DNA of 64,000 bases, taken from Lachnospiraceae bacterium. GTDB lineage: Bacteria > Bacillota > Clostridia > Lachnospirales > Lachnospiraceae. The stretch is taken from NCBI GenBank assembly GCA_017445585.1, contig JAFSTX010000023.1, forward strand, positions 1-64,000. Reading direction: 5' to 3'. The notes beneath the pieces were generated by a model, which saw only the letters and a program-made list of their open reading frames with translations, had not been told where the DNA came from and ran no database searches. Made by a program: the position numbers and the translations under genes. Within the stretch, counting starts at the first letter, position 1; each line of letters begins with the position of its first letter. Positions 1 to 64,000 of the stretch are shown here, piece by piece.

Positions 1-21
1 GGGACGAGTCCCTTGCGGGTT

Positions 22-110
22 CTTAGGGCAGCGCCCTAAGCCCTCGGAAAGCCTTCAGCAGACTATATCTACAGATTTTCAAGGTTCTTTTGAGCCTTTT
101 TCTTTGGCTC
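22..110 (+). other. Left-edge hairpins, no gene seen
   Basis: The first 270 bases hold no convincing gene. A perfect 8-bp stem (22-29 with 33-40, loop AGC) is not followed by a T run. A weak 5-bp stem (92-96 with 106-110) is followed by TATTTTTT and could end transcription of a gene left of the window. The sequence then becomes AT-rich up to the promoter at 271. Confidence 0.35.
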
Positions 111-270
111 TATTTTTTCATAGATCACTTGACACTACCATGGTCTGCAAACCGGAAAATGTATTTTAATCCGTATTTTAACGTTGATATACTTTTACTT
201 TTGTATTATATATCAGCTTTTGCAATAATGTTAATCAAACAAACTAACTCATCAAAACACAAATTTCGTA

Positions 271-300
271 TTGACAAATCTCCCGGAATGTGCGTATACT
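271..300 (+). promoter_or_regulatory. Sigma-A type promoter for the aldose epimerase gene
   Basis: TTGACA (271-276), an 18-base spacer and TATACT (295-300) form a near-consensus promoter. The predicted transcript would start near 307, leaving a short leader with GGAGG at 317-321 before the ATG at 330. Confidence 0.75.
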
Positions 301-329
301 CCCCGAGGAAATCATTGGAGGTTTTTTTA

Positions 330-1193
330 ATGGATCTATCTGTAAAGAATGACAGGATCTCTCTGACCGTCAGCGATTTCGGCGGTGAGATGACCAGTCT
401 GAAGCTGGACGGTTTTGAATATCTCTGGAAGGCGGACCCGGCGTATTTCGGCAGGGTATCGCCTATCCTTTTCCCTATTACCGGCCGTTTTATGGACGGT
501 TTTTATATTCACAACGGAAAAAAATACGAACTGAAGCTGAATGGCCTGGCTCAGGACGCTCATTTCAAGCTCAGCAGCCCTGACGGAAACAGTATCGTCT
601 GCCACCTGCGGGCGGATGAAAAGACGCTTTCGGTCTATCCTTTTGATTTTGAGCTTACGGTCAGATACTGCCTCGACGGACAGAATGTGAATATCTCTTT
701 CGAGGTGACCAATCACTCCGACGAGGTCATGCCTTACTCTGTAGGCAACCACACTGCCTACCGCTGGCCGCTGATCTCCGGCGAAGACCCCTCCTCGTAT
801 TTCCTGAGATTTGAAAAAGAGGAGCATCTTCGCTCCTTCAATCCGTTCGGATGGACGGCGGATTTCCTCTGCGGCGAGAAAATACGCCCGATATATCACG
901 CTTTTTATGAAAACGGCACCAGAAGCTTCCGCGACCCGGCATCCGCCTGGATAGAGTATACGGGAGCCACCTGCGATTACGTCGTGCGCACCTGGCGCAG
1001 CGAGCTGCCCTTTACCGCGAACTGGGCCTCCGGCGATCCAAAAGCCGAGCTCGTCTGCATAGAGCCGACACTGAGCATCTCATCCCACGGCCCCGGTCTG
1101 TCAGACCGCGAGGGCATACACCTTCTCGGACCGGGAGAGACCGAGACAACGTCATATCACCTCGAGCTCTACAAAAAAAGCGAGCGCATATAA
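330..1193 (+). CDS. Aldose 1-epimerase family protein
   Basis: This 287-residue cytosolic protein belongs to the galactose mutarotase-like (aldose epimerase) superfamily, which interconverts anomers of free or phosphorylated sugars. Supporting blocks are the N-terminal FGGEMTSLKLDGFEYLW, then RVSPILFPITGR, NGLAQDAHF, the central VGNHTAYRWPL carrying a His typical of the fold, and a C-terminal CIEPTLSISSH. It is closer to the LacX-like branch than to GalM, judged from the 'PILFP..GR' block; this is recollection, not a search. I chose the ATG at 330 because it follows GGAGG by eight bases and a strong promoter at 271-300; the frame is open further upstream but that part is not protein-like. The gene stands alone, convergent with rpoC. 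The exact sugar cannot be told. Confidence 0.85.
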   Translation: MDLSVKNDRISLTVSDFGGEMTSLKLDGFEYLWKADPAYFGRVSPILFPITGRFMDGFYIHNGKKYELKLNGLAQDAHFKLSSPDGNSIVCHLRADEKTLSVYPFDFELTVRYCLDGQNVNISFEVTNHSDEVMPYSVGNHTAYRWPLISGEDPSSYFLRFEKEEHLRSFNPFGWTADFLCGEKIRPIYHAFYENGTRSFRDPASAWIEYTGATCDYVVRTWRSELPFTANWASGDPKAELVCIEPTLSISSHGPGLSDREGIHLLGPGETETTSYHLELYKKSERI

Positions 1194-1269
1194 CTCGCCC
1201 CGGGCAATCGCCGGCCCTCCGGCACGACAGACACGTATAACGAGCCCAAAAACATCTCTGCCATGCAGA

Positions 1270-1307
1270 CAAACTAAATAAAGCCGCCGCATATCTGCGA
1301 CGGCTTT
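1270..1307 (-). terminator. Rho-independent terminator of rpoB-rpoC
   Basis: The arms AAAGCCG and CGGCTTT (1280-1307, one internal C/A mismatch, loop TATC) are followed on the minus strand by TTTATTT. It lies 16 bases beyond the rpoC stop codon. Confidence 0.75.
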
Positions 1308-1322
1308 AAAGTTTGAAAACAA

Positions 1323-4300
1323 TTATTCTTCGTCTTTTGCAGGCTCGTCCTCTTCTGACTCTTCTGCATCGTCCTCCACGGACTCTGCGGCTTCATCATC
1401 GAGCTCGTCATCAAGCTCCTCTTCGGCAAGTACTTCCTCAAGCTCGTCGGTCTCTTCCGCAAGCTCGTCCCCGGGTACAGGCTCAGCCTCCATATCCTCG
1501 GGATCCTCATCGATAAGATCGCTGCCGTCGGTATCGAGCACTACGGAGCGGTATCTCTTCATACCGGTTCCGGCAGGGATCAGTTTACCGATCAGGACGT
1601 TCTCCTTCAATCCGTTCAGGGGATCGATCTTGCCGTTGATGGCAGCTTCCGTCAGGACTCTGGTGGTCTCCTGGAAGGAAGCGGCTGAAAGGAAGGAATT
1701 CGTAGCCAGGGAAGCCTTTGTGATACCGAGCATGATCTGGGTGCCCTGTGCGGGCTCCTTGCCCTCGGCCTCGAGCTTCTCGTTCATATCCTCAAAGTCA
1801 AGGATGTTCATGTTCGTTCCGGCGATGGCATCGGAATCTCCCGCCTCGTCGATACGGACTTTCTTGAGCATCTGACGCACGATGACCTCGATGTGCTTGT
1901 CGCTGATCTCAACGCCCTGCAGACGGTAGACCTTCTGTACCTCATGGAGCATATAGTCCTGTACGGCGCGAACTCCCTTGATACGGAGCAGATCATGAGG
2001 ATTGATGCTGCCCTCGGTCAGCTCGTCACCGGCCTTGATCTCCTGATCGTCGCGGACCTTGATCCTGGATCCGAAAGGAATGAGATACGACTTGGAATCG
2101 CCGTCCTCGTCGTTCGTCACGACAACTTCTCTCTTGTGCTTATTGTCTCTGATGGAAACCCTGCCGTCGATCTCGCTGATGATGGCAAGGCCCTTGGGCT
2201 TGCGGGCCTCAAAAAGCTCCTCAACACGGGGAAGACCCTGTGTGATATCATCTCCTGCAACACCGCCGGTATGGAAGGTTCTCATCGTCAGCTGAGTACC
2301 GGGCTCACCGATGGACTGAGCCGCGATGATACCTACGGCTTCGCCCACCTGGACCTGCTCCGCAGTAGCCAGGTTCGCGCCATAGCACTTCGCGCAGACG
2401 CCGACGTGGCTGCGGCAGGTCAGCAGTGAACGGATCTTAACCTTCTCCACGCCTGTCGCCACGATAGCCGCGGCTTTGTTCATGGTAACGAGCTCATTGG
2501 CCTTTGCGATCACTTCTCCGGTAGCCGGATCGACTATATCCTCGGCCAGAGTCCTGCCGGTGATACGCTCCTGAAGGGTCTCGGTGACTTCCTTGCCCAC
2601 AGTAAAGGCGGATATCTCCATATAAGGGATCTTGTCTTTGCCTTCGGAGCAGTCACGCTCGCGCACGATCAGATCCTGAGATACGTCGACCAGACGGCGG
2701 GTCAGATAACCCGAGTCAGCGGTACGCAGTGCGGTATCGGACAGACCCTTGCGGGCGCCGTGTGCGGAGATGAAATACTCCAGAACGTCCAGACCTTCAC
2801 GGAAGTTGGACTTGATGGGCAGCTCGATGGTATGACCGGTCGTATCGGCCATAAGTCCGCGCATGCCGGCCAGCTGTTTGATCTGGCTGTTGGATCCGCG
2901 GGCGCCGGAGTCGGCCATCATGAATATGCTGTTGTATTTATCCAGGCCGTTGATCAGCGCATCCGTCAGCTCTTCATCGGTCTCTTTCCAGGTATCGATG
3001 ACCGCGCGGTAACGCTCCTCGTCGGTCATAAGTCCGCGGTGGTAAGCGTTTGCGATCTGCTCGACCTGGGCCTCCGCCGCATGAAGCAGCTCCTGCTTCT
3101 TTGCGGGAACGGTCATATCCGAGATGGAGACCGTCATGGCTGCCTTAGTGGAATACTTGTATCCCATAGCCTTGATGCGGTCGAGCGTCTCGGCGGTCTC
3201 GATCGCGCCGTGGATATTGATGACTCTCTCGAGGATCTTTTTAAGGTGCTTCTTGCCTACGTGGAAATCGATCTCGAGCTTGAAAGCGTTCTCGGGCTTA
3301 CTGCGATCCACAAAGCCCAGATCCTGCTGGATGATCTCGTTAAAGAGGAATCGTCCGAGCGTAGACTCGACAAACTCGCTGCGCATCTCGCCGTCGATCT
3401 CCTTGGTGATGCGCACCTTGATGCGGGCGTGCAGATCCAGGCAGCCGTTCTCATGGGCGAGGATGGCTTCGTTGATATCCTTGTAGACAGTATCCTGTCC
3501 CTTGATGGTATGGGTCTCGTCGTTGAGGCGCTCCTGCGTCAGGTAGTAGATACCGAGTACCATATCCTGGGAAGGAACGGCCACGGGACCGCCGTCCGAA
3601 GGCTTAAGCAGGTTGTTGGGCGAGAGCATCAGGAAACGGCACTCCGCCTGGGCCTCTACGCTCAGAGGCAGATGAACGGCCATCTGGTCACCGTCAAAGT
3701 CGGCGTTATATGCGGTACATACCAGAGGATGAAGCTTAATGGCTTTGCCCTCTACCAGGATCGGCTCAAAGGCCTGGATACCAAGCCTGTGAAGCGTAGG
3801 AGCACGGTTAAGCATGACGGGATGCTCGGTGATGACCTCCTCGAGCACGTCAAAGACCTCGGGCGAGAGGCGCTCGACCATCTTTTTGGCGCCCTTGACG
3901 TTGCTGGCGATCTTGCGCTCGGTCAGTTCCTTCATGATAAAGGGCTTGAAGAGCTCAATGGCCATTTCCTTAGGCAGACCGCACTGGTAGATCTTAAGCT
4001 CGGGTCCTACGACGATAACGGAACGTCCGGAATAGTCGACACGCTTGCCGAGCAGGTTCTGACGGAAACGTCCCTGCTTGCCCTTGAGCATATCGGACAG
4101 AGACTTGAGGGCTCTGTTGCCGGGGCCGGTGACAGGGCGTCCGCGGCGGCCGTTGTCGATCAGTGCATCGACGGCTTCCTGAAGCATGCGCTTCTCGTTG
4201 CGGACGATGATATCGGGGGCCTTGAGCTCTACGAGTTTGGCCAGACGGTTGTTTCTGTTAATGATGCGGCGATACAGGTCGTTCAGGTCGGAGGTCGCAA

Positions 4301-5069
4301 AGCGTCCGCCGTCCAGCTGCACCATGGGGCGCAGATCCGGAGGGATGACCGGGATCACGTCCATGACCATCCACTCTGGCTTGTTGCCGCTGTGGCGGAA
4401 AGCCTCGATGACCTCGAGCCTCTTTACAAGGTTGGGGCGCTTCTGCGCGGTGGCATGCTCCAGCTCCTCGACGAGAGCGGCAGCCTCCTGATCCAGATCG
4501 ATCTTTTTGAGGAGCTCCTGGATGGACTCGGCGCCCATGCCCGCACGAAATGAGCCGTAACCCCAGTTCTCTACGGCTTCACGGTATTCCTTCTCGGAAA
4601 GCACCTGCTTGTACTCGAGAGTGGTCTTGCCGGGATCCAGCACGATATAGCTGGCAAAATACAGGACCTTGTCAAGCTGACGCGCTGTAAGTCCGAGAGC
4701 CAGACCCATGCGGGAAGGGATGCCCTTGAAATACCAGATATGAGATACTGGAGCAGCCAGAGTGATATGGCCCATGCGCTCGCGGCGCACGGCTGCTCTG
4801 GTGACTTCTACTCCGCAGCGGTCGCAGACCACGCCTTTATAGCGGATCTTCTTGTATTTGCCGCAGTGGCACTCCCAGTCTTTTGACGGTCCGAAAATAC
4901 GCTCGCAGAAGAGTCCGTCGCGTTCAGGCTTGAGAGTACGGTAGTTGATGGTCTCGGGCTTCTTGACTTCGCCGCGCGACCAGCTGAGGATCTTCTCGGG
5001 GGATGCCAGTCCGATCCTGATAGCGTCAAATTGTAAAGGCTGATATGTTTCTTCGTTTACTGCCGGCAT
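1323..5069 (-). CDS. rpoC: DNA-directed RNA polymerase subunit beta'
   Basis: This is the catalytic beta' subunit of RNA polymerase (1248 residues). The N-terminal zinc site CHCGKYKK...CDRCG is at about residues 66-83. The invariant magnesium-binding [12 protein letters not shown] is near residue 455. The second zinc cluster ([11 protein letters not shown]) precedes the conserved [18 protein letters not shown] stretch. The protein ends in a long acidic tail rich in Glu and Asp, common in this subunit from Clostridia. The ATG at 5069 follows AAGGAGGAG and lies 12 bases after the rpoB stop, so the two are cotranscribed. A terminator follows at 1270-1307, so rpsL, rpsG and fusA are not downstream as they are in many Firmicutes. 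Confidence 0.98.
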
Positions 5070-5081
5070 TTGTTCTCCTCC

Positions 5082-8963
<3,882 letters not shown>

Positions 8964-9142
8964 TGACGATTCACCCCTAAAATAAAATTGGACAAATAAA
9001 CTCCGGCGCTTCTGATCGATGAAATGCCATGCCCCGCGCCGTTCGAGTTGCCGCACAGTCTTCAAAAAACACGAAAAAACGTGGTTTTGCGAGACCTTTG
9101 GGCGCTTTAAGGGGCATAGGATTCCAAGATAAAGCAAACTTT

Positions 9143-9171
9143 ATGATATCTCGCCAAAAAAGGCTTGTCAA
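9143..9171 (-). promoter_or_regulatory. Promoter of rpoB-rpoC
   Basis: On the minus strand TTGACA (9166-9171), a 17-base spacer and TATCAT (9143-9148) give a strong sigma-A promoter. Transcription would start near 9136, leaving a leader of about 170 bases before the rpoB ATG. In that leader a weak CACG/CGTG hairpin (9070-9083) is followed by T6 and might attenuate slightly. Confidence 0.75.
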
Positions 9172-9227
9172 CAAGAATTTTTACCTGTTTTCAAAAACTT
9201 AAGAAAATAAAGTCTGCCTTCTATGTT

Positions 9228-9275
9228 AGTGACCTGTCACTGATGAAAAAAAGAGGTTCTACCTATAATAACCTC
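9228..9275 (+). promoter_or_regulatory. Promoter and likely operator of the XRE gene
   Basis: A consensus TATAAT sits at 9264-9269, 22 bases before the ATG at 9292. No good -35 is visible at the right distance (TGATGA at 9241-9246), which suits a regulated promoter. Two inverted repeats frame it: AGTGAC-CT-GTCACT (9228-9241), just upstream of the -35 position, and GAGGTT-N11-AACCTC (9253-9258 with 9270-9275), which brackets the -10. The second could let the XRE protein repress itself; this is inference. Confidence 0.5.
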
Positions 9276-9291
9276 AGAAACGGAGGACATC

Positions 9292-9540
9292 ATGAACACA
9301 CACGAAGCGATCGTTAAGAGGATCTACGAGCTCTGCGACGAGCGTAACTGGTCCCCTAATCACCTGAGCTATGAATCCGGAGTCTCCCAGTCCACCATAA
9401 AAAGCATACTGCTCGACGAAAGCCACAACACCGGCGTCGTAACCATAAAAAGACTCTGCGAGGGCTTTAATATCACCCTCGCAGAGTTCTTTGTCAGTCC
9501 CGACTTCGAAGTACTCGACGACGAAGAGGAACTTCTGTAG
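9292..9540 (+). CDS. Small XRE-family helix-turn-helix regulator
   Basis: An 82-residue protein that is almost entirely one lambda-repressor-like DNA-binding domain. The HTH runs through WSPNHLSYESGVSQSTIKSI, followed by VTIKRLCEGFNITLAEFF, the usual fourth and fifth helices. The C terminus is short and acidic (VLDDEEELL) with no sensor domain. The start follows CGGAGG by six bases. It is divergent from rpoB, and inverted repeats cover its promoter, so self-repression is likely and an effect on rpoB-rpoC possible. Its target and signal are unknown. Confidence 0.85.
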   Translation: MNTHEAIVKRIYELCDERNWSPNHLSYESGVSQSTIKSILLDESHNTGVVTIKRLCEGFNITLAEFFVSPDFEVLDDEEELL

Positions 9541-9595
9541 ACGTTATTGCCGGCACGTATCCCGTTCCGGCTTTTCCGGCCGGGAAACTCATCTC

Positions 9596-12500
9596 TCAGG
9601 GAGTGGCAGCGTATCCGGACGAAGATATGCCAAAGCGGCTCATGGCACGCACCACGCCGACGAGCGCATTGTCATCATCGTTCCACTTTGCGTGCAGATA
9701 TGAATTGATGCTGTATGTCAGCTCACTGTAAACATTGGTGCCGTCGGTCAGCCTGACGGTGTATACCGTGTCGAACTGCTCCGCGTCCATATCTGCGGCA
9801 ATGACCTTGTATACGCCGTCCTGCGCGGTAAGATCAGCCGTCATAAAGATCTGTTCCGTCACGCCGTCAGAGACGATGAGCCTGTCTGCGCTGCTGACCG
9901 TGAACCTGAAGCCGAGCATGAATCTGTTCGAAAGAGCTACAAAAGCGGAACTGATCCTGTCGCTGCCGGAGGTCTTCGTCACTGTAAGATCCGTGGCGGG
10001 AGCGTCGGTTTGCGGCAGTTTCGCCTCAGCTACCCAGGGGAGTGAGTCAGCCGGGTCGTCAGCTCGGTAACCTGTCATTTCCTGGACCCTGGCGCCGTAA
10101 TCGAGCATATCCGCGAGCATGGTCTTCATCGCCGCGAACTTCTCCTCACTGATGCCAAGCTCGCCCGCAGTCGAGCGGAAGAGCGAATCGCAGTAGCTCC
10201 TGACGGAGAAGGTCTTTGTGTCCACCACATTCCCGTCCACTTCCACTTCGGCGGTTATGGGCTCAGTCATGTACTGGGCGCCGATACCGGTAAAGTCAAA
10301 GATGTAGGTACCGCTGACGGCATCATACGTGCCGGTCAGTTCCTCCCTCTCACCAGCGTAGGTAAAATTCATGACAGGAGCATCTGTCCCGTCCTCCGAC
10401 TTTACATAGAACTGCATTGACAGATCGGAAGTGACTGTCAGCGAAGCGGCTTCCAGGTGTGTCTGCTGAGATGCAGTCAGCCTGACCGTATACTTGTCAG
10501 TATGGCCGCAGTACTCGATCTCAACCTCAAAATCGCCCTCACTGTAGGATACCTCATCGTAATACAGAGGACTGATCCTGTGTCCGTCGTACATTCCGTC
10601 GACGATATCCGAGGATGTGATCCTGACGGGATGCTCCATATCGCTCAGATAATAAATATCCATCTCGAGACCTTCGAGCGAAACCGGAGCGAAATTCACT
10701 GTGCCGTCCCCGTTGTCCGTGAAATAGAAGTCCTCACCGATCGTATACACCCGGGCCGGAGCAGTTACAACCTCGATATGATCGATCGTATTTGCTATGA
10801 CCGTGACAGTATACTGTGCGACCCAGCCGCCGTAATTGATGCACACGTCCACAGAACCGGGTTCCGTAATATTGCTGCTCTGCGCGACGAACCAGACCAC
10901 CGGAACACCGTTTATCTCTCCGTTCTCTATATCTTCCCAAGTCAGATGCTCACTCTCGCGCTCCGGATCCCTGTAATCCACGGTAAACTCGAGTCCGGTA
11001 AGATCCCAGGGGGTAAATACCGTGTCACCCCAATCATCCACTCTGAAGTAATCGGTCTCACCGAGCATATAGACCCTGTCGGGAGCCTGGGTGATTGTTA
11101 TATTCGATATCGGGTTTTCATTAAGAGTGACGGTATAGTACGCCAGTGAGCCCATATACTCGAACTCCACCTGGACCTCTCCGGGCTGGAACTGGAATCC
11201 GTCCTCATATGAATCGTAGACACAGTTGATATGGTACGGTTCGCCCGCGAATCCCAAGTCAACCTCATCTTCCCAGGTATACCTGACCGGATGTGACAGA
11301 TCAGACGTAAGATATACATCTATCTCAAGTCCCGTAATGTCCGTCGGGTGGAACATGAGCTGTGAGCTTTGCGTAGCGGTAACCCAATCCTCCCACCAGT
11401 ATTCGTACTCCCCTATCACATAGTCATGCACCGGAGCACTTACGATCTCTATGTGATCTACAGGACTGGGAAGAATGCTGACCTCATAGGTATCGCTCCT
11501 GCCGCCATAGGTAAAAGTCACTGTAAAAGGCACTCCTATGGCAAAATCCTCACTGTCGAATCTGGTCTCATATCTTTTGCCGTCAATGATACCGTACTCA
11601 TCGGCATCTGATATTGGAAAGACAGTGCTGGTACCGTCCGTATAGTTAACGGTAAACTCAAGGCCTGTCAGATCGTCAGGCACGAAAATCCATTTTCCGT
11701 CATCATGATAAAAATATCTGTGATCACCGAAGAAGTATTCGTGGACCGGCGCCTGAGTAATCTCAATAGAGGCAATTGGGTTCTCCACGATATTTACGGT
11801 ATATGACGCAGTCGCTCCGAGGTATCTCAGGGTCACCTCAAAGGGCTCTCCCACCGCAAAGCCTGTCTCATCATATAAATACTCCAGATCGTACCCGCCG
11901 TACCTGCCGTTTACACAATCCTGCTCTGTAAATCTGACCGGATCGCCATCTTTATAATAAACGGTAAACTCCAGCCCCTCGTTATCCCAGGGCATGATCC
12001 GCATTTCTCCTTCATCTTCATAGAAGAACTGCGGATCTCCGTATACGATCTCGGTGCGGCTTGGCACATGATTGATCTCGATGCGTTCCACCGGGCTTTC
12101 TATGATATCGACATAATAGTCTGCCTGGGCTCCGCAGTAGATAAATACGACCCTCACGCGGTCTCCGGCCGCAAAGACGTTCCCATCCGTCCTGTATCCC
12201 CAGGACAAGCCGTCAAACAGCCCTTCTTCGTCCATGTCGTCAAATCCGAAGACCTTTGAGGTGCCGTCTTTGAAGAACGCTTTAAACTCAAAGCCTTCCA
12301 TATCCCAGGGATCAAAAATACTGCCATCGGCATAGAAAAAATCGGAATCTCCGTAGATGTATTCGGTCCGGTTGGGTGCATGTGTTATCTCTATGCGCTC
12401 CACCGGGCTCTCGGTAATGGTCAGAGTATAGGGCGCAAGGACTCCGTTATAGGACAGGTAGGTCACATAATCTCCGGCTCCCGTCACCGGGTCGGGGCTG

Positions 12501-13171
12501 TCATTGAAACAGTAATATCCGCCTATTTTGCCCGTCTCATCCATATCCTCGTCATAGTTGAACACCTGAGGAGAAAGCTCCGTATCGGTATAGGTGACTC
12601 TGAAGACCATTCCGGAGAGATGATACGGATTAAACCTGAGTTCACCGTCTTCTTCGTGGAAATATTCCGAGTCACCCATCATGTATTCGTGTATATGCGG
12701 CAAGGTAAGCACTTCCACGGAGGCTATCGGATTCTCGACTACCGTAAAGCCTATTTCCGCGGAGGCATCCTCGCAGCTGACTACAAGGATTCCTTCCGTA
12801 TCCAGCCTGTCCAGATCAAAATCCAAATAGTAATCACCAACGGCAAAATTGTAGTAAAAGTCATTTTCCGGCCACGCGACCAGACTGCCGTCACTCATGG
12901 TTATCTCCAGATGCAGACCGGCGGGGGAGATATTCTTTGTATACCTGACGTACTCCTTCTGGTCTGGAGAGCTGACAACCCTGATGCTTTTGGGGAACGG
13001 ATCCAGATAGTCTTCTTCCAGATCGATCTCTTCTCCGCTTCCGCTCTCCTCTGCAATGAGGCCTCCCGTCTCCTGTCCGTTCTCGTCAGCAAAAGCGCTG
13101 ACCGAAAGTGAACAGGCAGCCAGGGCCACAGCTGTCATCACTGCAAGGAACTTCTTCATAAAATCTTTCAT
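9596..13171 (-). CDS. Large secreted protein with eight Ig-like repeats
   Basis: A 1191-residue secreted protein of unknown function. Residues 1-28 form a signal peptide (Lys, then FLAVMTAVALAACSLSVSAFA). About eight tandem units of 90-115 residues follow, each starting like IEITQAPxxxEYxxGDxxYF and containing LTGLEFTVxYxDG, the pattern of bacterial Ig-like (Big_3-type) modules. The last 290 residues are a different domain (from about EAASLTVTSDLSMQFYV) ending DTVYTVRLTDG...YSINSYLHAKW. That module recurs in the protein at 63004-64000. No LPXTG, SLH or choline-binding motif is visible, so the mode of attachment is unclear. The ATG at 13171 follows AGAGGT; another Met lies four codons on. It is the last gene of a minus-strand run beginning at glpK. 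Confidence 0.8.
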   Translation of the reverse strand: MKDFMKKFLAVMTAVALAACSLSVSAFADENGQETGGLIAEESGSGEEIDLEEDYLDPFPKSIRVVSSPDQKEYVRYTKNISPAGLHLEITMSDGSLVAWPENDFYYNFAVGDYYLDFDLDRLDTEGILVVSCEDASAEIGFTVVENPIASVEVLTLPHIHEYMMGDSEYFHEEDGELRFNPYHLSGMVFRVTYTDTELSPQVFNYDEDMDETGKIGGYYCFNDSPDPVTGAGDYVTYLSYNGVLAPYTLTITESPVERIEITHAPNRTEYIYGDSDFFYADGSIFDPWDMEGFEFKAFFKDGTSKVFGFDDMDEEGLFDGLSWGYRTDGNVFAAGDRVRVVFIYCGAQADYYVDIIESPVERIEINHVPSRTEIVYGDPQFFYEDEGEMRIMPWDNEGLEFTVYYKDGDPVRFTEQDCVNGRYGGYDLEYLYDETGFAVGEPFEVTLRYLGATASYTVNIVENPIASIEITQAPVHEYFFGDHRYFYHDDGKWIFVPDDLTGLEFTVNYTDGTSTVFPISDADEYGIIDGKRYETRFDSEDFAIGVPFTVTFTYGGRSDTYEVSILPSPVDHIEIVSAPVHDYVIGEYEYWWEDWVTATQSSQLMFHPTDITGLEIDVYLTSDLSHPVRYTWEDEVDLGFAGEPYHINCVYDSYEDGFQFQPGEVQVEFEYMGSLAYYTVTLNENPISNITITQAPDRVYMLGETDYFRVDDWGDTVFTPWDLTGLEFTVDYRDPERESEHLTWEDIENGEINGVPVVWFVAQSSNITEPGSVDVCINYGGWVAQYTVTVIANTIDHIEVVTAPARVYTIGEDFYFTDNGDGTVNFAPVSLEGLEMDIYYLSDMEHPVRITSSDIVDGMYDGHRISPLYYDEVSYSEGDFEVEIEYCGHTDKYTVRLTASQQTHLEAASLTVTSDLSMQFYVKSEDGTDAPVMNFTYAGEREELTGTYDAVSGTYIFDFTGIGAQYMTEPITAEVEVDGNVVDTKTFSVRSYCDSLFRSTAGELGISEEKFAAMKTMLADMLDYGARVQEMTGYRADDPADSLPWVAEAKLPQTDAPATDLTVTKTSGSDRISSAFVALSNRFMLGFRFTVSSADRLIVSDGVTEQIFMTADLTAQDGVYKVIAADMDAEQFDTVYTVRLTDGTNVYSELTYSINSYLHAKWNDDDNALVGVVRAMSRFGISSSGYAATP

Positions 13172-13233
13172 TTTAGTACCTCTCTGAATCTGAGCCGGTC
13201 ATGTCGTTCAGACCGCTGCGGTCTTTACGCCAA

Positions 13234-13692
13234 TCACTTCTTTTCCTTTTTGGCGGCTTTTGCAGCCTTTTCCTTTTCTTTCTGCTGCTTTTTGGTCAGT
13301 TCGACACTGCCGCCGCGGACACTCTTGATACCGGTGATATACATGCCGCTGATCTCGACTTTGACCTCCTTCTTGACAGGCATTATATCAAAGACCTCCT
13401 GATCGGCCACGAGAGTCATTACCTTCGGACCGACCTTTGCCTTTACGATAGGAACCTTTTTCCAGCGCAGATATTTGGGCGTGGAATCTATGGCCAGCTG
13501 GGGCAGACCCGATTCGGTGATCTTCATCATCTTTTTATCTATGATAAGCATGGAAGTGACCATCTTGTTCGCTTCCATCTGCTGCTGTGCCTCGCCCTGA
13601 CGGCGCTGCATCCTGCGTCCCACAAAATAAAGCACTCCGAGGATCACCAGGATCACTCCGAGGACTATCGCTACGATTCCCCAAGCATTCAT
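13234..13692 (-). CDS. Membrane-anchored hypothetical protein
   Basis: A 152-residue protein with one N-terminal membrane helix (about residues 3-26, IVAIVLGVILVILGVLYFV), then RRMQRRQGEAQQQME, a compact beta-rich domain of about 90 residues, and a very basic tail of KKQQKEKEKAAKAAKKEKK type. The tail could bind nucleic acid or phospholipid headgroups. I do not recognise a named family. The ATG at 13692 is preferred: an in-frame TTG four codons earlier abuts the ribosome site with no spacing. It starts 8 bases after the upstream peptidase gene, so the two are probably cotranscribed. Confidence 0.7.
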   Translation of the reverse strand: MNAWGIVAIVLGVILVILGVLYFVGRRMQRRQGEAQQQMEANKMVTSMLIIDKKMMKITESGLPQLAIDSTPKYLRWKKVPIVKAKVGPKVMTLVADQEVFDIMPVKKEVKVEISGMYITGIKSVRGGSVELTKKQQKEKEKAAKAAKKEKK

Positions 13693-13700
13693 GTTACAAA

Positions 13701-14207
13701 TCAACCTTTCTGTTTCGTTTTTTTAGTGATCCCGAGCCACTCGCGGATAACTTTGTGAGCGGCGGCGCGGGGAAAATGCAATACAGGTCTGATGATCCTC
13801 CACAGCCTGCCCTGGAATCTGCTGACCGCGGTATCAAGTCTGTAGGTACGTCCCTTGCGGTAAAGCTCCGTGGCTGCGCCCCAGACCTGATCATAGGAGA
13901 TCGGGGCATCCGGCCTGGCACATCCGTCCCCGAACGTGGTCACAGACTTATCATCAAGCTTCCACACACGGTGCAGGACGTTCGCGCCGTCCTTTCTCCT
14001 GAAGAGGACTATATCTCCCTTTCGGAGCGGTCCCGATATCGGATAGATCAATACGCTGTCGCGCCCTCCGACTATAAGCGGGCGCATACTGCTGCCTTTA
14101 GGTGTCACCGTGACTGCAACTCTGGCACCCGTAGAGGCGAGAGCGTGCCACGCATCCACATCCATCTCGAGGCGAGCTGTATCTGGATTTGCACGTGTTT
14201 CTGCCAT
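13701..14207 (-). CDS. S24/S26-family peptidase, Ser/His signal-peptidase type
   Basis: A 168-residue protein with the S26 core: the nucleophile motif GSSMRPLI (about residues 38-45), RKGDIVLFRR, then LHRVW and FGDG. A His in the LHR position instead of the usual catalytic Lys is the mark of the SipW/Sec11 branch. Unlike those, I see no clear N-terminal membrane helix, and the C terminus is basic, so it may be soluble or peripheral. Related proteins in Clostridia are annotated only as S24/S26 peptidase. The ATG follows ACGGAGC. It lies between ugd and a membrane protein and upstream of the large secreted protein, which could be a substrate; that link is inference. Confidence 0.7.
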   Translation of the reverse strand: MAETRANPDTARLEMDVDAWHALASTGARVAVTVTPKGSSMRPLIVGGRDSVLIYPISGPLRKGDIVLFRRKDGANVLHRVWKLDDKSVTTFGDGCARPDAPISYDQVWGAATELYRKGRTYRLDTAVSRFQGRLWRIIRPVLHFPRAAAHKVIREWLGITKKTKQKG

Positions 14208-14267
14208 AAACTGCTCCGTGTCTTAAAACGTAACGGAAATATACCACAAGGCAGGCTCAAAAACAAG

Positions 14268-15503
14268 TCAGTCTCTGCGGAAGATATCCCTCGTATAGAC
14301 CTTGCCTGCAACGTCGTCCAGACACGCATCATAGCGGTTGGCGAGGATTGCGCGGCTGCGTTTTTTGAACTCGTCGAGATCGTTCACCACGAGTGAGCCA
14401 AAGAAAGTCTCTCCGTCCCTGAGCGTCGGCTCGTAGATGATGACGCGGGCCCCCTTGGCCTTGATGCGCTTCATCACGCCCTGTATTGACGACTGACGGA
14501 AATTGTCGGAATTGCTCTTCATGGTCAGGCGATAGACGCCGATCGTGACGTCCGCTTCGCGCCCCGGATCCCACTGGTCGCCGTATCCGTAGGCGCCCGC
14601 CAGAGCGAGGACCCTGTCGGCGATATAGTCTTTCCTCGTACGGTTGGACTCGACGATAGCAGAGATCATGTTCTGGGGGACATCGTTGAAATTCGCCAGA
14701 AGCTGCTTCGTGTCCTTAGGAAGGCAGTAGCCGCCGTAGCCGAAGGAAGGGTTGTTGTAATGGGCGCCGATTCGCGGATCGAGGCACACTCCGTCGATGA
14801 TGGCCCTGGTATCGAGACCCTTGGTCTCGGCATATGTATCCAGCTCGTTAAAATACGAGACACGCAGCGCCAGGTAGGTATTTGCAAAGAGCTTTACCGC
14901 CTCCGCCTCGGTAGAGCCCATAAAAAGTACCGGAATGTTCTCCTTTACAGCGCCGTCCCTGAGCAGGCCGGCGAAAATCTCCGCCTGAGCACGCGTCCCA
15001 TCATCACAGGATACGATGATGCGGCTGGGATAGAGGTTGTCATAGAGCGCTTTCGACTCGCGCAGAAACTCCGGACTGAAAATGATGCGGTCCGTGCCGT
15101 AGCGTTTCCTGACCGACTCGGTGTAACCTACCGGTATCGTGGACTTTATCACCATCATCGCTTCGGGATTGACCCGGAGCACCAGCTCTATCACCGACTC
15201 CACGGCCGAGCAGTCAAAGAAATTGAGCTTGCTGTCATAGTTCGTGGGAGCTGCTATGACGACGAAGTCTGCATCCGCATAGGCTTTTTCTCCGTCGAGA
15301 GTAGCAGTCAGATCGAGCTTTTTGTGCGCCAGATAATCCTCTATGCAGTCATCCTGGATAGGCGAAATACGTCTGTTGATCATCTCCACCTTTTCCGGAA
15401 TGATATCCACGGCTGTCACATGATTGTGCTGGGCGAGAAGTGTGGCGATGGACAGACCGACGTATCCTGTCCCCGCTACTGCTATATTATATGAATCTTT
15501 CAT
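14268..15503 (-). CDS. UDP-glucose/GDP-mannose dehydrogenase family protein
   Basis: A 411-residue nucleotide-sugar dehydrogenase that oxidises UDP-glucose (or a similar sugar nucleotide) to the uronic acid with two NAD+. The N-terminal Rossmann motif is [28 protein letters not shown] and FSPEFLRE are the family substrate blocks. The central [15 protein letters not shown] carries the catalytic Cys. The C-terminal UDPG-binding domain contains [14 protein letters not shown]. The product likely feeds a polysaccharide or glycolipid. It starts 25 bases after glpK and follows a GGAG site, so it is probably in the same transcript. The exact sugar is not certain; UDP-glucose 6-dehydrogenase (Ugd) is the best guess. 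Confidence 0.9.
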
Positions 15504-15528
15504 TTATTATCTCCGATCCCGATCCGGT

Positions 15529-17022
15529 CTATTCCTGTGCCCAGCTGCGGCTGCGCTCGACGGCCTTCTTCCAGAGAGCTCTCTTCTGAGCCCTCTCCTC
15601 GGGCGTCGTATATGGATAGAATATCCTCTCGACCTGGCGGTTGCTGAGGACGTCGTTCTTGTCCGACCAGTACCCGACTGCGAGACCGGCCAGGTACGCT
15701 GCGCCCAGAGCCGTAGTCTCTACACATGCGGGGCGCACTACGGGGATACCTGCGATATCTGTCTGCATCTTCATGAGCAGATTGTTCGCGGTAGCTCCGC
15801 CGTCCACCTGGACGGTAGGGATCTCGATACCGGAAGCCTTTTCCATCTCTTCCAGCACATCCACCACCTGATAGGCTATGGCCTCGAGCGTCGCTCTGAC
15901 TATATGGCACTTGTTCACCCCGCGGGTGAGTCCGACGATGGTGCCTCTGGCGTACTGATCCCAGTAAGGGGCTCCAAGCCCGGTGAACGCAGGTACGACA
16001 AAGCAGCCGTTGGAATCCTTGACCTCTTCGGCGAGATTCTCAGACTCGGCTGCATTTTTGATGAAGCCCATCTCGTCACGCAGCCACTGGATCGCGGCGC
16101 CGGCTACGAATATAGAGCCTTCGAGCGCATAGTAGACCTTGCCTCTGATGCCCCAGGCTATCGTTGTGACAAGTCCGTTCTCGGAGAAGACGGGCTCCTC
16201 GCCCGTATTCATCAGCAGGAAACCTCCCGTGCCGTAGGTGCTCTTGACCTGACCTTTTTCAAAGCAGGTCTGTCCGAAGAGCGCTGCCTGCTGATCGCCC
16301 GCGACGCCCGCTATAGGGATCTCTCCTCCGAAGACCGAAGGATCCGTGAACCCGAAGATGCCGCTGGAGGGCTTGACCTCCGGAAGCATGCAGGCAGGAA
16401 TATCCAGCTCGGCGAGGATCTCATCATCCCACTTAAGCGTATTGATATTAAAGAGCATGGTACGGGAAGCGTTCGAATAGTCTGTGGCATGCACTCTGCC
16501 GCCGGTCAGCTTCCAGATAAGCCAGCTGTCCACCGTGCCAAAGAGCAGCTCGCCGGCCTCGGCCCTCTTCCTTGCCTCCGGGATATTCTCCAGGATCCAG
16601 CGGAGCTTCGTGCCGGAAAAGTACGCGTCTATCACAAGTCCCGTCTTGCTGCGGATCGTGTCCGTAAGGCCCCTGGCCTTGAGGCTGTCACAGTACTGGG
16701 CAGTGCGTCTGCATTGCCAGACGATGGCCGGGCAGACCGGCTCTCCGGTGACCCGATCCCACACGATAGTGGTCTCGCGCTGATTCGTAATTCCGATGGC
16801 AGCTATATCCTCCGCCGTGACTTCGGCCTTTCTGAGAGCTTCCCTTGATACATCCATCATGGTATTCAGAATATCAAAGGGATTGTGCTCCACCCAGCCG
16901 GGCTGGGGATAGTACTGTTTGAATTCTTTCTGCGCGACGGATACGATATCGCCTTTTTTGTCAAAGAGGATGCAGCGGTTGCTGGTGGTTCCAGCATCAA
17001 GAGCCATGATGTATTCTTTCAT
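15529..17022 (-). CDS. glpK: Glycerol kinase
   Basis: This FGGY-family kinase phosphorylates glycerol with ATP to sn-glycerol 3-phosphate. Length (497 residues) is normal. Diagnostic segments are [15 protein letters not shown] at the ATP-binding N terminus, [39 protein letters not shown] and the C-terminal [18 protein letters not shown]. The ATG follows GGGAGG. No glpF or glpD is next to it; ugd follows 25 bases downstream. The product also serves phospholipid synthesis (compare pgsA at 28595). Confidence 0.97.
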
Positions 17023-17053
17023 GATATGCCTCCCGGAATATTTCTGTAAGCTG

Positions 17054-17089
17054 TAAAAGCGGACCGTCAGTGATCTGCTGCCGGTCCGC
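17054..17089 (-). terminator. Terminator of the Ldh_2 dehydrogenase gene
   Basis: A perfect 8-bp stem (GCGGACCG at 17059-17066 with CGGTCCGC at 17082-17089) is followed on the minus strand by TTTT. It separates the dehydrogenase gene from glpK. Confidence 0.7.
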
Positions 17090-17102
17090 CTGAACTCTTC
17101 TG

Positions 17103-18215
17103 TCAGTCTTCAAAAGGGAAATGATAATCGAGTCCCAGCTCATCACGGAGCTGGATAAACTCCTTCTGTATGGATTCTCCTACGGGAACGCCCTTATCCT
17201 TGCGCTCCAGCCAGGCCTCATACTCCTTCTCACCAGCCGTATAGATACGGTCCTGACCGGGCGCCTTGGCGCTCGCGCGAAGGGCGCGGCAGATCTCTCC
17301 AGCGGTCTTCTTGAAGGTCTCCAGACCCATAAAGAACTCGGGATTGATGACAAAGAAGAAGTGTCCGAGGTGATAGAGCTTAGGGCTGCCGTCCTCGTTT
17401 ACTCCGTTCAGAGCCTTCATGAAGGGGCCGCCGCACAGAGCCGAGCTCATGATCTCTACGATAGTGGTAAAGCCATAGCCCTTGTAACCGCCGGTCTCCT
17501 CTCCAAGGCCTCCCAGAGGCAGCAGAGCTGCCTGACCCCTGCGCATATCCTTCAGGATCTTGCCGGACTCGGTCATGGTCTCGCCTTCGCGGTTCACTAC
17601 GAGACCTGCGGGTGTATCCTTGCCCATACGCTCATAGAACTCGATCTTGCCGTTCTGGATAGTCGAGGTGGCACAGTCAAAATTGAACGGGAAGGGCTCA
17701 TCGGTGGGGATGGTCCAGGTCAGAGGGTTAGTGCCCATCATAGGCTCCACACCGAAGGTAGGGGCCACGGAAGGACGCGCGTTCGTGCCGCTGATACCGA
17801 TCATGCCGGCCTTTTCGGCCATGCCCGTCCAGTATCCGGCGATACCGTAGTGAGTGGAATTCATGATCGCGCCTCCCGCAAGGCCATACGTCCTGGCCTT
17901 CTCTATAAGCATGGTCATCATCTTATGTGAGGCGACCATACCCATGCCGTCATGCGCGTCGATGACCACCGTGGTGGGGGTCTCCTTTACTATCTCGATC
18001 TCGGTCACGGGTTTAAGGGTGCCGAGCTTGATCCTGTCCAGATAAATTGGCTTGAAACGGTTGCAGCCGTGGCTTTCGATGCCCCGGCGGTCAGACTCGA
18101 GGAGCACGTCGGCACAGATCGCCGCGTCCTCTCTCGGAACACCGTAGGCTTCAAAAACGTCGATCATAAAATCATTTACGAGTTTCCAATCTACATAAGG
18201 TCTGGTTTCTGTCAT
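17103..18215 (-). CDS. Ldh family NAD(P)-dependent 2-oxoacid dehydrogenase
   Basis: A 370-residue member of the malate/L-lactate (Ldh_2/MDH2) family, unrelated to classical LDH, which reduces 2-oxo acids or oxidises 2-hydroxy acids such as malate, lactate or ureidoglycolate. Family marks are [13 protein letters not shown] near residue 50, [13 protein letters not shown] with its catalytic His, and [10 protein letters not shown]. The substrate cannot be read from the sequence or the neighbours. The start has an ideal AAGGAG site. It has its own terminator (17054-17089) and so is a single-gene unit. Confidence 0.88.
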
Positions 18216-18447
18216 CTTGATCTCCTTCTGATATGTGAAGCTCCCTTGGGCGGGACATCACCTTCAAATGCAATGCGCCGCGGCGCCTGCTTTTTTATTA
18301 TAGTACAATTAGTCAGATTTGAAAATCAGGATATTATGAATTTCCGCAAACGGATTCTTAATAAAAGTTTTATACATTTTCCGCATCTTGTACATTATAA
18401 TACTTTTTATGAAAATAAGGCGGTACCTGCCGCCCGGAGGTATATAA

Positions 18448-18855
18448 ATGAGAGAAAAGCTTCGCCAGTTCATGTATGGCCGTTATGGCTCGGACAACCT
18501 GTCCAGGTTTATTCTGGTGCTCGCGCTGATCGCGATCATCCTCTTCTATGTACTCAAACTCTACGTCCTGTATTACGTCGGTCTGGCGCTGCTGATCATC
18601 AACATCCTGCGCACCATGTCCCGCAACCACGCCGCCAGGCACCGCGAAAACGAAGCCTATCTGCGCATCAGGAACGGTATTACCGGATTCTTTACAGGTA
18701 TATTCAAGGGCGGCTCATCCTCATCGTCCGCAGACAAGACTCACAGGATCTACAGATGCCCCTCCTGCGGTCAGAAGGTGCGTGTACCCAGAGGTCGCGG
18801 CCGCATCGCTATCACCTGTCCCAAGTGCAGGACGTCCTTCGTAAAGAAGACCTGA
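18448..18855 (+). CDS. Membrane protein with C-terminal zinc ribbon
   Basis: A 135-residue protein with two closely spaced membrane helices (about residues 24-54, [26 protein letters not shown] in two parts), a Ser-rich linker, and a C-terminal zinc ribbon with YRCPSCGQ and [10 protein letters not shown]. The basic stretch between the Cys pairs (VRVPRGRGR) is typical of these ribbons. Function unknown. CGGAGG precedes the ATG. It is the first of three plus-strand genes with DUF5685 and J-domain proteins, a grouping that suggests a shared envelope or protein-quality role. Confidence 0.8.
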
Positions 18856-18902
18856 GTTCTCTCACACAGCACCGGCTGTCTCCCGTCTCATATCACAGGA
18901 TC

Positions 18903-19793
18903 ATGTTCGGATATATCATAGCAAATAAACCTGAATTAAAAATCAAGGACTACGAGATATATCACTCGTACTACTGCGGGCTGTGCCATACGCTCAAAAG
19001 ACGTTACGGCAGAGCGGGTCAGCTGACGCTGTCATATGATATGACTTTTCTGTATATCCTGCTCTCCGGGCTCTACGAGCCGGAGGAAACGGACAGCGAG
19101 AGACGCTGTGTGCTGCATCCCGCAAAAAAGCAGCTTCAGAGAGAGAATCCCTACGCCGTGTACGCCGCTGATATGAACGTCCTGCTCTCCTACTACGATC
19201 TTATGGACGACTGGCAGGATGAACATTCCCACAAGTCGTTGGCTGCGGCGCGCATACTCGGCAAGCGCCTGCCGGAGCTTGAGGAGGCCTATCCCCGCCA
19301 GGCGGCTGCAGTGAAAAGATACGTGGAGGAGCTGGGGCGCCTCGAAAGCGCCGTCTGCACGCCGGACGCCGTAGATACCGGCGCAGGCGCGCGGAGTGAA
19401 GTTCTTGCTGCCGATCCCTCTTCACTGGATGCGGCTGCCGGTCTTACCGGTACGATGCTGGGCGAGATCTTCTGCATGAAAGAAGACGAATGGGCACTCA
19501 CTCTGCGCCGGCTTGGTTTTTATCTGGGAAAATACATCTACCTGATGGACGCCTGGGAGGACCGGAGCTCCGACCGTGAAAAAGGTTCTTACAACGTCTG
19601 GCTGATGCAGGGGCGCGAGGTGGACGAACAGGAAGCCCGCTCCGTACTGAATCTGATGATGAGTGAATGTGCCTTCAGCTTTGAAGCGCTTCCGGTCTTG
19701 AAAAATGCCGAGATAATACGTAATATACTCTACAGCGGAGTCTGGATCAAATACGAACAGGTCAGGCAGAAGGAAAATGAGAGCAAAAACTGA
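18903..19793 (+). CDS. DUF5685 family protein
   Basis: A 296-residue protein recognised as DUF5685 from its start MFGYIIANKPELKIKDYEIY followed by YYCGLCHTLKRRYG and then SYDMTFLYILLSGL. The paired Cys (CGLC) and a later Cys and His (RRCVLHP) could bind metal or undergo redox change; this is inference. The rest is mostly helical (YYDLMDDWQDE, LGFYLGKYIYLMDAWED), somewhat reminiscent of all-helical prenyl synthases with Asp-rich helices, but no activity is known to me. The frame is open for 317 codons upstream through the antisense of the dehydrogenase; I chose the ATG at 18903 because the family begins there. It ends 15 bases before the J-domain gene. Confidence 0.85.
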   Translation: MFGYIIANKPELKIKDYEIYHSYYCGLCHTLKRRYGRAGQLTLSYDMTFLYILLSGLYEPEETDSERRCVLHPAKKQLQRENPYAVYAADMNVLLSYYDLMDDWQDEHSHKSLAAARILGKRLPELEEAYPRQAAAVKRYVEELGRLESAVCTPDAVDTGAGARSEVLAADPSSLDAAAGLTGTMLGEIFCMKEDEWALTLRRLGFYLGKYIYLMDAWEDRSSDREKGSYNVWLMQGREVDEQEARSVLNLMMSECAFSFEALPVLKNAEIIRNILYSGVWIKYEQVRQKENESKN

Positions 19794-19808
19794 CCGAAAG
19801 GAAATCAG

Positions 19809-20642
19809 ATGTTAAACCCCTATCAGGTACTCGGAGTGAGCGAGAGCGCCTCGGATGACGAGATCAAAAAAGCCTACCGTGCGCTGAGCCGCAAATACCA
19901 CCCCGACGCAAACGTGAATAATCCGAATAAAGCGCAGGCCGAAGAGAAATTCAAGGAAATCCAGCAGGCCTACGATCAGATCGTGCGCGAGCGAGAACAG
20001 GGCGTGCGCGGCGGCTACAGCCAGGGATACGGCGGATCATCTCAGAGCGGATACGGCGGCGGTTACGGTCAGGGATACGGCAGAAGCTACGGCTCCTCAG
20101 GGGGAAGCTACAGCCGCGGCGGCTCCGAATACGACCGCGGAGACTGGACCTGGGGCTGGGGGCCCTTCGGTTTTGGAGGTTTTGGAGGCTTCGGTGATTA
20201 CGGCGGCTCGGGATACGGCAGCCAGACTTCTTCGACGGATTTTGCAGGAGAGAATTATGATGAGGAGACTGTCTCCCGTCTGCGCTCCGCAGCCACATAT
20301 ATTAACGCGCGCCAGTACCAGGAGGCGATCAACGTCCTTAATACCATGCGTGATCATCCCGCGCACTGGTACTACTACAGCGCGCTGGCAAACTACCGCC
20401 TCGGCAATAACGCTACCGCGCTCTCTCAGGCCAGACAGGCCGTAGCCATGCGGCCCGACAATATGCAGTTCGAAAGGCTTGTTCAGATACTTGAAGGCGG
20501 CACAAGCGCCTATCAGGAGACCGGAGATTCGTCGTACGGACGCAGCAGCCTGGGGCTTCTGAGGTTTTGCCTGCCCTGCTGCGCCATGAATCTGTGCTGC
20601 AATTCCTTTGGAATGCTCGGCCGCGGACTGTTCTGCTGCTGA
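19809..20642 (+). CDS. J-domain protein with Gly-rich linker and Cys-rich tail
   Basis: A 277-residue DnaJ-like cochaperone. The N-terminal J domain (residues 1-63) carries the essential HPD in [10 protein letters not shown] Gly/Tyr/Ser-rich linker of about 80 residues with GYGQGYG-type repeats follows. A helical TPR-like region (about residues 150-225, with [17 protein letters not shown] and [18 protein letters not shown]) is next. The last 30 residues hold seven Cys, including [12 protein letters not shown] and a final FCC. It lacks the zinc-finger and client-binding domains of true DnaJ, so it is a specialised J protein that would recruit Hsp70 to particular clients. GAAAGGAA precedes the start. 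Confidence 0.88.
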
Positions 20643-20646
20643 GCGG

Positions 20647-21186
20647 TCAGTACAGCCACTTGATATTCGGCCAGTAAAGCAAATACTGCTTGCCGAGGAT
20701 CGTATCTATCGGGACATAATGCAGAGGATCTTCCGGATCACTGCTTCCCCAGTATCTCGAATCACGTGAATTATTACGGTTGTCGCCCATGACGAAGACG
20801 CAGTCCTCCGGGACATGGAACGGTCCCAGATCCTCGGCATCCGGAGTTTCCTTTAGATAGTCTTCTTCCAGAGGGGTCCCGTCGACGTAGACCTTGCCGG
20901 CCTTTATCTCCACGGTCTCTCCCGGAAGTCCGATCACGCGCTTGAGATATTCGGTATCCTCTTTCTCGGGCGAGTCAAAGACTATGATATCACCACGTTC
21001 CGGTCCCGAGAACCAGTAAGCGCATTTCAGACCCAGATGCCTTGAATCCACAGGCACGGTATTCTCCATGGACCCGGTAGGCGTATATGCATTCACGAGA
21101 AAGAATACCCTGATCACTACGGCGACCAGAATCACTGCCGCATAAAAGGAAAGCTCCTTCAGTATTTTTTTTGCCCGATCACTCAT
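20647..21186 (-). CDS. lepB: Signal peptidase I
   Basis: A 179-residue type I signal peptidase that cleaves signal peptides from secreted proteins. One N-terminal membrane helix (about residues 12-30) is followed by the nucleophile motif TPTGSMENTV, RGDIIVFDSP, the catalytic Lys in EYLKRVIGLPGE, and FVMGDNRNNSRDSRYW. Both Ser and Lys of the dyad are present. Its ATG overlaps the folD stop by one base (TAATG). It ends four bases from the convergent J-protein gene. Confidence 0.95.
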   Translation of the reverse strand: MSDRAKKILKELSFYAAVILVAVVIRVFFLVNAYTPTGSMENTVPVDSRHLGLKCAYWFSGPERGDIIVFDSPEKEDTEYLKRVIGLPGETVEIKAGKVYVDGTPLEEDYLKETPDAEDLGPFHVPEDCVFVMGDNRNNSRDSRYWGSSDPEDPLHYVPIDTILGKQYLLYWPNIKWLY

Positions 21187-22049
21187 TACACTCTCCCAAA
21201 TCCGGCCATACGCTCCGCAGCCTCAGCCACGTGAGCCGCCAGTATTGAAGTCGTAACGCCGCCGACGCCGCCGGGCACCGGTGTATAAGCACCCACCAGA
21301 CCCTCAGCAGCTGCGCCGTCCACGTCTCCGCACATTTTACCGTCTTCGCCGACGTTTATTCCCACGTCTATGACCGTCTGTCCGGCAGAGAGGTACTCCG
21401 CAGTGACCATGCGGGCGCGTCCCGCAGAAGCGATCAGTATATCCGCTCCGCGGCAGATCTCCTGCAGATCGCGGCTCTTTGAGTGGCAGATGGTGACGGT
21501 GGCGTTCTCTGCCAGAAGCATCATAGCCACGGGCTTGCCGATGACGAGGCTCCTGCCGATGACCACAGCCTTCCTGCCGCGAAGATCTATCCCGTAGTGT
21601 CTGAGTATCTCCATCACGCTGCAGGCGGTACAAGGCGCAAAACCTGCTCCGCTCCCCTGATACAGGGCAGACGCGGATACCGAAGTGATTCCGTCTACGT
21701 CCTTGCACGGATCGAGCGCCTCGCATACAGCCTTCTCATCGATACCCGACGGCAAAGGCCGAAGTATCAGTACCCCGTGCACGCCATCATCGTCATTAAG
21801 GCTGCGGACCGCATCTATCATGCGTTCAGTCGTGACGTCCGCATCAAATGTCAGCCTGCGGACCTCTATACCGTTGTCTGAGCAGCGCTTTACTGCACCG
21901 CGCTCATAGTAGAGATCATCTTCCCTCTCCCCGACACGCACTATCGCCAGTGTCGGCGTAATGCCTCGGCCTCTGAGGGCTGCCGCTCTCTCCCTTGTGC
22001 GCTCGCAGAGCGCAGCGTTCACTTCTTTTGCCAAAAGCAGTTTTGCCAT
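21186..22049 (-). CDS. folD: Bifunctional methylene-THF dehydrogenase/cyclohydrolase
   Basis: FolD (287 residues) interconverts 5,10-methylene-, methenyl- and 10-formyl-tetrahydrofolate in one-carbon metabolism. Visible blocks are GVLILRPLPSGIDE (usually QLPLP; here RPLP), PCKDVDGIT, FAPCTACSVMEIL, VVIGRSLVIGKPVAMML and TPVPGGVGGVTTS. The more usual YYERGAVKRC keeps Tyr but has R where many FolDs have the catalytic Lys (YxxxK), with a Lys one turn later (GAVKRC). This is worth checking but not proof of inactivity. It lies 4 bases downstream of dtd. Confidence 0.95.
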   Translation of the reverse strand: MAKLLLAKEVNAALCERTRERAAALRGRGITPTLAIVRVGEREDDLYYERGAVKRCSDNGIEVRRLTFDADVTTERMIDAVRSLNDDDGVHGVLILRPLPSGIDEKAVCEALDPCKDVDGITSVSASALYQGSGAGFAPCTACSVMEILRHYGIDLRGRKAVVIGRSLVIGKPVAMMLLAENATVTICHSKSRDLQEICRGADILIASAGRARMVTAEYLSAGQTVIDVGINVGEDGKMCGDVDGAAAEGLVGAYTPVPGGVGGVTTSILAAHVAEAAERMAGFGRV

Positions 22050-22053
22050 TTCT

Positions 22054-22488
22054 TTACTCCAGAATAATGGTAAAGGGTCCGTCGTTTACGAGCTCCACCT
22101 TCATATCGGCGCCAAAGCTCCCTGTCTGTACCACCGGTACGCATTCACGGGCTTTGGCGATGAAATATTCATACATTTCGTTTGCCTTTTCCGGCGGGGC
22201 GGCATATACGAAGCTCGGTCTGTTCCCGCGGCTCGTATCCGCACAGAGCGTGAACTGGGACACTATGAGCAGCTGTCCGTCCACATCGCCGAGCGACAGA
22301 TTGATCTTGCCGGCTTCGTCGGGAAAGATGCGCAGATTAACCATCTTCCTGAGGATGCGGTCTGCCTCCTCCCTGCCGTCGCCATCAGCGACTCCCAGCA
22401 GTACCAGATAACCCCTTCCGATCTCTCCTATCGTCACGCCGTCCACTCTGACGGCCGCGCGAATTACGCGCTGTATCACAGCCTTCAT
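22054..22488 (-). CDS. dtd: D-aminoacyl-tRNA deacylase
   Basis: Dtd (144 residues) hydrolyses D-amino acids from mischarged tRNA. The catalytic SQFTLCADTSRGNRPSF and the second-site Gly-cisPro-like block (here FVYAAPPEKANEMYEYF, followed by VQTGSFGADMKVELVNDGPFT) match the family. It begins MKAVIQRVIRAAVRVDG, the normal N terminus. Its ATG overlaps the leuA stop by four bases, giving translational coupling. Confidence 0.95.
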   Translation of the reverse strand: MKAVIQRVIRAAVRVDGVTIGEIGRGYLVLLGVADGDGREEADRILRKMVNLRIFPDEAGKINLSLGDVDGQLLIVSQFTLCADTSRGNRPSFVYAAPPEKANEMYEYFIAKARECVPVVQTGSFGADMKVELVNDGPFTIILE

Positions 22489-24149
22489 GCCTGTTTTATC
22501 CTTTCACGCCTGTTCAGCCACGAGAAAAAGCCCTTGACCGTAGCTCCCGTGACAGAATGGCTCAGTCCCACGCCATAGCTTTCCAGGCCCGTATCCTGAT
22601 CCCGCATCAGCACATATGCCACGACCTCCGAGTCGGAGCCGGTATTCAGCGCGTGCGAGGAGAATGTGATCATGCGCACGTTCATCGGGATCACGCTTCC
22701 TACCGCAGCCTCTGCCGCCTCGAGGGGGCCCTTGCCGAGTGCCTCTGCCATGTATACCCTGCCATTATAGGAGAAGGTAAGCCTGATCTGCGTGTCTTTG
22801 CCAAGCTCGGTGATCTGCCGGTTGCGGAGCACAAACGGTCCCTCGGGCTCGATGTAGCTGCGGCGGAAGATCTCCATGATCTCATCCGCGGAGAGCGAGC
22901 CCTTCTCGGCGGCGATAGGCTTGATGATATCTCCCATCTCCTGTCTGAGAAGTCTCGGCATCCTGTATCCGAAGGTGTCCTCCATGACAAAGGCGACCCC
23001 TCCCTTGCCGGACTGACTGTTGATACGGACCAGAACGCTTCGTTCGAGTCCTATATCGCCCGGATCGATCGGCAGGTACGGCACATCCCAGTGCGTATCT
23101 CCGCTCTGCTCCATATGGTGGATGCCCTTGCCGATAGCATCCTGATGCGCACCGGAAAATGCCGTAAAAGCCAGGGCTCCGGCATATGGCTGCCTGATTG
23201 GGACAGTCAGCCCTACGCACTGTTCATAGATCCTGACGATACGCGTGATATCTGACAGATCGAGCTGAGGATCGATACCGCGCGAATAAAGGTTGCAGGC
23301 AAGGGTGACCAGATCAAGATTGCCCGCGCGTTCGCCGTTGCCAAAGAGCGTCCCCTCGACTCTCTGCGCACCTGCCAGAAGTCCCATCTCGGCCGCAGCC
23401 ACGCCGGTACCGCGGTCATTGTGAGGGTGGACGCTGAGTATCACACTGTCCCTGCGGGGAAGCTTTTGGCCGATCCACTCTACCCAGTCGGCAAAGACAT
23501 TCGGTGTAGTACGCTCCACGGTGGAAGGGAGATTGATGATCATCGGACGGTCCGGGGTCGGTTCTGCCGTCTCTATGACGGCAGAGCACACATCCAGCAC
23601 GTATTCCGGTTCGGCTTCCATAAAACTCTCCGGCGAATACTCCAGTATTATCTCCCCGTCAAAGCAGGCGGCACGGCTTTTAACGCCGCAGACCGTATCT
23701 GTGGCCATCTGCTTTATCTCTTGCTGCGATCTTCCGAAGACCACGTCCCTCTGGAGCTTCGAGACAGGATTATAGATGTGCACGATGCATTTTTTCAGCC
23801 CTTCAATGGCGGAAAAGGTGCGCTCGATGTATTCTGGTCTGCAGGGGATCATCACCTGCGGGATCACATCGTCCGGTACGAGATGTTCCTCTGACAGATA
23901 TCTCAGGAAATCGTACTCCACAACCGACGAGGCGGGATAACCCACCTCGATCTGTTTGAAGTCCATATCCACAAGGAGGCGAAAAAGCTCTGCCTTCTCG
24001 GGTATCTTCATCGCCTCTTCCAGTGCCTGATTGCCGTCTCTGAGATCGACACTGCACCAGATCGGGGCTTTTTCTATCTGTTTTCCGGGCCAGGTCCGTC
24101 CGTCGTATCCGAAATCCGGATCCCGCCTGTATCTGTCGGCATTATTCAA
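22485..24149 (-). CDS. leuA: 2-isopropylmalate synthase
   Basis: LeuA (554 residues) condenses acetyl-CoA with 2-oxoisovalerate, the first committed step to leucine. The N-terminal TIM barrel has the metal-binding VDLRDGNQAL, HPHNDRGTG and NGERAGN; the C-terminal regulatory domain holds GSDSEVVAYV. The form with YRRDPDFGYDGRTWPGKQIEKAP at its start is the long LeuA2 type known from actinobacteria and some Clostridia. No Leu-rich leader or T-box is seen in the 61 bases before it, and no other leu genes are near, so control is likely by feedback or from the upstream cda promoter. The ribosome site is weak. Confidence 0.95.
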   Translation of the reverse strand: MNNADRYRRDPDFGYDGRTWPGKQIEKAPIWCSVDLRDGNQALEEAMKIPEKAELFRLLVDMDFKQIEVGYPASSVVEYDFLRYLSEEHLVPDDVIPQVMIPCRPEYIERTFSAIEGLKKCIVHIYNPVSKLQRDVVFGRSQQEIKQMATDTVCGVKSRAACFDGEIILEYSPESFMEAEPEYVLDVCSAVIETAEPTPDRPMIINLPSTVERTTPNVFADWVEWIGQKLPRRDSVILSVHPHNDRGTGVAAAEMGLLAGAQRVEGTLFGNGERAGNLDLVTLACNLYSRGIDPQLDLSDITRIVRIYEQCVGLTVPIRQPYAGALAFTAFSGAHQDAIGKGIHHMEQSGDTHWDVPYLPIDPGDIGLERSVLVRINSQSGKGGVAFVMEDTFGYRMPRLLRQEMGDIIKPIAAEKGSLSADEIMEIFRRSYIEPEGPFVLRNRQITELGKDTQIRLTFSYNGRVYMAEALGKGPLEAAEAAVGSVIPMNVRMITFSSHALNTGSDSEVVAYVLMRDQDTGLESYGVGLSHSVTGATVKGFFSWLNRRERIKQA

Positions 24150-24210
24150 ATCTTAAGCCTCATATCATATGATCGGCGGTCAAAAGGTGCCGTGAAACAT
24201 AACTCGCCTC

Positions 24211-25506
24211 TCAGCCGTCGTTCCCGTCAGCCCCGGATGACGGAGTATCGTCGACTGCCGTCTGCTCCGCGTCCTCCTCGATCGTCACGGTGACCTTACT
24301 CACGGATACCACCTCACAGCCCTGTCTGTTTACCGTGACCTGCGGTTCCACCTCGTGCTCCCCGACAGACAGGCCGTTCAGGTCCACGACAATGCTGATA
24401 TCGGCTGTGCCTATCTGGTTTATGTCCGCAGCCAATCCCTTTACGGTGACCGGGACCTGTCCGGACATCAGCCTGACGCTCAGTTTTTCATCCGCAACTT
24501 TCAGTATGACGTCGCCCGGATCCACTTCTATCGTCCGCTCCTCGAGCTTCTCGATCTTGGCTGTGACGCTTACCGAAGTATTGTCCTTGTATACGTCCAC
24601 TCCCTCCGGAAGCAGACTGCGTATATCGATTTCTCTGGTCAGGTCGGAATTAAGCCCCGCCACACTGATGGCAGGCAGAGGGATCTCCGATATCGCGGAG
24701 ATCTTTTCTCTCGATCCGTAGAGCTTGACCGTGGATATATTGACGGAGTAACCGGTGTATGCATATCCCTCCGCTACCTTGTCGGTATCGCTGATGTTGA
24801 CCACTACCGGCACAGCCTGAACCTGACTGATTTCTATCCTGGCCTCTATCACCCCGTTCGTGTTCCAGCTGATGTTCTTCTCGGCATCGACGTCTATCAC
24901 ATCGTCATTACCGTCATAGAGCCCCAGCTGAGCACTGACCGTCGCTGTCTCATTCATATCAGTCACGTCCAGAGCGACTCTGGCGCTGCGTACGTATTGA
25001 ACGAAGGATTCAGGGCAGGTTATCGTCACGGAATCGGGGCTGAGGCTCACTCCGTTCACGACATATCCCGTCGCCGGCTCGCCGTTTATGGTATATTCGA
25101 TGACACGCGTGACGTTCTGAAGGCTCTCCAGAGCCACCTCCACGCTCGCGCTCCTCAGCTCAATATCGGTATTCTTGATTTTGGTGTTAAGCGAAGTGAC
25201 AGTAACGGGTACCTGCGTATCGCGGTACATCTTGGAATAATCGGCTACTGCGGAAAAATCATCTGCACTCAAAGAATTCACTATGCTCCGTGCCGACGTG
25301 ACTTTGATCTGCACCGATTCCTCACCCACGGAAGTCACGACCATGCCGCGGTCGGCTATAATGGACTCGTTCGTGAATTCGATCGGTATCGAGAAGCCCT
25401 TGGACGTCTGGGGATCAGTCGTCTGGATGACAACGAACCACACGATAAAACTCAGCACCAGAGAAAGCAGCATGAATGGCCAGTTTTTAAGAATCTTTTC
25501 TTTCAT
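24211..25506 (-). CDS. cdaR: CdaR, YbbR-domain regulator of the diadenylate cyclase
   Basis: A 431-residue protein with one N-terminal membrane helix (about residues 9-28, WPFMLLSLVLSFIVWFVVI) and then tandem extracytoplasmic YbbR repeats (beta-rich units such as VQIKVTSARSIVNSLSADDF and VTVKGLAADINQIGTADI). CdaR binds and adjusts CdaA from outside the membrane. The C-terminal tail is acidic and low in complexity. Its start overlaps cdaA by 20 bases, the conserved gene order of this system. It is followed 61 bases later by leuA. Confidence 0.92.
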   Translation of the reverse strand: MKEKILKNWPFMLLSLVLSFIVWFVVIQTTDPQTSKGFSIPIEFTNESIIADRGMVVTSVGEESVQIKVTSARSIVNSLSADDFSAVADYSKMYRDTQVPVTVTSLNTKIKNTDIELRSASVEVALESLQNVTRVIEYTINGEPATGYVVNGVSLSPDSVTITCPESFVQYVRSARVALDVTDMNETATVSAQLGLYDGNDDVIDVDAEKNISWNTNGVIEARIEISQVQAVPVVVNISDTDKVAEGYAYTGYSVNISTVKLYGSREKISAISEIPLPAISVAGLNSDLTREIDIRSLLPEGVDVYKDNTSVSVTAKIEKLEERTIEVDPGDVILKVADEKLSVRLMSGQVPVTVKGLAADINQIGTADISIVVDLNGLSVGEHEVEPQVTVNRQGCEVVSVSKVTVTIEEDAEQTAVDDTPSSGADGNDG

Positions 25507-26356
25507 CTTTGCGCCTCCTCCAGAATGCGAAGCTCCTGCGGCTCTCCTGCTCTTTCTCGAGCAGAGTGTCCAGGATCTGTCTCAAATCGTCTACTTTAAG
25601 ATTGTCCATAAGCTCGCCGCCCTCTGCAACCGAGACATGTCCCGTCTCCTCGGAAACCACGATGATAATGGCGTCTGACACTTCGGAAAGTCCCAGGGCC
25701 GCTCTGTGCCTCGTACCGAACGACTTGCTGATGGAACTGCTGGCCGAGAGAGGCAGATAGCAGGTGGCGGAGACCACACGGTTGCCTCTGACGATGACCG
25801 CTCCGTCATGGAGCGGAGTGTTGTGCTCGAATATATTGATCAGAAGCGGGCTGCTGATGGAAGCGTCCACTTTGATGCCGGTCTTGATGTAATCGTCGAG
25901 ATTGTCCTCGCGTTCGATGACGATGAGTGCTCCGGTACGCGCCTGGCCCAGAGAATAGGACGCCTTGATCAGCTCGTCTTCCACCAGCTCGGTAAAACCT
26001 TCCTCCGAAGGATTGCTCTTGCCTGCGAAGATGCTGCTCATCACCCGCCCTTTTCCTATACGCTCCAGAGTCGAGCGCAGCTCCGGCTGGAATACTACGA
26101 TCAGAGCCAGAACTATGACGTCAAGCGAATGCTCGACGATGTAGAGTATGGTGTTCAGTTCAAAGATCTCTGCCAGAAGGATAAAGATCCCCAGCGCCAG
26201 GACGCCTTTGAGGATGGTCCAGGTCCTGGTCTCCTTCATCCATATGATCAGCTTATAGATGACGAAGGCGATTATCAGGATCTCTATTACATCACTGACG
26301 CCCATGGAGAAGGATGTGACCCCGAGATTTTTGAAAAACTCCAATATGGCGTTCAT
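25487..26356 (-). CDS. cdaA: Diadenylate cyclase CdaA
   Basis: CdaA (289 residues) makes c-di-AMP from two ATP. Three N-terminal membrane helices (about residues 15-85) are followed by the DAC domain with HDGAVIVRGNRV and GTRHRAALGLSE, the DGA and RHR motifs needed for catalysis. Length and order are typical of the cdaA-cdaR class in Firmicutes, where c-di-AMP controls potassium and osmolyte uptake and wall homeostasis. It overlaps the upstream membrane-protein gene by four bases (ATGA). The common third gene glmM is not present here. Confidence 0.97.
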   Translation of the reverse strand: MNAILEFFKNLGVTSFSMGVSDVIEILIIAFVIYKLIIWMKETRTWTILKGVLALGIFILLAEIFELNTILYIVEHSLDVIVLALIVVFQPELRSTLERIGKGRVMSSIFAGKSNPSEEGFTELVEDELIKASYSLGQARTGALIVIEREDNLDDYIKTGIKVDASISSPLLINIFEHNTPLHDGAVIVRGNRVVSATCYLPLSASSSISKSFGTRHRAALGLSEVSDAIIIVVSEETGHVSVAEGGELMDNLKVDDLRQILDTLLEKEQESRRSFAFWRRRKDERKDS

Positions 26357-27375
26357 CTGCTCTCCTTCTTTCTTTCTTCTTCGTCTATGGCATCCAGCGC
26401 CTTCAGCGCCTCCTCGATGTCACGGTTCTCGTCCTCTTCGGTATCCTGAGGTGAAACGTCATGTATCTTCACGGCTTTTTTTGCTATCTTTATCTTGGGC
26501 ACCGCCCTGACGTAATAGATATATCCCTCGTCCTCGTACTGCAGGTATTCGGCGTGAGCATAATCTGCGGCCACAAGCCAGAAGGCAGCTGCAAAAGCGA
26601 TCAGCAGGGAAATGACACTGCCCAGGAATACTTCGGCGTAAGCGATATTCGCATCGGAAGTGAAGCCGCCCACCAAAAAGATCATTACATTCACGACGGC
26701 GCCTACGGCGACCGCGATATACATGGAATAATCCGTGGAGATGCGTCTGATGACTGAGACTATGACCGTAGCTGCCGCAAACGCAATGATGCTGATCAGC
26801 ATCACATCGTTATCCTGAAGAATGGATATGATCTGCGGGAAGCGCTCGAGCGCTCCGGACGCGGAGCCTGTAGTGCGCATGAAGACGTCCGCGTTCTTTT
26901 CCACACCAAGCAGAAAATAGTACATCAGCACGCCGGCGGACGCGGGTATGAATGTGAGCGTCCCGCCCACGAGTCCCAGTATCAGCGGCACCATATAGGG
27001 TATCTTAAAGCAGAAGGCCACGGGTATGAGCACGGCTGCCAGTGAGAAGCCCGGCAGAAATATATACTGGGCCACTGCACAGATCAAGATGAGCGCGGCC
27101 GTGACAAAAGCCACCTCCCACGACATGGCAAAGGTATTGATCAGGAGCCATACTGCAGAGATAAAGGTCAGGCCCTTCCAGGGCAGGAGCGCGGCCACAA
27201 GGACCGTAAGCAGCACCGCATTCCAGCTCTGGAGATTCTGCGAGTATCCCACATGCGTGTTTATCACTAAAATGATAAAAAGCATGGTAAGTCCCTTGAG
27301 CGCGGGCTCGATCCAGGGCTCCCATTTGGCATAGAACTGTCTGATTCTCTGTCTGTATCCCAATAATTTGTTCAT
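26353..27375 (-). CDS. Polytopic membrane protein upstream of cdaA
   Basis: A 340-residue protein with about nine membrane helices, the first near residues 27-42 and the last near residues 255-275 (VISLLIAFAAAFWLVAA). A cytosolic tail of 65 residues (YLQYEDEGYIYYVRAVPKIK, then a highly charged DTEEDENRDIEEAL) ends the protein. Helices 4-8 enclose a loop with FIPASAGVLMYYFLLGVEKN. I do not recognise a transporter signature. Its stop overlaps the cdaA ATG, so it probably belongs to the c-di-AMP unit. It is a candidate for a c-di-AMP-linked membrane function, by position only. Confidence 0.7.
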   Translation of the reverse strand: MNKLLGYRQRIRQFYAKWEPWIEPALKGLTMLFIILVINTHVGYSQNLQSWNAVLLTVLVAALLPWKGLTFISAVWLLINTFAMSWEVAFVTAALILICAVAQYIFLPGFSLAAVLIPVAFCFKIPYMVPLILGLVGGTLTFIPASAGVLMYYFLLGVEKNADVFMRTTGSASGALERFPQIISILQDNDVMLISIIAFAAATVIVSVIRRISTDYSMYIAVAVGAVVNVMIFLVGGFTSDANIAYAEVFLGSVISLLIAFAAAFWLVAADYAHAEYLQYEDEGYIYYVRAVPKIKIAKKAVKIHDVSPQDTEEDENRDIEEALKALDAIDEEERKKESR

Positions 27376-27395
27376 GGCATTGTCCTCGCTCTCAT

Positions 27396-27755
27396 CTACT
27401 GTTCCAGGGTTTCGCTAAGGTCATGGATGACTTCCCTGTAGCGATGCATGCTGTCGGATGATCTCCGATACAGTCTGACATAGACGATGAGCGATATTAT
27501 CAGAGAGACGACCAGGATCAGTGCATATATCCTGACATATCTGATCGCCAGATCTATGAGCGCGGTCACTGTGATCTCAGAGAGCAGCTCATCGGCCTCG
27601 CTGAGGAAGATCAGCAGCAATATCAGTACATATGCCACGGTGGCTCCCACGGCTGACCTCAGCATGCCGAAAGTGACATAATCAGAAGCAAAGAACTTTC
27701 TGGAATTGAAGAGTTCTCTCCTGTTTTGCTTTTTTATCATTTCGGCTTCCGTCAT
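27396..27755 (-). CDS. Two-helix membrane protein
   Basis: A 119-residue protein: a basic N terminus (MIKKQNRRELFNSRKFF), a membrane helix at about residues 32-53 (VGATVAYVLILLLIFL), a second at about 73-98 (IYALILVVSLIISLIVYV), then a charged C-terminal helix. Function unknown. I chose the ATG at 27755, preceded by AAGAAGG with an eight-base gap; an in-frame TTG nine codons earlier sits directly on another GGAAGG without spacing. It is the first gene of the cda run; TATAAT boxes on the minus strand at 27846-27851 and 27868-27873 could serve as its -10. Confidence 0.65.
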   Translation of the reverse strand: MTEAEMIKKQNRRELFNSRKFFASDYVTFGMLRSAVGATVAYVLILLLIFLSEADELLSEITVTALIDLAIRYVRIYALILVVSLIISLIVYVRLYRRSSDSMHRYREVIHDLSETLEQ

Positions 27756-27923
27756 CAGACGGACCTTCTTCTCGTCAATCAACCTTCCGGCTCCTTTATA
27801 CCGTCATCTTTTTGCGTACGCAAATAAGCCCTTACAGGCCGTTTTATTATAGCATAGATGATCTCCTATTATAACCCCTGATTTTCAGAAAGTGGAGCTG
27901 CCGACCCCGGCGTAAAACAGAAG

Positions 27924-27952
27924 TTGCGCGGCAGAGCATTCGGGCATAAAAT
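27924..27952 (+). promoter_or_regulatory. Candidate promoter of the Nudix gene
   Basis: TTGCGC (27924-27929), a 17-base spacer and TAAAAT (27947-27952) lie 19 bases before the ATG, with CGGAGG between. Confidence 0.45.
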
Positions 27953-27971
27953 ATGCATATCGGAGGCTGCG

Positions 27972-28478
27972 ATGAAAAACACTACTCTCTGCTACATAGA
28001 AAAAGACGGCTGCTGGCTCATGATGCACCGCGTCAAAAAAGAAAACGATCTGAATCACGATAAATGGGTCGGCCCCGGAGGAAAATTCGAGCCCGGCGAG
28101 AGCGCGGACGAATGCCTGCTGCGCGAGGTACGCGAGGAAACAGGGCTGACTCTCACATCATACCGGCTGCGCGGCGTGGTGACGTTTCTGTCAGATGTGT
28201 GGGAGGGCGAGTACATGTACCTCTATACAGCCGACGCCTTCACGGGCGGACTGCTGCCTCCCGATAGATGTAAAGAAGGCACCCTTGAATGGGTGCCTAT
28301 AGACAAGTTCCGCGATCTCCCGATCTGGGAGGGCGATAAACTGTTTTTTGACGAGCTCGCGCGGGGCAGCGGCTTTTTCCGCATGCTGCTGCGCTACGAG
28401 GGCGATCGCCTGGCCGAGCACGATCTGCTTTACGGCACGGACCCGGCGCCGTGGGAAGACCGTCAGGATATTCGCTGA
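27972..28478 (+). CDS. Nudix hydrolase, MutT/8-oxo-dGTPase-like
   Basis: A 168-residue Nudix hydrolase, perhaps cleaning up 8-oxo-dGTP or another nucleoside diphosphate derivative. The full Nudix box GX5EX7REUXEEXGU is present as GKFEPGESADECLLREVREE and then TGL, near residues 37-60. It begins NTTLCYIEKDGCWLMMHRVKK, the MutT/NUDT1-like start. The 3' part (VPIDKFRDLPIWEGDKLFF) also fits that group. I chose the ATG at 27972 after CGGAGG. It stands alone, divergent from the cda run. Confidence 0.88.
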   Translation: MKNTTLCYIEKDGCWLMMHRVKKENDLNHDKWVGPGGKFEPGESADECLLREVREETGLTLTSYRLRGVVTFLSDVWEGEYMYLYTADAFTGGLLPPDRCKEGTLEWVPIDKFRDLPIWEGDKLFFDELARGSGFFRMLLRYEGDRLAEHDLLYGTDPAPWEDRQDIR

Positions 28479-28484
28479 ATGAAG

Positions 28485-28562
28485 TCAGGCCGCGGCGGAA
28501 ATCCGGCGGGAGGCAAAAATCCATGCGAAGATCAGCGTCCATATGCTGACCACGGCCAGGCG
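28485..28562 (-). pseudogene. Possible C-terminal remnant of a membrane protein gene
   Basis: On the minus strand a 25-codon stretch reads LAVVSIWTLIFAWIFASRR and then ISAAA before a stop, a typical last membrane helix with a basic end. It is cut by an in-frame TGA directly upstream and has no start. It could be the eroded end of a lost gene between the Nudix and pgsA genes, or chance; the evidence is short. Confidence 0.2.
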
Positions 28563-28594
28563 TCAGAGCCGTCCCGCAAAAACGCAAGATAGCG

Positions 28595-29167
28595 TTACTC
28601 CTGCTCCTTTTTTTTATTTTTCAGAAGTCTGACGTAAAATACGGTGTAGCTCGTGATCGTCAGGATGCAGCTGACTATGCAGACGATAATGAGAACATTC
28701 GCCACCATCCTGTCGATGCCCGGGAAGAGTATCAGCAGGATGCAGGTCACGTACAGCAGGAATGTAAACACTTTTCCAAACCAGTTCGCGCCGTTGATGC
28801 TGCCATCCACCTTCATGACGATGAGGCCTTCGACCGCTTTGAGGATCTCAGAGAAAGCAAATACAACCACAAGCCAGACCATGAGCTCATATCTGCTCAT
28901 CAGACATATCAGCATGGCTCCTTCGGTGAGCTTATCGGCCACCGGATCGATGATCTTGCCAAGGTCCGACACCTGATTAAAATGCCTCGCGATAAAACCG
29001 TCAGCCACGTCCGTCAGATACGAAGCCACTATGAGGATGATCGCAAGCTTGTAGTCATGCTCGCTCAGATAAGCCCAGAGAATAAAAGGGATCAGAATAA
29101 ATCTGACAAGAGTGAGCAGGTTCGGGATGGTACAGATATTTTTCTTTGTAAAAAGGTCCTTTTTCAT
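28595..29167 (-). CDS. pgsA: CDP-diacylglycerol-glycerol-3-phosphate 3-phosphatidyltransferase
   Basis: PgsA (190 residues) joins CDP-diacylglycerol and glycerol 3-phosphate to phosphatidylglycerol phosphate in the membrane. The CDP-alcohol phosphotransferase signature D-x2-D-G-x2-A-R-x8-9-G-x3-D-x3-D is complete (TDVADGFIARHFNQVSDLG then KIIDPVADK). The N terminus IPNLLTLVRFILIPF is also characteristic, and about five helices are present. Its substrate could come from glpK. Another family member (phosphatidylserine or cardiolipin synthase) is less likely given the PgsA-like start. Confidence 0.9.
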   Translation of the reverse strand: MKKDLFTKKNICTIPNLLTLVRFILIPFILWAYLSEHDYKLAIILIVASYLTDVADGFIARHFNQVSDLGKIIDPVADKLTEGAMLICLMSRYELMVWLVVVFAFSEILKAVEGLIVMKVDGSINGANWFGKVFTFLLYVTCILLILFPGIDRMVANVLIIVCIVSCILTITSYTVFYVRLLKNKKKEQE

Positions 29168-29268
29168 ATCAGCCTTCCGTTTTATTACTGTATTTCATTC
29201 CCGCAGCTGCGGGACCGGTATATTATATCAGAACAGCCAAAAAAAGGACATATTTTTTCGGAAAGTCC

Positions 29269-29297
29269 TTGCCTTTTTCCCTGAAATCGTGTAAAGT
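29269..29297 (+). promoter_or_regulatory. Candidate promoter of tRNA-Ser
   Basis: TTGCCT (29269-29274), 17 bases, TAAAGT (29292-29297). It lies 34 bases before the tRNA. Confidence 0.45.
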
Positions 29298-29331
29298 ATG
29301 TTCTCGGCAATTAAATATTGCTTTTTTATTC

Positions 29332-29421
29332 GGAGAAGTACCCAAGCTGGCCGAAGGGGCTCCCCTGGAAAGGGAGTAGGTCGTTAATAGCGGCGCAAGG
29401 GTTCAAATCCCTTCTTCTCCG
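29332..29421 (+). tRNA. tRNA-Ser (anticodon GGA)
   Basis: A 90-base class II tRNA. The acceptor arms GGAGAAG (29332-29338) and CTTCTCC pair fully, with discriminator G at 29421. The anticodon stem CTCCC/GGGAG frames CTGGAAA, anticodon GGA, which reads UCC and UCU. A long variable arm (around 29380-29396) and the T arm AAGGGTTCAAATCCCTT support Ser. CCA is not encoded. Confidence 0.95.
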
Positions 29422-29790
29422 CTCGCTGATGTCCCAAGAAATGACGTATTTACGTTGTTTTTTGGGCGTCTTTCTTTTTAAAATCATGGTTCCAAATGGT
29501 TCCAACGTGGTTCCAAATCTCATGAATACAGCAAATTCAACACTTTTTGCCTCTCCGACTCGTCTGAAGTTGAGAAAACATAGTACTTCGGAGCGGTCGT
29601 TGTGTTGTCCTATTATTCCAAGTTTGATCGTAGCTTTTTTGAAATGCTATCTCCTATTATCCTCATTCCGTTCGATAACTGACCCCGTTCACATTACACC
29701 TTGCAGAAAAAAATACATACTATTTTCTGCACATTGTCAAAATATCACTCATTGCTAAATTCCCTTCAATATAATTGCTCCGACCCTATA
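29422..29790. mobile_element. AT-rich segment next to tRNA-Ser, possible integration scar
   Basis: About 370 bases without an intact gene, more AT-rich than the flanks. Three copies of TGGTTCCAA lie at 29487-29495, 29497-29505 and 29508-29516. On the minus strand a frame is open from about 29655 down into the tRNA and contains MRFGTTLEPFGT and KRKTPKKQRKYV, which resembles the tail of a clostridial tyrosine integrase. The setting (3' end of a tRNA gene) is a classic attachment site. I infer the scar of an integrative element; no integrase core, second att copy or cargo is visible. Confidence 0.35.
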
Positions 29791-29829
29791 AAAAAATCCC
29801 ATCGCACGACAGACTTCCATGCGATGGGA
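29790..29829 (-). terminator. Terminator of hflK-hflC
   Basis: A perfect 10-bp stem (29797-29806 with 29820-29829, 13-base loop) is followed on the minus strand by a run of seven T, 19 bases after the hflC stop. Confidence 0.88.
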
Positions 29830-29848
29830 CTTTGGATCAAGCCGGCTG

Positions 29849-30715
29849 TCAGTTATAAAGCAGCTTTGCAAGCTCCGAATCCTTGTCAAGGATTATGGTC
29901 TTTTCGTCTCCGGAGAGCGAGTTTTTCAGGGCGTCAAGCGAACGGAGGTAATTGTAAAAATCAGCCTTGTCCTCGGTGTTATATGCCTCCTGGAGGATCC
30001 TCATATATTCGGCCTCGCCCTCGGCTACAAGCACCTCGGCTTCTTTCTTAGCGTTGGCTTTTGTGATGGAGACGGTCTTGTCCGTCTCGTTGCGGATCTT
30101 CTGCGCCTCGGCGTCGCCGGCGGCCTTGTAGGAGGCGGCAATATTCTGACGCTCGGAGATCATGCGCGCGTAGACGGCTGCCTTGTTATCATCGGGCAGA
30201 TCCAGCGCCTTGATCTCGGCGGTGATGACCAGTATACCGTAATCTCCGATATCGGAATTTGCCTCGTCGGTAAGCAGCTGGGTCAGCTTCTCGCCTCTGG
30301 CCTCGATCACCTCATCCTGAGACATGGAAGAAATGACGTTCTTCAGGGCGTTGTATACGGCCGCCTCGATGCGCTCCTCGGCGCGCTCCTCCACTGCGTC
30401 CAGAGTACGGAGATACTTAACAGGATCCGTGACCTTCCAGAGCACGTAGTTATCTGCGATCATGGACTTCTTATCTCTGGTGATGACGTCCGAAAGCGGT
30501 ACGTCGTAGAGTTTAGTGGCCTTGCTGATGGTGCGGATGCTCTGAAGAAAAGGCACCTTCATATTGAGGCCGGGCTCCTCTACTACCTTTACGACCTTGC
30601 CGAACTGCTGGATAGCGACATATTCATTTGGCTGGACCGTGTAAAGCGAGCCTGTCAGTCCGACCGCCGCAAGTATGACTACCAGAGCAATGATAATGAT
30701 TGCCTTTTTGTTCAT
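29849..30715 (-). CDS. hflC: SPFH/Band 7 protein, HflC-like
   Basis: A 288-residue membrane protein with one N-terminal helix (residues 4-25) and an SPFH domain (YTVQPNEYVAIQQFGKVVKV, PGLNMKVPFLQSIRTI), followed by a long coiled-coil region rich in Ala, Glu and Lys. HflC forms rings with HflK around the FtsH protease and limits its access to membrane substrates. The HflC-type marks are DVITRDKKSMIADNYVLWKV and the C-terminal YLRSLDALKNSLSGDE. It follows hflK by 16 bases with an AAGGAGG site and is closed by a strong terminator. Confidence 0.9.
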   Translation of the reverse strand: MNKKAIIIIALVVILAAVGLTGSLYTVQPNEYVAIQQFGKVVKVVEEPGLNMKVPFLQSIRTISKATKLYDVPLSDVITRDKKSMIADNYVLWKVTDPVKYLRTLDAVEERAEERIEAAVYNALKNVISSMSQDEVIEARGEKLTQLLTDEANSDIGDYGILVITAEIKALDLPDDNKAAVYARMISERQNIAASYKAAGDAEAQKIRNETDKTVSITKANAKKEAEVLVAEGEAEYMRILQEAYNTEDKADFYNYLRSLDALKNSLSGDEKTIILDKDSELAKLLYN

Positions 30716-30731
30716 TTTATGCCGCCTCCTT

Positions 30732-31634
30732 TCAGTTAAATGAATCGAGCGGGAGTATCTGCTCGCTCTTTCCGTCGGTGATGATCACCTTTGCGTCGGG
30801 CAGGACAGATTCTATGGTCTCATAGAAAAGTCTCTGTCTCGTGATCAGCGGATAGAGGACATACTGCTCGTAGGTCTTGTTGAATCTGACGACCTGACCC
30901 TCGGCCTCGGCAATACGGGCTTCCTTTGTCGCCTCGGCTTCCTGCACGATGCGGTCTGCTTCCGCTTCTGCGGCCGGGATCTGCTCGTTCTGGTATTGCT
31001 TGGCGTTATTGACGGCAGTGTCCTTTCCCTGCTTCGCGGTCTCGACGGCCTTGAATGCCTGGCTGATCTCCTCCGTCGGAGGCTCGGCGTCCTGGACAGT
31101 GATATTGACTACTTTCAGTCCGATATTCTGCTCGGCGAGCGCGGCCTGCATTTTTTCTTTGACGGTCGCCTGGATCTGCGATTTGCCGGTGGTCATGGCC
31201 TCGTCTACTGTGAAATCGATGACCGTGGAGCGGATGGCCGCAAGCGCGACGTTTTTAAGGATATATTCAGGCTGCTCGCTGGCGTACAGATACGCGACGG
31301 GATCCGAGACCTGATATTCCATATAAAAGTCGATATCTATCAGATTAAAATCCGACGTGATCATGATGCCGTCCGTATCGACCGTAAATGCCTGTCCGTC
31401 GCCGTCCACTACGTACCCTATGCCTGTACCGTGGATGGTGGTGTCCACTTTTGTCACGGTCTGAACCACGGGAATCTTGAAATAGAGGCCGGCAGTGTCG
31501 GTCCTCTCAACTTTGCCGAAGGTCTTTACCACTGCGATCTCCTGCTCTCCGACCCGGTAGAACGAGCCGAATACCACGAGCAGGATGACCACCAGGCAAA
31601 AGACCGGCAGGATCCATTTTCTGTTGATCTTCAT
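30732..31634 (-). CDS. hflK: SPFH/Band 7 protein, HflK-like
   Basis: A 300-residue partner of HflC: an N-terminal membrane helix (about residues 8-24), then YRVGEQEIAVVKTFGKVERT, a SPFH domain with DFNLIDIDFYMEYQVSDPV and an Ala/Glu-rich coiled coil (QIPAAEAEADRIVQEAEATK). It lacks the Gly-rich N-terminal extension of proteobacterial HflK, usual for Firmicutes versions. It starts after AAAGGAA. hflK-hflC is a two-gene unit. No ftsH is in the window. Confidence 0.88.
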   Translation of the reverse strand: MKINRKWILPVFCLVVILLVVFGSFYRVGEQEIAVVKTFGKVERTDTAGLYFKIPVVQTVTKVDTTIHGTGIGYVVDGDGQAFTVDTDGIMITSDFNLIDIDFYMEYQVSDPVAYLYASEQPEYILKNVALAAIRSTVIDFTVDEAMTTGKSQIQATVKEKMQAALAEQNIGLKVVNITVQDAEPPTEEISQAFKAVETAKQGKDTAVNNAKQYQNEQIPAAEAEADRIVQEAEATKEARIAEAEGQVVRFNKTYEQYVLYPLITRQRLFYETIESVLPDAKVIITDGKSEQILPLDSFN

Positions 31635-31668
31635 GATGTGTTCCTTTCTGTAAAGCTCTGTCGGCTTT

Positions 31669-31696
31669 ATTGTACTTCAGATCTTACTCCAGTTAA
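31669..31696 (-). promoter_or_regulatory. Candidate promoter of hflK-hflC
   Basis: Minus strand TTAACT (31691-31696), 16 bases, TACAAT (31669-31674), 35 bases before the hflK ATG. Confidence 0.4.
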
Positions 31697-31774
31697 AGAG
31701 ACAAATACATGATGACATAAGAAAAATAGACCCTGCTATTCTTCCGGAACGAAGATAAGACGGTTCAGGCTTAT

Positions 31775-31795
31775 CGGGCGGCTTAACGCCGCCCG
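31775..31795. repeat. GC-rich hairpin between the vWA gene and hflK
   Basis: A perfect 8-bp stem (CGGGCGGC with GCCGCCCG, loop TTAAC). No T run follows on either strand, so a terminator role for the vWA gene is only possible. Confidence 0.35.
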
Positions 31796-31863
31796 GTCTG
31801 CTCCCCCGCAGCACACCTCAGAGTTTCTCTCCTTCGGGTCCGTCTCTGTATCGCAGACAAACT

Positions 31864-32514
31864 TCAGTGATTCTTTCTCTCCTCCAGATCCTTCTCGATC
31901 TCGCTGCCCCAGTCGTCGGAAATGGACTCCGATGCACGCATGGCGCGGATAGGCGCGGAGAGCGCATCAAATACCTTACGTGTACCGACGCTGTCGGAAC
32001 GGTAATTCACAGCACGCTCACGCGAGATTCCGAAGCTTTTCGCAGTCTCCACCGAATCGATGTTCGCTCCGATGAAGAGAAACTCCCAGCCGGATTCCTT
32101 CTTACGCTCGACCATGCGCTTTACCTGGTCGCTGGTATAGATGTGACTGGCGTTCTCATAACCGTCCGTAGTGATAATGAACATCGTATGTTCCGGCACG
32201 TCCTCGCTGCGGGCGTATTTGTGGATGTTCTCGATGTGATGGACGGCGCCTCCTATAGCGTCGATCAGCGCAGTGCACCCGCCTACGAAGTAGTCTTCCT
32301 CGGTCATCCTGCGGATCTCACTGAGGCTCACCCTGTCATAGAGCACGGTGCTCGTGTCGCTGAAGAGCACTGTCGATACGAGGCATTCTCCGCTCTGCTT
32401 CTTCTGCTTCTCGATCATGGAATTGAATCCGCCTATGGTATCGCTCTCCAGTCCGGACATGGAACCGCTGCGGTCCAGGATAAATACAAGCTCTGTGATG
32501 TCGTTCTTTTTCAT
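31864..32514 (-). CDS. von Willebrand factor A domain protein
   Basis: A 216-residue cytosolic protein that is a single vWA domain. The metal-ion-dependent adhesion site is complete: DRSGSMSG at the start, Thr in VGGCTALIDA, and Asp in ITTDGYENA. Such soluble vWA proteins bind partner proteins through Mg2+, often in stress or ATPase-coupled systems. There is no signal peptide or membrane helix. The ATG follows CAGGAGG. It follows the HTH protein gene at 32654-33217 by 140 bases on the same strand; the pair may be a functional cassette. The partner ligand is unknown. Confidence 0.88.
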   Translation of the reverse strand: MKKNDITELVFILDRSGSMSGLESDTIGGFNSMIEKQKKQSGECLVSTVLFSDTSTVLYDRVSLSEIRRMTEEDYFVGGCTALIDAIGGAVHHIENIHKYARSEDVPEHTMFIITTDGYENASHIYTSDQVKRMVERKKESGWEFLFIGANIDSVETAKSFGISRERAVNYRSDSVGTRKVFDALSAPIRAMRASESISDDWGSEIEKDLEERKNH

Positions 32515-32653
32515 TTCTGTGATCCTCCTGTATAAGTAATGGCTGCACGGAACTCATCCATGCAGCCATCAGTATAGAGGAAAACAAAAGAGAGATGGTC
32601 GCCCGGCAGGCGACATTTTCAGCCGGAAGATCCGGCGCCTGATCCTCGCAGGT

Positions 32654-33217
32654 CTACAGCGGCAGCAGCGTCTGGTCAAACTCGAGCAAGGCGTCGTTTA
32701 TCCTGAAAAAATCATATATGCGTTTCCTGATATGATACTCTACGACTATATCAAAAACGCTGCTGCGCGACAAGGCATATCCGGCCTTCCTGAGCAGCTG
32801 TGCAGTCTCCTCTTCGTTCATCTCAAGCGCCAGAGCAAAGGCTATCGCGGTGATCTTCGACGGGCGGTACCCGGGATCGCTGCGCAGCTTTGAGAAAAGC
32901 TTCCGGTCCAGATGTGCCTTTTTATAGCACTGCACGTCACTCATCCCGCGGCTGTCGATCTCACGGAACAGTGCCTCGGCGAAACTCTCGTCCCTTTTCT
33001 CGATCTCGACGGCAAGTCCCTCCGGGACGCTCTCAGACGCGGCTTCCTTCATCCTCGAGGCAAAGACCTGCCTCCGTCCCATGGACGGCTTCGTCGCTCT
33101 CGGTGCCTCAAAGCTGCCATGCAAAGGCGCGCAGCACTCCATGAGCATATCGTTCTCAGGCACGTATCTGCTGTCTATGTATGCCTTCAGTTCTTCATAT
33201 ATCCTTCTGTCGATCAT
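32654..33217 (-). CDS. Hypothetical protein with helical XRE-like C-terminal domain
   Basis: A 187-residue protein. The N-terminal 75 residues are poorly defined. The C-terminal 110 residues (from ESFAEALFREIDSRGMSDVQ through LFSKLRSD, KITAIAFALALEMNEEETAQ and LLRKAGYALSRSSVFD) look like a helix-turn-helix-type domain I know from the tails of some macro-domain proteins in Firmicutes. A DNA-binding or protein-adaptor role is plausible but not shown. I chose the ATG at 33217: GTGGAGG lies eight bases before it, whereas the in-frame GTG five codons upstream overlaps that site. Confidence 0.65.
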   Translation of the reverse strand: MIDRRIYEELKAYIDSRYVPENDMLMECCAPLHGSFEAPRATKPSMGRRQVFASRMKEAASESVPEGLAVEIEKRDESFAEALFREIDSRGMSDVQCYKKAHLDRKLFSKLRSDPGYRPSKITAIAFALALEMNEEETAQLLRKAGYALSRSSVFDIVVEYHIRKRIYDFFRINDALLEFDQTLLPL

Positions 33218-33236
33218 CGTTTCTGCCTCCACTTTT

Positions 33237-33265
33237 ATCCTAATACATAATCCTCACGATATCAA
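33237..33265 (-). promoter_or_regulatory. Candidate promoter of the HTH-vWA pair
   Basis: Minus strand TTGATA (33260-33265), 17 bases, TAGGAT (33237-33242), 19 bases before the ATG. It is back to back with the promoter at 33298. Confidence 0.45.
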
Positions 33266-33297
33266 CTCATAGTTAACGGGTGCTCTCTCCTTCCGGC

Positions 33298-33326
33298 TTG
33301 ACCATTTCCCCCTGTTATCCTAAAAT
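33298..33326 (+). promoter_or_regulatory. Promoter of the ParB-like/BMP fusion gene
   Basis: TTGACC (33298-33303), a 17-base spacer and TAAAAT (33321-33326), followed by GGAAGAG and the ATG at 33352. Confidence 0.6.
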
Positions 33327-33351
33327 ATAAGAACAGAAAAGGAAGAGATAA

Positions 33352-35298
33352 ATGAACAGGACTGAAGCAGCAAATCAATTCGAGTATGCCCTGAAAGCGG
33401 GCAAAAAATACTACAGGGACGCCATCCTCAGAGGACAGTATCCCTTTCCCACGGTGCTTGACGAGATCGTCGACGAGAACCGCATCGCATCAAGGGTAAG
33501 CATAGGTCTTACCGATATCCCGTCAGATTACATTAAAGGCACCAAGACGGCAGGACGCACGTCTGCACTGGCCGGGAACTTTATGCCGCTCCTCGACGCC
33601 GATACCGAGTTCGGGACAAAATGGATCAGTCTGTGTGAGGCGCATCTCGGCAGCCAGGGCATACACGACCCCATACTCTGCTACGAATACATGGGCCGAT
33701 TCTATGTGCAGGAAGGGAACAAGCGCGTCAGCGTACTGCTGAGCTTCGACGCCCCGACCGTTCCCGGCATAGTCACCAGACTGATCCCGGAGTACTCGTC
33801 GGACCATGAAGTGATGGTTTACTATGAGTTTCTTCATTTTTACGAGCTGACCGGACTGTACGGCATCACCATGAAGCACCGCGGCGAATACGCAAGACTC
33901 CTGGCGGAGCTGGGCATGGACGACGATCATGTGTGGACGGAGGACGAGCGCAGGCGTTTCCGTTCCGGATACACCAGATTCAAGAGGATCTTCTATCAGG
34001 TAAAGCCCGCGAATCTGATGACCGCCACTGCAGAGGCACTTCTCGTCTGGCTGCGCGTATTTAGATTTTCAGATATCAGGGAATTCACCGACGAGCAGCT
34101 CGCCGCCGAACTGCGCACGCTGATGCCCGACATCAGGGCGATCGACGAGGGCGAGAGCGTGGAACTCTCGACAGGCCCCGACGAGAAGCAGCAGAGCCTG
34201 CTCGGCAAGCTTTTCGGCGGAAAAGCCACGGTAAAGGCAGCTTTCATCTATCCGACCGACCCCGTATCCAGCCCGTGGAGCCGCGCGCATGAGCAGGGAA
34301 GGCTCTACGCCGGAGAAAAGCTCGAAGGAAGAGCCGAGACACGTGTATACACCTGCTCCGACGGCGGGTACCTCACCTCCATGGAACAGGCGGCAGATGA
34401 CGGAGCGGACATTATCTTTGCCACGACTCCCCCGATGATAGACGCCTGCCGCAACATAGCGCTCACACACAAGAATATAAAAGTCCTTAACTGTGCCCTC
34501 TCTCAGTCATATACCGGGGTGCGTACCTATTATGCGAGGGCATACGAGAGCAAATTCATCACCGGCGCGATAGCCGGAGCAATGACGGAGAACGACACCG
34601 TAGGCTATATCGCGGACTATCCCATATTCGGGACCATTGCCTCCGTAAACGCTTTTGCGCTGGGGCTCCGTGCGACGAATCCGAGAGCCAGAGTCGCCCT
34701 CAGATGGACGTGCCTGCCCGGCGAACCGTCAGCCGAATTCCTTTCCTCTGGGATCCGCGTGATCTCCAACCGCGACACGCTTGATTCCGGCAAACCCGGC
34801 TGGGCCGAAGGCAGAGGCACATATATGTATCTGGACGACGGCACCGTACAGCCACTGGCTATCCCCACATGGAACTGGGGCAGATTCTACGAGAAGACCA
34901 TCAAGCTGCTGCTGCACGGCACATGGGAGGAGCCTCAGGACGGGCACTCCGTCAGCTACTGGTGGGGAATGGACAGCGGTGTGATTGACATCAGTCTGGA
35001 CGATTCTCTGCCCGACGGCGTCAGGTCTCTGGCGATGGCACTTCGCAGCGGCATCATCTCTGGACAGATCGAGCCGTTCAGGACCCGTATCGTCGATGAT
35101 CACAGCATCCTGAGAAACGACGGCAGCTCGTCGCTGGATATGGACAGCATTTTGAACATGGACTGGTTCTGCCAAAACGTGGACGGCAGAATACCGTCAT
35201 TTGACGAGCTGCTGCCCATGTCCAGAGATCTCGTGCGTGTCCTGGGCATCTACCGCAGCAGCCTCCCTCCGGAAAAAGACAAAGAAGAACAGATATGA
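33352..35298 (+). CDS. Cytosolic fusion of ParB-like domain and BMP/PnrA-type ligand-binding domain
   Basis: A 648-residue protein with no signal peptide, lipobox or membrane helix. The first 150 residues include YEYMGRFYVQEGNKRVSVLL, which fits the DGNxR box of ParB-like/sulfiredoxin folds. A helical middle follows (about 150-285). From about residue 290 to 570 it matches the BMP/PnrA family of substrate-binding proteins: VKAAFIYPTDPV, YESKFITGAIAGAMTENDTV and GYIADYPIFGTIASVNAFAL. BMP proteins are normally lipoproteins that bind purine nucleosides for an ABC importer; here the domain would be inside the cell, so a sensory role is likelier than transport. No ABC permease or ATPase is next to it. 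It overlaps the phosphoesterase gene by four bases (ATGA). Confidence 0.7.
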   Translation: MNRTEAANQFEYALKAGKKYYRDAILRGQYPFPTVLDEIVDENRIASRVSIGLTDIPSDYIKGTKTAGRTSALAGNFMPLLDADTEFGTKWISLCEAHLGSQGIHDPILCYEYMGRFYVQEGNKRVSVLLSFDAPTVPGIVTRLIPEYSSDHEVMVYYEFLHFYELTGLYGITMKHRGEYARLLAELGMDDDHVWTEDERRRFRSGYTRFKRIFYQVKPANLMTATAEALLVWLRVFRFSDIREFTDEQLAAELRTLMPDIRAIDEGESVELSTGPDEKQQSLLGKLFGGKATVKAAFIYPTDPVSSPWSRAHEQGRLYAGEKLEGRAETRVYTCSDGGYLTSMEQAADDGADIIFATTPPMIDACRNIALTHKNIKVLNCALSQSYTGVRTYYARAYESKFITGAIAGAMTENDTVGYIADYPIFGTIASVNAFALGLRATNPRARVALRWTCLPGEPSAEFLSSGIRVISNRDTLDSGKPGWAEGRGTYMYLDDGTVQPLAIPTWNWGRFYEKTIKLLLHGTWEEPQDGHSVSYWWGMDSGVIDISLDDSLPDGVRSLAMALRSGIISGQIEPFRTRIVDDHSILRNDGSSSLDMDSILNMDWFCQNVDGRIPSFDELLPMSRDLVRVLGIYRSSLPPEKDKEEQI

Positions 35299-35882
35299 GA
35301 CTACTACTGCTTGCAGATACAGAAGACCCCTCCCTGTGGGACTACTACACTCCGCAGAAGACCGCGGGAGTGGACCTCGTCATATCCGCAGGGGACCTTA
35401 AGGGACCGTACCTCTCCTTCCTCGTCACGATGGTGAACCGGCCTCTGCTCTACGTCCACGGCAATCACGACTCATCATACGAGAAGTGGCCTCCCGAGGG
35501 CTGCGACTGCATCGACGACGAGCTCGTGACAGTAAAGGGGCTTCGGATCCTGGGCCTGGGAGGGAGCCAGATCATCAGCGACGGATATTACTACTCCGAA
35601 AAAGACATGCGAAAGCGCATCCGCCGCCTGCGCAGGAAGATCAAAAAAGCCGGCGGCGTGGACATCGTCGTCACACACTCTCCGGCTCTCGGATACGGCG
35701 ACGAGGACAATCCCTCACACCGCGGATATGAGACGTTTCTGGAACTCATAGACGAATTCCATCCGCGCTTTTTTATCTATGGACACGTGCATGAAAGCTA
35801 CAGCCACGAATTCACGCGCCGGCTCAGCCGGGGCGATACCACGCTGATCAACGCCAGCGGCAAGTATTTTCTGGATATCTGA
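35295..35882 (+). CDS. Calcineurin-like metallophosphoesterase with altered first motif
   Basis: A 195-residue phosphoesterase. Motifs II-V are intact: SAGDLKG, HGNHDSS, VVTHSPALG and GHVHESY. Motif I, normally D-x-H, reads LLADTEDP, so Glu stands where the His metal ligand is expected. The enzyme may use Glu as ligand, work with a different metal set, or have lost part of its activity. Translation is coupled to the ParB-like/BMP gene by an ATGA overlap, suggesting that ligand sensing and a hydrolase act together. Substrate unknown. After the stop a weak GAGGA/TCCTC hairpin with TTTAT (35881-35904) may terminate. Confidence 0.85.
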   Translation: MRLLLLADTEDPSLWDYYTPQKTAGVDLVISAGDLKGPYLSFLVTMVNRPLLYVHGNHDSSYEKWPPEGCDCIDDELVTVKGLRILGLGGSQIISDGYYYSEKDMRKRIRRLRRKIKKAGGVDIVVTHSPALGYGDEDNPSHRGYETFLELIDEFHPRFFIYGHVHESYSHEFTRRLSRGDTTLINASGKYFLDI

Positions 35883-35901
35883 GGAGCACATGCGGTCCTC
35901 T

Positions 35902-37674
35902 TTATACATCCGCAGCTATCTCGTACAGATCGCTTTCCCTGAACTGAAGTGAATAGAGTTTTTTGTAGGTACCGTCCGCAGCCATAAGCTGCTCGTGAGT
36001 ACCTCTCTCCGTGATGCGCCCGCCGAGGACCACTGCGATCTCGTCTGCATTGCGGATAGTGGAGAGACGGTGTGCGACCACGAGGGTGGTACGGCCCTTG
36101 CACAGCTCGTCGAGAGCCTGCTGGATCAGGACCTCAGTGGTATTGTCAAGTGCGCTCGTAGCTTCATCCAGTATCAGGATGGCAGGATCCTTGAGAAAGA
36201 CCCTGGCTATGGACAGGCGCTGCTTCTGACCGCCCGAAAGCTTCACGCCTCTCTCTCCTATCTCGGTGTCATAGCCATGTTCGAGGGTCATGACGTAATC
36301 GTGGATATTGGCTCGCTTTGCCGCCTCGACGACCTCCTCATCTGTGGCGTCCGGTCTGCCGTAGAGGATATTCTCACGTATAGTCCCGACGAAGAGGAAC
36401 ACGTCCTGCTGGACTATGCCGATATTCCTGCGGACAGAGTCCAGGGTGAGGGTGCGGATGTCATGCCCGTCGATCAGAATGCTTCCGTCACCTTCGCCGA
36501 GTTTGTAGAAATTCGGCAGCAGATGACACATCGTAGTCTTGCCGCCACCCGAAGGACCTACGAGAGCAAGCTTTTTGCCGCTCTCTATCCGCAAGTCTAT
36601 ATCGTGAAGGATCTCGTGTGAATCGTTATATGCATAGCTTACATGGCGAAACTCTATATCTCCGTGTACGTTTTCAAGCGGGGTCGCATCCGCTGCGTCC
36701 TGCTCGGGCTGCTCGTCCATGATCTCGGCGAAACGTTTGAAACCGCTGGCACCGTTCTGGAATTGCTCCATGAAATTGATCAGCGTATTGACCGGGTTGA
36801 TAAAGAGGTTCACCGAAACGATGAACGTGGAATAGTCTCCGAAGGATATCCTGTCCGCATACAGGAACAGGCCTCCCGCGATCAGGATTATCACATTGAA
36901 GATATCCGTGATGAATGCAGTGGACGAAAAGAATCTGGCCATGGCCGAATACGCATGACGCGAGGCCTCCACGAACTGAGAATCGCCCTCGGCGAATCTG
37001 TGGATCTCGGTATCGTAATTGGTATACGCTTTTGTCACGCGGATGCCTGTGATGCTGCTCTCGACGGCAGCATTGATCACGGCGTTGCTCTTGCGGCGCT
37101 CGTCGAAAGCGCGTCTCATCTGCCTGCGGAAATGCAGCGTCACAAAGAAAAGTATCGGCACGCAGGCAAAGATGATCAGCGTCAGATAGATATTGATCGT
37201 ACACAGATAGATGAAAGAGAGAATGATCATCGTGGAGCTGATGAGAATATTCTCCGGACCGTGGTGCGCAAGTTCGGCGACTTCAAAAAGATCGCTGGTG
37301 ATGCGCGTCATGATCCTGCCGGTCTCATGATCGTCAAAAAAGCTGAACGGGAGCCTCTCCAGGTGCTCAAAGAGATCACGCCGCATCTGCGACTGCATCT
37401 TCACGCCGATCATATGGCCGTAATACTGTACGAAATATCTCAGCAGCATCCTGATGATATACAGGATCAGGATCGCGATACCCGCAATGACTATAGTACT
37501 GTACATCTTCTGAGGGATGTAGATGTTCAGCATTCTGTTCGTGACGATGGGATAGAGCATACCCAGCACCGAGATCATCAGTGCTGCGAGCATGTCGAGC
37601 GTCAGCATCTTCTTATGCGGTTTATAATAACCGATAAATCTTTTAAACATATCGCTGCAGGCAGGTAACTCCAT
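35902..37674 (-). CDS. ABC exporter, fused permease and ATPase
   Basis: A 590-residue half-transporter of the type IV exporter class that works as a dimer. Six membrane helices (about residues 20-300) precede an ATPase domain with Walker A VGPSGGGKTTM, the Q loop in GIVQQDVFLF, signature LSGGQKQRLS, Walker B ILILDEATSALD and the H-loop VVAHRLSTI. Substrate cannot be told; lipid or drug export are typical. I list the ATG at 37674, but an internal ATG at 37650 (MFKRFIGYYKPHKK) matches the family start better and may be the real one. It stands convergent to the phosphoesterase gene. Confidence 0.92.
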   Translation of the reverse strand: MELPACSDMFKRFIGYYKPHKKMLTLDMLAALMISVLGMLYPIVTNRMLNIYIPQKMYSTIVIAGIAILILYIIRMLLRYFVQYYGHMIGVKMQSQMRRDLFEHLERLPFSFFDDHETGRIMTRITSDLFEVAELAHHGPENILISSTMIILSFIYLCTINIYLTLIIFACVPILFFVTLHFRRQMRRAFDERRKSNAVINAAVESSITGIRVTKAYTNYDTEIHRFAEGDSQFVEASRHAYSAMARFFSSTAFITDIFNVIILIAGGLFLYADRISFGDYSTFIVSVNLFINPVNTLINFMEQFQNGASGFKRFAEIMDEQPEQDAADATPLENVHGDIEFRHVSYAYNDSHEILHDIDLRIESGKKLALVGPSGGGKTTMCHLLPNFYKLGEGDGSILIDGHDIRTLTLDSVRRNIGIVQQDVFLFVGTIRENILYGRPDATDEEVVEAAKRANIHDYVMTLEHGYDTEIGERGVKLSGGQKQRLSIARVFLKDPAILILDEATSALDNTTEVLIQQALDELCKGRTTLVVAHRLSTIRNADEIAVVLGGRITERGTHEQLMAADGTYKKLYSLQFRESDLYEIAADV

Positions 37675-37702
37675 TACTTTCTCTGCAATAAAAAGGAACG
37701 GT

Positions 37703-38137
37703 TCACGTCCACGCCCAGAGCATCAGTCCGATGACTATGGCTCCGGCAACTATAAAGATCAGCACAAGAAGCAATCCGGCGGAAAGTGCCCCGAGGACCC
37801 ACGCGGCGTTCTCGCCTTTAGTCTCGCGCTGCTCCCACGGACGAAACTTGCCTGCCTCGCCGGGTTCCATGATGACGCCGTCCTCCTCAACATATTCCGG
37901 ACCAGCTGACGAGACTGACGCGCTGCCGTCCCCGGTGATCGGCTCCGCATTTACGGCAGGCTCACCGGAGCCGGTTTCGTCACCCTCTTCGCGCAGGAAA
38001 GGCTCGATAGGCTCACTCACCTCATCGTCATACCTGTTGGGCATAAAAAGATTGCGGCGTCGGACGCCGCTCATATCGGCGATCGTTCTTCCGTCGTCAT
38101 CATCGTATACGCGTTTTTTCTTCTCTTTTTCAGCCAT
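37703..38137 (-). CDS. Single-pass membrane protein with acidic cytosolic region
   Basis: A 144-residue protein: charged N terminus (MAEKEKKKRVYDDDDGRT), a disordered acidic region rich in Glu, Gly and Ser, and one C-terminal membrane helix (about residues 110-143, WVLGALSAGLLLVLIFIVAG). No family is recognised. It lies 28 bases upstream of the ABC exporter gene on the same strand, and so may be cotranscribed with it. The ribosome site is weak. Confidence 0.6.
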   Translation of the reverse strand: MAEKEKKKRVYDDDDGRTIADMSGVRRRNLFMPNRYDDEVSEPIEPFLREEGDETGSGEPAVNAEPITGDGSASVSSAGPEYVEEDGVIMEPGEAGKFRPWEQRETKGENAAWVLGALSAGLLLVLIFIVAGAIVIGLMLWAWT

Positions 38138-38198
38138 AATCTTTGTGTTCCAATACGATTCAGAACGCTTTTGCAGTCAGTGCGGCGCCCGGCTGCGG

Positions 38199-38228
38199 AA
38201 AAAACGACGGACTGCACCGCAGTCCGTC
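38199..38228 (-). terminator. Terminator of the opp operon
   Basis: A perfect 10-bp stem (38206-38215 with 38219-38228, loop ACC) followed on the minus strand by T6, 13 bases after the oppF stop. Confidence 0.92.
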
Positions 38229-38241
38229 ATATAAGTCACAT

Positions 38242-39291
38242 TCAGGCGTTGATATCCGGAACGTCATCATAGAGATGGCAGTTCACGAAATGTCCGGGCT
38301 CGATCTCCTTCTGGACAGGAGCAACACTCTTGCAGCACTCCATGCAGTTCGCGCAGCGGGTGTGGAACTTGCAGCCCTTTGGAGGATTCGCCGGCGAAGG
38401 GATCGATCCCTCCAGAACTATACGGTTCATCTTGACCGTAGGATCCGGGATCGGGATAGCCGAGAAGAGCGCCTTGGTGTAAGGATGGAGCGGATTGCGG
38501 AAAATATCCTCAGTCGAACCGTATTCCACCAGGCTTCCAAGGTACATGACGCCAACCGTATCCGAGATATGCTCCACGACAGACAGATCGTGCGAGATGA
38601 ACAGATAAGTCAGATTCCTCTTCTCCTGAAGCTCCTTCAGCAGGTTGATGATCTGCGCCTGAATGGAAACATCCAGAGCGGAAACAGGCTCGTCACACAC
38701 CACAAACTCAGGATTCAGCGCCAGCGCGCGCGCAATACAGATACGCTGCCTCTGGCCGCCGGAAAACTCATGAGGATAACGGTCCTTGTGGAAAGGCTGC
38801 AGGCCGCAGTCATCCATGACCTGATCGATATAGTCATTGTACTCCTCGCGGGAGACCAGACCGTGCTCTCTCACCGCCTCGCCGATGATCTCGCTGACGG
38901 GCATACGCGGAGAAAGCGAGGAAAAAGGATCCTGGAAGATGATCTGCATCTTGGGACGCATCGCTCTCATCTCTTTGTTGTCCAGATCGTAGACCTCGCG
39001 TCCGTTGAAAAGCACCTGGCCTCCGGTCTTCTCGCCGGAAAGACGCAGGATCGTGCGTCCGGCCGTGGTCTTGCCGCAGCCTGACTCTCCCACGAGACCC
39101 ATGCAGGAACCGCGCTTCAGATTAAAAGTAATGCCGTCCACAGCCTTGACATAACCGACGGTATGAGAGATCAGACCGCCCTTGACCGGGAAATACTTCT
39201 TCAGGGCATTTACCTGAAGAATATAGCGATCATCAGGCTCTACGGGGTCAAAAGTATTGTCAATACGGAGTCTTTCCTTTGCTTCACTCAT
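38242..39291 (-). CDS. oppF: Oligopeptide ABC transporter ATPase OppF
   Basis: A 349-residue ATPase of the Opp/Dpp importer. Walker [17 protein letters not shown], signature EFSGGQRQRICIARAL, Walker B FVVCDEPVSALD and H loop FISHDLSVVEH are intact. The C-terminal extension with four Cys (CKFHTRCANCMECC) is the Opp/Dpp iron-sulfur or metal site. It starts 8 bases inside oppD and is the last gene of the operon, followed by a strong terminator. Confidence 0.93.
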   Translation of the reverse strand: MSEAKERLRIDNTFDPVEPDDRYILQVNALKKYFPVKGGLISHTVGYVKAVDGITFNLKRGSCMGLVGESGCGKTTAGRTILRLSGEKTGGQVLFNGREVYDLDNKEMRAMRPKMQIIFQDPFSSLSPRMPVSEIIGEAVREHGLVSREEYNDYIDQVMDDCGLQPFHKDRYPHEFSGGQRQRICIARALALNPEFVVCDEPVSALDVSIQAQIINLLKELQEKRNLTYLFISHDLSVVEHISDTVGVMYLGSLVEYGSTEDIFRNPLHPYTKALFSAIPIPDPTVKMNRIVLEGSIPSPANPPKGCKFHTRCANCMECCKSVAPVQKEIEPGHFVNCHLYDDVPDINA

Positions 39292-40435
39292 CGTTCCTGA
39301 CCTCCTCGCAGAATCTGTAGCAGCTTACCTTGTGGGTATCCGAAAGGCTGATCTCGCAGGGATACTCGCCGTCACACTTGGGAAGGCGCATCTCGCAGCG
39401 ATCCCTGAAATAGCAGTAATCGGGCATATTTACGGGGTTCGGTACCTTTCCGGGGATGGAGTAGAGCTTGTCCACTCTCTTGCCCACGACGGGTTTTGAG
39501 GCCATAAGACCTATGGTATAGGGATGCGCGGGATTCGCGAAAATCTCCTGCGCAGTACCTTTCTCGACGATCCTTCCCGAATACATGACCACCACGTAAT
39601 CCGCCATCTCAGCGATAACGCCAAGGTCGTGGGTGATGAGCATGATGGAGGAATTGATCTTTTCCTTCAGATTGCGGAGCAGATCGAGGATCTGTGCCTG
39701 GATCGTAACATCCAGCGCTGTAGTCGGCTCATCGGCGATGATAAGCTTGGGGTTGCAGGCCAGAGCCATTGCGATCATGACTCTCTGGCGCATGCCGCCC
39801 GAAAGCTCATGAGGATACATTTTTGCCACGCCTTTGCTGTTGGCGATGCCTACCATCTCCAGAAGCTCGATAACACGCTCGTTCAGCTGCGACTCCGGGA
39901 CCTTGTCGTAGTTATGAAGATCCAGGACCTCCCTCAGCTGATCGCCGATCTTGAAGACGGGATTCAGACTGGTCATGGGCTCCTGGAAGATCATCGAGAT
40001 CTCGTTGCCGCGGATCTTCTGCATGGCCTCAATGGGAGTCTTTGCGATATCGATGGCCTTGTCGCCGCGGTTAAAACGGATCTCTCCGCTGACGATCTGA
40101 CCCTGCGGACGCTGAAGCAGCTGCATGATTGAAAGACTGGTAACGCTCTTTCCGCAGCCCGACTCTCCCACGACTCCTATGGTCTTGCCTGCGGGAACGT
40201 CAAAAGATATGCCGTCCACCGACTTGACCGTGCCCACGTCAGTAAAGAAATAGGTGTGAAGCCCTTCGATCTCGAGGACGTTTGCCGGATCCTTCATCTC
40301 AGTGCTGTACTCGGACTCGGGGACGTTCTTTCTCTTGTGCTGTTTTTCAAGCTTATTGGTGATCTTGCGGTTTTCTTTGGATATCCTTCTGGATTCCTTC
40401 GCCGAAAGATAGCCTTCTTCTTTTTTCTTTGCCAT
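39284..40435 (-). CDS. oppD: Oligopeptide ABC transporter ATPase OppD
   Basis: A 383-residue ATPase, the second of the OppD/OppF pair. Walker [17 protein letters not shown], signature [16 protein letters not shown], Walker [16 protein letters not shown] and H loop [11 protein letters not shown] are present, and the C-terminal Cys cluster ([14 protein letters not shown]) follows. A 45-residue basic N-terminal extension ([20 protein letters not shown]) is longer than in most OppD proteins. The start follows GAGG. Confidence 0.93.
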
Positions 40436-40449
40436 TATCCTCGCCCCCT

Positions 40450-42009
40450 TTACCGTTTCATCTTAGGATCAAAAGCGTCGCGCAGACCGTCGCCGACCAG
40501 ATTGAAGGCAAGGACGGTGGCCAGCAGCAGCACGCCGGCAGGGATCCAGACAAAGAGATAATTCTGAAGTACGTAAGTATTGTTTACGTCGTTGATGATA
40601 TTGCCCCAGGATGCGAAGGGGAACTTGACGCCCAGTCCGAGGAAGGACAGCGACGATTCCGTAAGGATCGTTCCGCCCAGACCCATGGTGACTGAGACGA
40701 TCGTCTGCGGCACGACGTTGGGGATCAGATGCTGGAAGATCCTGCGCTTTACCGAAAGGCCTGTGGCTTCGGTAGCAGTCATAAACTCCTGCTCACGCAG
40801 CGAAAGGATCTGTCCGCGGATCATACGGGCAAGTCCCGGCCAGCCCAGAACACCGAGAATGAGCATCAGATAGACCATTCTCACGCCCGGTTTGACTCCC
40901 GCGTTGTCCATTGCCGCACCAAGTATAATAATGATCGGCATAGAAGGGATACAGTAGAAAATATCCACTATACGCATGATCAGGTTGTCCACCCAGCCTC
41001 CGAAATATCCTGAGATACCGCCCAGGATAAGAGCGATGACCGTAGCGATGATCTCGACGATAAAGCCGATCATCAGCGACACGCGTCCGCCGAACATCAG
41101 ACGCGTCAGCACGTCCATGCCGTATTTATCGGTGCCAAGCCAGTGCTCTGATGAAGGCGCTGAATACGTATCGTAAACTCTCGTCATGGTAGCCTGAGTT
41201 ATGGTCCACTTTGTGGTCTGCGGATCGTATTTCAGAGCATACTCATGCTCTACCTGATCCACGTCCGTAAAGACAAATTCGGTGTTGCCGGCATTTATCT
41301 CCTCTACCACCTGATCTTTAAATTCGCGCGTCAGAAAGACGTCGCCCATAAGCGGCTGGATATTATAGGTGCTGATAAATCCGAAATCCTTGCCGTCAAG
41401 CGTGACGTTGCCGTCGGAATCGACGTTGTAATTCTTACCTCCGGCGGAAAAGCTGCTCTGTTTGTTAAGGAAAGCCTTTAATGCCTCATACTGGGTCTCA
41501 AAACCGACCTCGGCTCCCTGTTCGACTATATTGAAGATAGGTCTGAAAGCCATTCCCACCTTAGTACCGTCAGGCAGCGCAGCGGAGTAGAGGCCGTCGC
41601 CGTCCTCTGAAAGGGTGTAGGTGGTGCCGTCCCACTCAAAGGTATCCTGGTGAGTATTGATCGCAAGCAGCATCTTGGCCTGGACCATGTTTCCGAAATC
41701 CTGACCCTCGGCGCCCTTGTAGCGCAGCTCGACGTTTTCTATAGCGCTCGCGAACTCTTTCTGCTGCGTGTCATAACGGTAGAAAAGCTCTGACTCGCCG
41801 TAGGGGGTCAGCCAACCTCCGAGGAAGGAGAATATGAACATGAATATGAGCACGATCATTCCCACCACCGCGGTACGGTTGCGAAGGAAGCGCTTTATGA
41901 CCATTGCGCCGGGCGAAAGGACCTTGACGCGGCGGTCGTCATTGAGTGAATACTGCTCTCCGGAGACTTTTTCCTGCTCTGCATCGCGGATGTTTTTATC
42001 TTCTGCCAT
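40450..42009 (-). CDS. oppC: Oligopeptide ABC transporter permease OppC with large insert
   Basis: OppC is normally about 300 residues; this one has 519. The N terminus (KVLSPGAMVIKRFLRNRTAV) and the first membrane helix (about residues 45-68) are standard, and from HWLGTDKYGMDVLTRLMFGG (near residue 290) the usual five-helix permease resumes, with the EAA loop region ATEATGLSVKRRIFQHLIPN. Between them about 215 extra residues form an outside domain with beta-like segments (TFEWDGTTYTLSEDGDGLYS, GKNYNVDSDGNVTLDG). The insert may contact the binding protein. GAAAGGAG precedes the ATG. Confidence 0.92.
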   Translation of the reverse strand: MAEDKNIRDAEQEKVSGEQYSLNDDRRVKVLSPGAMVIKRFLRNRTAVVGMIVLIFMFIFSFLGGWLTPYGESELFYRYDTQQKEFASAIENVELRYKGAEGQDFGNMVQAKMLLAINTHQDTFEWDGTTYTLSEDGDGLYSAALPDGTKVGMAFRPIFNIVEQGAEVGFETQYEALKAFLNKQSSFSAGGKNYNVDSDGNVTLDGKDFGFISTYNIQPLMGDVFLTREFKDQVVEEINAGNTEFVFTDVDQVEHEYALKYDPQTTKWTITQATMTRVYDTYSAPSSEHWLGTDKYGMDVLTRLMFGGRVSLMIGFIVEIIATVIALILGGISGYFGGWVDNLIMRIVDIFYCIPSMPIIIILGAAMDNAGVKPGVRMVYLMLILGVLGWPGLARMIRGQILSLREQEFMTATEATGLSVKRRIFQHLIPNVVPQTIVSVTMGLGGTILTESSLSFLGLGVKFPFASWGNIINDVNNTYVLQNYLFVWIPAGVLLLATVLAFNLVGDGLRDAFDPKMKR

Positions 42010-42027
42010 TGCTTCTGTCTCCTTTCA

Positions 42028-43020
42028 TTAAGATACTCGTACTCTGGGATCGACCACAGCGTACAGGATATCGGCCAGCAGATTGCCCAGGAGGGCAAGC
42101 ACCGCCGAGAAAGTCATATAGAACATGGAGAACGGAATGTCTCCGGCTGTCATCGCGTAATATGACGCATAGCCTATGCCCTGGATGGAGTACATGGTCT
42201 CTGTAAAAAGAGCGCCTCCAAAAAGTCCGGGAAGCGATCCGCCCAGGAATGTGACCAGAGGTATAAGCGTATTGCGGAAGGCATGTTTGTAGATGACCTT
42301 GTGCTCGGAAAGGCCCTTCGCCCTGGCCGTACGGATATAATCGGCGTTCAGGACCTCGAGCATATTTGTACGGACGTAACGCATCAGCGAGCCTATGCTG
42401 ATGAGCACGAGTGTTACGATGGGAAGCACCATGTGGTTTACACGGTCCAGGAACTGCTGCCATGGCGTCATCTGCGCGTAGTCTCTGCTTATGACGCCTA
42501 TGAGGTCAAACCAGCCCAGATTCATACAGAATACGAGCTTGAGCAGCGCTATAAGGAAGAACGTGGGCAGAGACATGCAGGCTATGGCGATGACCGAGAT
42601 CGTATAGTCTGTCTTTGAATACTGCTTCCTCGCGGCGATAATGCCGAGCGGGATGGCGATGAGCCACTCAAAGAACATGGAGATGGCACTCATATAGAAG
42701 GAGATACCGATGGTCTCCTGGAATTTCTGGATAACGGGCATCGTGTACTGCCAGCTGTCGCCAAACTCTCCCTGGATCGCCTGACCCAGCCACTGGAAAA
42801 ATCCTGCGATGATACCCTTGTCCATGCCGTATGCGGCTTCAAGCTGTACCATCCACTCCTCAAAGGATTTGGAACCGGGCTGTGTAGCCTTGGCTCTCGC
42901 CACATTTTCGATGTAGGATGTGGGGAGGCAGCGCATCAGGGTATAGATGATCAGGGCCACAAAGAACAGAATGACCACTGATAACAGGATTCGTTTGACA
43001 ACGTATTTTAGTGTGTTCAC
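42028..43020 (-). CDS. oppB: Oligopeptide ABC transporter permease OppB
   Basis: A 330-residue inner-membrane permease with six helices and the start TLKYVVKRILLSVVILFFVA typical of OppB/DppB. The EAA loop is around TARAKGLSEHKVIYKHAFRN, the coupling helix to the ATPases. It starts with GTG at 43020 after CGGAGG. The region before GFFQWLGQ holds a 70-residue extracellular loop (residues 33-100) with GMDKGIIAG, as usual. It lies downstream of oppA across a 209-base gap with a hairpin. Confidence 0.93.
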   Translation of the reverse strand: MNTLKYVVKRILLSVVILFFVALIIYTLMRCLPTSYIENVARAKATQPGSKSFEEWMVQLEAAYGMDKGIIAGFFQWLGQAIQGEFGDSWQYTMPVIQKFQETIGISFYMSAISMFFEWLIAIPLGIIAARKQYSKTDYTISVIAIACMSLPTFFLIALLKLVFCMNLGWFDLIGVISRDYAQMTPWQQFLDRVNHMVLPIVTLVLISIGSLMRYVRTNMLEVLNADYIRTARAKGLSEHKVIYKHAFRNTLIPLVTFLGGSLPGLFGGALFTETMYSIQGIGYASYYAMTAGDIPFSMFYMTFSAVLALLGNLLADILYAVVDPRVRVS

Positions 43021-43137
43021 TCGTTATACCTCCGTTCTCATTTTTTCCTGTTTTTGTAAAGAAGCTGCAAAGGAATGCAGCGCCTTTATAAAGACGGGAA
43101 AACCGCAGGACAAAAGTTCCCTTTAGACAGGCATATC

Positions 43138-43165
43138 TGCCTCGTGCTTTTTAGGGCACGAGGCA
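43138..43165 (-). promoter_or_regulatory. Intercistronic stem-loop between oppA and oppB
   Basis: A perfect 10-bp stem (TGCCTCGTGC with GCACGAGGCA, 8-base loop). No T run follows on the minus strand, so it is more likely an mRNA-stabilising or partial-attenuation element that keeps oppA more abundant than the permease genes. Confidence 0.5.
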
Positions 43166-43229
43166 GGCAGCCTGCATATTATTCAATTTCAGATGAAATC
43201 GAAAATAAGCTTGAAAGAATCAGTCCGGC

Positions 43230-45557
43230 TTAGTTCAGCTCGGTGTTCTGGATCTCGCTCATCCAGCCATAGAAGGTGGTGATGTCAGGAGTGATGGTAT
43301 CCAGGTTGACACGCTCGGTGCTGAAGAGGACTGCGTTCTGACGCTGATAGGTAGGGATCTCGACAGCATGGTCGATGATGATGTCAAGGCAGGTCTTGTA
43401 GACAGCCTTGCGGTAAGCCTGATCGGCAGAAGCGCGGGCCTCAAGGATCAGCTTATCGAGCTCGGCGTCAGCGATGGCGTACTGGTAGTTGGAACCACCG
43501 GGGTTAGCGCCGCCGTTGGCTACGTCAGCGTAGTAGATCTGATACATATCAGGATCGGGAGTAGCGCCCCATGCAGCAGCCCAGATAGCAACGGACTGAG
43601 CGGAAAGAGCGGTCCACAGATCGGAAGAGTTGGACAGATCCTTGATCTTGAAGGTGATGCCGATCTCTTCGAATGCCTTCTGAGCCTCAGAGAAGATCAT
43701 GAAAGCAGGATGATCGCCAACGCCGTCAGCGGGGATCCATGCCTCGACCTCAAGGGAAGCACCTTCGGGAGCGGCGGTAACCTTGCCGTTCTCTACGGTG
43801 AAGCCGGCCTTCTCAAAGAAACCAAGAGCGGCTTCCTTGGCGGCAGCGTACTTCTGCTCATCTGTCATGTCGGAGGTGTAGATATCGTTGCCGTTGACGT
43901 CAACGGAGAAAGCTACACGGTAGCCGTCATCGGAAGACTGAGGAGCAGCCCATGAAGTGTTGGAGATAGGGTAGTTGATAACGGAAGCGCGATCGCCGTA
44001 GTAGGAATCGATAGCGACGTCACGATAAACAGCCAGGATGGTGGCATAAGCCTTACGGAGAGCCTTGGACTCCTCGGAGTAAGGATCGTTGCCGACCTTC
44101 TGGACCTTGGCGCACTGGCCGATGTAGCCGTAGCCGAGGTTATCAACAGTGTTGGTGGTGATGACAGGACCTACGAGCTCGCCGCCGTTGGCCTCCTCGA
44201 TAGCAGCGATGTTATCGGTGGAGAAGGTAGGATCAGCGATATCGATGGTACCGGTGATGATGCCGTTAAGCTTATCACCGTCGTTCAGGCACTCAAGGAA
44301 GTTGACGTACTTGGTCTTGGGAGCGCCAAGGAAGTAGGTCTCGTTGGCTTCGAAGTTAACAACGCCATCCTTGAACTGGATGAACTTGTAAGGGCCGGCA
44401 CCCAGAGGCTGGGTGGTGACGGAACGGACGTGAGACAGGTCGCCCTTGTCAAATCCGAACTTGTTGTTCTCATAATCGTACTTTTCGGTCTCGCCGTAGT
44501 AGTGCATAGGAGCGATGGTAATGCCGAGCTGATAGATGGCGGTAGCATCAAACTTGTCCATGACTATGCGGAGAGTGTTGTCGCCGGTCTTCTGGATACC
44601 CGCGATGTTGGCAACGGGATCAGCAACGGTGACCATGGAAAGTGCATAATCAGACCAGGTAGGGAAGTACTCGCCCATGGTGAGATTGGCCTTCTCCGTA
44701 TCGATCATCTTCTGGACATCATTGCCGTAAGCAGCCCAGAGAGCCTCAGCAAAGGAATCGATGGTGTTCTCGGCAGGCGAAAAGCCCCATGCGCCGGCGG
44801 CAGTCTGAACATCGTTGGCGTCAGCGGCATATCCGGCAGCTACGCAGTAATCAACGATATCCTGTGCAAGAGCCTTAACGGCATCATCAGCCTCGGTCCA
44901 GAACTTAGTCTGAGTAGCCTCATCCCAAAGGGTGAAGTCTGCATTGTCGCGGCCGGCCTCAATAAGCAGGCTGGACAGAGCCTTCATATCGGAACGATAG
45001 GCTTCCATGCCCTGGATGGGCTGAGCAAAGAGAGTGGAGGATCCGTCGTAGGAAGGATCGCACAGAACGTACATTGAGAAGATAACATCGTCTACGGTGA
45101 CAGGCTCGCCATCGGAGAAGGTGATATCATCACGAAGCTCGAAATCGTAGAAAACGGTTCCGTCAGCGTTCTGGGTAACGGTCAGGTCGGCAGGTCCGTA
45201 GTAGGTATAATCGGTGCCGTTGTAAGGACGGGTCTCACCGGTCTTGCCTTTCTCTACGATAGCGCCCTGACGGTCGGAGGTAAGCAGTGACAGAGAAGTC
45301 ATAGCATACACATCCTGATCATAGGCAGTCTCTGAGAAGAAAGGAGAGAACTTATTGCTGAAGGCTGAATAGCCAACAACCAGAGGAGTATCACCCTTAG
45401 CTTCCTGAGAAGGATCTTCGGTAGCAGCGCTGGTATCTGCAGCTGCGCTGGTATCAGCGGGAGCCTGAGATTCCTGATCGCCACTGCAGCCTGCAAACAG
45501 AGAAGCAGTCATGACCATGGCAAGCAGAAGCGCCAAAACTTTTGACAACTTTTTCAT
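43230..45557 (-). CDS. oppA: Oligopeptide-binding lipoprotein OppA
   Basis: A 775-residue SBP_bac_5 family lipoprotein that captures peptides outside the cell for the Opp importer. The signal peptide is KKLSKVLALLLAMVMTASL with lipobox LFAGC near residue 23. An Ala/Ser/Asp-rich linker follows. Then LVVGYSAFSNKFSPFF and, later, FELRDDITFSDGEPVTVDDV, the signature of the family. It is longer than E. coli OppA (about 540 residues), with an insert near residues 165-290. I chose the ATG at 45557 after AAGGAG. It follows the membrane-protein gene at 45606 by 48 bases, so it may be transcribed from pepF as well as from its own promoter. Confidence 0.93.
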   Translation of the reverse strand: MKKLSKVLALLLAMVMTASLFAGCSGDQESQAPADTSAAADTSAATEDPSQEAKGDTPLVVGYSAFSNKFSPFFSETAYDQDVYAMTSLSLLTSDRQGAIVEKGKTGETRPYNGTDYTYYGPADLTVTQNADGTVFYDFELRDDITFSDGEPVTVDDVIFSMYVLCDPSYDGSSTLFAQPIQGMEAYRSDMKALSSLLIEAGRDNADFTLWDEATQTKFWTEADDAVKALAQDIVDYCVAAGYAADANDVQTAAGAWGFSPAENTIDSFAEALWAAYGNDVQKMIDTEKANLTMGEYFPTWSDYALSMVTVADPVANIAGIQKTGDNTLRIVMDKFDATAIYQLGITIAPMHYYGETEKYDYENNKFGFDKGDLSHVRSVTTQPLGAGPYKFIQFKDGVVNFEANETYFLGAPKTKYVNFLECLNDGDKLNGIITGTIDIADPTFSTDNIAAIEEANGGELVGPVITTNTVDNLGYGYIGQCAKVQKVGNDPYSEESKALRKAYATILAVYRDVAIDSYYGDRASVINYPISNTSWAAPQSSDDGYRVAFSVDVNGNDIYTSDMTDEQKYAAAKEAALGFFEKAGFTVENGKVTAAPEGASLEVEAWIPADGVGDHPAFMIFSEAQKAFEEIGITFKIKDLSNSSDLWTALSAQSVAIWAAAWGATPDPDMYQIYYADVANGGANPGGSNYQYAIADAELDKLILEARASADQAYRKAVYKTCLDIIIDHAVEIPTYQRQNAVLFSTERVNLDTITPDITTFYGWMSEIQNTELN

Positions 45558-45605
45558 TTTTTTTCTCCTTTTTTTTATATTCTCGGGCACAAAACCCAGA
45601 GTAAA

Positions 45606-46220
45606 CTATTCAATCTCTCCGCTCTCGTCAGCGGCGGCAGACGTCACTGATCTGAGGGAGCCCGAAGGCATCGACTGGCCAAGCGGAACAAGGCTCCACG
45701 ACGATCTCTTCGCATAAAAATGATAAAACAGTGCGCACGCTCCGCAGATGCAGGCCATGACAGGCCTGATCAGACAGAGTACCGTGCTCTCCGCGAGACC
45801 GTTTATCATCAGATAGACGCTCTCCTCCGCCGTCAGCGCAAAAGCAAAGCACGCAAGCAGCAGATAAAAGAGAGGAATCCTCGCGGTGGTCTTATTGTAA
45901 ATGTGCTCCTTGATGGGGTCTTTGCCCCACGCGGTTTTCCAAACGTAGTAGGCGCCCAGTCCCGCGGTAAAAAGGTTCCCGAGCCACAGTACTGCCGTCA
46001 GCGGATATCTGCTCACCGGAACGGAGGGAAGCACCTCCGGAACGACGGTCAAAACAAGCGTCAGTACTGCAGCAGCCAGGGAAAGACGAATATATACCCT
46101 GTGGGCGTCCTTTCCGCCGTCAAAGCTGTAGAGCTTTCCGCGGTATTCATAGCCTCCCTTGCCATCGGGCTTGTAGTCGTTCAGGTATGCCCTGCGCCCC
46201 CGGCGTTTTTTTTCGGCCAT
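45606..46220 (-). CDS. Polytopic membrane protein between pepF and oppA
   Basis: A 204-residue protein. The basic N terminus (MAEKKRRGRRAYLNDYKPDG) is followed by KGGYEYRGKLYSFDGG, then four to five membrane helices (around residues 46-62, 75-95, 115-130 and 140-165). The C terminus is Ser-rich. No family is recognised. Its ATG overlaps the pepF stop by one base (TGATG), so the two are translated together; a role in peptide handling is suggested only by position. Confidence 0.65.
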   Translation of the reverse strand: MAEKKRRGRRAYLNDYKPDGKGGYEYRGKLYSFDGGKDAHRVYIRLSLAAAVLTLVLTVVPEVLPSVPVSRYPLTAVLWLGNLFTAGLGAYYVWKTAWGKDPIKEHIYNKTTARIPLFYLLLACFAFALTAEESVYLMINGLAESTVLCLIRPVMACICGACALFYHFYAKRSSWSLVPLGQSMPSGSLRSVTSAAADESGEIE

Positions 46221-47923
46221 CAGTCGATCCCTGTCAGGTCGTAGGCGTCAAGCCATTTCGCGGCTTTCCTGCAGACTCCCTTGAGGCACTCCTCATCGAA
46301 CGGACTTGTGAGCCCGGCCTTTTCCAGCATTGCGGTAAACGTATCGCTCCCGCCCTGGCTCGTGTAGGCCATATAGCGCTCCCATGCGGCGCTGCGGTCG
46401 TCCTGTATCATCGCCCAGAACTCCAGCGCCACCGTCTGAGCCAGACAGTAATCTATATAGTAGAAGGGCGAGGAATAGATGTGGTGCTGTCTCTGCCAGC
46501 CTTCGCCGTCCGCGTAGAAAGGTATGTCTCCGTCCAGACGCATCCACGGCATATAGATGCCGAGGAGCCGTTTCCAGCAGTCGTGCCTCTCGCGCGGGCT
46601 CCACTCGGGATTCTCGTATACGAGATGCTGGAAGTGATCCACCATCGTACCGTAGGGAATGAACTGGAGCGCTCCGGACAGATGGCTGTAACGGAACTTC
46701 CTGGTGTCGTCACCGAAGAAAAGCTCAGCCCACGGCCACGCGAAGAACTCCATAGACATGGAGTGGACCTCGCAGGCCTCCATGGTGGGCCAGATCGTGG
46801 ACTCGGGGACTCTCTTGATATTGAGCCAGGATTCGAAAGCATGTCCTGCTTCATGTGTAACGGTCTCCACATCCGCGGAGGTACCGTTGAAATTGGCAAA
46901 AATGAAAGGCATATCATAGTCGGCCAGCTCAGTGCAGTAGCCGCCGCCCTGCTTGCCCTCCGTAGAGAGGACGTCCAGCATCTCTCCCTCCAGCATCTGG
47001 CGGAAGAAACGGCTCGTCTCCGGAGAGAGCTCGTCGTAGAACCTGCGTCCCGCTTCGAGGATCTCATCGGGAGTCCCGCAGGGACGCGGATTACCGGAGC
47101 GGAAGGACAGAGCATTGTCTGCGAAGCTCATCGGATATTCCTTGCCGAGGCGTTTAGCTTGCTCACGATAGGTCAGATCAGCCACTGGAACGAGATATTT
47201 CACTACAGCCTCGCGGAACCTCTCCACGTCTTCCTTTGTGTAGCAGTTCCTTCCCATACGGTAGTAACCAAGCTGTGTATATCCGTCGTATCCGAGCTTA
47301 CGGCCCATCTTGTCACGCAGATGAACGAGCTGGTCGTAGATGTCGTCAAGCTCTGCCTGATGATCCTTGTACCACTGTCCCTCTGCCTTCCAGGCAGCGA
47401 GCCTGCGTGAGTCATCCGCATCGCTCTTTATCGCGCCGATCTGTGATATGGTATAGACTCTTCCCTCAAAGGGGATCTCGGACTTGGCAAGGAGCGCCTC
47501 ATATTTCGTAGTGAGTTCATTCTCCTGCTGAAGCTCGGGGATAATCTCCGGAGAGAATGACTTGAGCTCGATCTCCGCATTTATGAAGATGATGCTGCCG
47601 AACTCCGCCTCGAACTCTGCTCTGAAAGGGCTCTCGAGCAGTGCCATGGTCCACGACTGTCCCGCCTCCTGGATCACAGGCATGGCGTTGTTCCAGAATT
47701 TCCGCTCATCCTCATAGAACGCGTCTCTGGTGTCGATAGAGTGGCGGATGCTGGCGAGCGTGACCTGAGTGCCGACGTGTCTGCTCTCCGCATCATAAGC
47801 TATAAAGACCTCACGGGCTTTCTGATAATCAGACGCAGCTCTGAGCTCTTCGGTGTGTTTCTTTATGGCGGCCACTACCCCGTCCAGATCGGGACGGCTG
47901 TAGGGCATCTCTGAAAACTTCAT
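46220..47923 (-). CDS. pepF: M3 family oligoendopeptidase
   Basis: A 567-residue cytosolic zinc peptidase that cuts oligopeptides of about 6-20 residues. The active-site helix is TVTHEAGHAFESW (HExxH with the zinc His pair), and the third ligand Glu is in WPTMEACEVHSMSMEFF. The N-terminal helical lobe is normal. In the operon pepF - membrane protein - oppABCDF it would break down peptides brought in by Opp. It may equally be called M3 family oligoendopeptidase of the PepF/Thermus type. AAGGT precedes the ATG, and an 8-bp palindromic hairpin TTTATTGC/GCAATAAA (47959-47980) lies in its leader. Confidence 0.9.
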   Translation of the reverse strand: MKFSEMPYSRPDLDGVVAAIKKHTEELRAASDYQKAREVFIAYDAESRHVGTQVTLASIRHSIDTRDAFYEDERKFWNNAMPVIQEAGQSWTMALLESPFRAEFEAEFGSIIFINAEIELKSFSPEIIPELQQENELTTKYEALLAKSEIPFEGRVYTISQIGAIKSDADDSRRLAAWKAEGQWYKDHQAELDDIYDQLVHLRDKMGRKLGYDGYTQLGYYRMGRNCYTKEDVERFREAVVKYLVPVADLTYREQAKRLGKEYPMSFADNALSFRSGNPRPCGTPDEILEAGRRFYDELSPETSRFFRQMLEGEMLDVLSTEGKQGGGYCTELADYDMPFIFANFNGTSADVETVTHEAGHAFESWLNIKRVPESTIWPTMEACEVHSMSMEFFAWPWAELFFGDDTRKFRYSHLSGALQFIPYGTMVDHFQHLVYENPEWSPRERHDCWKRLLGIYMPWMRLDGDIPFYADGEGWQRQHHIYSSPFYYIDYCLAQTVALEFWAMIQDDRSAAWERYMAYTSQGGSDTFTAMLEKAGLTSPFDEECLKGVCRKAAKWLDAYDLTGID

Positions 47924-48035
47924 ATAAACTACCTTCGTATTACTGTTTAAGGGTTTGCTTTATTGCTTTACCGCAATAAACCAGCAACCTTAATATATGT
48001 CCATAAGACAAATATATGGTAATATATCGCATTTC

Positions 48036-49262
48036 TTACCTATTTGCAAGAGGAGATTTTTTCTTTTTCGGGCCGTGCGCTTCGCGGTACTCATCTATAA
48101 TCTCTGCATATTTGGTCCTTACGGCATCCACCACCTTCTCCCAGGACTTAGGAATAGTACGTCTCGCTTCCTCTCCTGCCCGCTCCTTCAGACCGTCTTC
48201 CGAGAAAATCCTGAGGATCTCTGCGCACATTGCGGCCGGATCCTCCGGAGCCGTAAAGCCGTTAACATCCTTTTCCACGACCTCGGCGGCGTTCGTCCCT
48301 TCCGTCAGGAGCGACGGCAGGCCAAGCGCGGCCGCCTCGCGCACGACCAGGGGCGAATTGTCATATACGGACGGGAAGAAAAAGAGGTCTGAATATGCGA
48401 ACATTCCCGCCAGCAGGTTCCTGTCGGTGATATTGCCCAGAAATCTCACTTGTCCCGGTGCAAATGCAAGACTGTCGGCGTATGCGCGTATTTCTTCACC
48501 GTCATAGCCCTCTCCTGCGATGACAAGTCTGAAAGAAGGATCCCTGTCGACGACCAGACGGAACGTATCCAGCACCAGTCTCAGATTCTTGTGCCAAAAG
48601 AGATGTCCCGCAAAGAAGATCGTCTTTACACCTTCAGGCATATCCAGCTCCCGTATCGCCCGGCAGCGGAGCTCCTCCCGCTTCTCATCGGAGAAATGGT
48701 ACGCGGTACCGTTGTCCATGACAAAGATATCTCCCTTGTATCCGTAGCTGCGGAGTGTTTCCGCAGTACCCTCGGAGCACGCCCAGACGCTGTCGGCGCG
48801 TTTATAGAGGCTGACGATATATTTTACCGCGATATTTGCCAGCAGCCTGGATTTGGTCACATTGAGCACATCGTCGAAATACTTGGAATGAAACGTTACC
48901 ACGCAGGGGATCCTGTGTCTTTTCGCGTAATCCACCGCGTAGCTGCCCAGCAGCACGGGCGAGTGCACATGGAAGATGTCCGCGTCAAAATCCAGCAGAT
49001 ACCTGTGGAGATATTTGTCCATCGGAGCATTCGGAAGCGTGTATTCATCGTAGGGGACGATGCCCTTGATCTTTCGGACGGGTACTGTCTCATACTTCAG
49101 GCGGCTGTAGGCAAAGGGCTTCTTTGGCGAGGGGAAGACGACCGCGGTCGGCGCCTGACGGTTCATTACAGTGGCGTAGTTGTGCACCGTCTCCACGACA
49201 CCGTCGACGATCGGAATATAGGTATCGATAAACTGTACTGATTTGATTCTGTTTTTGTCCAT
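48036..49262 (-). CDS. GT4-family glycosyltransferase
   Basis: A 408-residue GT-B fold retaining glycosyltransferase. The N-terminal domain has FIDTYIPIVDGVVETVHNYA and the donor domain has IFFAGHLFWHKNLRLVLDTF, then FFPSVYDNSPLVVREAAALG with the E-x7-E-type catalytic Glu pair. The Gly-rich acceptor loop and the start resemble diacylglycerol glucosyltransferases, which make glycolipids, but this is a family-level guess. I chose the ATG at 49262 after AAGGAGG. It lies 34 bases after a flippase-like membrane protein, so a glycolipid or glycopolymer pathway is likely. Confidence 0.88.
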   Translation of the reverse strand: MDKNRIKSVQFIDTYIPIVDGVVETVHNYATVMNRQAPTAVVFPSPKKPFAYSRLKYETVPVRKIKGIVPYDEYTLPNAPMDKYLHRYLLDFDADIFHVHSPVLLGSYAVDYAKRHRIPCVVTFHSKYFDDVLNVTKSRLLANIAVKYIVSLYKRADSVWACSEGTAETLRSYGYKGDIFVMDNGTAYHFSDEKREELRCRAIRELDMPEGVKTIFFAGHLFWHKNLRLVLDTFRLVVDRDPSFRLVIAGEGYDGEEIRAYADSLAFAPGQVRFLGNITDRNLLAGMFAYSDLFFFPSVYDNSPLVVREAAALGLPSLLTEGTNAAEVVEKDVNGFTAPEDPAAMCAEILRIFSEDGLKERAGEEARRTIPKSWEKVVDAVRTKYAEIIDEYREAHGPKKKKSPLANR

Positions 49263-49296
49263 TGATCCTCCTTGTCCTGCCGCATTTTGCGGCGGA

Positions 49297-50352
49297 TCAT
49301 TCCTGCTGGTCCGAGCGGGCGGCACGTCCGCGCAGCTTCTCCACCGCGGAGAAAGCGTAGACCAGCAGGCCTATGATTATAAAAGCATAATAGCACAAAA
49401 ACCGCCAGATGAGCATCGCCCAGAAGAGCCCTGTGGTGTCCAGCTGGCTGAAAAGCAGATAAAAGGAGCCCTCTGCAGCGCCAGAGTTGCCCGGGGTAGG
49501 GACGATGGTGACGGATGCGTATACGAATACGCACATACACAGTGACTGGATAAAGCCCAGATCTCCTCCGAAGGTATGAACCACGAAATACGGTATGGAG
49601 CAGAGTGCGATCTGGTAGAGTACCGACAAAAGCAGGAGCTCTGCCAGCAGCCTGGGGCTCTTGGCTATGTGTTTCAGACTGTCTGAGTATTTTTTGAGAT
49701 TCGTTTCAAGCTTTTCGATCTTTGCGTCCGGATCTCTGACGATACGGAGCTTTGCGCCAAGTCTGACAAAGAAGCCGACTATAGCCGCGGAGGTACGCGG
49801 GGATATGGCGGAGACCACCACCATGGTGGGCACCAGAGCATACATCACAGTTCCCACATATGCAGCAAGTCTGATCGGGACAGAATCTATGACATTATTA
49901 TTGAAGATAAAGACTGCAAGCGCCACGATTACGAATCCGTACTGCATAGTTACAAAGCCCGCAAGCGGCATGGACGAGGACGCGCCGGCCGAATATCCGT
50001 GAGAGTGAACATACCATATCTGAAAAGGCTGTCCGCCCGCGCCGGACGGAGTCACGCAGTCGTAATACTTGCCCAGAGCAGCCGTCTCAAAGGCAATCCT
50101 GCCGGATGCCTTCTCGTCGAGACGCTTCATCATAAGCATGTATTTTACGGACTCCGCGGCAAGGACTACCGCAAGGCATCCCACTGCGCCGAGCAGATAG
50201 AGCCAGCTTCCGGGAGCGAACGAATCCGTGATATGCGGCGCGTCCTTTGAGAAGTCCGCCCGCGCGGTAAAAAAGAGAACCACGGCGTTCATGGCTATAA
50301 ATATCGCGATCCAGATGATACGTTTGGTTTTTTTGGACAAACTCTTTCTCAT
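49297..50352 (-). CDS. Lysylphosphatidylglycerol synthase TM-region/YbhN-like flippase
   Basis: A 351-residue membrane protein of the LPG_synthase_TM (UPF0104) family. About eight helices are present, with the family block LGKYYDCVTPSGAGGQPFQI, the MPLAGFVTMQYGF loop and the final VPTPGNSGAAEGSFYLLFSQ. Such proteins flip lipids, or form the membrane half of MprF. No catalytic C-terminal domain is attached, so it is not an MprF enzyme. The neighbouring glycosyltransferase suggests a glycolipid substrate. No good ribosome site is visible at the ATG. Confidence 0.85.
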   Translation of the reverse strand: MRKSLSKKTKRIIWIAIFIAMNAVVLFFTARADFSKDAPHITDSFAPGSWLYLLGAVGCLAVVLAAESVKYMLMMKRLDEKASGRIAFETAALGKYYDCVTPSGAGGQPFQIWYVHSHGYSAGASSSMPLAGFVTMQYGFVIVALAVFIFNNNVIDSVPIRLAAYVGTVMYALVPTMVVVSAISPRTSAAIVGFFVRLGAKLRIVRDPDAKIEKLETNLKKYSDSLKHIAKSPRLLAELLLLSVLYQIALCSIPYFVVHTFGGDLGFIQSLCMCVFVYASVTIVPTPGNSGAAEGSFYLLFSQLDTTGLFWAMLIWRFLCYYAFIIIGLLVYAFSAVEKLRGRAARSDQQE

Positions 50353-50450
50353 GTTTTTATTATTATATCGGTCAGAGGAAAAGATTGCAAGCAGGGGCGG
50401 AAAATGCTATACTTTTAATTAATCACAAAAGCAAGCCGAAAGGGATTATC

Positions 50451-50744
50451 ATGAAAAAGGAAAAGACTCTCCGCTTCACCGAAAAGGAATTTGTCGACAC
50501 GCTGAACGCGTTTGCGAACGCCGCCTTCGTATCCGATCAGGATGAGAGCGACGGCCTCATGCTGGCCGCCACCCCCGAGAGCGAATGGGTTGACATGGAA
50601 AAGGCCATCTCTCTCGACTGCCGCACTCCCGAGCACATCCGCATCGAGAACCTCATCCGCACCATGGTCTCCGAGAAATACGGCGAGAAGATGACCGGTC
50701 TGTATTCGGATCACGCAGGCAATGTAATGATCGTAGTTGAGTGA
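50451..50744 (+). CDS. Small cytosolic hypothetical protein
   Basis: A 97-residue soluble protein (MKKEKTLRFTEKEFVDTLNA, later MEKAISLDCRTPEHIRIENL and the end MIVVE). No family or motif is recognised. The start at 50451 follows GAAAGGG, and a strong terminator follows at 50779, so it is a real single-gene unit. It is convergent with the exonuclease gene. Confidence 0.65.
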   Translation: MKKEKTLRFTEKEFVDTLNAFANAAFVSDQDESDGLMLAATPESEWVDMEKAISLDCRTPEHIRIENLIRTMVSEKYGEKMTGLYSDHAGNVMIVVE

Positions 50745-50778
50745 GCTGATACAGCACAGCTGCTGCTCCGATAATATT

Positions 50779-50807
50779 AAATCCGACCCGTTACGGGTCG
50801 GATTTTT
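50779..50807 (+). terminator. Terminator, probably bidirectional
   Basis: A 12-bp stem (50779-50790 with 50794-50805, loop TTA) ending in T5. It lies between convergent genes and could also serve the exonuclease gene, whose side is AT-rich. Confidence 0.88.
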
Positions 50808-50833
50808 GTACACTTTTGCACACGGTCTATAGG

Positions 50834-51799
50834 TTACTTTTTGGCTTTTGTCCTGCGGCGCTCACGGCGGTGCTTTTCCTGAAGCTGTTCACGGCGCTCT
50901 CTGATCCTCTGCGCATCCTCTTCACTTGCCAGCTTTACAGTCCTGACGGCAAATTCTCCGCCCGGCGCAGGCTTCATGCGGATCTTGCCCTTCACATATC
51001 CGTGGCGCGGGCACTTTACAAGGCCGAGATAAACTCCGCTGCTGCCGGTGGAAAACCACTTCTGCTTGCGCCATACGGGCATCTTGCACTTGGGACAGGC
51101 CAGAAGCGTGACACCTTTGTCATTCATCGCCGCCACTTTGTCCGGGAAAACTCTGGAAACGAACTTGGAATATGTCGGAAAGTCCAGGTTTATCTCTTCC
51201 TCGCGCGTCTGCGGCAGATGATAATAATCCACCGAAAGATAGTCCCTGACGGCCTTGAAATCGATCTTCTGCATGACCTTCGCGGTATAATAGGCGTCAT
51301 CGTATGCCCTGTGAAAGGGGATGTCCTTTTCTATCTTCAGTATATCCACCGCATCCTCCAGCGCAAGGCGGCTCTTGCCGTCATCGTTCAGGATGCTGTA
51401 TAGCTTCTGGAGATCATAGTAGAGCAGCGGCTTGCCAAAATCATATCCGATGCGGTAATAGTCGAGATTGCGCTGCAGCTCCATCACGTCAAGATTACCC
51501 CAGGTAACGAAGCGGAACTCCTCATCCCCTATCCATTTGATAAAATCTCTGGCAACTCTGGAAAAAGTCCTGGCACGCGAGAGTTCCTCTTCGCTGAGCG
51601 GCACCACTTCCTTCATGCGGAAATGCAGCTTATGATATACGAGCGGTCGAACAACTTCGGAGAATGTATCCACCTTCCTGCGGCGGTCATTTAGCTTAAC
51701 CGCTCCGATCTCTATGATCTCAAAAGGCATTCTGGGATTCTCGTGGGCCTTACCTCCCGGACTCTGGTTCCATTCCAGATCAAAAACAATGTAATTCAT
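50834..51799 (-). CDS. DEDDh 3'-5' exonuclease with C-terminal zinc-ribbon domain
   Basis: A 321-residue exonuclease of the ERI1/KapD group. The DEDDh residues are in FDLEWNQS (D-x-E), WGNLDVMELQRNL (D) and FHRAYDDAYYTAKV (H-x4-D). The nuclease part ends near residue 180. The extra 140 residues hold LLACPKCKMPVWRKQKWF and LGLVKCPRHGYVKG, a likely Cys3-His zinc ribbon, and a very basic tail with repeated Arg (REQLQEKHRRERRRTKAKK). The extension suggests RNA or structured nucleic-acid substrates. The start follows AGGA. Confidence 0.85.
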   Translation of the reverse strand: MNYIVFDLEWNQSPGGKAHENPRMPFEIIEIGAVKLNDRRRKVDTFSEVVRPLVYHKLHFRMKEVVPLSEEELSRARTFSRVARDFIKWIGDEEFRFVTWGNLDVMELQRNLDYYRIGYDFGKPLLYYDLQKLYSILNDDGKSRLALEDAVDILKIEKDIPFHRAYDDAYYTAKVMQKIDFKAVRDYLSVDYYHLPQTREEEINLDFPTYSKFVSRVFPDKVAAMNDKGVTLLACPKCKMPVWRKQKWFSTGSSGVYLGLVKCPRHGYVKGKIRMKPAPGGEFAVRTVKLASEEDAQRIRERREQLQEKHRRERRRTKAKK

Positions 51800-51880
51800 A
51801 TAGTCATCCTATCCATGGTTTCGCGATTAACTGTGTAATTATACAACAGACATGCTTCCTGTTCAAGCAGTTGACAGTTC

Positions 51881-51928
51881 AAAAAAGCATCGCAAAAAAG
51901 CCATCGCAAAAAAGCATCGGTCCGATGC
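51881..51928 (+). repeat. Three short tandem repeats and palindrome upstream of mecA
   Basis: AAAAAAGCATCG at 51881-51892, a variant with one extra C at 51894-51906, and AAAAAAGCATCG at 51908-51919. The last one runs into a palindrome GCATCGG-T-CCGATGC (51914-51928). They lie 40-90 bases before the mecA -35. They could be sites for a regulator; the function is unknown. Confidence 0.55.
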
Positions 51929-51970
51929 ATTTTCAAATATAAATTTTTTGTGAAATACTTCCTTATGATA

Positions 51971-51998
51971 TTTACATTTTTTCGAAATCGGATAAACT
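51971..51998 (+). promoter_or_regulatory. Promoter of mecA, giving a leaderless transcript
   Basis: TTTACA (51971-51976), 16 bases, TAAACT (51993-51998). Seven bases separate the -10 from the mecA ATG (52006), so transcription would start at or just before the ATG. No Shine-Dalgarno sequence is present. Confidence 0.6.
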
Positions 51999-52005
51999 AT
52001 ATGAT

Positions 52006-52734
52006 ATGAAAATCGAGAGACTGAGCGACAACCAAATAAAATGCACACTGAGCAGCCGCGATCTGGAGAGCCGTCATGTTAATCTCCGGGAGCTTGCTTA
52101 CGGTACCGAGAAGGCGCGTCAGCTCTTTTCCGATATGCTGGAGGAGGCAGGCGAGCTTGTGGGATTCCATGCCGACAACTCTCCTCTTATGATCGAAGCC
52201 GTGCCCATGGGAGGCGACGGACTCGTCTGCTTTATCACGAAGGTGGATAACCCTGATGAGCTCGATACGAGATTTGCGAGATTCGCGCCATCCATCATGT
52301 CACAGCTGAGCAGCTCGATGCCTGACAGCACCGCGCCGGCACGCAGCTCTGCGGAGGAAGTCCTGCGTGCGTTCGGACGCTTCATAGATCTGGCCACACG
52401 CGAGATCACACAGAATAAAGAAGAGACCGCCGAGCCCGGGGATCTGTACCGCGCGTTCTTCTTTGACGATATGAAGGAAGCAAAGGCTGCCGCGTCCATC
52501 GTGCGCAGATTCTTTGACCAGACTTCCAGCCTGTACGAGCGCCCCGAGGGCGGGCTCTATCTCGTACTCCACAAGGGCTCATGCGATGCGGAGATCTTCA
52601 ATAAGCTCTGCAACGTCATGACCGAGTACGGAGCTCAGGTCCGTACGAACTGCATGAGCGAGGCATATTACCGCGAGCATTATTCCACGGTCTATGACGG
52701 TGATGCCGTCGGGCGATTGTGCAGAAAGCGCTGA
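52006..52734 (+). CDS. mecA: Adaptor protein MecA
   Basis: MecA (242 residues) delivers target proteins to the ClpCP protease. The N-terminal substrate-binding part starts MKIERLSDNQIKCTLSSRDL, as in the family, followed by LFSDMLEEAGELVGF. The C-terminal ClpC-binding domain begins near residue 145 (YRAFFFDDMKEAKAAASIVR and later SSLYERPEGGLYLVLHKGS). Linker residues 95-140 are Ser- and Glu-rich. Only seven bases lie between the -10 and the ATG, and there is no ribosome site. It is followed by a hairpin terminator at 52756. Confidence 0.94.
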   Translation: MKIERLSDNQIKCTLSSRDLESRHVNLRELAYGTEKARQLFSDMLEEAGELVGFHADNSPLMIEAVPMGGDGLVCFITKVDNPDELDTRFARFAPSIMSQLSSSMPDSTAPARSSAEEVLRAFGRFIDLATREITQNKEETAEPGDLYRAFFFDDMKEAKAAASIVRRFFDQTSSLYERPEGGLYLVLHKGSCDAEIFNKLCNVMTEYGAQVRTNCMSEAYYREHYSTVYDGDAVGRLCRKR

Positions 52735-52755
52735 ATCAAAACTACCGATACACAG

Positions 52756-52778
52756 GCGGACGTGAAAACGTCCGCTTT
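52756..52778 (+). terminator. Probable terminator of mecA
   Basis: Perfect 8-bp stem (GCGGACGT with ACGTCCGC) closed by a GAAA tetraloop, followed by TTTAGTT. The T run is short, so it may leak into the MATE gene. Confidence 0.6.
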
Positions 52779-52782
52779 AGTT

Positions 52783-52816
52783 CGGCCGTAAAGGCCGGCG
52801 GCAGTCCTGAGACTGC
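52783..52816 (+). promoter_or_regulatory. Two further hairpins in the MATE gene leader
   Basis: CGGCC/GGCCG (52783-52797, loop GTAAA) and GCAGTC/GACTGC (52801-52816, loop CTGA), followed by the ribosome site AGAGGG. Together with the mecA terminator, three stems lie in 60 bases before the MATE start. This might be a small structured RNA that controls the transporter; it matches no riboswitch I recognise. Confidence 0.4.
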
Positions 52817-52833
52817 GTGAGAAAAGAGGGAAA

Positions 52834-54180
52834 ATGGAAAATAAAAAATCCGACCATATCTTTACCCGCAAGGCGATAACCGCGCTGCTCGTCCCCCTGC
52901 TGATAGAGCAGGTGCTCGCCGTTACCGTAGGCCTCGCCGATCAGATCATGGTCTCACAGGCGGGCGAGGCTGCCGTCTCCGGCGTATCGCTCGTGGACAA
53001 TATAAACCATCTCGTGCGTCTGATACTCTCTGCCCTGGCTACGGGAGGTGCGGTAGTCTGTTCGCAGTACATCGGGCACAGACAGCCCGAAGCCGCGCGT
53101 GAGGCTGCCGGCCAGCTGCTCCTCGCGGAGTCCGGCATAGCGCTCGCCTTCACCTGCTTCATGCTCCTTGGCGGCCGCGGGCTGCTCGGCTTCGCCTTCG
53201 GAAAAGTCGATCAGGATGTCATGGACAGCGCCATGACTTATTTCATCTTTACTGTCCTGGGCTACCCGTTCCTCGGTATCTATAACTCCTGCGCAGCGAT
53301 ATACCGCTCCATCGGCAACTCGGGTATCTCCATGCGCGTCTCGCTGATGATGAACCTGATCAATATCGCCGGCAACGCTGTCTTCATATTCGGATTGGGC
53401 ATGGGTGTGGCAGGCGCGGCCATAGCCACTCTGATCTCCCGCGTCATCGGCTCCATGACCATCCTCGCGATGCTCCATAATAAAAAGAACGCCATCTACG
53501 TCAGCAGCCTTCACAAGCTGCGTCCCAAAATGCGCGTCATCAAAAAAATCCTCTCTGTCGGTATACCCACCGGCATCGAGAACGGCATCTTCCAGCTTGG
53601 CAAGATTGTGGTGCTCTCGCTGGTAGCTGTCTTTGGCACGTCTTCCATCATGGGCAACTCCGTAGCATCCGCCCTGTGCGGATACATGATCATCCCCGGC
53701 ACGGCAGTCAGCCTGGGTCTCGTGACCATCGTGGGCCAGTGCATCGGCGCAGGCCGTATCGACGAAGCGCGCAGATATACAAAGATCCTGATTGGCGTCT
53801 CCATAGCGGCAAACGTCCTGGTCGGCATCGTAACCGTGCTGCTGCGGCCATTCCTGCTCGGACTCTACAATATGAGCTCCGAGTCCAGCGAGATCGCTGC
53901 CACGCTCATCCTCTGGCACACCATAGCGAATCCTGTCTGGTCGCTGTCTTTCAATACACCAAACACCCTCCGCGCTGCAAACGACGCACGCTTCACCATG
54001 GTCGTCTCCATGATCTCGATGTGGGTCTTCCGGGTAGGCGCCTCATACCTGCTCGCGCTCGCCTTTGACATGGGCGTCTACGGAGTGTGGCTGGCCATGT
54101 TCCTCGACTGGGCGGTACGCAGCATCGTCTTTATCATCAGATTCAGCGGCCACAGCTGGTACAAGCGCAAACTGATATAA
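52834..54180 (+). CDS. MATE family efflux transporter
   Basis: A 448-residue polytopic exporter with 12 predicted membrane helices. It uses a sodium or proton gradient to expel cationic drugs or metabolites. MATE family marks include ITALLVPLLIEQVLAVTVGL with ADQIMVSQAGEAAVSG, and in the second half GIPTGIENGIFQLGKIVVLS and AMFLDWAVRSIVFIIRF at the C terminus. Substrate unknown. AAAGAGGG precedes the ATG. A two-sided terminator follows. Confidence 0.93.
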   Translation: MENKKSDHIFTRKAITALLVPLLIEQVLAVTVGLADQIMVSQAGEAAVSGVSLVDNINHLVRLILSALATGGAVVCSQYIGHRQPEAAREAAGQLLLAESGIALAFTCFMLLGGRGLLGFAFGKVDQDVMDSAMTYFIFTVLGYPFLGIYNSCAAIYRSIGNSGISMRVSLMMNLINIAGNAVFIFGLGMGVAGAAIATLISRVIGSMTILAMLHNKKNAIYVSSLHKLRPKMRVIKKILSVGIPTGIENGIFQLGKIVVLSLVAVFGTSSIMGNSVASALCGYMIIPGTAVSLGLVTIVGQCIGAGRIDEARRYTKILIGVSIAANVLVGIVTVLLRPFLLGLYNMSSESSEIAATLILWHTIANPVWSLSFNTPNTLRAANDARFTMVVSMISMWVFRVGASYLLALAFDMGVYGVWLAMFLDWAVRSIVFIIRFSGHSWYKRKLI

Positions 54181-54194
54181 CGGAAATAACATAA

Positions 54195-54243
54195 AAAGAC
54201 CCCTCCAAAGCCGCCTTAAAGGCAAAGCCATGGAGGGGTCTTT
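54195..54243. terminator. Bidirectional terminator between MATE and ferredoxin genes
   Basis: A 13-bp perfect stem (54195-54207 with 54231-54243), A-rich on one side and T-rich on the other, with a smaller GCC/GGC stem in the loop. It serves the convergent MATE and ferredoxin genes. Confidence 0.9.
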
Positions 54244-54256
54244 ATCGCAGAACCTA

Positions 54257-54427
54257 TCAGCCCTGGGAGATAGCTCCGGTGGGGCAGGCAGCCTCGCAGG
54301 TACCGCAGTCGAGGCAGGCATCTGCATCGATAACATACTTGCCGTCTCCCTCAGAGATAGCGCCTACAGGGCACTCACCTGCGCAGGATCCGCACATAAC
54401 ACATTCGTCGGAAATTACGTATGCCAT
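54257..54427 (-). CDS. 2[4Fe-4S] ferredoxin
   Basis: A 56-residue clostridial-type ferredoxin, a low-potential electron carrier. Both cluster motifs are complete: CVMCGSCAGECP (with the first Cys near residue 9) and CLDCGTCEAACP (near residue 38). The rest is the short pseudo-symmetrical core (VISDE, GAIS, YVIDADA, GAISQG). The ATG at 54427 follows AAAGGAGG. The gene stands alone and is closed by the terminator at 54195. Confidence 0.95.
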   Translation of the reverse strand: MAYVISDECVMCGSCAGECPVGAISEGDGKYVIDADACLDCGTCEAACPTGAISQG

Positions 54428-54566
54428 AACAATATCCTCCTTTTAAGTCTTCTGTATGTGTATGCACATTTTAATACATGTATCGTGGAAATTCAAGCAA
54501 TAAAGTGTTGAAAATAAACAATCTTTGTAATATACTAACCTCCGGTCCGCACAGGGCCGAGGCATT

Positions 54567-54580
54567 CGGCCGCAAGGCCG
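54567..54580 (+). promoter_or_regulatory. Small GNRA-type hairpin before the DUF1858 gene
   Basis: CGGCC and GGCCG with GCAA loop, 22 bases before the start. A nearly identical stem stands before the MATE gene at 52783-52797. Meaning unknown. Confidence 0.3.
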
Positions 54581-54602
54581 TCAGAAAACGGAGGTGATCA
54601 TT

Positions 54603-54803
54603 ATGGTAGTAACGAAAGATATGACTATAGGCGAGATCCTCGCTGCAGATATAAGCATCGCACCCATTCTCATGAACGCCGGAATGCACTGCGTAGGCTG
54701 CCCTTCTTCACAAGGCGAGACCCTCGAGGAAGCCTGCATGGTCCACGGCATGGATGAAGATCTGCTGATCGAGGACATTAACACTTATCTCGCCTCAAAG
54801 TAA
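54603..54803 (+). CDS. DUF1858 domain protein
   Basis: A 66-residue protein that is one DUF1858 domain (ITIGEIL-type start, here [20 protein letters not shown]) with the paired Cys of [10 protein letters not shown] and a third Cys in EEACMVHGM. Such proteins often occur with hybrid-cluster or iron-sulfur systems, and a redox or metal role is assumed. A full GGAGGTGATC ribosome site precedes the ATG at 54603. A strong terminator follows. It lies 176 bases from the ferredoxin gene, divergently. Confidence 0.88.
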
Positions 54804-54817
54804 ACCGTTCTATGCGA

Positions 54818-54851
54818 AAGCGCCCGGAGCAGCTGCCCCGGGTGCTTTTTT
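54818..54851 (+). terminator. Terminator of the DUF1858 gene
   Basis: A 10-bp stem (54818-54827 with 54838-54847, one G-T pair) ending in T6. It lies between convergent genes and may also act weakly on the metI side. Confidence 0.85.
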
Positions 54852-54888
54852 ATACTCATATGCGCTCCGGCCGGATCACTGCGCCGTC

Positions 54889-55593
54889 TCAGTGCTTGAG
54901 CCGTTTGTCACTCCTGATCGCCATCTTCGTGCCCAGGCTCTGGAAGACCTGTACCAGCACTACCAGCAGGATCACCGCCGCGAACATGACCACGTATTTG
55001 TATCTGTAGTAGCCGTAGTTGATCGCTATCTTGCCCAGGCCGCCGCCGCCGATGATGCCGCTCATCGCCGAGTATCCAAGTATGGTAGTGATGGCTATGG
55101 TGCCGTTTGAGATGAGCGAGGGTACGCTTTCCGGGATCATGACCCGGATTATGATCTGCATCGGCGAGGCTCCCAGACTCTGAGCCATCTCTATAGTGTT
55201 GGGGTTCACCTCGCGAAGGCTGCCCTCTACCAGCCTGGCAATAAAAGGAAACGCCGCGATCACAAGAGGAACTATCGACGCAGGCGTGCCTACGACAGTA
55301 CCCACGACAAGGCGCGTCAGGGGGAATACAAGTATCATAAGGATCAGGAAAGGAACTGAACGCAGGATATTCACTATCACATTCAGAGCCTTCATAAGCC
55401 CCGCGGGCAGCGGCAGAACGCCGTTCTTCTCGCCAGCCACAAGCAATACGCCCAACGGCAGCCCGATGATGATTGCAAAAGCTGTGGAAAGGATCGTGAC
55501 GTATATGGTCTCCCAGGTCGCCAGCAGGAACTCGGACTCTATGATGCGCCATGCATCCGCCCATGAAGCGCCGTTAAACAGACTGTCAATCAT
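54889..55593 (-). CDS. metI: Methionine-type ABC transporter permease MetI
   Basis: A 234-residue permease with five membrane helices, partner of MetN. Family blocks are WETIYVTILSTAFAIIIGLP, VNILRSVPFLILMI and the cytosolic coupling segment EMAQSLGASPMQIIIRVMIP. GYSAMSGIIGGGGLGKIAIN is another landmark. It starts 8 bases inside metN. It is the last gene of a six-gene minus-strand run of two importers. Confidence 0.94.
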   Translation of the reverse strand: MIDSLFNGASWADAWRIIESEFLLATWETIYVTILSTAFAIIIGLPLGVLLVAGEKNGVLPLPAGLMKALNVIVNILRSVPFLILMILVFPLTRLVVGTVVGTPASIVPLVIAAFPFIARLVEGSLREVNPNTIEMAQSLGASPMQIIIRVMIPESVPSLISNGTIAITTILGYSAMSGIIGGGGLGKIAINYGYYRYKYVVMFAAVILLVVLVQVFQSLGTKMAIRSDKRLKH

Positions 55594-56608
55594 TGATATG
55601 CACCTCCTTTGCGGATACGTCAGGCTTGCTGTTCAGATATTCGAGGGCCTTCTCCAGATCACTGTATGAATCCACGCCAAGCACGAGCGACGCATATGCG
55701 TGATCTCCTATCTGTTTGGTGGAGGCCGCGGCTATATTCGCCCGTACTCCGACATCTATAGCCATGTCAGCGATGAGCGGAGCATTTGCCGAAGCGGCTC
55801 CCTCAAAGACGATGCGCAGGAACTTCTGGTTCGAGCCACCTATGATAGGCGACTCGTTATCCGCGCTCTCCGGATAGACCAGACGTCTTCCGGCAGCAGA
55901 CGAAGGATGTGAGAAAACTTCCCTCACGTCTCCCTGCTCAGCCACGACGCCGCCGTCGAGGATCGCCACACGGTTGCAGATGTCCTCCACAACGCTCATC
56001 TGGTGAGTTATCACTACGACAGTGATGCCTGTCTTTTCATTTATCTCCTTGATCAGCTGCAGGATGGAAGAAGTCGTGGCAGGATCGAGCGCACTCGTGG
56101 CCTCGTCGCACAGCAGGATCTTCGGATCTGTGGCGAGTGCCCTGGCGATGGCTATGCGCTGCTGCTGCCCGCCCGAGAGCTGTGCGGGATAGGCGCCGGC
56201 TTTGTCCGGCAGACCTACGAGCTCGAGAAGCTCCATCGCTCTCCTCCTGGCCTCGGCCTTGGGCGTGCCGATCAGTTCCAGCGGAAAAGTGATATTCTTA
56301 AGGCAGGTCCTCTGCATCAGCAGATTAAAACCCTGGAAGATCATCGTGACATTCTTCCTTGCAGCGCGAAGTTCCTTCTCGCTCAGCTTCTTCAGATCCA
56401 CTCCGTCGATCAGCACTGTGCCATCCGTGGGCCTCTCGAGCATGTTTATACAGCGCACCAGCGTGGATTTGCCTGCACCGCTCATGCCGATGATTCCGAA
56501 GATATCACCGTCGTTGATTGTGATAGAGACGTTTTTGAGCGCCTCGACATACTCTATACCTTCCGTGCTGGATCTGAAGGTCTTTGTCAGATTCCTGATC
56601 TCTATCAT
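55586..56608 (-). CDS. metN: Methionine-type ABC transporter ATPase MetN
   Basis: A 340-residue ATPase with Walker A GMSGAGKSTLVRCIN, signature QLSGGQQQRIAIARAL, Walker B ILLCDEATSALDP and H loop VVITHQMSVVED. The C-terminal NIL domain (about residues 260-340, FLRIVFEGAASANAPLIADM) lets MetN proteins sense methionine and close the transporter when it is abundant. The ATG at 56608 follows GGAGG by six bases; an ATG six codons upstream lacks such spacing. It is separated from metQ by 156 bases with two hairpins. Confidence 0.94.
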   Translation of the reverse strand: MIEIRNLTKTFRSSTEGIEYVEALKNVSITINDGDIFGIIGMSGAGKSTLVRCINMLERPTDGTVLIDGVDLKKLSEKELRAARKNVTMIFQGFNLLMQRTCLKNITFPLELIGTPKAEARRRAMELLELVGLPDKAGAYPAQLSGGQQQRIAIARALATDPKILLCDEATSALDPATTSSILQLIKEINEKTGITVVVITHQMSVVEDICNRVAILDGGVVAEQGDVREVFSHPSSAAGRRLVYPESADNESPIIGGSNQKFLRIVFEGAASANAPLIADMAIDVGVRANIAAASTKQIGDHAYASLVLGVDSYSDLEKALEYLNSKPDVSAKEVHIND

Positions 56609-56653
56609 AGGCTCCTCCGTGGGCATGATCTGTCGTCAGCTGTAAACACAAGT

Positions 56654-56697
56654 CACGTGCGAAGCTTCGCGATCAGGATCGTGAAGTTTCGTACGTG
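56654..56697. repeat. 21-bp imperfect inverted repeat between metQ and metN
   Basis: Arms 56654-56674 and 56677-56697 pair over 21 positions. Three are G-U type on the plus strand but A-C mismatches on the minus strand, the strand of the operon. So as RNA it would be more stable if read on the plus strand, or it may be a DNA site. Confidence 0.6.
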
Positions 56698-56720
56698 CCC
56701 GTATGTCTGATAAAGGCAGC

Positions 56721-56751
56721 CATGAGCCACGGAGGTCATCCGTGGCTCATG
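56721..56751 (-). promoter_or_regulatory. 12-bp stem-loop downstream of metQ
   Basis: A perfect stem (56721-56732 with 56740-56751, loop of seven), 14 bases after the metQ stop. No strong T run follows on the minus strand (CTTTATC only). It likely protects or partly terminates the metQ message so that the binding protein outnumbers MetN and MetI. Confidence 0.6.
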
Positions 56752-56764
56752 ACGTCATAAAAAA

Positions 56765-57610
56765 TTACTTCAGCGCATCCAGCGTGGTCTGCTTGCCGCC
56801 GTAGATGCCCATGGGCTCTACGTGGACAGGTCCTACGGATACGATGTGGGTGCCGTTTTCAGCATTGAAATCGTCCATGTAGGGAACGTGCTGGAAGTAG
56901 TTCGCATCGATCTCTCCGCTCTCGACTACGTTGTTGGGCTGAACGTAATCAGTAAACTCCTTGATCTCAAGCGTGATATCCTTCTCGGCGAGGATCTCCT
57001 TTGCCACAGCCAGGATCTCGGCGTGAGGGGCGGGGCTGGCGGCAACGGTGACGGTCTGGCCGGCGAGGGCCGCATAATCGACGGAAGCATCAAAGCCGTC
57101 GCCTGCGCTCTCAACTACGGAAACTACAGCGCCGTTATACTTCTCGGCGATAAAATCCTTGACCTTCTGGCTGGAAAGAGCTGCAAAGAGGGCCTTGATC
57201 AGAGGCTCGTTCTCATTGCCTTCCTTTACGGAAAGGATGTTGGCGTAGGCAGAAGCTGCGCCCTCCTGTCCGAGTGCGGCCGTGGTAGGATCGATCCCGG
57301 CCTCAAGAGCGTAGTTGGAATTGATCACTGCGTAGTCCACATCCTGAAGGACGCTGGGCAGCTGAGCTGCCTCGACCTCTTTGAACTCGATGTTCTTGGG
57401 ATTCTCGGCGATATCCAGGATAGTAGCGGTGATTCCGGCGCCTTCCTTGAGCTTAATAAAGCCAAGATTCTCAAGGAGCAGAAGCGCGCGGGCTTCGTTA
57501 GTCGTGTCGTTGGGGACAGCTATGGTGATCTTCTCACTTCCGCCGCAGCCGGTAAGGGCAAAAGCGGAAACCGTAATGCATGCAAGTACAAAAGCTAAAA
57601 ATTTTTTCAT
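56765..57610 (-). CDS. metQ: MetQ/NlpA-family binding lipoprotein, circularly permuted
   Basis: A 281-residue lipoprotein: signal peptide with lipobox LTGC (Cys22), then the binding domain in permuted order. Residues 27-167 (ITIAVPNDTTNEARALLLLE, NPKNIEFKEVEAAQLPSVL, DYAVINSNYALEAG, EKYNGAVVSV) match the second half of normal MetQ. Residues 168-185 are a linker. Residues 186-281 (TVTVAASPAPHAEIL, KEFTDYVQPNNVVESGEIDA, NYFQHVPYMDDFN, VHVEPMGIYG, TTLDALK) match the first half. E. coli MetQ begins HIKVGV and reaches SLDEL just before VAVPNDPTN; here the chain ends at TTLDALK and starts at ITIAVPND. All ligand-pocket blocks are kept. It lies 17 bases after the TrpX-type ATPase gene. The substrate is probably methionine or a related amino acid. 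Confidence 0.92.
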   Translation of the reverse strand: MKKFLAFVLACITVSAFALTGCGGSEKITIAVPNDTTNEARALLLLENLGFIKLKEGAGITATILDIAENPKNIEFKEVEAAQLPSVLQDVDYAVINSNYALEAGIDPTTAALGQEGAASAYANILSVKEGNENEPLIKALFAALSSQKVKDFIAEKYNGAVVSVVESAGDGFDASVDYAALAGQTVTVAASPAPHAEILAVAKEILAEKDITLEIKEFTDYVQPNNVVESGEIDANYFQHVPYMDDFNAENGTHIVSVGPVHVEPMGIYGGKQTTLDALK

Positions 57611-57627
57611 CTTTTTTTCCTCTCTTA

Positions 57628-58422
57628 TTATGAAAGCAGGAGCTTGTCATCTGCTTCTTCGCTGCCGCTGACGGCGCTGAATTTCGCGAGCAGATCGGCG
57701 ACCGTCAGCTTTGACTTTTCCTCACCCCGGATATCCAGGATGATGTGTCCGTCGTTCATCATGATCAGTCTGTTGCCGTGTTTTATCGCATCGCGCATAT
57801 TGTGGGTGATCATCATCGTGGTCAGGTGGTCACGCGCTATGATCTCTTCCGAAAGCTCAAGCACCTTTGCCGCTGTCTTGGGATCCAGGGCCGCCGTATG
57901 CTCGTCAAGCAGCAGGAGCTTCGGCTTTCTGATCGTTGTCATAAGCAGCGTCAGCGCCTGTCTCTGTCCTCCGGAGAGCAGGCCGACCTTTGACGTAAGG
58001 CGGCTCTCAAGCCCGAGGCCGAGCCCCGCCAGCGCCTGCCGGTACTGCTCGCGCTCCTTTTCGGTGATGCCCCAGCCAAGTCCTCTGCGCTGTCCGCGTC
58101 TGGCCGCGAGAGCGAGATTTTCCTCGATCTGCATGGTCGGCGCGGTACCCATCATGGGATCCTGGAAGACTCTTCCGAGATACTTTGCGCGTTTGTGCTC
58201 AGTCAGCTTTGTGATGTCCTCGCCGTCCAGTATGACCTTGCCCTCGTCTACCGGGAAGGTTCCGGCTATGGCGTTGAGCATCGTCGACTTACCGGCTCCG
58301 TTGCCGCCTATCACGGTAACGAAATCACCGTCCTCGAGAGTGAGATCCAGGCCCGAGAGGGCTCTTTTCTCATTTATTGTGCCCGCATTGAAGGTCTTGC
58401 ATATGCCTTTTAATTCAAGCAT
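57628..58422 (-). CDS. ABC transporter ATPase of a TrpXYZ-type amino-acid importer
   Basis: A 264-residue ATPase with Walker A IGGNGAGKSTMLNAIAG, Q loop RVFQDPMMG, signature LLSGGQRQALTLLM, Walker B LLLLDEHTAALDP and H loop MMITHNMRDAIK. The DEHTAALDP form of Walker B is typical of the ATPase that goes with the ABC_sub_bind (TrpX-like) receptors. I chose the ATG at 58422, eight bases after GGAGG, over one two codons upstream. It overlaps the permease gene by eight bases. Confidence 0.92.
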   Translation of the reverse strand: MLELKGICKTFNAGTINEKRALSGLDLTLEDGDFVTVIGGNGAGKSTMLNAIAGTFPVDEGKVILDGEDITKLTEHKRAKYLGRVFQDPMMGTAPTMQIEENLALAARRGQRRGLGWGITEKEREQYRQALAGLGLGLESRLTSKVGLLSGGQRQALTLLMTTIRKPKLLLLDEHTAALDPKTAAKVLELSEEIIARDHLTTMMITHNMRDAIKHGNRLIMMNDGHIILDIRGEEKSKLTVADLLAKFSAVSGSEEADDKLLLS

Positions 58423-59335
58423 TTCCATTGCCTCCCTTCACGGCGCGCTTTCCCGGGTGCTTTCCCTTTATATAGGGGATCGTCAGGAAAACGGCGACTA
58501 TCACTGCCGTAATGAGCTTCAGATCGTTTGTATTGAGACCCATCATCAGTACAGCCTGAAGGACGATGTAGTAGATGACGGCGCCTATGACGACCGCAAG
58601 CAGTGTGAGCGCAAAATTCTTGAATATCTTTCCAAAGAGGACCTCTCCTATTATCACAGCCGCAAGGCCGATGACGATAGCGCCGCGTCCCATGTTGATA
58701 TCGGCCGAGCCCTGGTACTGAGCCAGTAAAGCTCCCGATACCGCAACTATGCCGTTTGCAAGCATAAAGCCGAGGATAGTATTACCGGCTGTATTGATGC
58801 CCTGCGCGCGCGCCATAGCTGCATTTGCGCCTGTTGCCCTGATCGAGGCTCCTTTCTCGGTTCCGAAAAACCAGTAGAGAATGCCGATGATCACGATCGA
58901 GGCTATAAGGAGCAGGACGATCGGATTCTGGAAGCTCACGCTCCCGGCGTTACGGGAGGAGACCAGCAGATCGTATTTGTCTATACTGACTGGCTGGTTT
59001 GCCTTGCTCTCCATGATCCGCAGGTTTATCGAGTACAGCGAAAGCTGAGTCAGAATACCCGCGAGGATGGCAGGGATCCCGCATTTTGTATGCAGGACGC
59101 CTGTCACCAGACCTGCCAGAAGACCGGCGCCGAAGGCCGCCGCAAGGGCGACCCACGGATTTATCCCGCTTCTTATCATCATTATGCAGACAGCGCCTCC
59201 GGTGGCCAGCGATCCGTCTACGGTCAGATCAGAGGAATTCAGGATCCTGAAGGTGATGAACACACCTATGGCCATGAGTCCCCAGATCATACCCTGTGAT
59301 ATGGCCCCGGGAAGGGCGTTGAGTAATGCTGACAT
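58415..59335 (-). CDS. ABC transporter permease of a TrpXYZ-type importer
   Basis: A 306-residue permease of the BPD_transp_2 (LivH/RbsC-like) group with about nine helices. It begins LLNALPGAISQGMIWGLMAI and holds LTVDGSLATGGAVCIMMI and the coupling region KGASIRATGANAAMARAQGI. This receptor-permease-ATPase set is known for tryptophan, tyrosine or similar substrates in Firmicutes (TrpXYZ). It starts after AAGGAGG, 9 bases from the binding-protein gene. Confidence 0.92.
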   Translation of the reverse strand: MSALLNALPGAISQGMIWGLMAIGVFITFRILNSSDLTVDGSLATGGAVCIMMIRSGINPWVALAAAFGAGLLAGLVTGVLHTKCGIPAILAGILTQLSLYSINLRIMESKANQPVSIDKYDLLVSSRNAGSVSFQNPIVLLLIASIVIIGILYWFFGTEKGASIRATGANAAMARAQGINTAGNTILGFMLANGIVAVSGALLAQYQGSADINMGRGAIVIGLAAVIIGEVLFGKIFKNFALTLLAVVIGAVIYYIVLQAVLMMGLNTNDLKLITAVIVAVFLTIPYIKGKHPGKRAVKGGNGNA

Positions 59336-59344
59336 TGATCCTCC

Positions 59345-60370
59345 TTACTGGATCGGCTCGTAACCCTCCACAGGGGAGATCCCAAGCTTCTCGCACATAT
59401 CCGCGTTGTACAGCTTAACAAGCTCAGGGGAGTACTCGATAGGCATCTCTTTGACGTCAGCCTCACCGGTCAGGATCTTGACTGCCATCTTGCCGGTAGC
59501 AACTCCCAGATCGTAGTAGTCGATGGAGATGGTGGCCACGCCGCAGCCCTTGCAGATATTGGACTCTCCCGCGATAACGGGTACGGCGGCCGGGATGACG
59601 ATATTTGCGATGGCTTCAGCATTGGAAGCGGCAGTGTTGTCGGTAGGGATAAAGATGACATCGCTGGCATCGCAGGCAGCCTGTGTAACGGCGGCTACGT
59701 CATTCGTATCGGTAAAGGCAAAACGGGTGCCGGTCAGTCCGAGATCAGCAAAGTATTTTTCCATCTCGCTGACCTGGAACTCGCTGTTGGCTTCTGCGGA
59801 GCAGAAAAGCAGTCCGACGTTCTTTGCCTCAGGGAACCATTCCTTGATCATCTTTGCCTGAGCCTCAAGGTCAGCCAGGTCAGAGGTACCGGAGATATTG
59901 TTTCCAACGGTGCCGGTCCACTGATCAAGCGGGATCTCGAGAGCTACGGGATAAGCCGTAACGGAAGTGCCGAGGATCGGGATCGTGTCAGTAGCTGCAG
60001 CGGCCGCGGTAACGGCAGGAGTGGCGTTAGCCATGATAAGATCCACGTCTTTTGCGATAAAACCGTTAACTATCGTAGTGCAGTTTACGCTCTCTCCGGA
60101 GGCGTTCTGCTCATCAAAGCTAACCTTGTCGCCGAGGGCCTCGGTAAGCGCGTCCTTGAATCCCTTTGTAGCGGACTCAAGAGCGTCGTGCTGAACGAGC
60201 TGGCAGATACCTACAAGAAATGTCTCGTCACCGGTCTGTCCCTGTTCCTGGGACTGGCCCTGAGCCTCAGAGCTTCCCGCAGGCTGGGAGGCATTCTCCT
60301 CGCTGCCGCCGCAGGCGACAAGGCTCAGCATGAGACATAAAGCAACACCAAACGATACAAACTTCTTCAT
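59345..60370 (-). CDS. ABC_sub_bind (TrpX-type) amino-acid-binding lipoprotein
   Basis: A 341-residue lipoprotein: signal peptide KKFVSFGVALCLMLSL with lipobox VACG (Cys20), a Ser/Gln/Glu linker, then VGICQLVQHDALESATKGFK, the start of the ABC_sub_bind (PF04392) fold. GTSVTAYPVALEIPLDQWTG and the end block CGVATISIDYYDLGVATGKM also match. Relatives bind tryptophan or tyrosine. I chose the ATG at 60370 after AAAGGAG. The gene is headed by a leader peptide with seven Tyr codons and an attenuator (60400-60550), so tyrosine is the likelier ligand; this is inference. Confidence 0.9.
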   Translation of the reverse strand: MKKFVSFGVALCLMLSLVACGGSEENASQPAGSSEAQGQSQEQGQTGDETFLVGICQLVQHDALESATKGFKDALTEALGDKVSFDEQNASGESVNCTTIVNGFIAKDVDLIMANATPAVTAAAAATDTIPILGTSVTAYPVALEIPLDQWTGTVGNNISGTSDLADLEAQAKMIKEWFPEAKNVGLLFCSAEANSEFQVSEMEKYFADLGLTGTRFAFTDTNDVAAVTQAACDASDVIFIPTDNTAASNAEAIANIVIPAAVPVIAGESNICKGCGVATISIDYYDLGVATGKMAVKILTGEADVKEMPIEYSPELVKLYNADMCEKLGISPVEGYEPIQ

Positions 60371-60399
60371 GACTTTTCTCCTTTTCTTTTTTGATAACC

Positions 60400-60430
60400 A
60401 AAAAGCGGTTCCGCCTATGCGAAACCGCTT
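60400..60430 (-). terminator. Attenuator terminator before the binding-protein gene
   Basis: A 12-bp stem (60430-60419 with 60414-60403 on the minus strand, one G-U pair, loop ATAG), followed by T5. It lies 36 bases after the leader-peptide stop and 29 before the binding-protein ATG, where transcription attenuation would act. The competing antiterminator was not identified by eye. Confidence 0.82.
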
Positions 60431-60466
60431 GGTAAACAATACGGAAAATACGCTCAGGCGAATGAA

Positions 60467-60550
60467 CTAATACACGCAGCGAAAATAGCCGTACATGTAG
60501 CCGGCCATCTCCATATACATATAATAGTTTTTCCTCGTCTGTGTATTCAT
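60467..60550 (-). CDS. Tyr/Met-rich leader peptide
   Basis: A 27-codon frame ending in TAG. It reads MNTQTRKNYYMYMEMAG and then YMYGYFRCVY, with seven Tyr and five Met. The Tyr codons are at positions 9, 10, 12, 18, 20, 22 and 27. A shorter form from the ATG at 60520 (17 codons, five Tyr) has a better ribosome site (GAGGA, 11 bases away). The first ATG lies only seven bases beyond the -10, so the transcript might be leaderless there. Ribosome stalling on Tyr or Met codons would decide whether the hairpin at 60400 forms. It heads two amino-acid importers. Confidence 0.72.
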   Translation of the reverse strand: MNTQTRKNYYMYMEMAGYMYGYFRCVY

Positions 60551-60557
60551 GTGATGT

Positions 60558-60586
60558 AATTTAGCACTGTAAAGTGATGATGTCAA
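60558..60586 (-). promoter_or_regulatory. Promoter of the leader and two-importer operon
   Basis: Minus strand TTGACA (60581-60586), a 17-base spacer and TAAATT (60558-60563). Confidence 0.8.
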
Positions 60587-60651
60587 CGGGTTTTTTAAAA
60601 AAACATTTGTCAAGATAATTTACCATTTTACGAGAGGTTTTCGGTCGCATC

Positions 60652-61344
60652 TCAGACAAAGAACTTCCGGTGGAGGAATTCGCGGAGCGGACGGATGATG
60701 CCGGCAATGATAAAGAACAGCCCGATCGCCGTAAAGACCGTCACCGCATACAGCGACCAGACGAACATCTCCGAGCCGAAGGTAACATGCTGGAAGAACT
60801 CGACCAGAATGCAGCTGGCCCCGACCGCTATGAAGAAACCGCCGGTGATAAAGGCCCGCCCGCCGCGAACGTAGCGGTAGAGCGCGATGACTGTGCAGAT
60901 CAGCAGCGTCACTATGCCTACCACGGGGAAGGCAAAGCTCAGGAACCAGTGTCCGCCGGTCACTCCGTTAATATAGAGCAGGTATCCGCCGAGCGCCACC
61001 AGATCCACTCCCGCAAAGATCACGGGATTGCGGTGCGGGAACCAGAAAGGAAACACCAGCCAGATCCAGCCGAGTGCTATCCCAAGCATCGCGTATCCCG
61101 ACCAGGCGATCTCTCCGTACATATTGATGCACATGATAAAGCACACAAGCGCGACCGCGATCATGATCGCAGTCACAAACGCCAGACTCAGATACCTGAC
61201 GTGGGTTTTTTCTTTTGGAAAGAGGTCCGAATACGTCAGCTCCCGATCGCTCTGCAGCTCCTCCGGCAGAAGGACCGGTGTATGGCAGAGGGGGCAGGCT
61301 TTCGTGCCCTCCTGAAGTCTGACTCCGCATTTTACACAATACAT
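60652..61344 (-). CDS. DUF6320 zinc-ribbon membrane protein
   Basis: A 230-residue membrane protein with an N-terminal zinc ribbon (MYCVKCGVRLQEGTKACPLC, two C-x2-C pairs) followed by six or seven membrane helices (from about residue 50 to 215). The form matches DUF6320 as I know it from Clostridia, where it stands beside a condensation-like acyltransferase. The gene starts one base after the acyltransferase stop, after GAAAGG. A joint role in making or exporting an ester or lipid is likely, by position. No catalytic motif is visible. Confidence 0.78.
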   Translation of the reverse strand: MYCVKCGVRLQEGTKACPLCHTPVLLPEELQSDRELTYSDLFPKEKTHVRYLSLAFVTAIMIAVALVCFIMCINMYGEIAWSGYAMLGIALGWIWLVFPFWFPHRNPVIFAGVDLVALGGYLLYINGVTGGHWFLSFAFPVVGIVTLLICTVIALYRYVRGGRAFITGGFFIAVGASCILVEFFQHVTFGSEMFVWSLYAVTVFTAIGLFFIIAGIIRPLREFLHRKFFV

Positions 61345-61345
61345 A

Positions 61346-62620
61346 TTACTGCCTTTCGTTCGTTTCTATATCCACGGGGATACCCAGCTCCACCAGCCTC
61401 GAAAAGAACAGCCTCTCCAAATCGGTCTCATGGATGTTCCTGATCATATTTATATAGGTATTGCCTCCGAAACTCGCCACGGAGCAATTGTTGGGGTAGG
61501 AATACTGCTCGCCGATGATGAATTCAAAGCGCCGCACATATCCGGCGACCTTTTCCGGTAAAGCAATCTGCCCGAGATTAGAGATATTGATGCTTCCCTT
61601 GCGCTCTCCTGTTGACGAATAGACCATGCTCATTATCACATCCTTTATCACACGCGGGACAACCCGGATCACGGGATTCCTCTGTGGTGCGACGTTTTCT
61701 TCAATGCGTCCGGACATGGTCTGAGGCATGAGCTCTATGGCAAGCTGATGTGTGATGATACGGATGATATCCTCCAGCGGATAATCTCCGTAGGCCGGAT
61801 CAAAGCCGGGATTCACAGCCAGCACGAAGTTGCGCATGGTCCTGGTAGGGAAGATCCGGCGCAGATTCGCTGCAATCGTGATCTTCACGGGCTGAAGGGC
61901 GCTGCCCGGAAGGCGGCGTTTCTCGAGCTTCATGATCGACTCGGCCATAACGCCGGCGAGGAACGATGTGGCCGTAGCCTTGTACTCGTGGGCTTTTTCC
62001 AGCAGTGTTTCCGTAGGCACCACACCGGTGATCAGGTGGTTGAAGCCGCTCTCATCACGGGTACCCGTCAGACGGTAGGCGTCCTCCTCTCCTCTGCCCA
62101 CGGCCTTCGGACCGGCAAAACGGTAAAATCCGTCCTCCAGCTCTTCAGGCTGAGGGGAGGCATGTATATCGACGATCTCCCCCTCAGGGGCGACTTCGAC
62201 ACCGTATTTATGATAAACATATCTGACGAGCAGATTTTTGAAAAAGACGCTCGCTCCGCCTCCGTCGCTGACCGAATGGAACAGCTCCATAGCAATGCGG
62301 TTCTCGTGCCAGAGCAGCCGCATGCAGCTGCGGCGCAGTTCTCTGGTACTCATATGCGTGAGCGGATAGGCGTAATCGCGCCGGATCGGGGCAGGCTGAT
62401 CAAGTCTCTCCAGATAATACCAGAAAAAGCCCGTACGAAGACGGACGAAAAAAGTGGGAAAGCGCCGCGACATATCCATGACGGCCCTCTCCAGGGCTTC
62501 GAGGTCCACGCTCTCATTCAGAGTGGCAGAGAGCCTGAACACGTTATTCCAGTTGTAACGCTTGATCGCGGGAAAGATCAGCGCCGCGGTATCAAGCCTG
62601 AACCATTGTTTTTTCTTCAA
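61346..62620 (-). CDS. Condensation-domain-like acyltransferase
   Basis: A 424-residue protein of the CoA-dependent acyltransferase/condensation superfamily (alcohol acetyltransferase or WES-like group). The active-site HxxxDGG is present in LFHSVSDGGGASVFFKNLLV at about residue 120. The second half has the expected bridge (TATSFLAGVMAESIMKL) and NFVLAVNPGFDPAYGDY. It starts with TTG (62620) and a weak ribosome site, so it is probably poorly translated. The substrate pair is unknown; the DUF6320 neighbour is usual. Confidence 0.78.
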   Translation of the reverse strand: MKKKQWFRLDTAALIFPAIKRYNWNNVFRLSATLNESVDLEALERAVMDMSRRFPTFFVRLRTGFFWYYLERLDQPAPIRRDYAYPLTHMSTRELRRSCMRLLWHENRIAMELFHSVSDGGGASVFFKNLLVRYVYHKYGVEVAPEGEIVDIHASPQPEELEDGFYRFAGPKAVGRGEEDAYRLTGTRDESGFNHLITGVVPTETLLEKAHEYKATATSFLAGVMAESIMKLEKRRLPGSALQPVKITIAANLRRIFPTRTMRNFVLAVNPGFDPAYGDYPLEDIIRIITHQLAIELMPQTMSGRIEENVAPQRNPVIRVVPRVIKDVIMSMVYSSTGERKGSINISNLGQIALPEKVAGYVRRFEFIIGEQYSYPNNCSVASFGGNTYINMIRNIHETDLERLFFSRLVELGIPVDIETNERQ

Positions 62621-62643
62621 AATGTGTCCCGCCTATCGCAGGA

Positions 62644-62660
62644 TACGGGACTGTCCCGTA
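62644..62660. repeat. 17-bp palindrome upstream of the acyltransferase gene
   Basis: TACGGGA-CTG-TCCCGTA, 23 bases before the TTG start. It could be an operator or an mRNA hairpin that affects the weak start. Confidence 0.5.
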
Positions 62661-62671
62661 CTCCGCCCGGT

Positions 62672-62700
62672 AAATAAAAAGCAGGGCATCCCTGCCCTGC
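62672..62700 (-). terminator. Terminator of the small acidic membrane protein gene
   Basis: Perfect 8-bp stem (62681-62688 with 62693-62700, loop TCCC), followed on the minus strand by TTTTTATTT. Confidence 0.88.
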
Positions 62701-62718
62701 TCCTCAAGTGATCTCTGA

Positions 62719-62913
62719 TTATTCCTCGTCATCCTCTTCAAGGAGCTCGGCGATCTCGTCATCATCGAGATAATCCTCGTCCTCGAAATCCTCGAACTCG
62801 TCCTCAAAGAAGAAGCGGTAGACCGCATAGGCGATACCGGCCACTGCCGCAACAGCGCCTATGATAATGAGGATTGTCTTAATAACGCTGCTCTCTGTAT
62901 TCCTGTTTTCCAT
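62719..62913 (-). CDS. Small membrane protein with acidic tail
   Basis: A 64-residue protein: a short N terminus, one membrane helix (about residues 11-33, IKTILIIIGAVAAVAGIAYA) and a strongly acidic C-terminal tail of about 30 residues (EDEFEDFEDEDYLDDDE). No family is recognised; such proteins may buffer cations or bind basic proteins. The start follows AGGAGGTG, and TATAAT upstream (62944-62949) may be its -10. It is a single-gene unit with a good terminator. Confidence 0.72.
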   Translation of the reverse strand: MENRNTESSVIKTILIIIGAVAAVAGIAYAVYRFFFEDEFEDFEDEDYLDDDEIAELLEEDDEE

Positions 62914-63003
62914 GATGCCACCTCCTGAAGCTTTTTGCGGATTTATTATAACATCACAGGACAGCTTTCGTCACCCCTTTTTTGGAAATATTGCAAAAAG
63001 AAC

Positions 63004-64000
63004 TCACTGACCGCGGTAAGCTTTCGCCGCGACGCCGAGAGAGTAAACCGCGCGCGCCAGATATCCGGCATCGGGATCGGAAGCCTTTGCACAGCAGTAG
63101 CTGTTCACGCTGTAGGTCACGGTGCTGAGCGTATTGCCGTCCCTCATAAGGCGCAGCGTGTATACCGTGTCGTACTCCCAGGGGAGGAGCTTGTCCAGTG
63201 TCACTGCGAGTGTACCGTCGAGGCGTCTGCGAACCTGCCCGGTCTGCCCATCCGGGACCTGTGTAAGATCCAGTGTGCTGGTCGTCCCCGAGCTGCTTTT
63301 TCGGATCTCCAGCGCAAGACCTTCGTAATCATTGCTTCTGATCCTGAAGAAAAGCCCGACCCGGTTCTCTATACTGAGCCCGGCGGAAACGATGCGTTCC
63401 CATCCCTCAGATGCGAAGCTCCTGACATCATCCGATGCAGGGTCCGGGATGGTGCTCACGGCATTTACATCCACCCACGGCATGCTGCTGCCTGCGAGGC
63501 GTCCGGTCATATGACCGGTAAAGCGCTGTGCTGCCTGGCCCAATTTAAGCAGCGTTGCCATAAACGCGGTCAGCTGTCCGTCATCCGGATGTGAGGCATG
63601 CAGCTCACTGCAGTAGCGTTCGATGCTCCAGCCTTCCGAAACGGGAATATCCGCCAGGACGCTGCCCACCCCGTCAGCATCAAAGCCTACGAGCTGCGCG
63701 GAAAAGACTTCCGACATGCGCTGCGAGGTAATTCCGTCACAGGTAAATGAATATATACCGTCGCTCTCTTTCACTCCGGAGATAAGTCTGGATGCGGAGT
63801 TGCTCTCAAACCTCATGCGCAGAGCAAAGCCGGTGAAGGCCTCCCCGAGGTATCTGACATCCGCTGTAAAGTCAGCCGACAACATATCATCCACTCTGAG
63901 ACTCATGGAAAGCTCCGGCTCTGCCTCGTCGAGGTCAGCGCTCCATCCCCAGCCGTCGTCTCCGGTATAATCCTTTGCTACTATGATATTATCCGACGCG
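63004..64000 (-). CDS. C-terminal part of a secreted protein (runs off the window)
   Basis: Only the last 331 residues are visible; the frame is open to the right edge and the start lies outside. Residues near the edge read DNIIVAKDYTGDDGWGWSA, a Ca-binding or repeat-like stretch. From there to the end the layout matches the C-terminal module of the secreted protein at 9596-13171: a central SIERYCSELHASHPDDGQL and the end DTVYTLRLMRDG then VTYSVNSYCCAKASD, with LARAVYSLGVAAKAYRGQ as the last 18 residues. Both share a YSxNSY block before a closing helix. Function unknown. Confidence 0.75.
   Translation of the reverse strand, partial: ASDNIIVAKDYTGDDGWGWSADLDEAEPELSMSLRVDDMLSADFTADVRYLGEAFTGFALRMRFESNSASRLISGVKESDGIYSFTCDGITSQRMSEVFSAQLVGFDADGVGSVLADIPVSEGWSIERYCSELHASHPDDGQLTAFMATLLKLGQAAQRFTGHMTGRLAGSSMPWVDVNAVSTIPDPASDDVRSFASEGWERIVSAGLSIENRVGLFFRIRSNDYEGLALEIRKSSSGTTSTLDLTQVPDGQTGQVRRRLDGTLAVTLDKLLPWEYDTVYTLRLMRDGNTLSTVTYSVNSYCCAKASDPDAGYLARAVYSLGVAAKAYRGQ

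Follow-up and report, generated by a model that had tools for sequence, protein, structure and literature searches.

A putative leader-peptide attenuator with tyrosine and methionine codons behind a HisR-type operator in an ABC importer operon of a Lachnospiraceae bacterium

The region upstream of an ABC amino-acid importer operon in the genome of an uncultured Lachnospiraceae bacterium from the gut is best read as a ribosome-mediated attenuator whose control codons are Tyr (and Met); it would follow a promoter that HisR can repress and would govern the importer genes. We give this reading a probability of about 0.6. Coordinates are positions in the window, i.e. the whole stretch of 64,000 nt that was analysed, and the genome to which it belongs is denoted G000. 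Promoter, leader, hairpin and importer operon are all on the minus strand, and the order promoter, frame, hairpin, gene, as well as the spacing of these elements, fits an attenuator.

The promoter was read directly from the sequence as a sigma-70/A-type element, TTGACA-17-(TG.)TAAATT (60558..60586, minus strand), consisting of a -35 box TTGACA at 60586-60581, a 17-nt spacer and a -10 box TAAATT at 60563-60558 preceded by TG (10/12 matches). Transcription is predicted to start at about 60549-60552, and no promoter-like site was seen in the 32 nt between the terminator and the first gene. The first-pass annotation had described this promoter, a 27-codon frame with seven Tyr and five Met codons, and a 12-bp hairpin followed by T5; all were confirmed at their positions on the minus strand. 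The frame (MNTQTRKNYYMYMEMAGYMYGYFRCVY; 60467..60550, minus strand) runs from an ATG at 60550 to a TAG stop codon at 60469-60467 and contains no His and no Trp codons. Its assigned start codon is probably wrong. The -10 box ends 7 nt upstream of ATG 60550 and, since initiation is predicted near 60550, this codon would stand right at the RNA's 5' terminus, as a leaderless AUG. A Shine-Dalgarno-like GAGGA (60532..60536, minus strand; direct reading) points instead to an inner ATG at 60520, at a somewhat long spacing of 11 nt. Because the first ATG coincides with the predicted transcription start, the 17-codon frame from 60520 (MYMEMAGYMYGYFRCVY; 60467..60520, minus strand; five Tyr and three internal Met codons) is the likelier leader peptide. 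The two starts have the stop codon in common, as well as every control codon from Tyr12 onward (Tyr12, 18, 20 and 22 and Met13, 15 and 19, numbered from 60550). Seven Tyr codons in a frame of 10-40 codons were reached in 1/5000 dinucleotide shuffles of 60551-60431 (P ~0.0002), and the same count for any of ten amino acids in 52/5000 (~1%).

Two other frames were considered and set aside. An open frame of ~97 codons (60267-60560, minus strand, third frame), which has no early start codon and spans the leader, the terminator and the start of the first gene, was evaluated as a gene remnant; it matched nothing in Pfam, and among relatives its only homologues were that in G004, a second genome described below, and one marginal match. 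Another frame with Tyr codons, ahead of a terminator at 52754-52777 (plus strand), turned out to be no more than the 3' terminus of the gene before it.

Folding identified an intrinsic terminator at 60403..60430 (minus strand), AAGCGGTTTCGC-ATAG-GCGGAACCGCTT followed by TTT. Its hairpin has 12 bp (one of them G-U), a 4-nt loop and an energy of -19.1 kcal/mol, and the T5 run includes two T within the stem. The first-pass annotation had proposed RNA folding as a check for an antiterminator, and an alternative pairing between leader and terminator was indeed found, placed as expected. Its 5' strand, UUCGCCUG (region 2; 60455..60462, minus strand), begins 4 nt past the leader stop codon and pairs with UAGGCGGA at 60417-60410, the remainder of the antiterminator occupying 60410..60453 (minus strand; folding). 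Within it, GCG at 60453-60451 pairs with CGC at 60421-60419 and encloses an inner hairpin CCGUAUUG...CAAGCGG; these inner helices tie up the 5' arm of the terminator, including its CAAGCGG. The antiterminator reaches -20.8 kcal/mol with RNA exposed to 60409 and the ribosome at or before Tyr22, compared with only -10.3 kcal/mol for the best structure when the ribosome is at the stop codon. A ribosome at the leader stop covers UUCGCCUG, which is free when the ribosome is stalled at Tyr18, 20 or 22. By this calculation the antiterminator and the terminator are mutually exclusive, the former being free to form at control-codon stalls and blocked by a ribosome at the stop. A third structure, a long leader hairpin (region 1:2; 60443..60548, minus strand; folding) in which CAG/CGAG is paired with UUCG/CUG, would in the folding model hide the antiterminator strand in untranslated RNA. 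This hairpin is palindromic (TAT-ATG-TAT, TACATGTA), and the RNA 60551-60390 (162 nt) folds at -61.5 kcal/mol with a z score of -5.8.

Partition-function calculations were performed for successive ribosome positions. At an exposed end of 60406 the probability of the terminator is 1.00 with the ribosome at the stop codon and 0.98 with no ribosome, and falls to 0.17 for a stall at Tyr27, 0.01 at Tyr22, 0.29 at Tyr20, 0.35 at Tyr18 and 0.14 at Tyr12. A stall at Met15 favours the terminator (P 0.95), which counts against the model. With three more nucleotides exposed, and in the full-length RNA, the terminator is favoured whatever the ribosome state; the decision must therefore be kinetic. The E. 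coli trp leader, used as a control with its sequence verified against E. coli genomes, behaves similarly: the terminator probability at intermediate length is 0.13 in the stalled state versus 0.998 at the stop, and at full length the terminator prevails in all states. An antiterminator of equal or better energy was obtained in 0.35% of spacer shuffles and a comparable switch in 46/3000 shuffled spacers (1.5%), these tests and the codon-count shuffles being partly independent and the locus having been picked after the fact.

The post hoc choice of locus behind these shuffle values would suit a simpler interpretation, according to which the hairpin is a plain terminator or a partial road-block, acting on upstream transcripts or for tuning, and the frame and the alternative pairing arose by chance. 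The leader is also a single evolutionary instance, recent and lineage-restricted. However, the hairpin separates the first gene from the sole strong promoter, which means that expression of the operon needs either regulation or leak, and the frame, the position of its stop codon and the antiterminator all agree with one another. We regard chance as an improbable explanation.

The attenuator would work as follows. The RNA would start near 60550, and a ribosome would translate the leader, most likely from 60520. When Tyr-tRNA (and Met-tRNA) is charged, the ribosome would reach the stop codon and cover UUCGCCUG at 60462-60455; the antiterminator could then not close, the hairpin at 60430-60403 would form and transcription would terminate ~30 nt before the first gene. 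When Tyr (or Met) is short, the ribosome would stall at Tyr12-Tyr22 or Met13-19, leaving UUCGCCUG free to pair with UAGGCGGA, with the 5' arm of the terminator held by the inner helices. The antiterminator would close ~6 nt ahead of completion of the terminator 3' arm, and the polymerase would read through. Without translation, the long leader hairpin would capture UUCGCCUG and the terminator would form. Tyr is taken as the main signal and Met as a possible one.

The first-pass annotation had seen no T-box element here, and this is borne out by Rfam searches of the leader region: no family, the T-box included, reaches its cut-off, and other families give chance-level scores only. A degenerate T-box or another tRNA-sensing leader was considered, and two features recall one: the terminator motif AGGCGGAACCGC bears a superficial likeness to the T-box motif AGGGUGGNACCGCG, and T-boxes control remote members of the transporter family. 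The T-box model RF00230 gives no match in the leader even at an E value of 10, but the same model finds two T-boxes in the genome. Their specifiers, judged by eye, are Thr and Trp; no Tyr T-box was found, a point in favour of the attenuator reading. No stem I with a specifier loop and AGGGUGGNACCGCG antiterminator bulge was recognised in the leader; T-boxes serving as positive controls were detected elsewhere. UGGN is absent, and the similar motif is part of the 3' arm of the terminator itself, not placed before a separate antiterminator partner. This explanation is largely refuted, and we assign it very little weight.

A predicted operator for HisR (TrpR/YerC family), CACTTTACAGTGCTAAATTA, overlaps the -10 box (60557..60576, minus strand) and matches 12/14 positions of the consensus cacTTTAnnnnnnTAAAgtg (PMC9413887), with an imperfect right half-site; the site as a whole has a shuffle P of 0.008. 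A site with at least 12/14 matching positions within 250 nt was present in 13/22 close orthologous upstream regions, versus 0.04 expected from shuffles. The same palindrome lies upstream of the TrpR-family gene both in G000 (a PF01371 gene at G000:C29, with hisZ- and hisG-like genes after it) and in the genus members G001 and G002. HisR would bind at the promoter of the importer operon, and for Eubacteriales the hisXYZ* operons have been predicted to be targets of HisR (PMC9413887). In the orthologues of G003 and G005 the operator is followed by the gene, with no leader, terminator or metQ, and because of this the ancestral state appears, from sequence comparison, to have been a HisR-controlled importer to which the leader was added later. 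Attenuation, as proposed in the first-pass annotation, stands as the best reading of the leader; the HisR operator over the promoter had been missed and the importer had not been identified.

Two further associations of HisR-like sites with RNA elements were observed. In G005 (G005:C9:12641-12923) a HisR-like operator, CGCTTTACATGACTAAAGTG, directly precedes a T-box, whose specifier was judged by eye to be UGG (Trp), and a TrpB-like gene, a possible case of double control by repressor and T-box. In G000 itself (G000:C64, near 5770-5789) a weak HisR-like site stands immediately ahead of a lysine riboswitch (RF00168, 86 bits) that precedes an amino-acid substrate-binding protein gene.

The operon (all genes on the minus strand) begins with a substrate-binding lipoprotein (SBP) of the TrpX/HisX/TyrX family (PF04392, profile match; 59345..60370), followed by a BPD_transp_2 permease (58415..59335) and an ABC ATPase (57628..58428). 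A PF04392 SBP, a BPD_transp_2 permease and an ABC ATPase in one operon correspond to the layout of hisXYZ*/trpXYZ ABC importers. With the TrpX equivalog model the SBP reaches 214.9 bits; because this is far below the cut-off of 390, it was not filed as TrpX. Starting 17 nt past the ATPase gene is a gene for a circularly permuted MetQ/NlpA-type lipoprotein (56765..57610), in which residues 26-163 match the C-terminal half of MetQ (4IB2 residues 108-249) and residues 184-280 the N-terminal half (residues 10-106). Among 61 genomes searched, only G000 and G004 gave a full-length match to the permuted MetQ; the remaining genomes match it as two separate halves, in the normal order where coordinates were checked. 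A metN gene, encoding an ABC ATPase with a NIL domain (55586..56626), lies 138 nt downstream of metQ and is possibly on the same transcript. Between metQ and metN a GC-rich hairpin, GAGCCACGGA-TGACCT-CCGTGGCTC (56722-56750, minus strand), was observed without a T-run; it may mark the end of the operon or be a stabilising element.

The closest solved relative of the SBP is CD0873 (E = 3e-43), a tyrosine-binding SBP of C. difficile (PMC6816091), which counts in favour of the attenuator reading. The importer itself is predicted to carry histidine because of the upstream HisR sites. The Glu/Tyr pocket pair to which CD0873 is thought in its description to owe a Tyr preference (Glu263/Tyr279 there) is present in the SBP, and was considered as proof of a Tyr ligand and rejected: nearly all family members keep it. 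Since these include relatives under HisR or Trp T-box control, the pair cannot decide between Tyr and His. T-boxes upstream of remote SBP relatives have specifiers, read by eye, for Tyr (L027), Phe (L024) and Trp (L028 and L029), and because these differ the family spans several amino acids; among its members are binders of Tyr, of Trp and of Phe, and predicted binders of His. The chief mismatch in the attenuator reading is that between the leader codons, which include no His, and the predicted histidine importer. The Met codons would be understandable in view of the metQ gene of the operon.

That the predicted substrate does not match Tyr speaks for a further explanation, in which the switch is real and its signal is something other than the charging of Tyr- or Met-tRNA (general ribosome slowing, the coupling state, a protein or a ligand), the codons being incidental to the palindromic hairpin. 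The leader hairpin is unusually stable and carries the Tyr/Met codons in its arms, and the ~1% of shuffles in which any amino acid reaches a count of seven lends the same view some support. Against it, no Rfam RNA matches the leader, and the position of the stop codon is precisely such that a ribosome terminating there covers the antiterminator strand. We consider such a signal unlikely, and retain Tyr/Met charging as the preferred reading.

The first-pass annotation had also proposed a comparison of the leader in related genomes. The frame recurs in G004 as part of a recently exchanged block; the closest hisX orthologues lack it, and so do the other family genomes searched. The leader was found only in G000 and G004, where the copies are identical at 180/181 positions. 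It is absent from the orthologues of G003, G005 and ~35 other genomes, and a blastn search of 397 family genomes yielded no further copy, the leader being absent from the other 396. From ~60600 to ~56700, i.e. over the promoter, the leader and four genes, the divergence of G004 is 0.6-2.9%, compared with ~19-20% in the flanks (metN, which lies outside the block, and the upstream gene). Because of this difference, comparison of the two genomes indicates that the promoter, leader and operon form a cassette recently exchanged between G000 and G004; the ends of the block fall near the promoter and near the metQ/metN gap. Conservation in G004 was rejected as evidence for function because the block was exchanged so recently, and the evolutionarily independent instances of the leader number one only. 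An interpretation as a repeat or mobile element was likewise rejected: the 231-nt region is single-copy in the genome and had no match in phage and plasmid records. More tentatively, the leader may sense Tyr and Met together, atop the HisR operator, on behalf of a fused importer operon that has spread between species as one cassette. As part of this same reading, which we think possible and yet rather doubtful, the fused operon would combine an aromatic/His ABC system with the circularly permuted MetQ.

A close known system is the E. coli trp operon, with which the locus shares an operator of the TrpR family at its promoter, a short leader peptide containing the control codons, a mutually exclusive antiterminator and terminator, a stop codon adjoining the antiterminator strand and the partition-function behaviour described above. 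It differs in having Tyr/Met instead of Trp codons, transporter instead of biosynthesis genes and a HisR-type repressor site, and in an antiterminator that uses the terminator loop and inner 3' arm besides the 5' arm. In Firmicutes, His leader-peptide attenuators have been predicted for Bacillus hisZ/hisS* (PMC2965389) and in Peptostreptococcaceae and Erysipelotrichales (PMC9413887). These are likewise classical leader-peptide attenuators associated with his-related genes; they have runs of His codons and precede his operons or hisS paralogues, whereas the codons here are Tyr/Met. The cases in PMC9413887 were reported in operons without HisR or His T-box control, unlike the present locus, which combines a HisR site with an attenuator. 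Operon type, operator consensus and operator position are those of the HisR-regulated hisXYZ* operons of Eubacteriales (PMC9413887), and close orthologues occur in the genus (G003 and G005), but the orthologous operons seen here lack both leader peptide and terminator. The CD0873 importer (PDB entries 6HNI-6HNK; PMC6816091) and trpXYZ (PMC9382623) belong to the same SBP family, at only ~33% identity. The trpXYZ operon is under a Trp T-box (PMC9382623) and is similar in its amino-acid-responsive control by premature termination, exerted there by the T-box. A Phe leader-peptide attenuator has been suggested before aroF in Acholeplasma, a mollicute (PMC8632094), and a survey from 2005 listed attenuators for His, Thr and Phe and T-boxes for Tyr (PMC1262725). 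In Firmicutes, T-boxes are the mechanism to which regulation by tyrosine is attributed, and phrase searches for a tyrosine attenuator gave no paper in the library covered.

On the best reading, the switch is of an ordinary type, ribosome-mediated attenuation, with a Tyr/Met specificity of which no record was found. If this is true, repressor-plus-attenuator control as in E. coli trp would have arisen separately in a transporter operon of the Lachnospiraceae, and the finding would be relevant to the question whether importers of this SBP family that are predicted to take up 'histidine' carry other amino acids.
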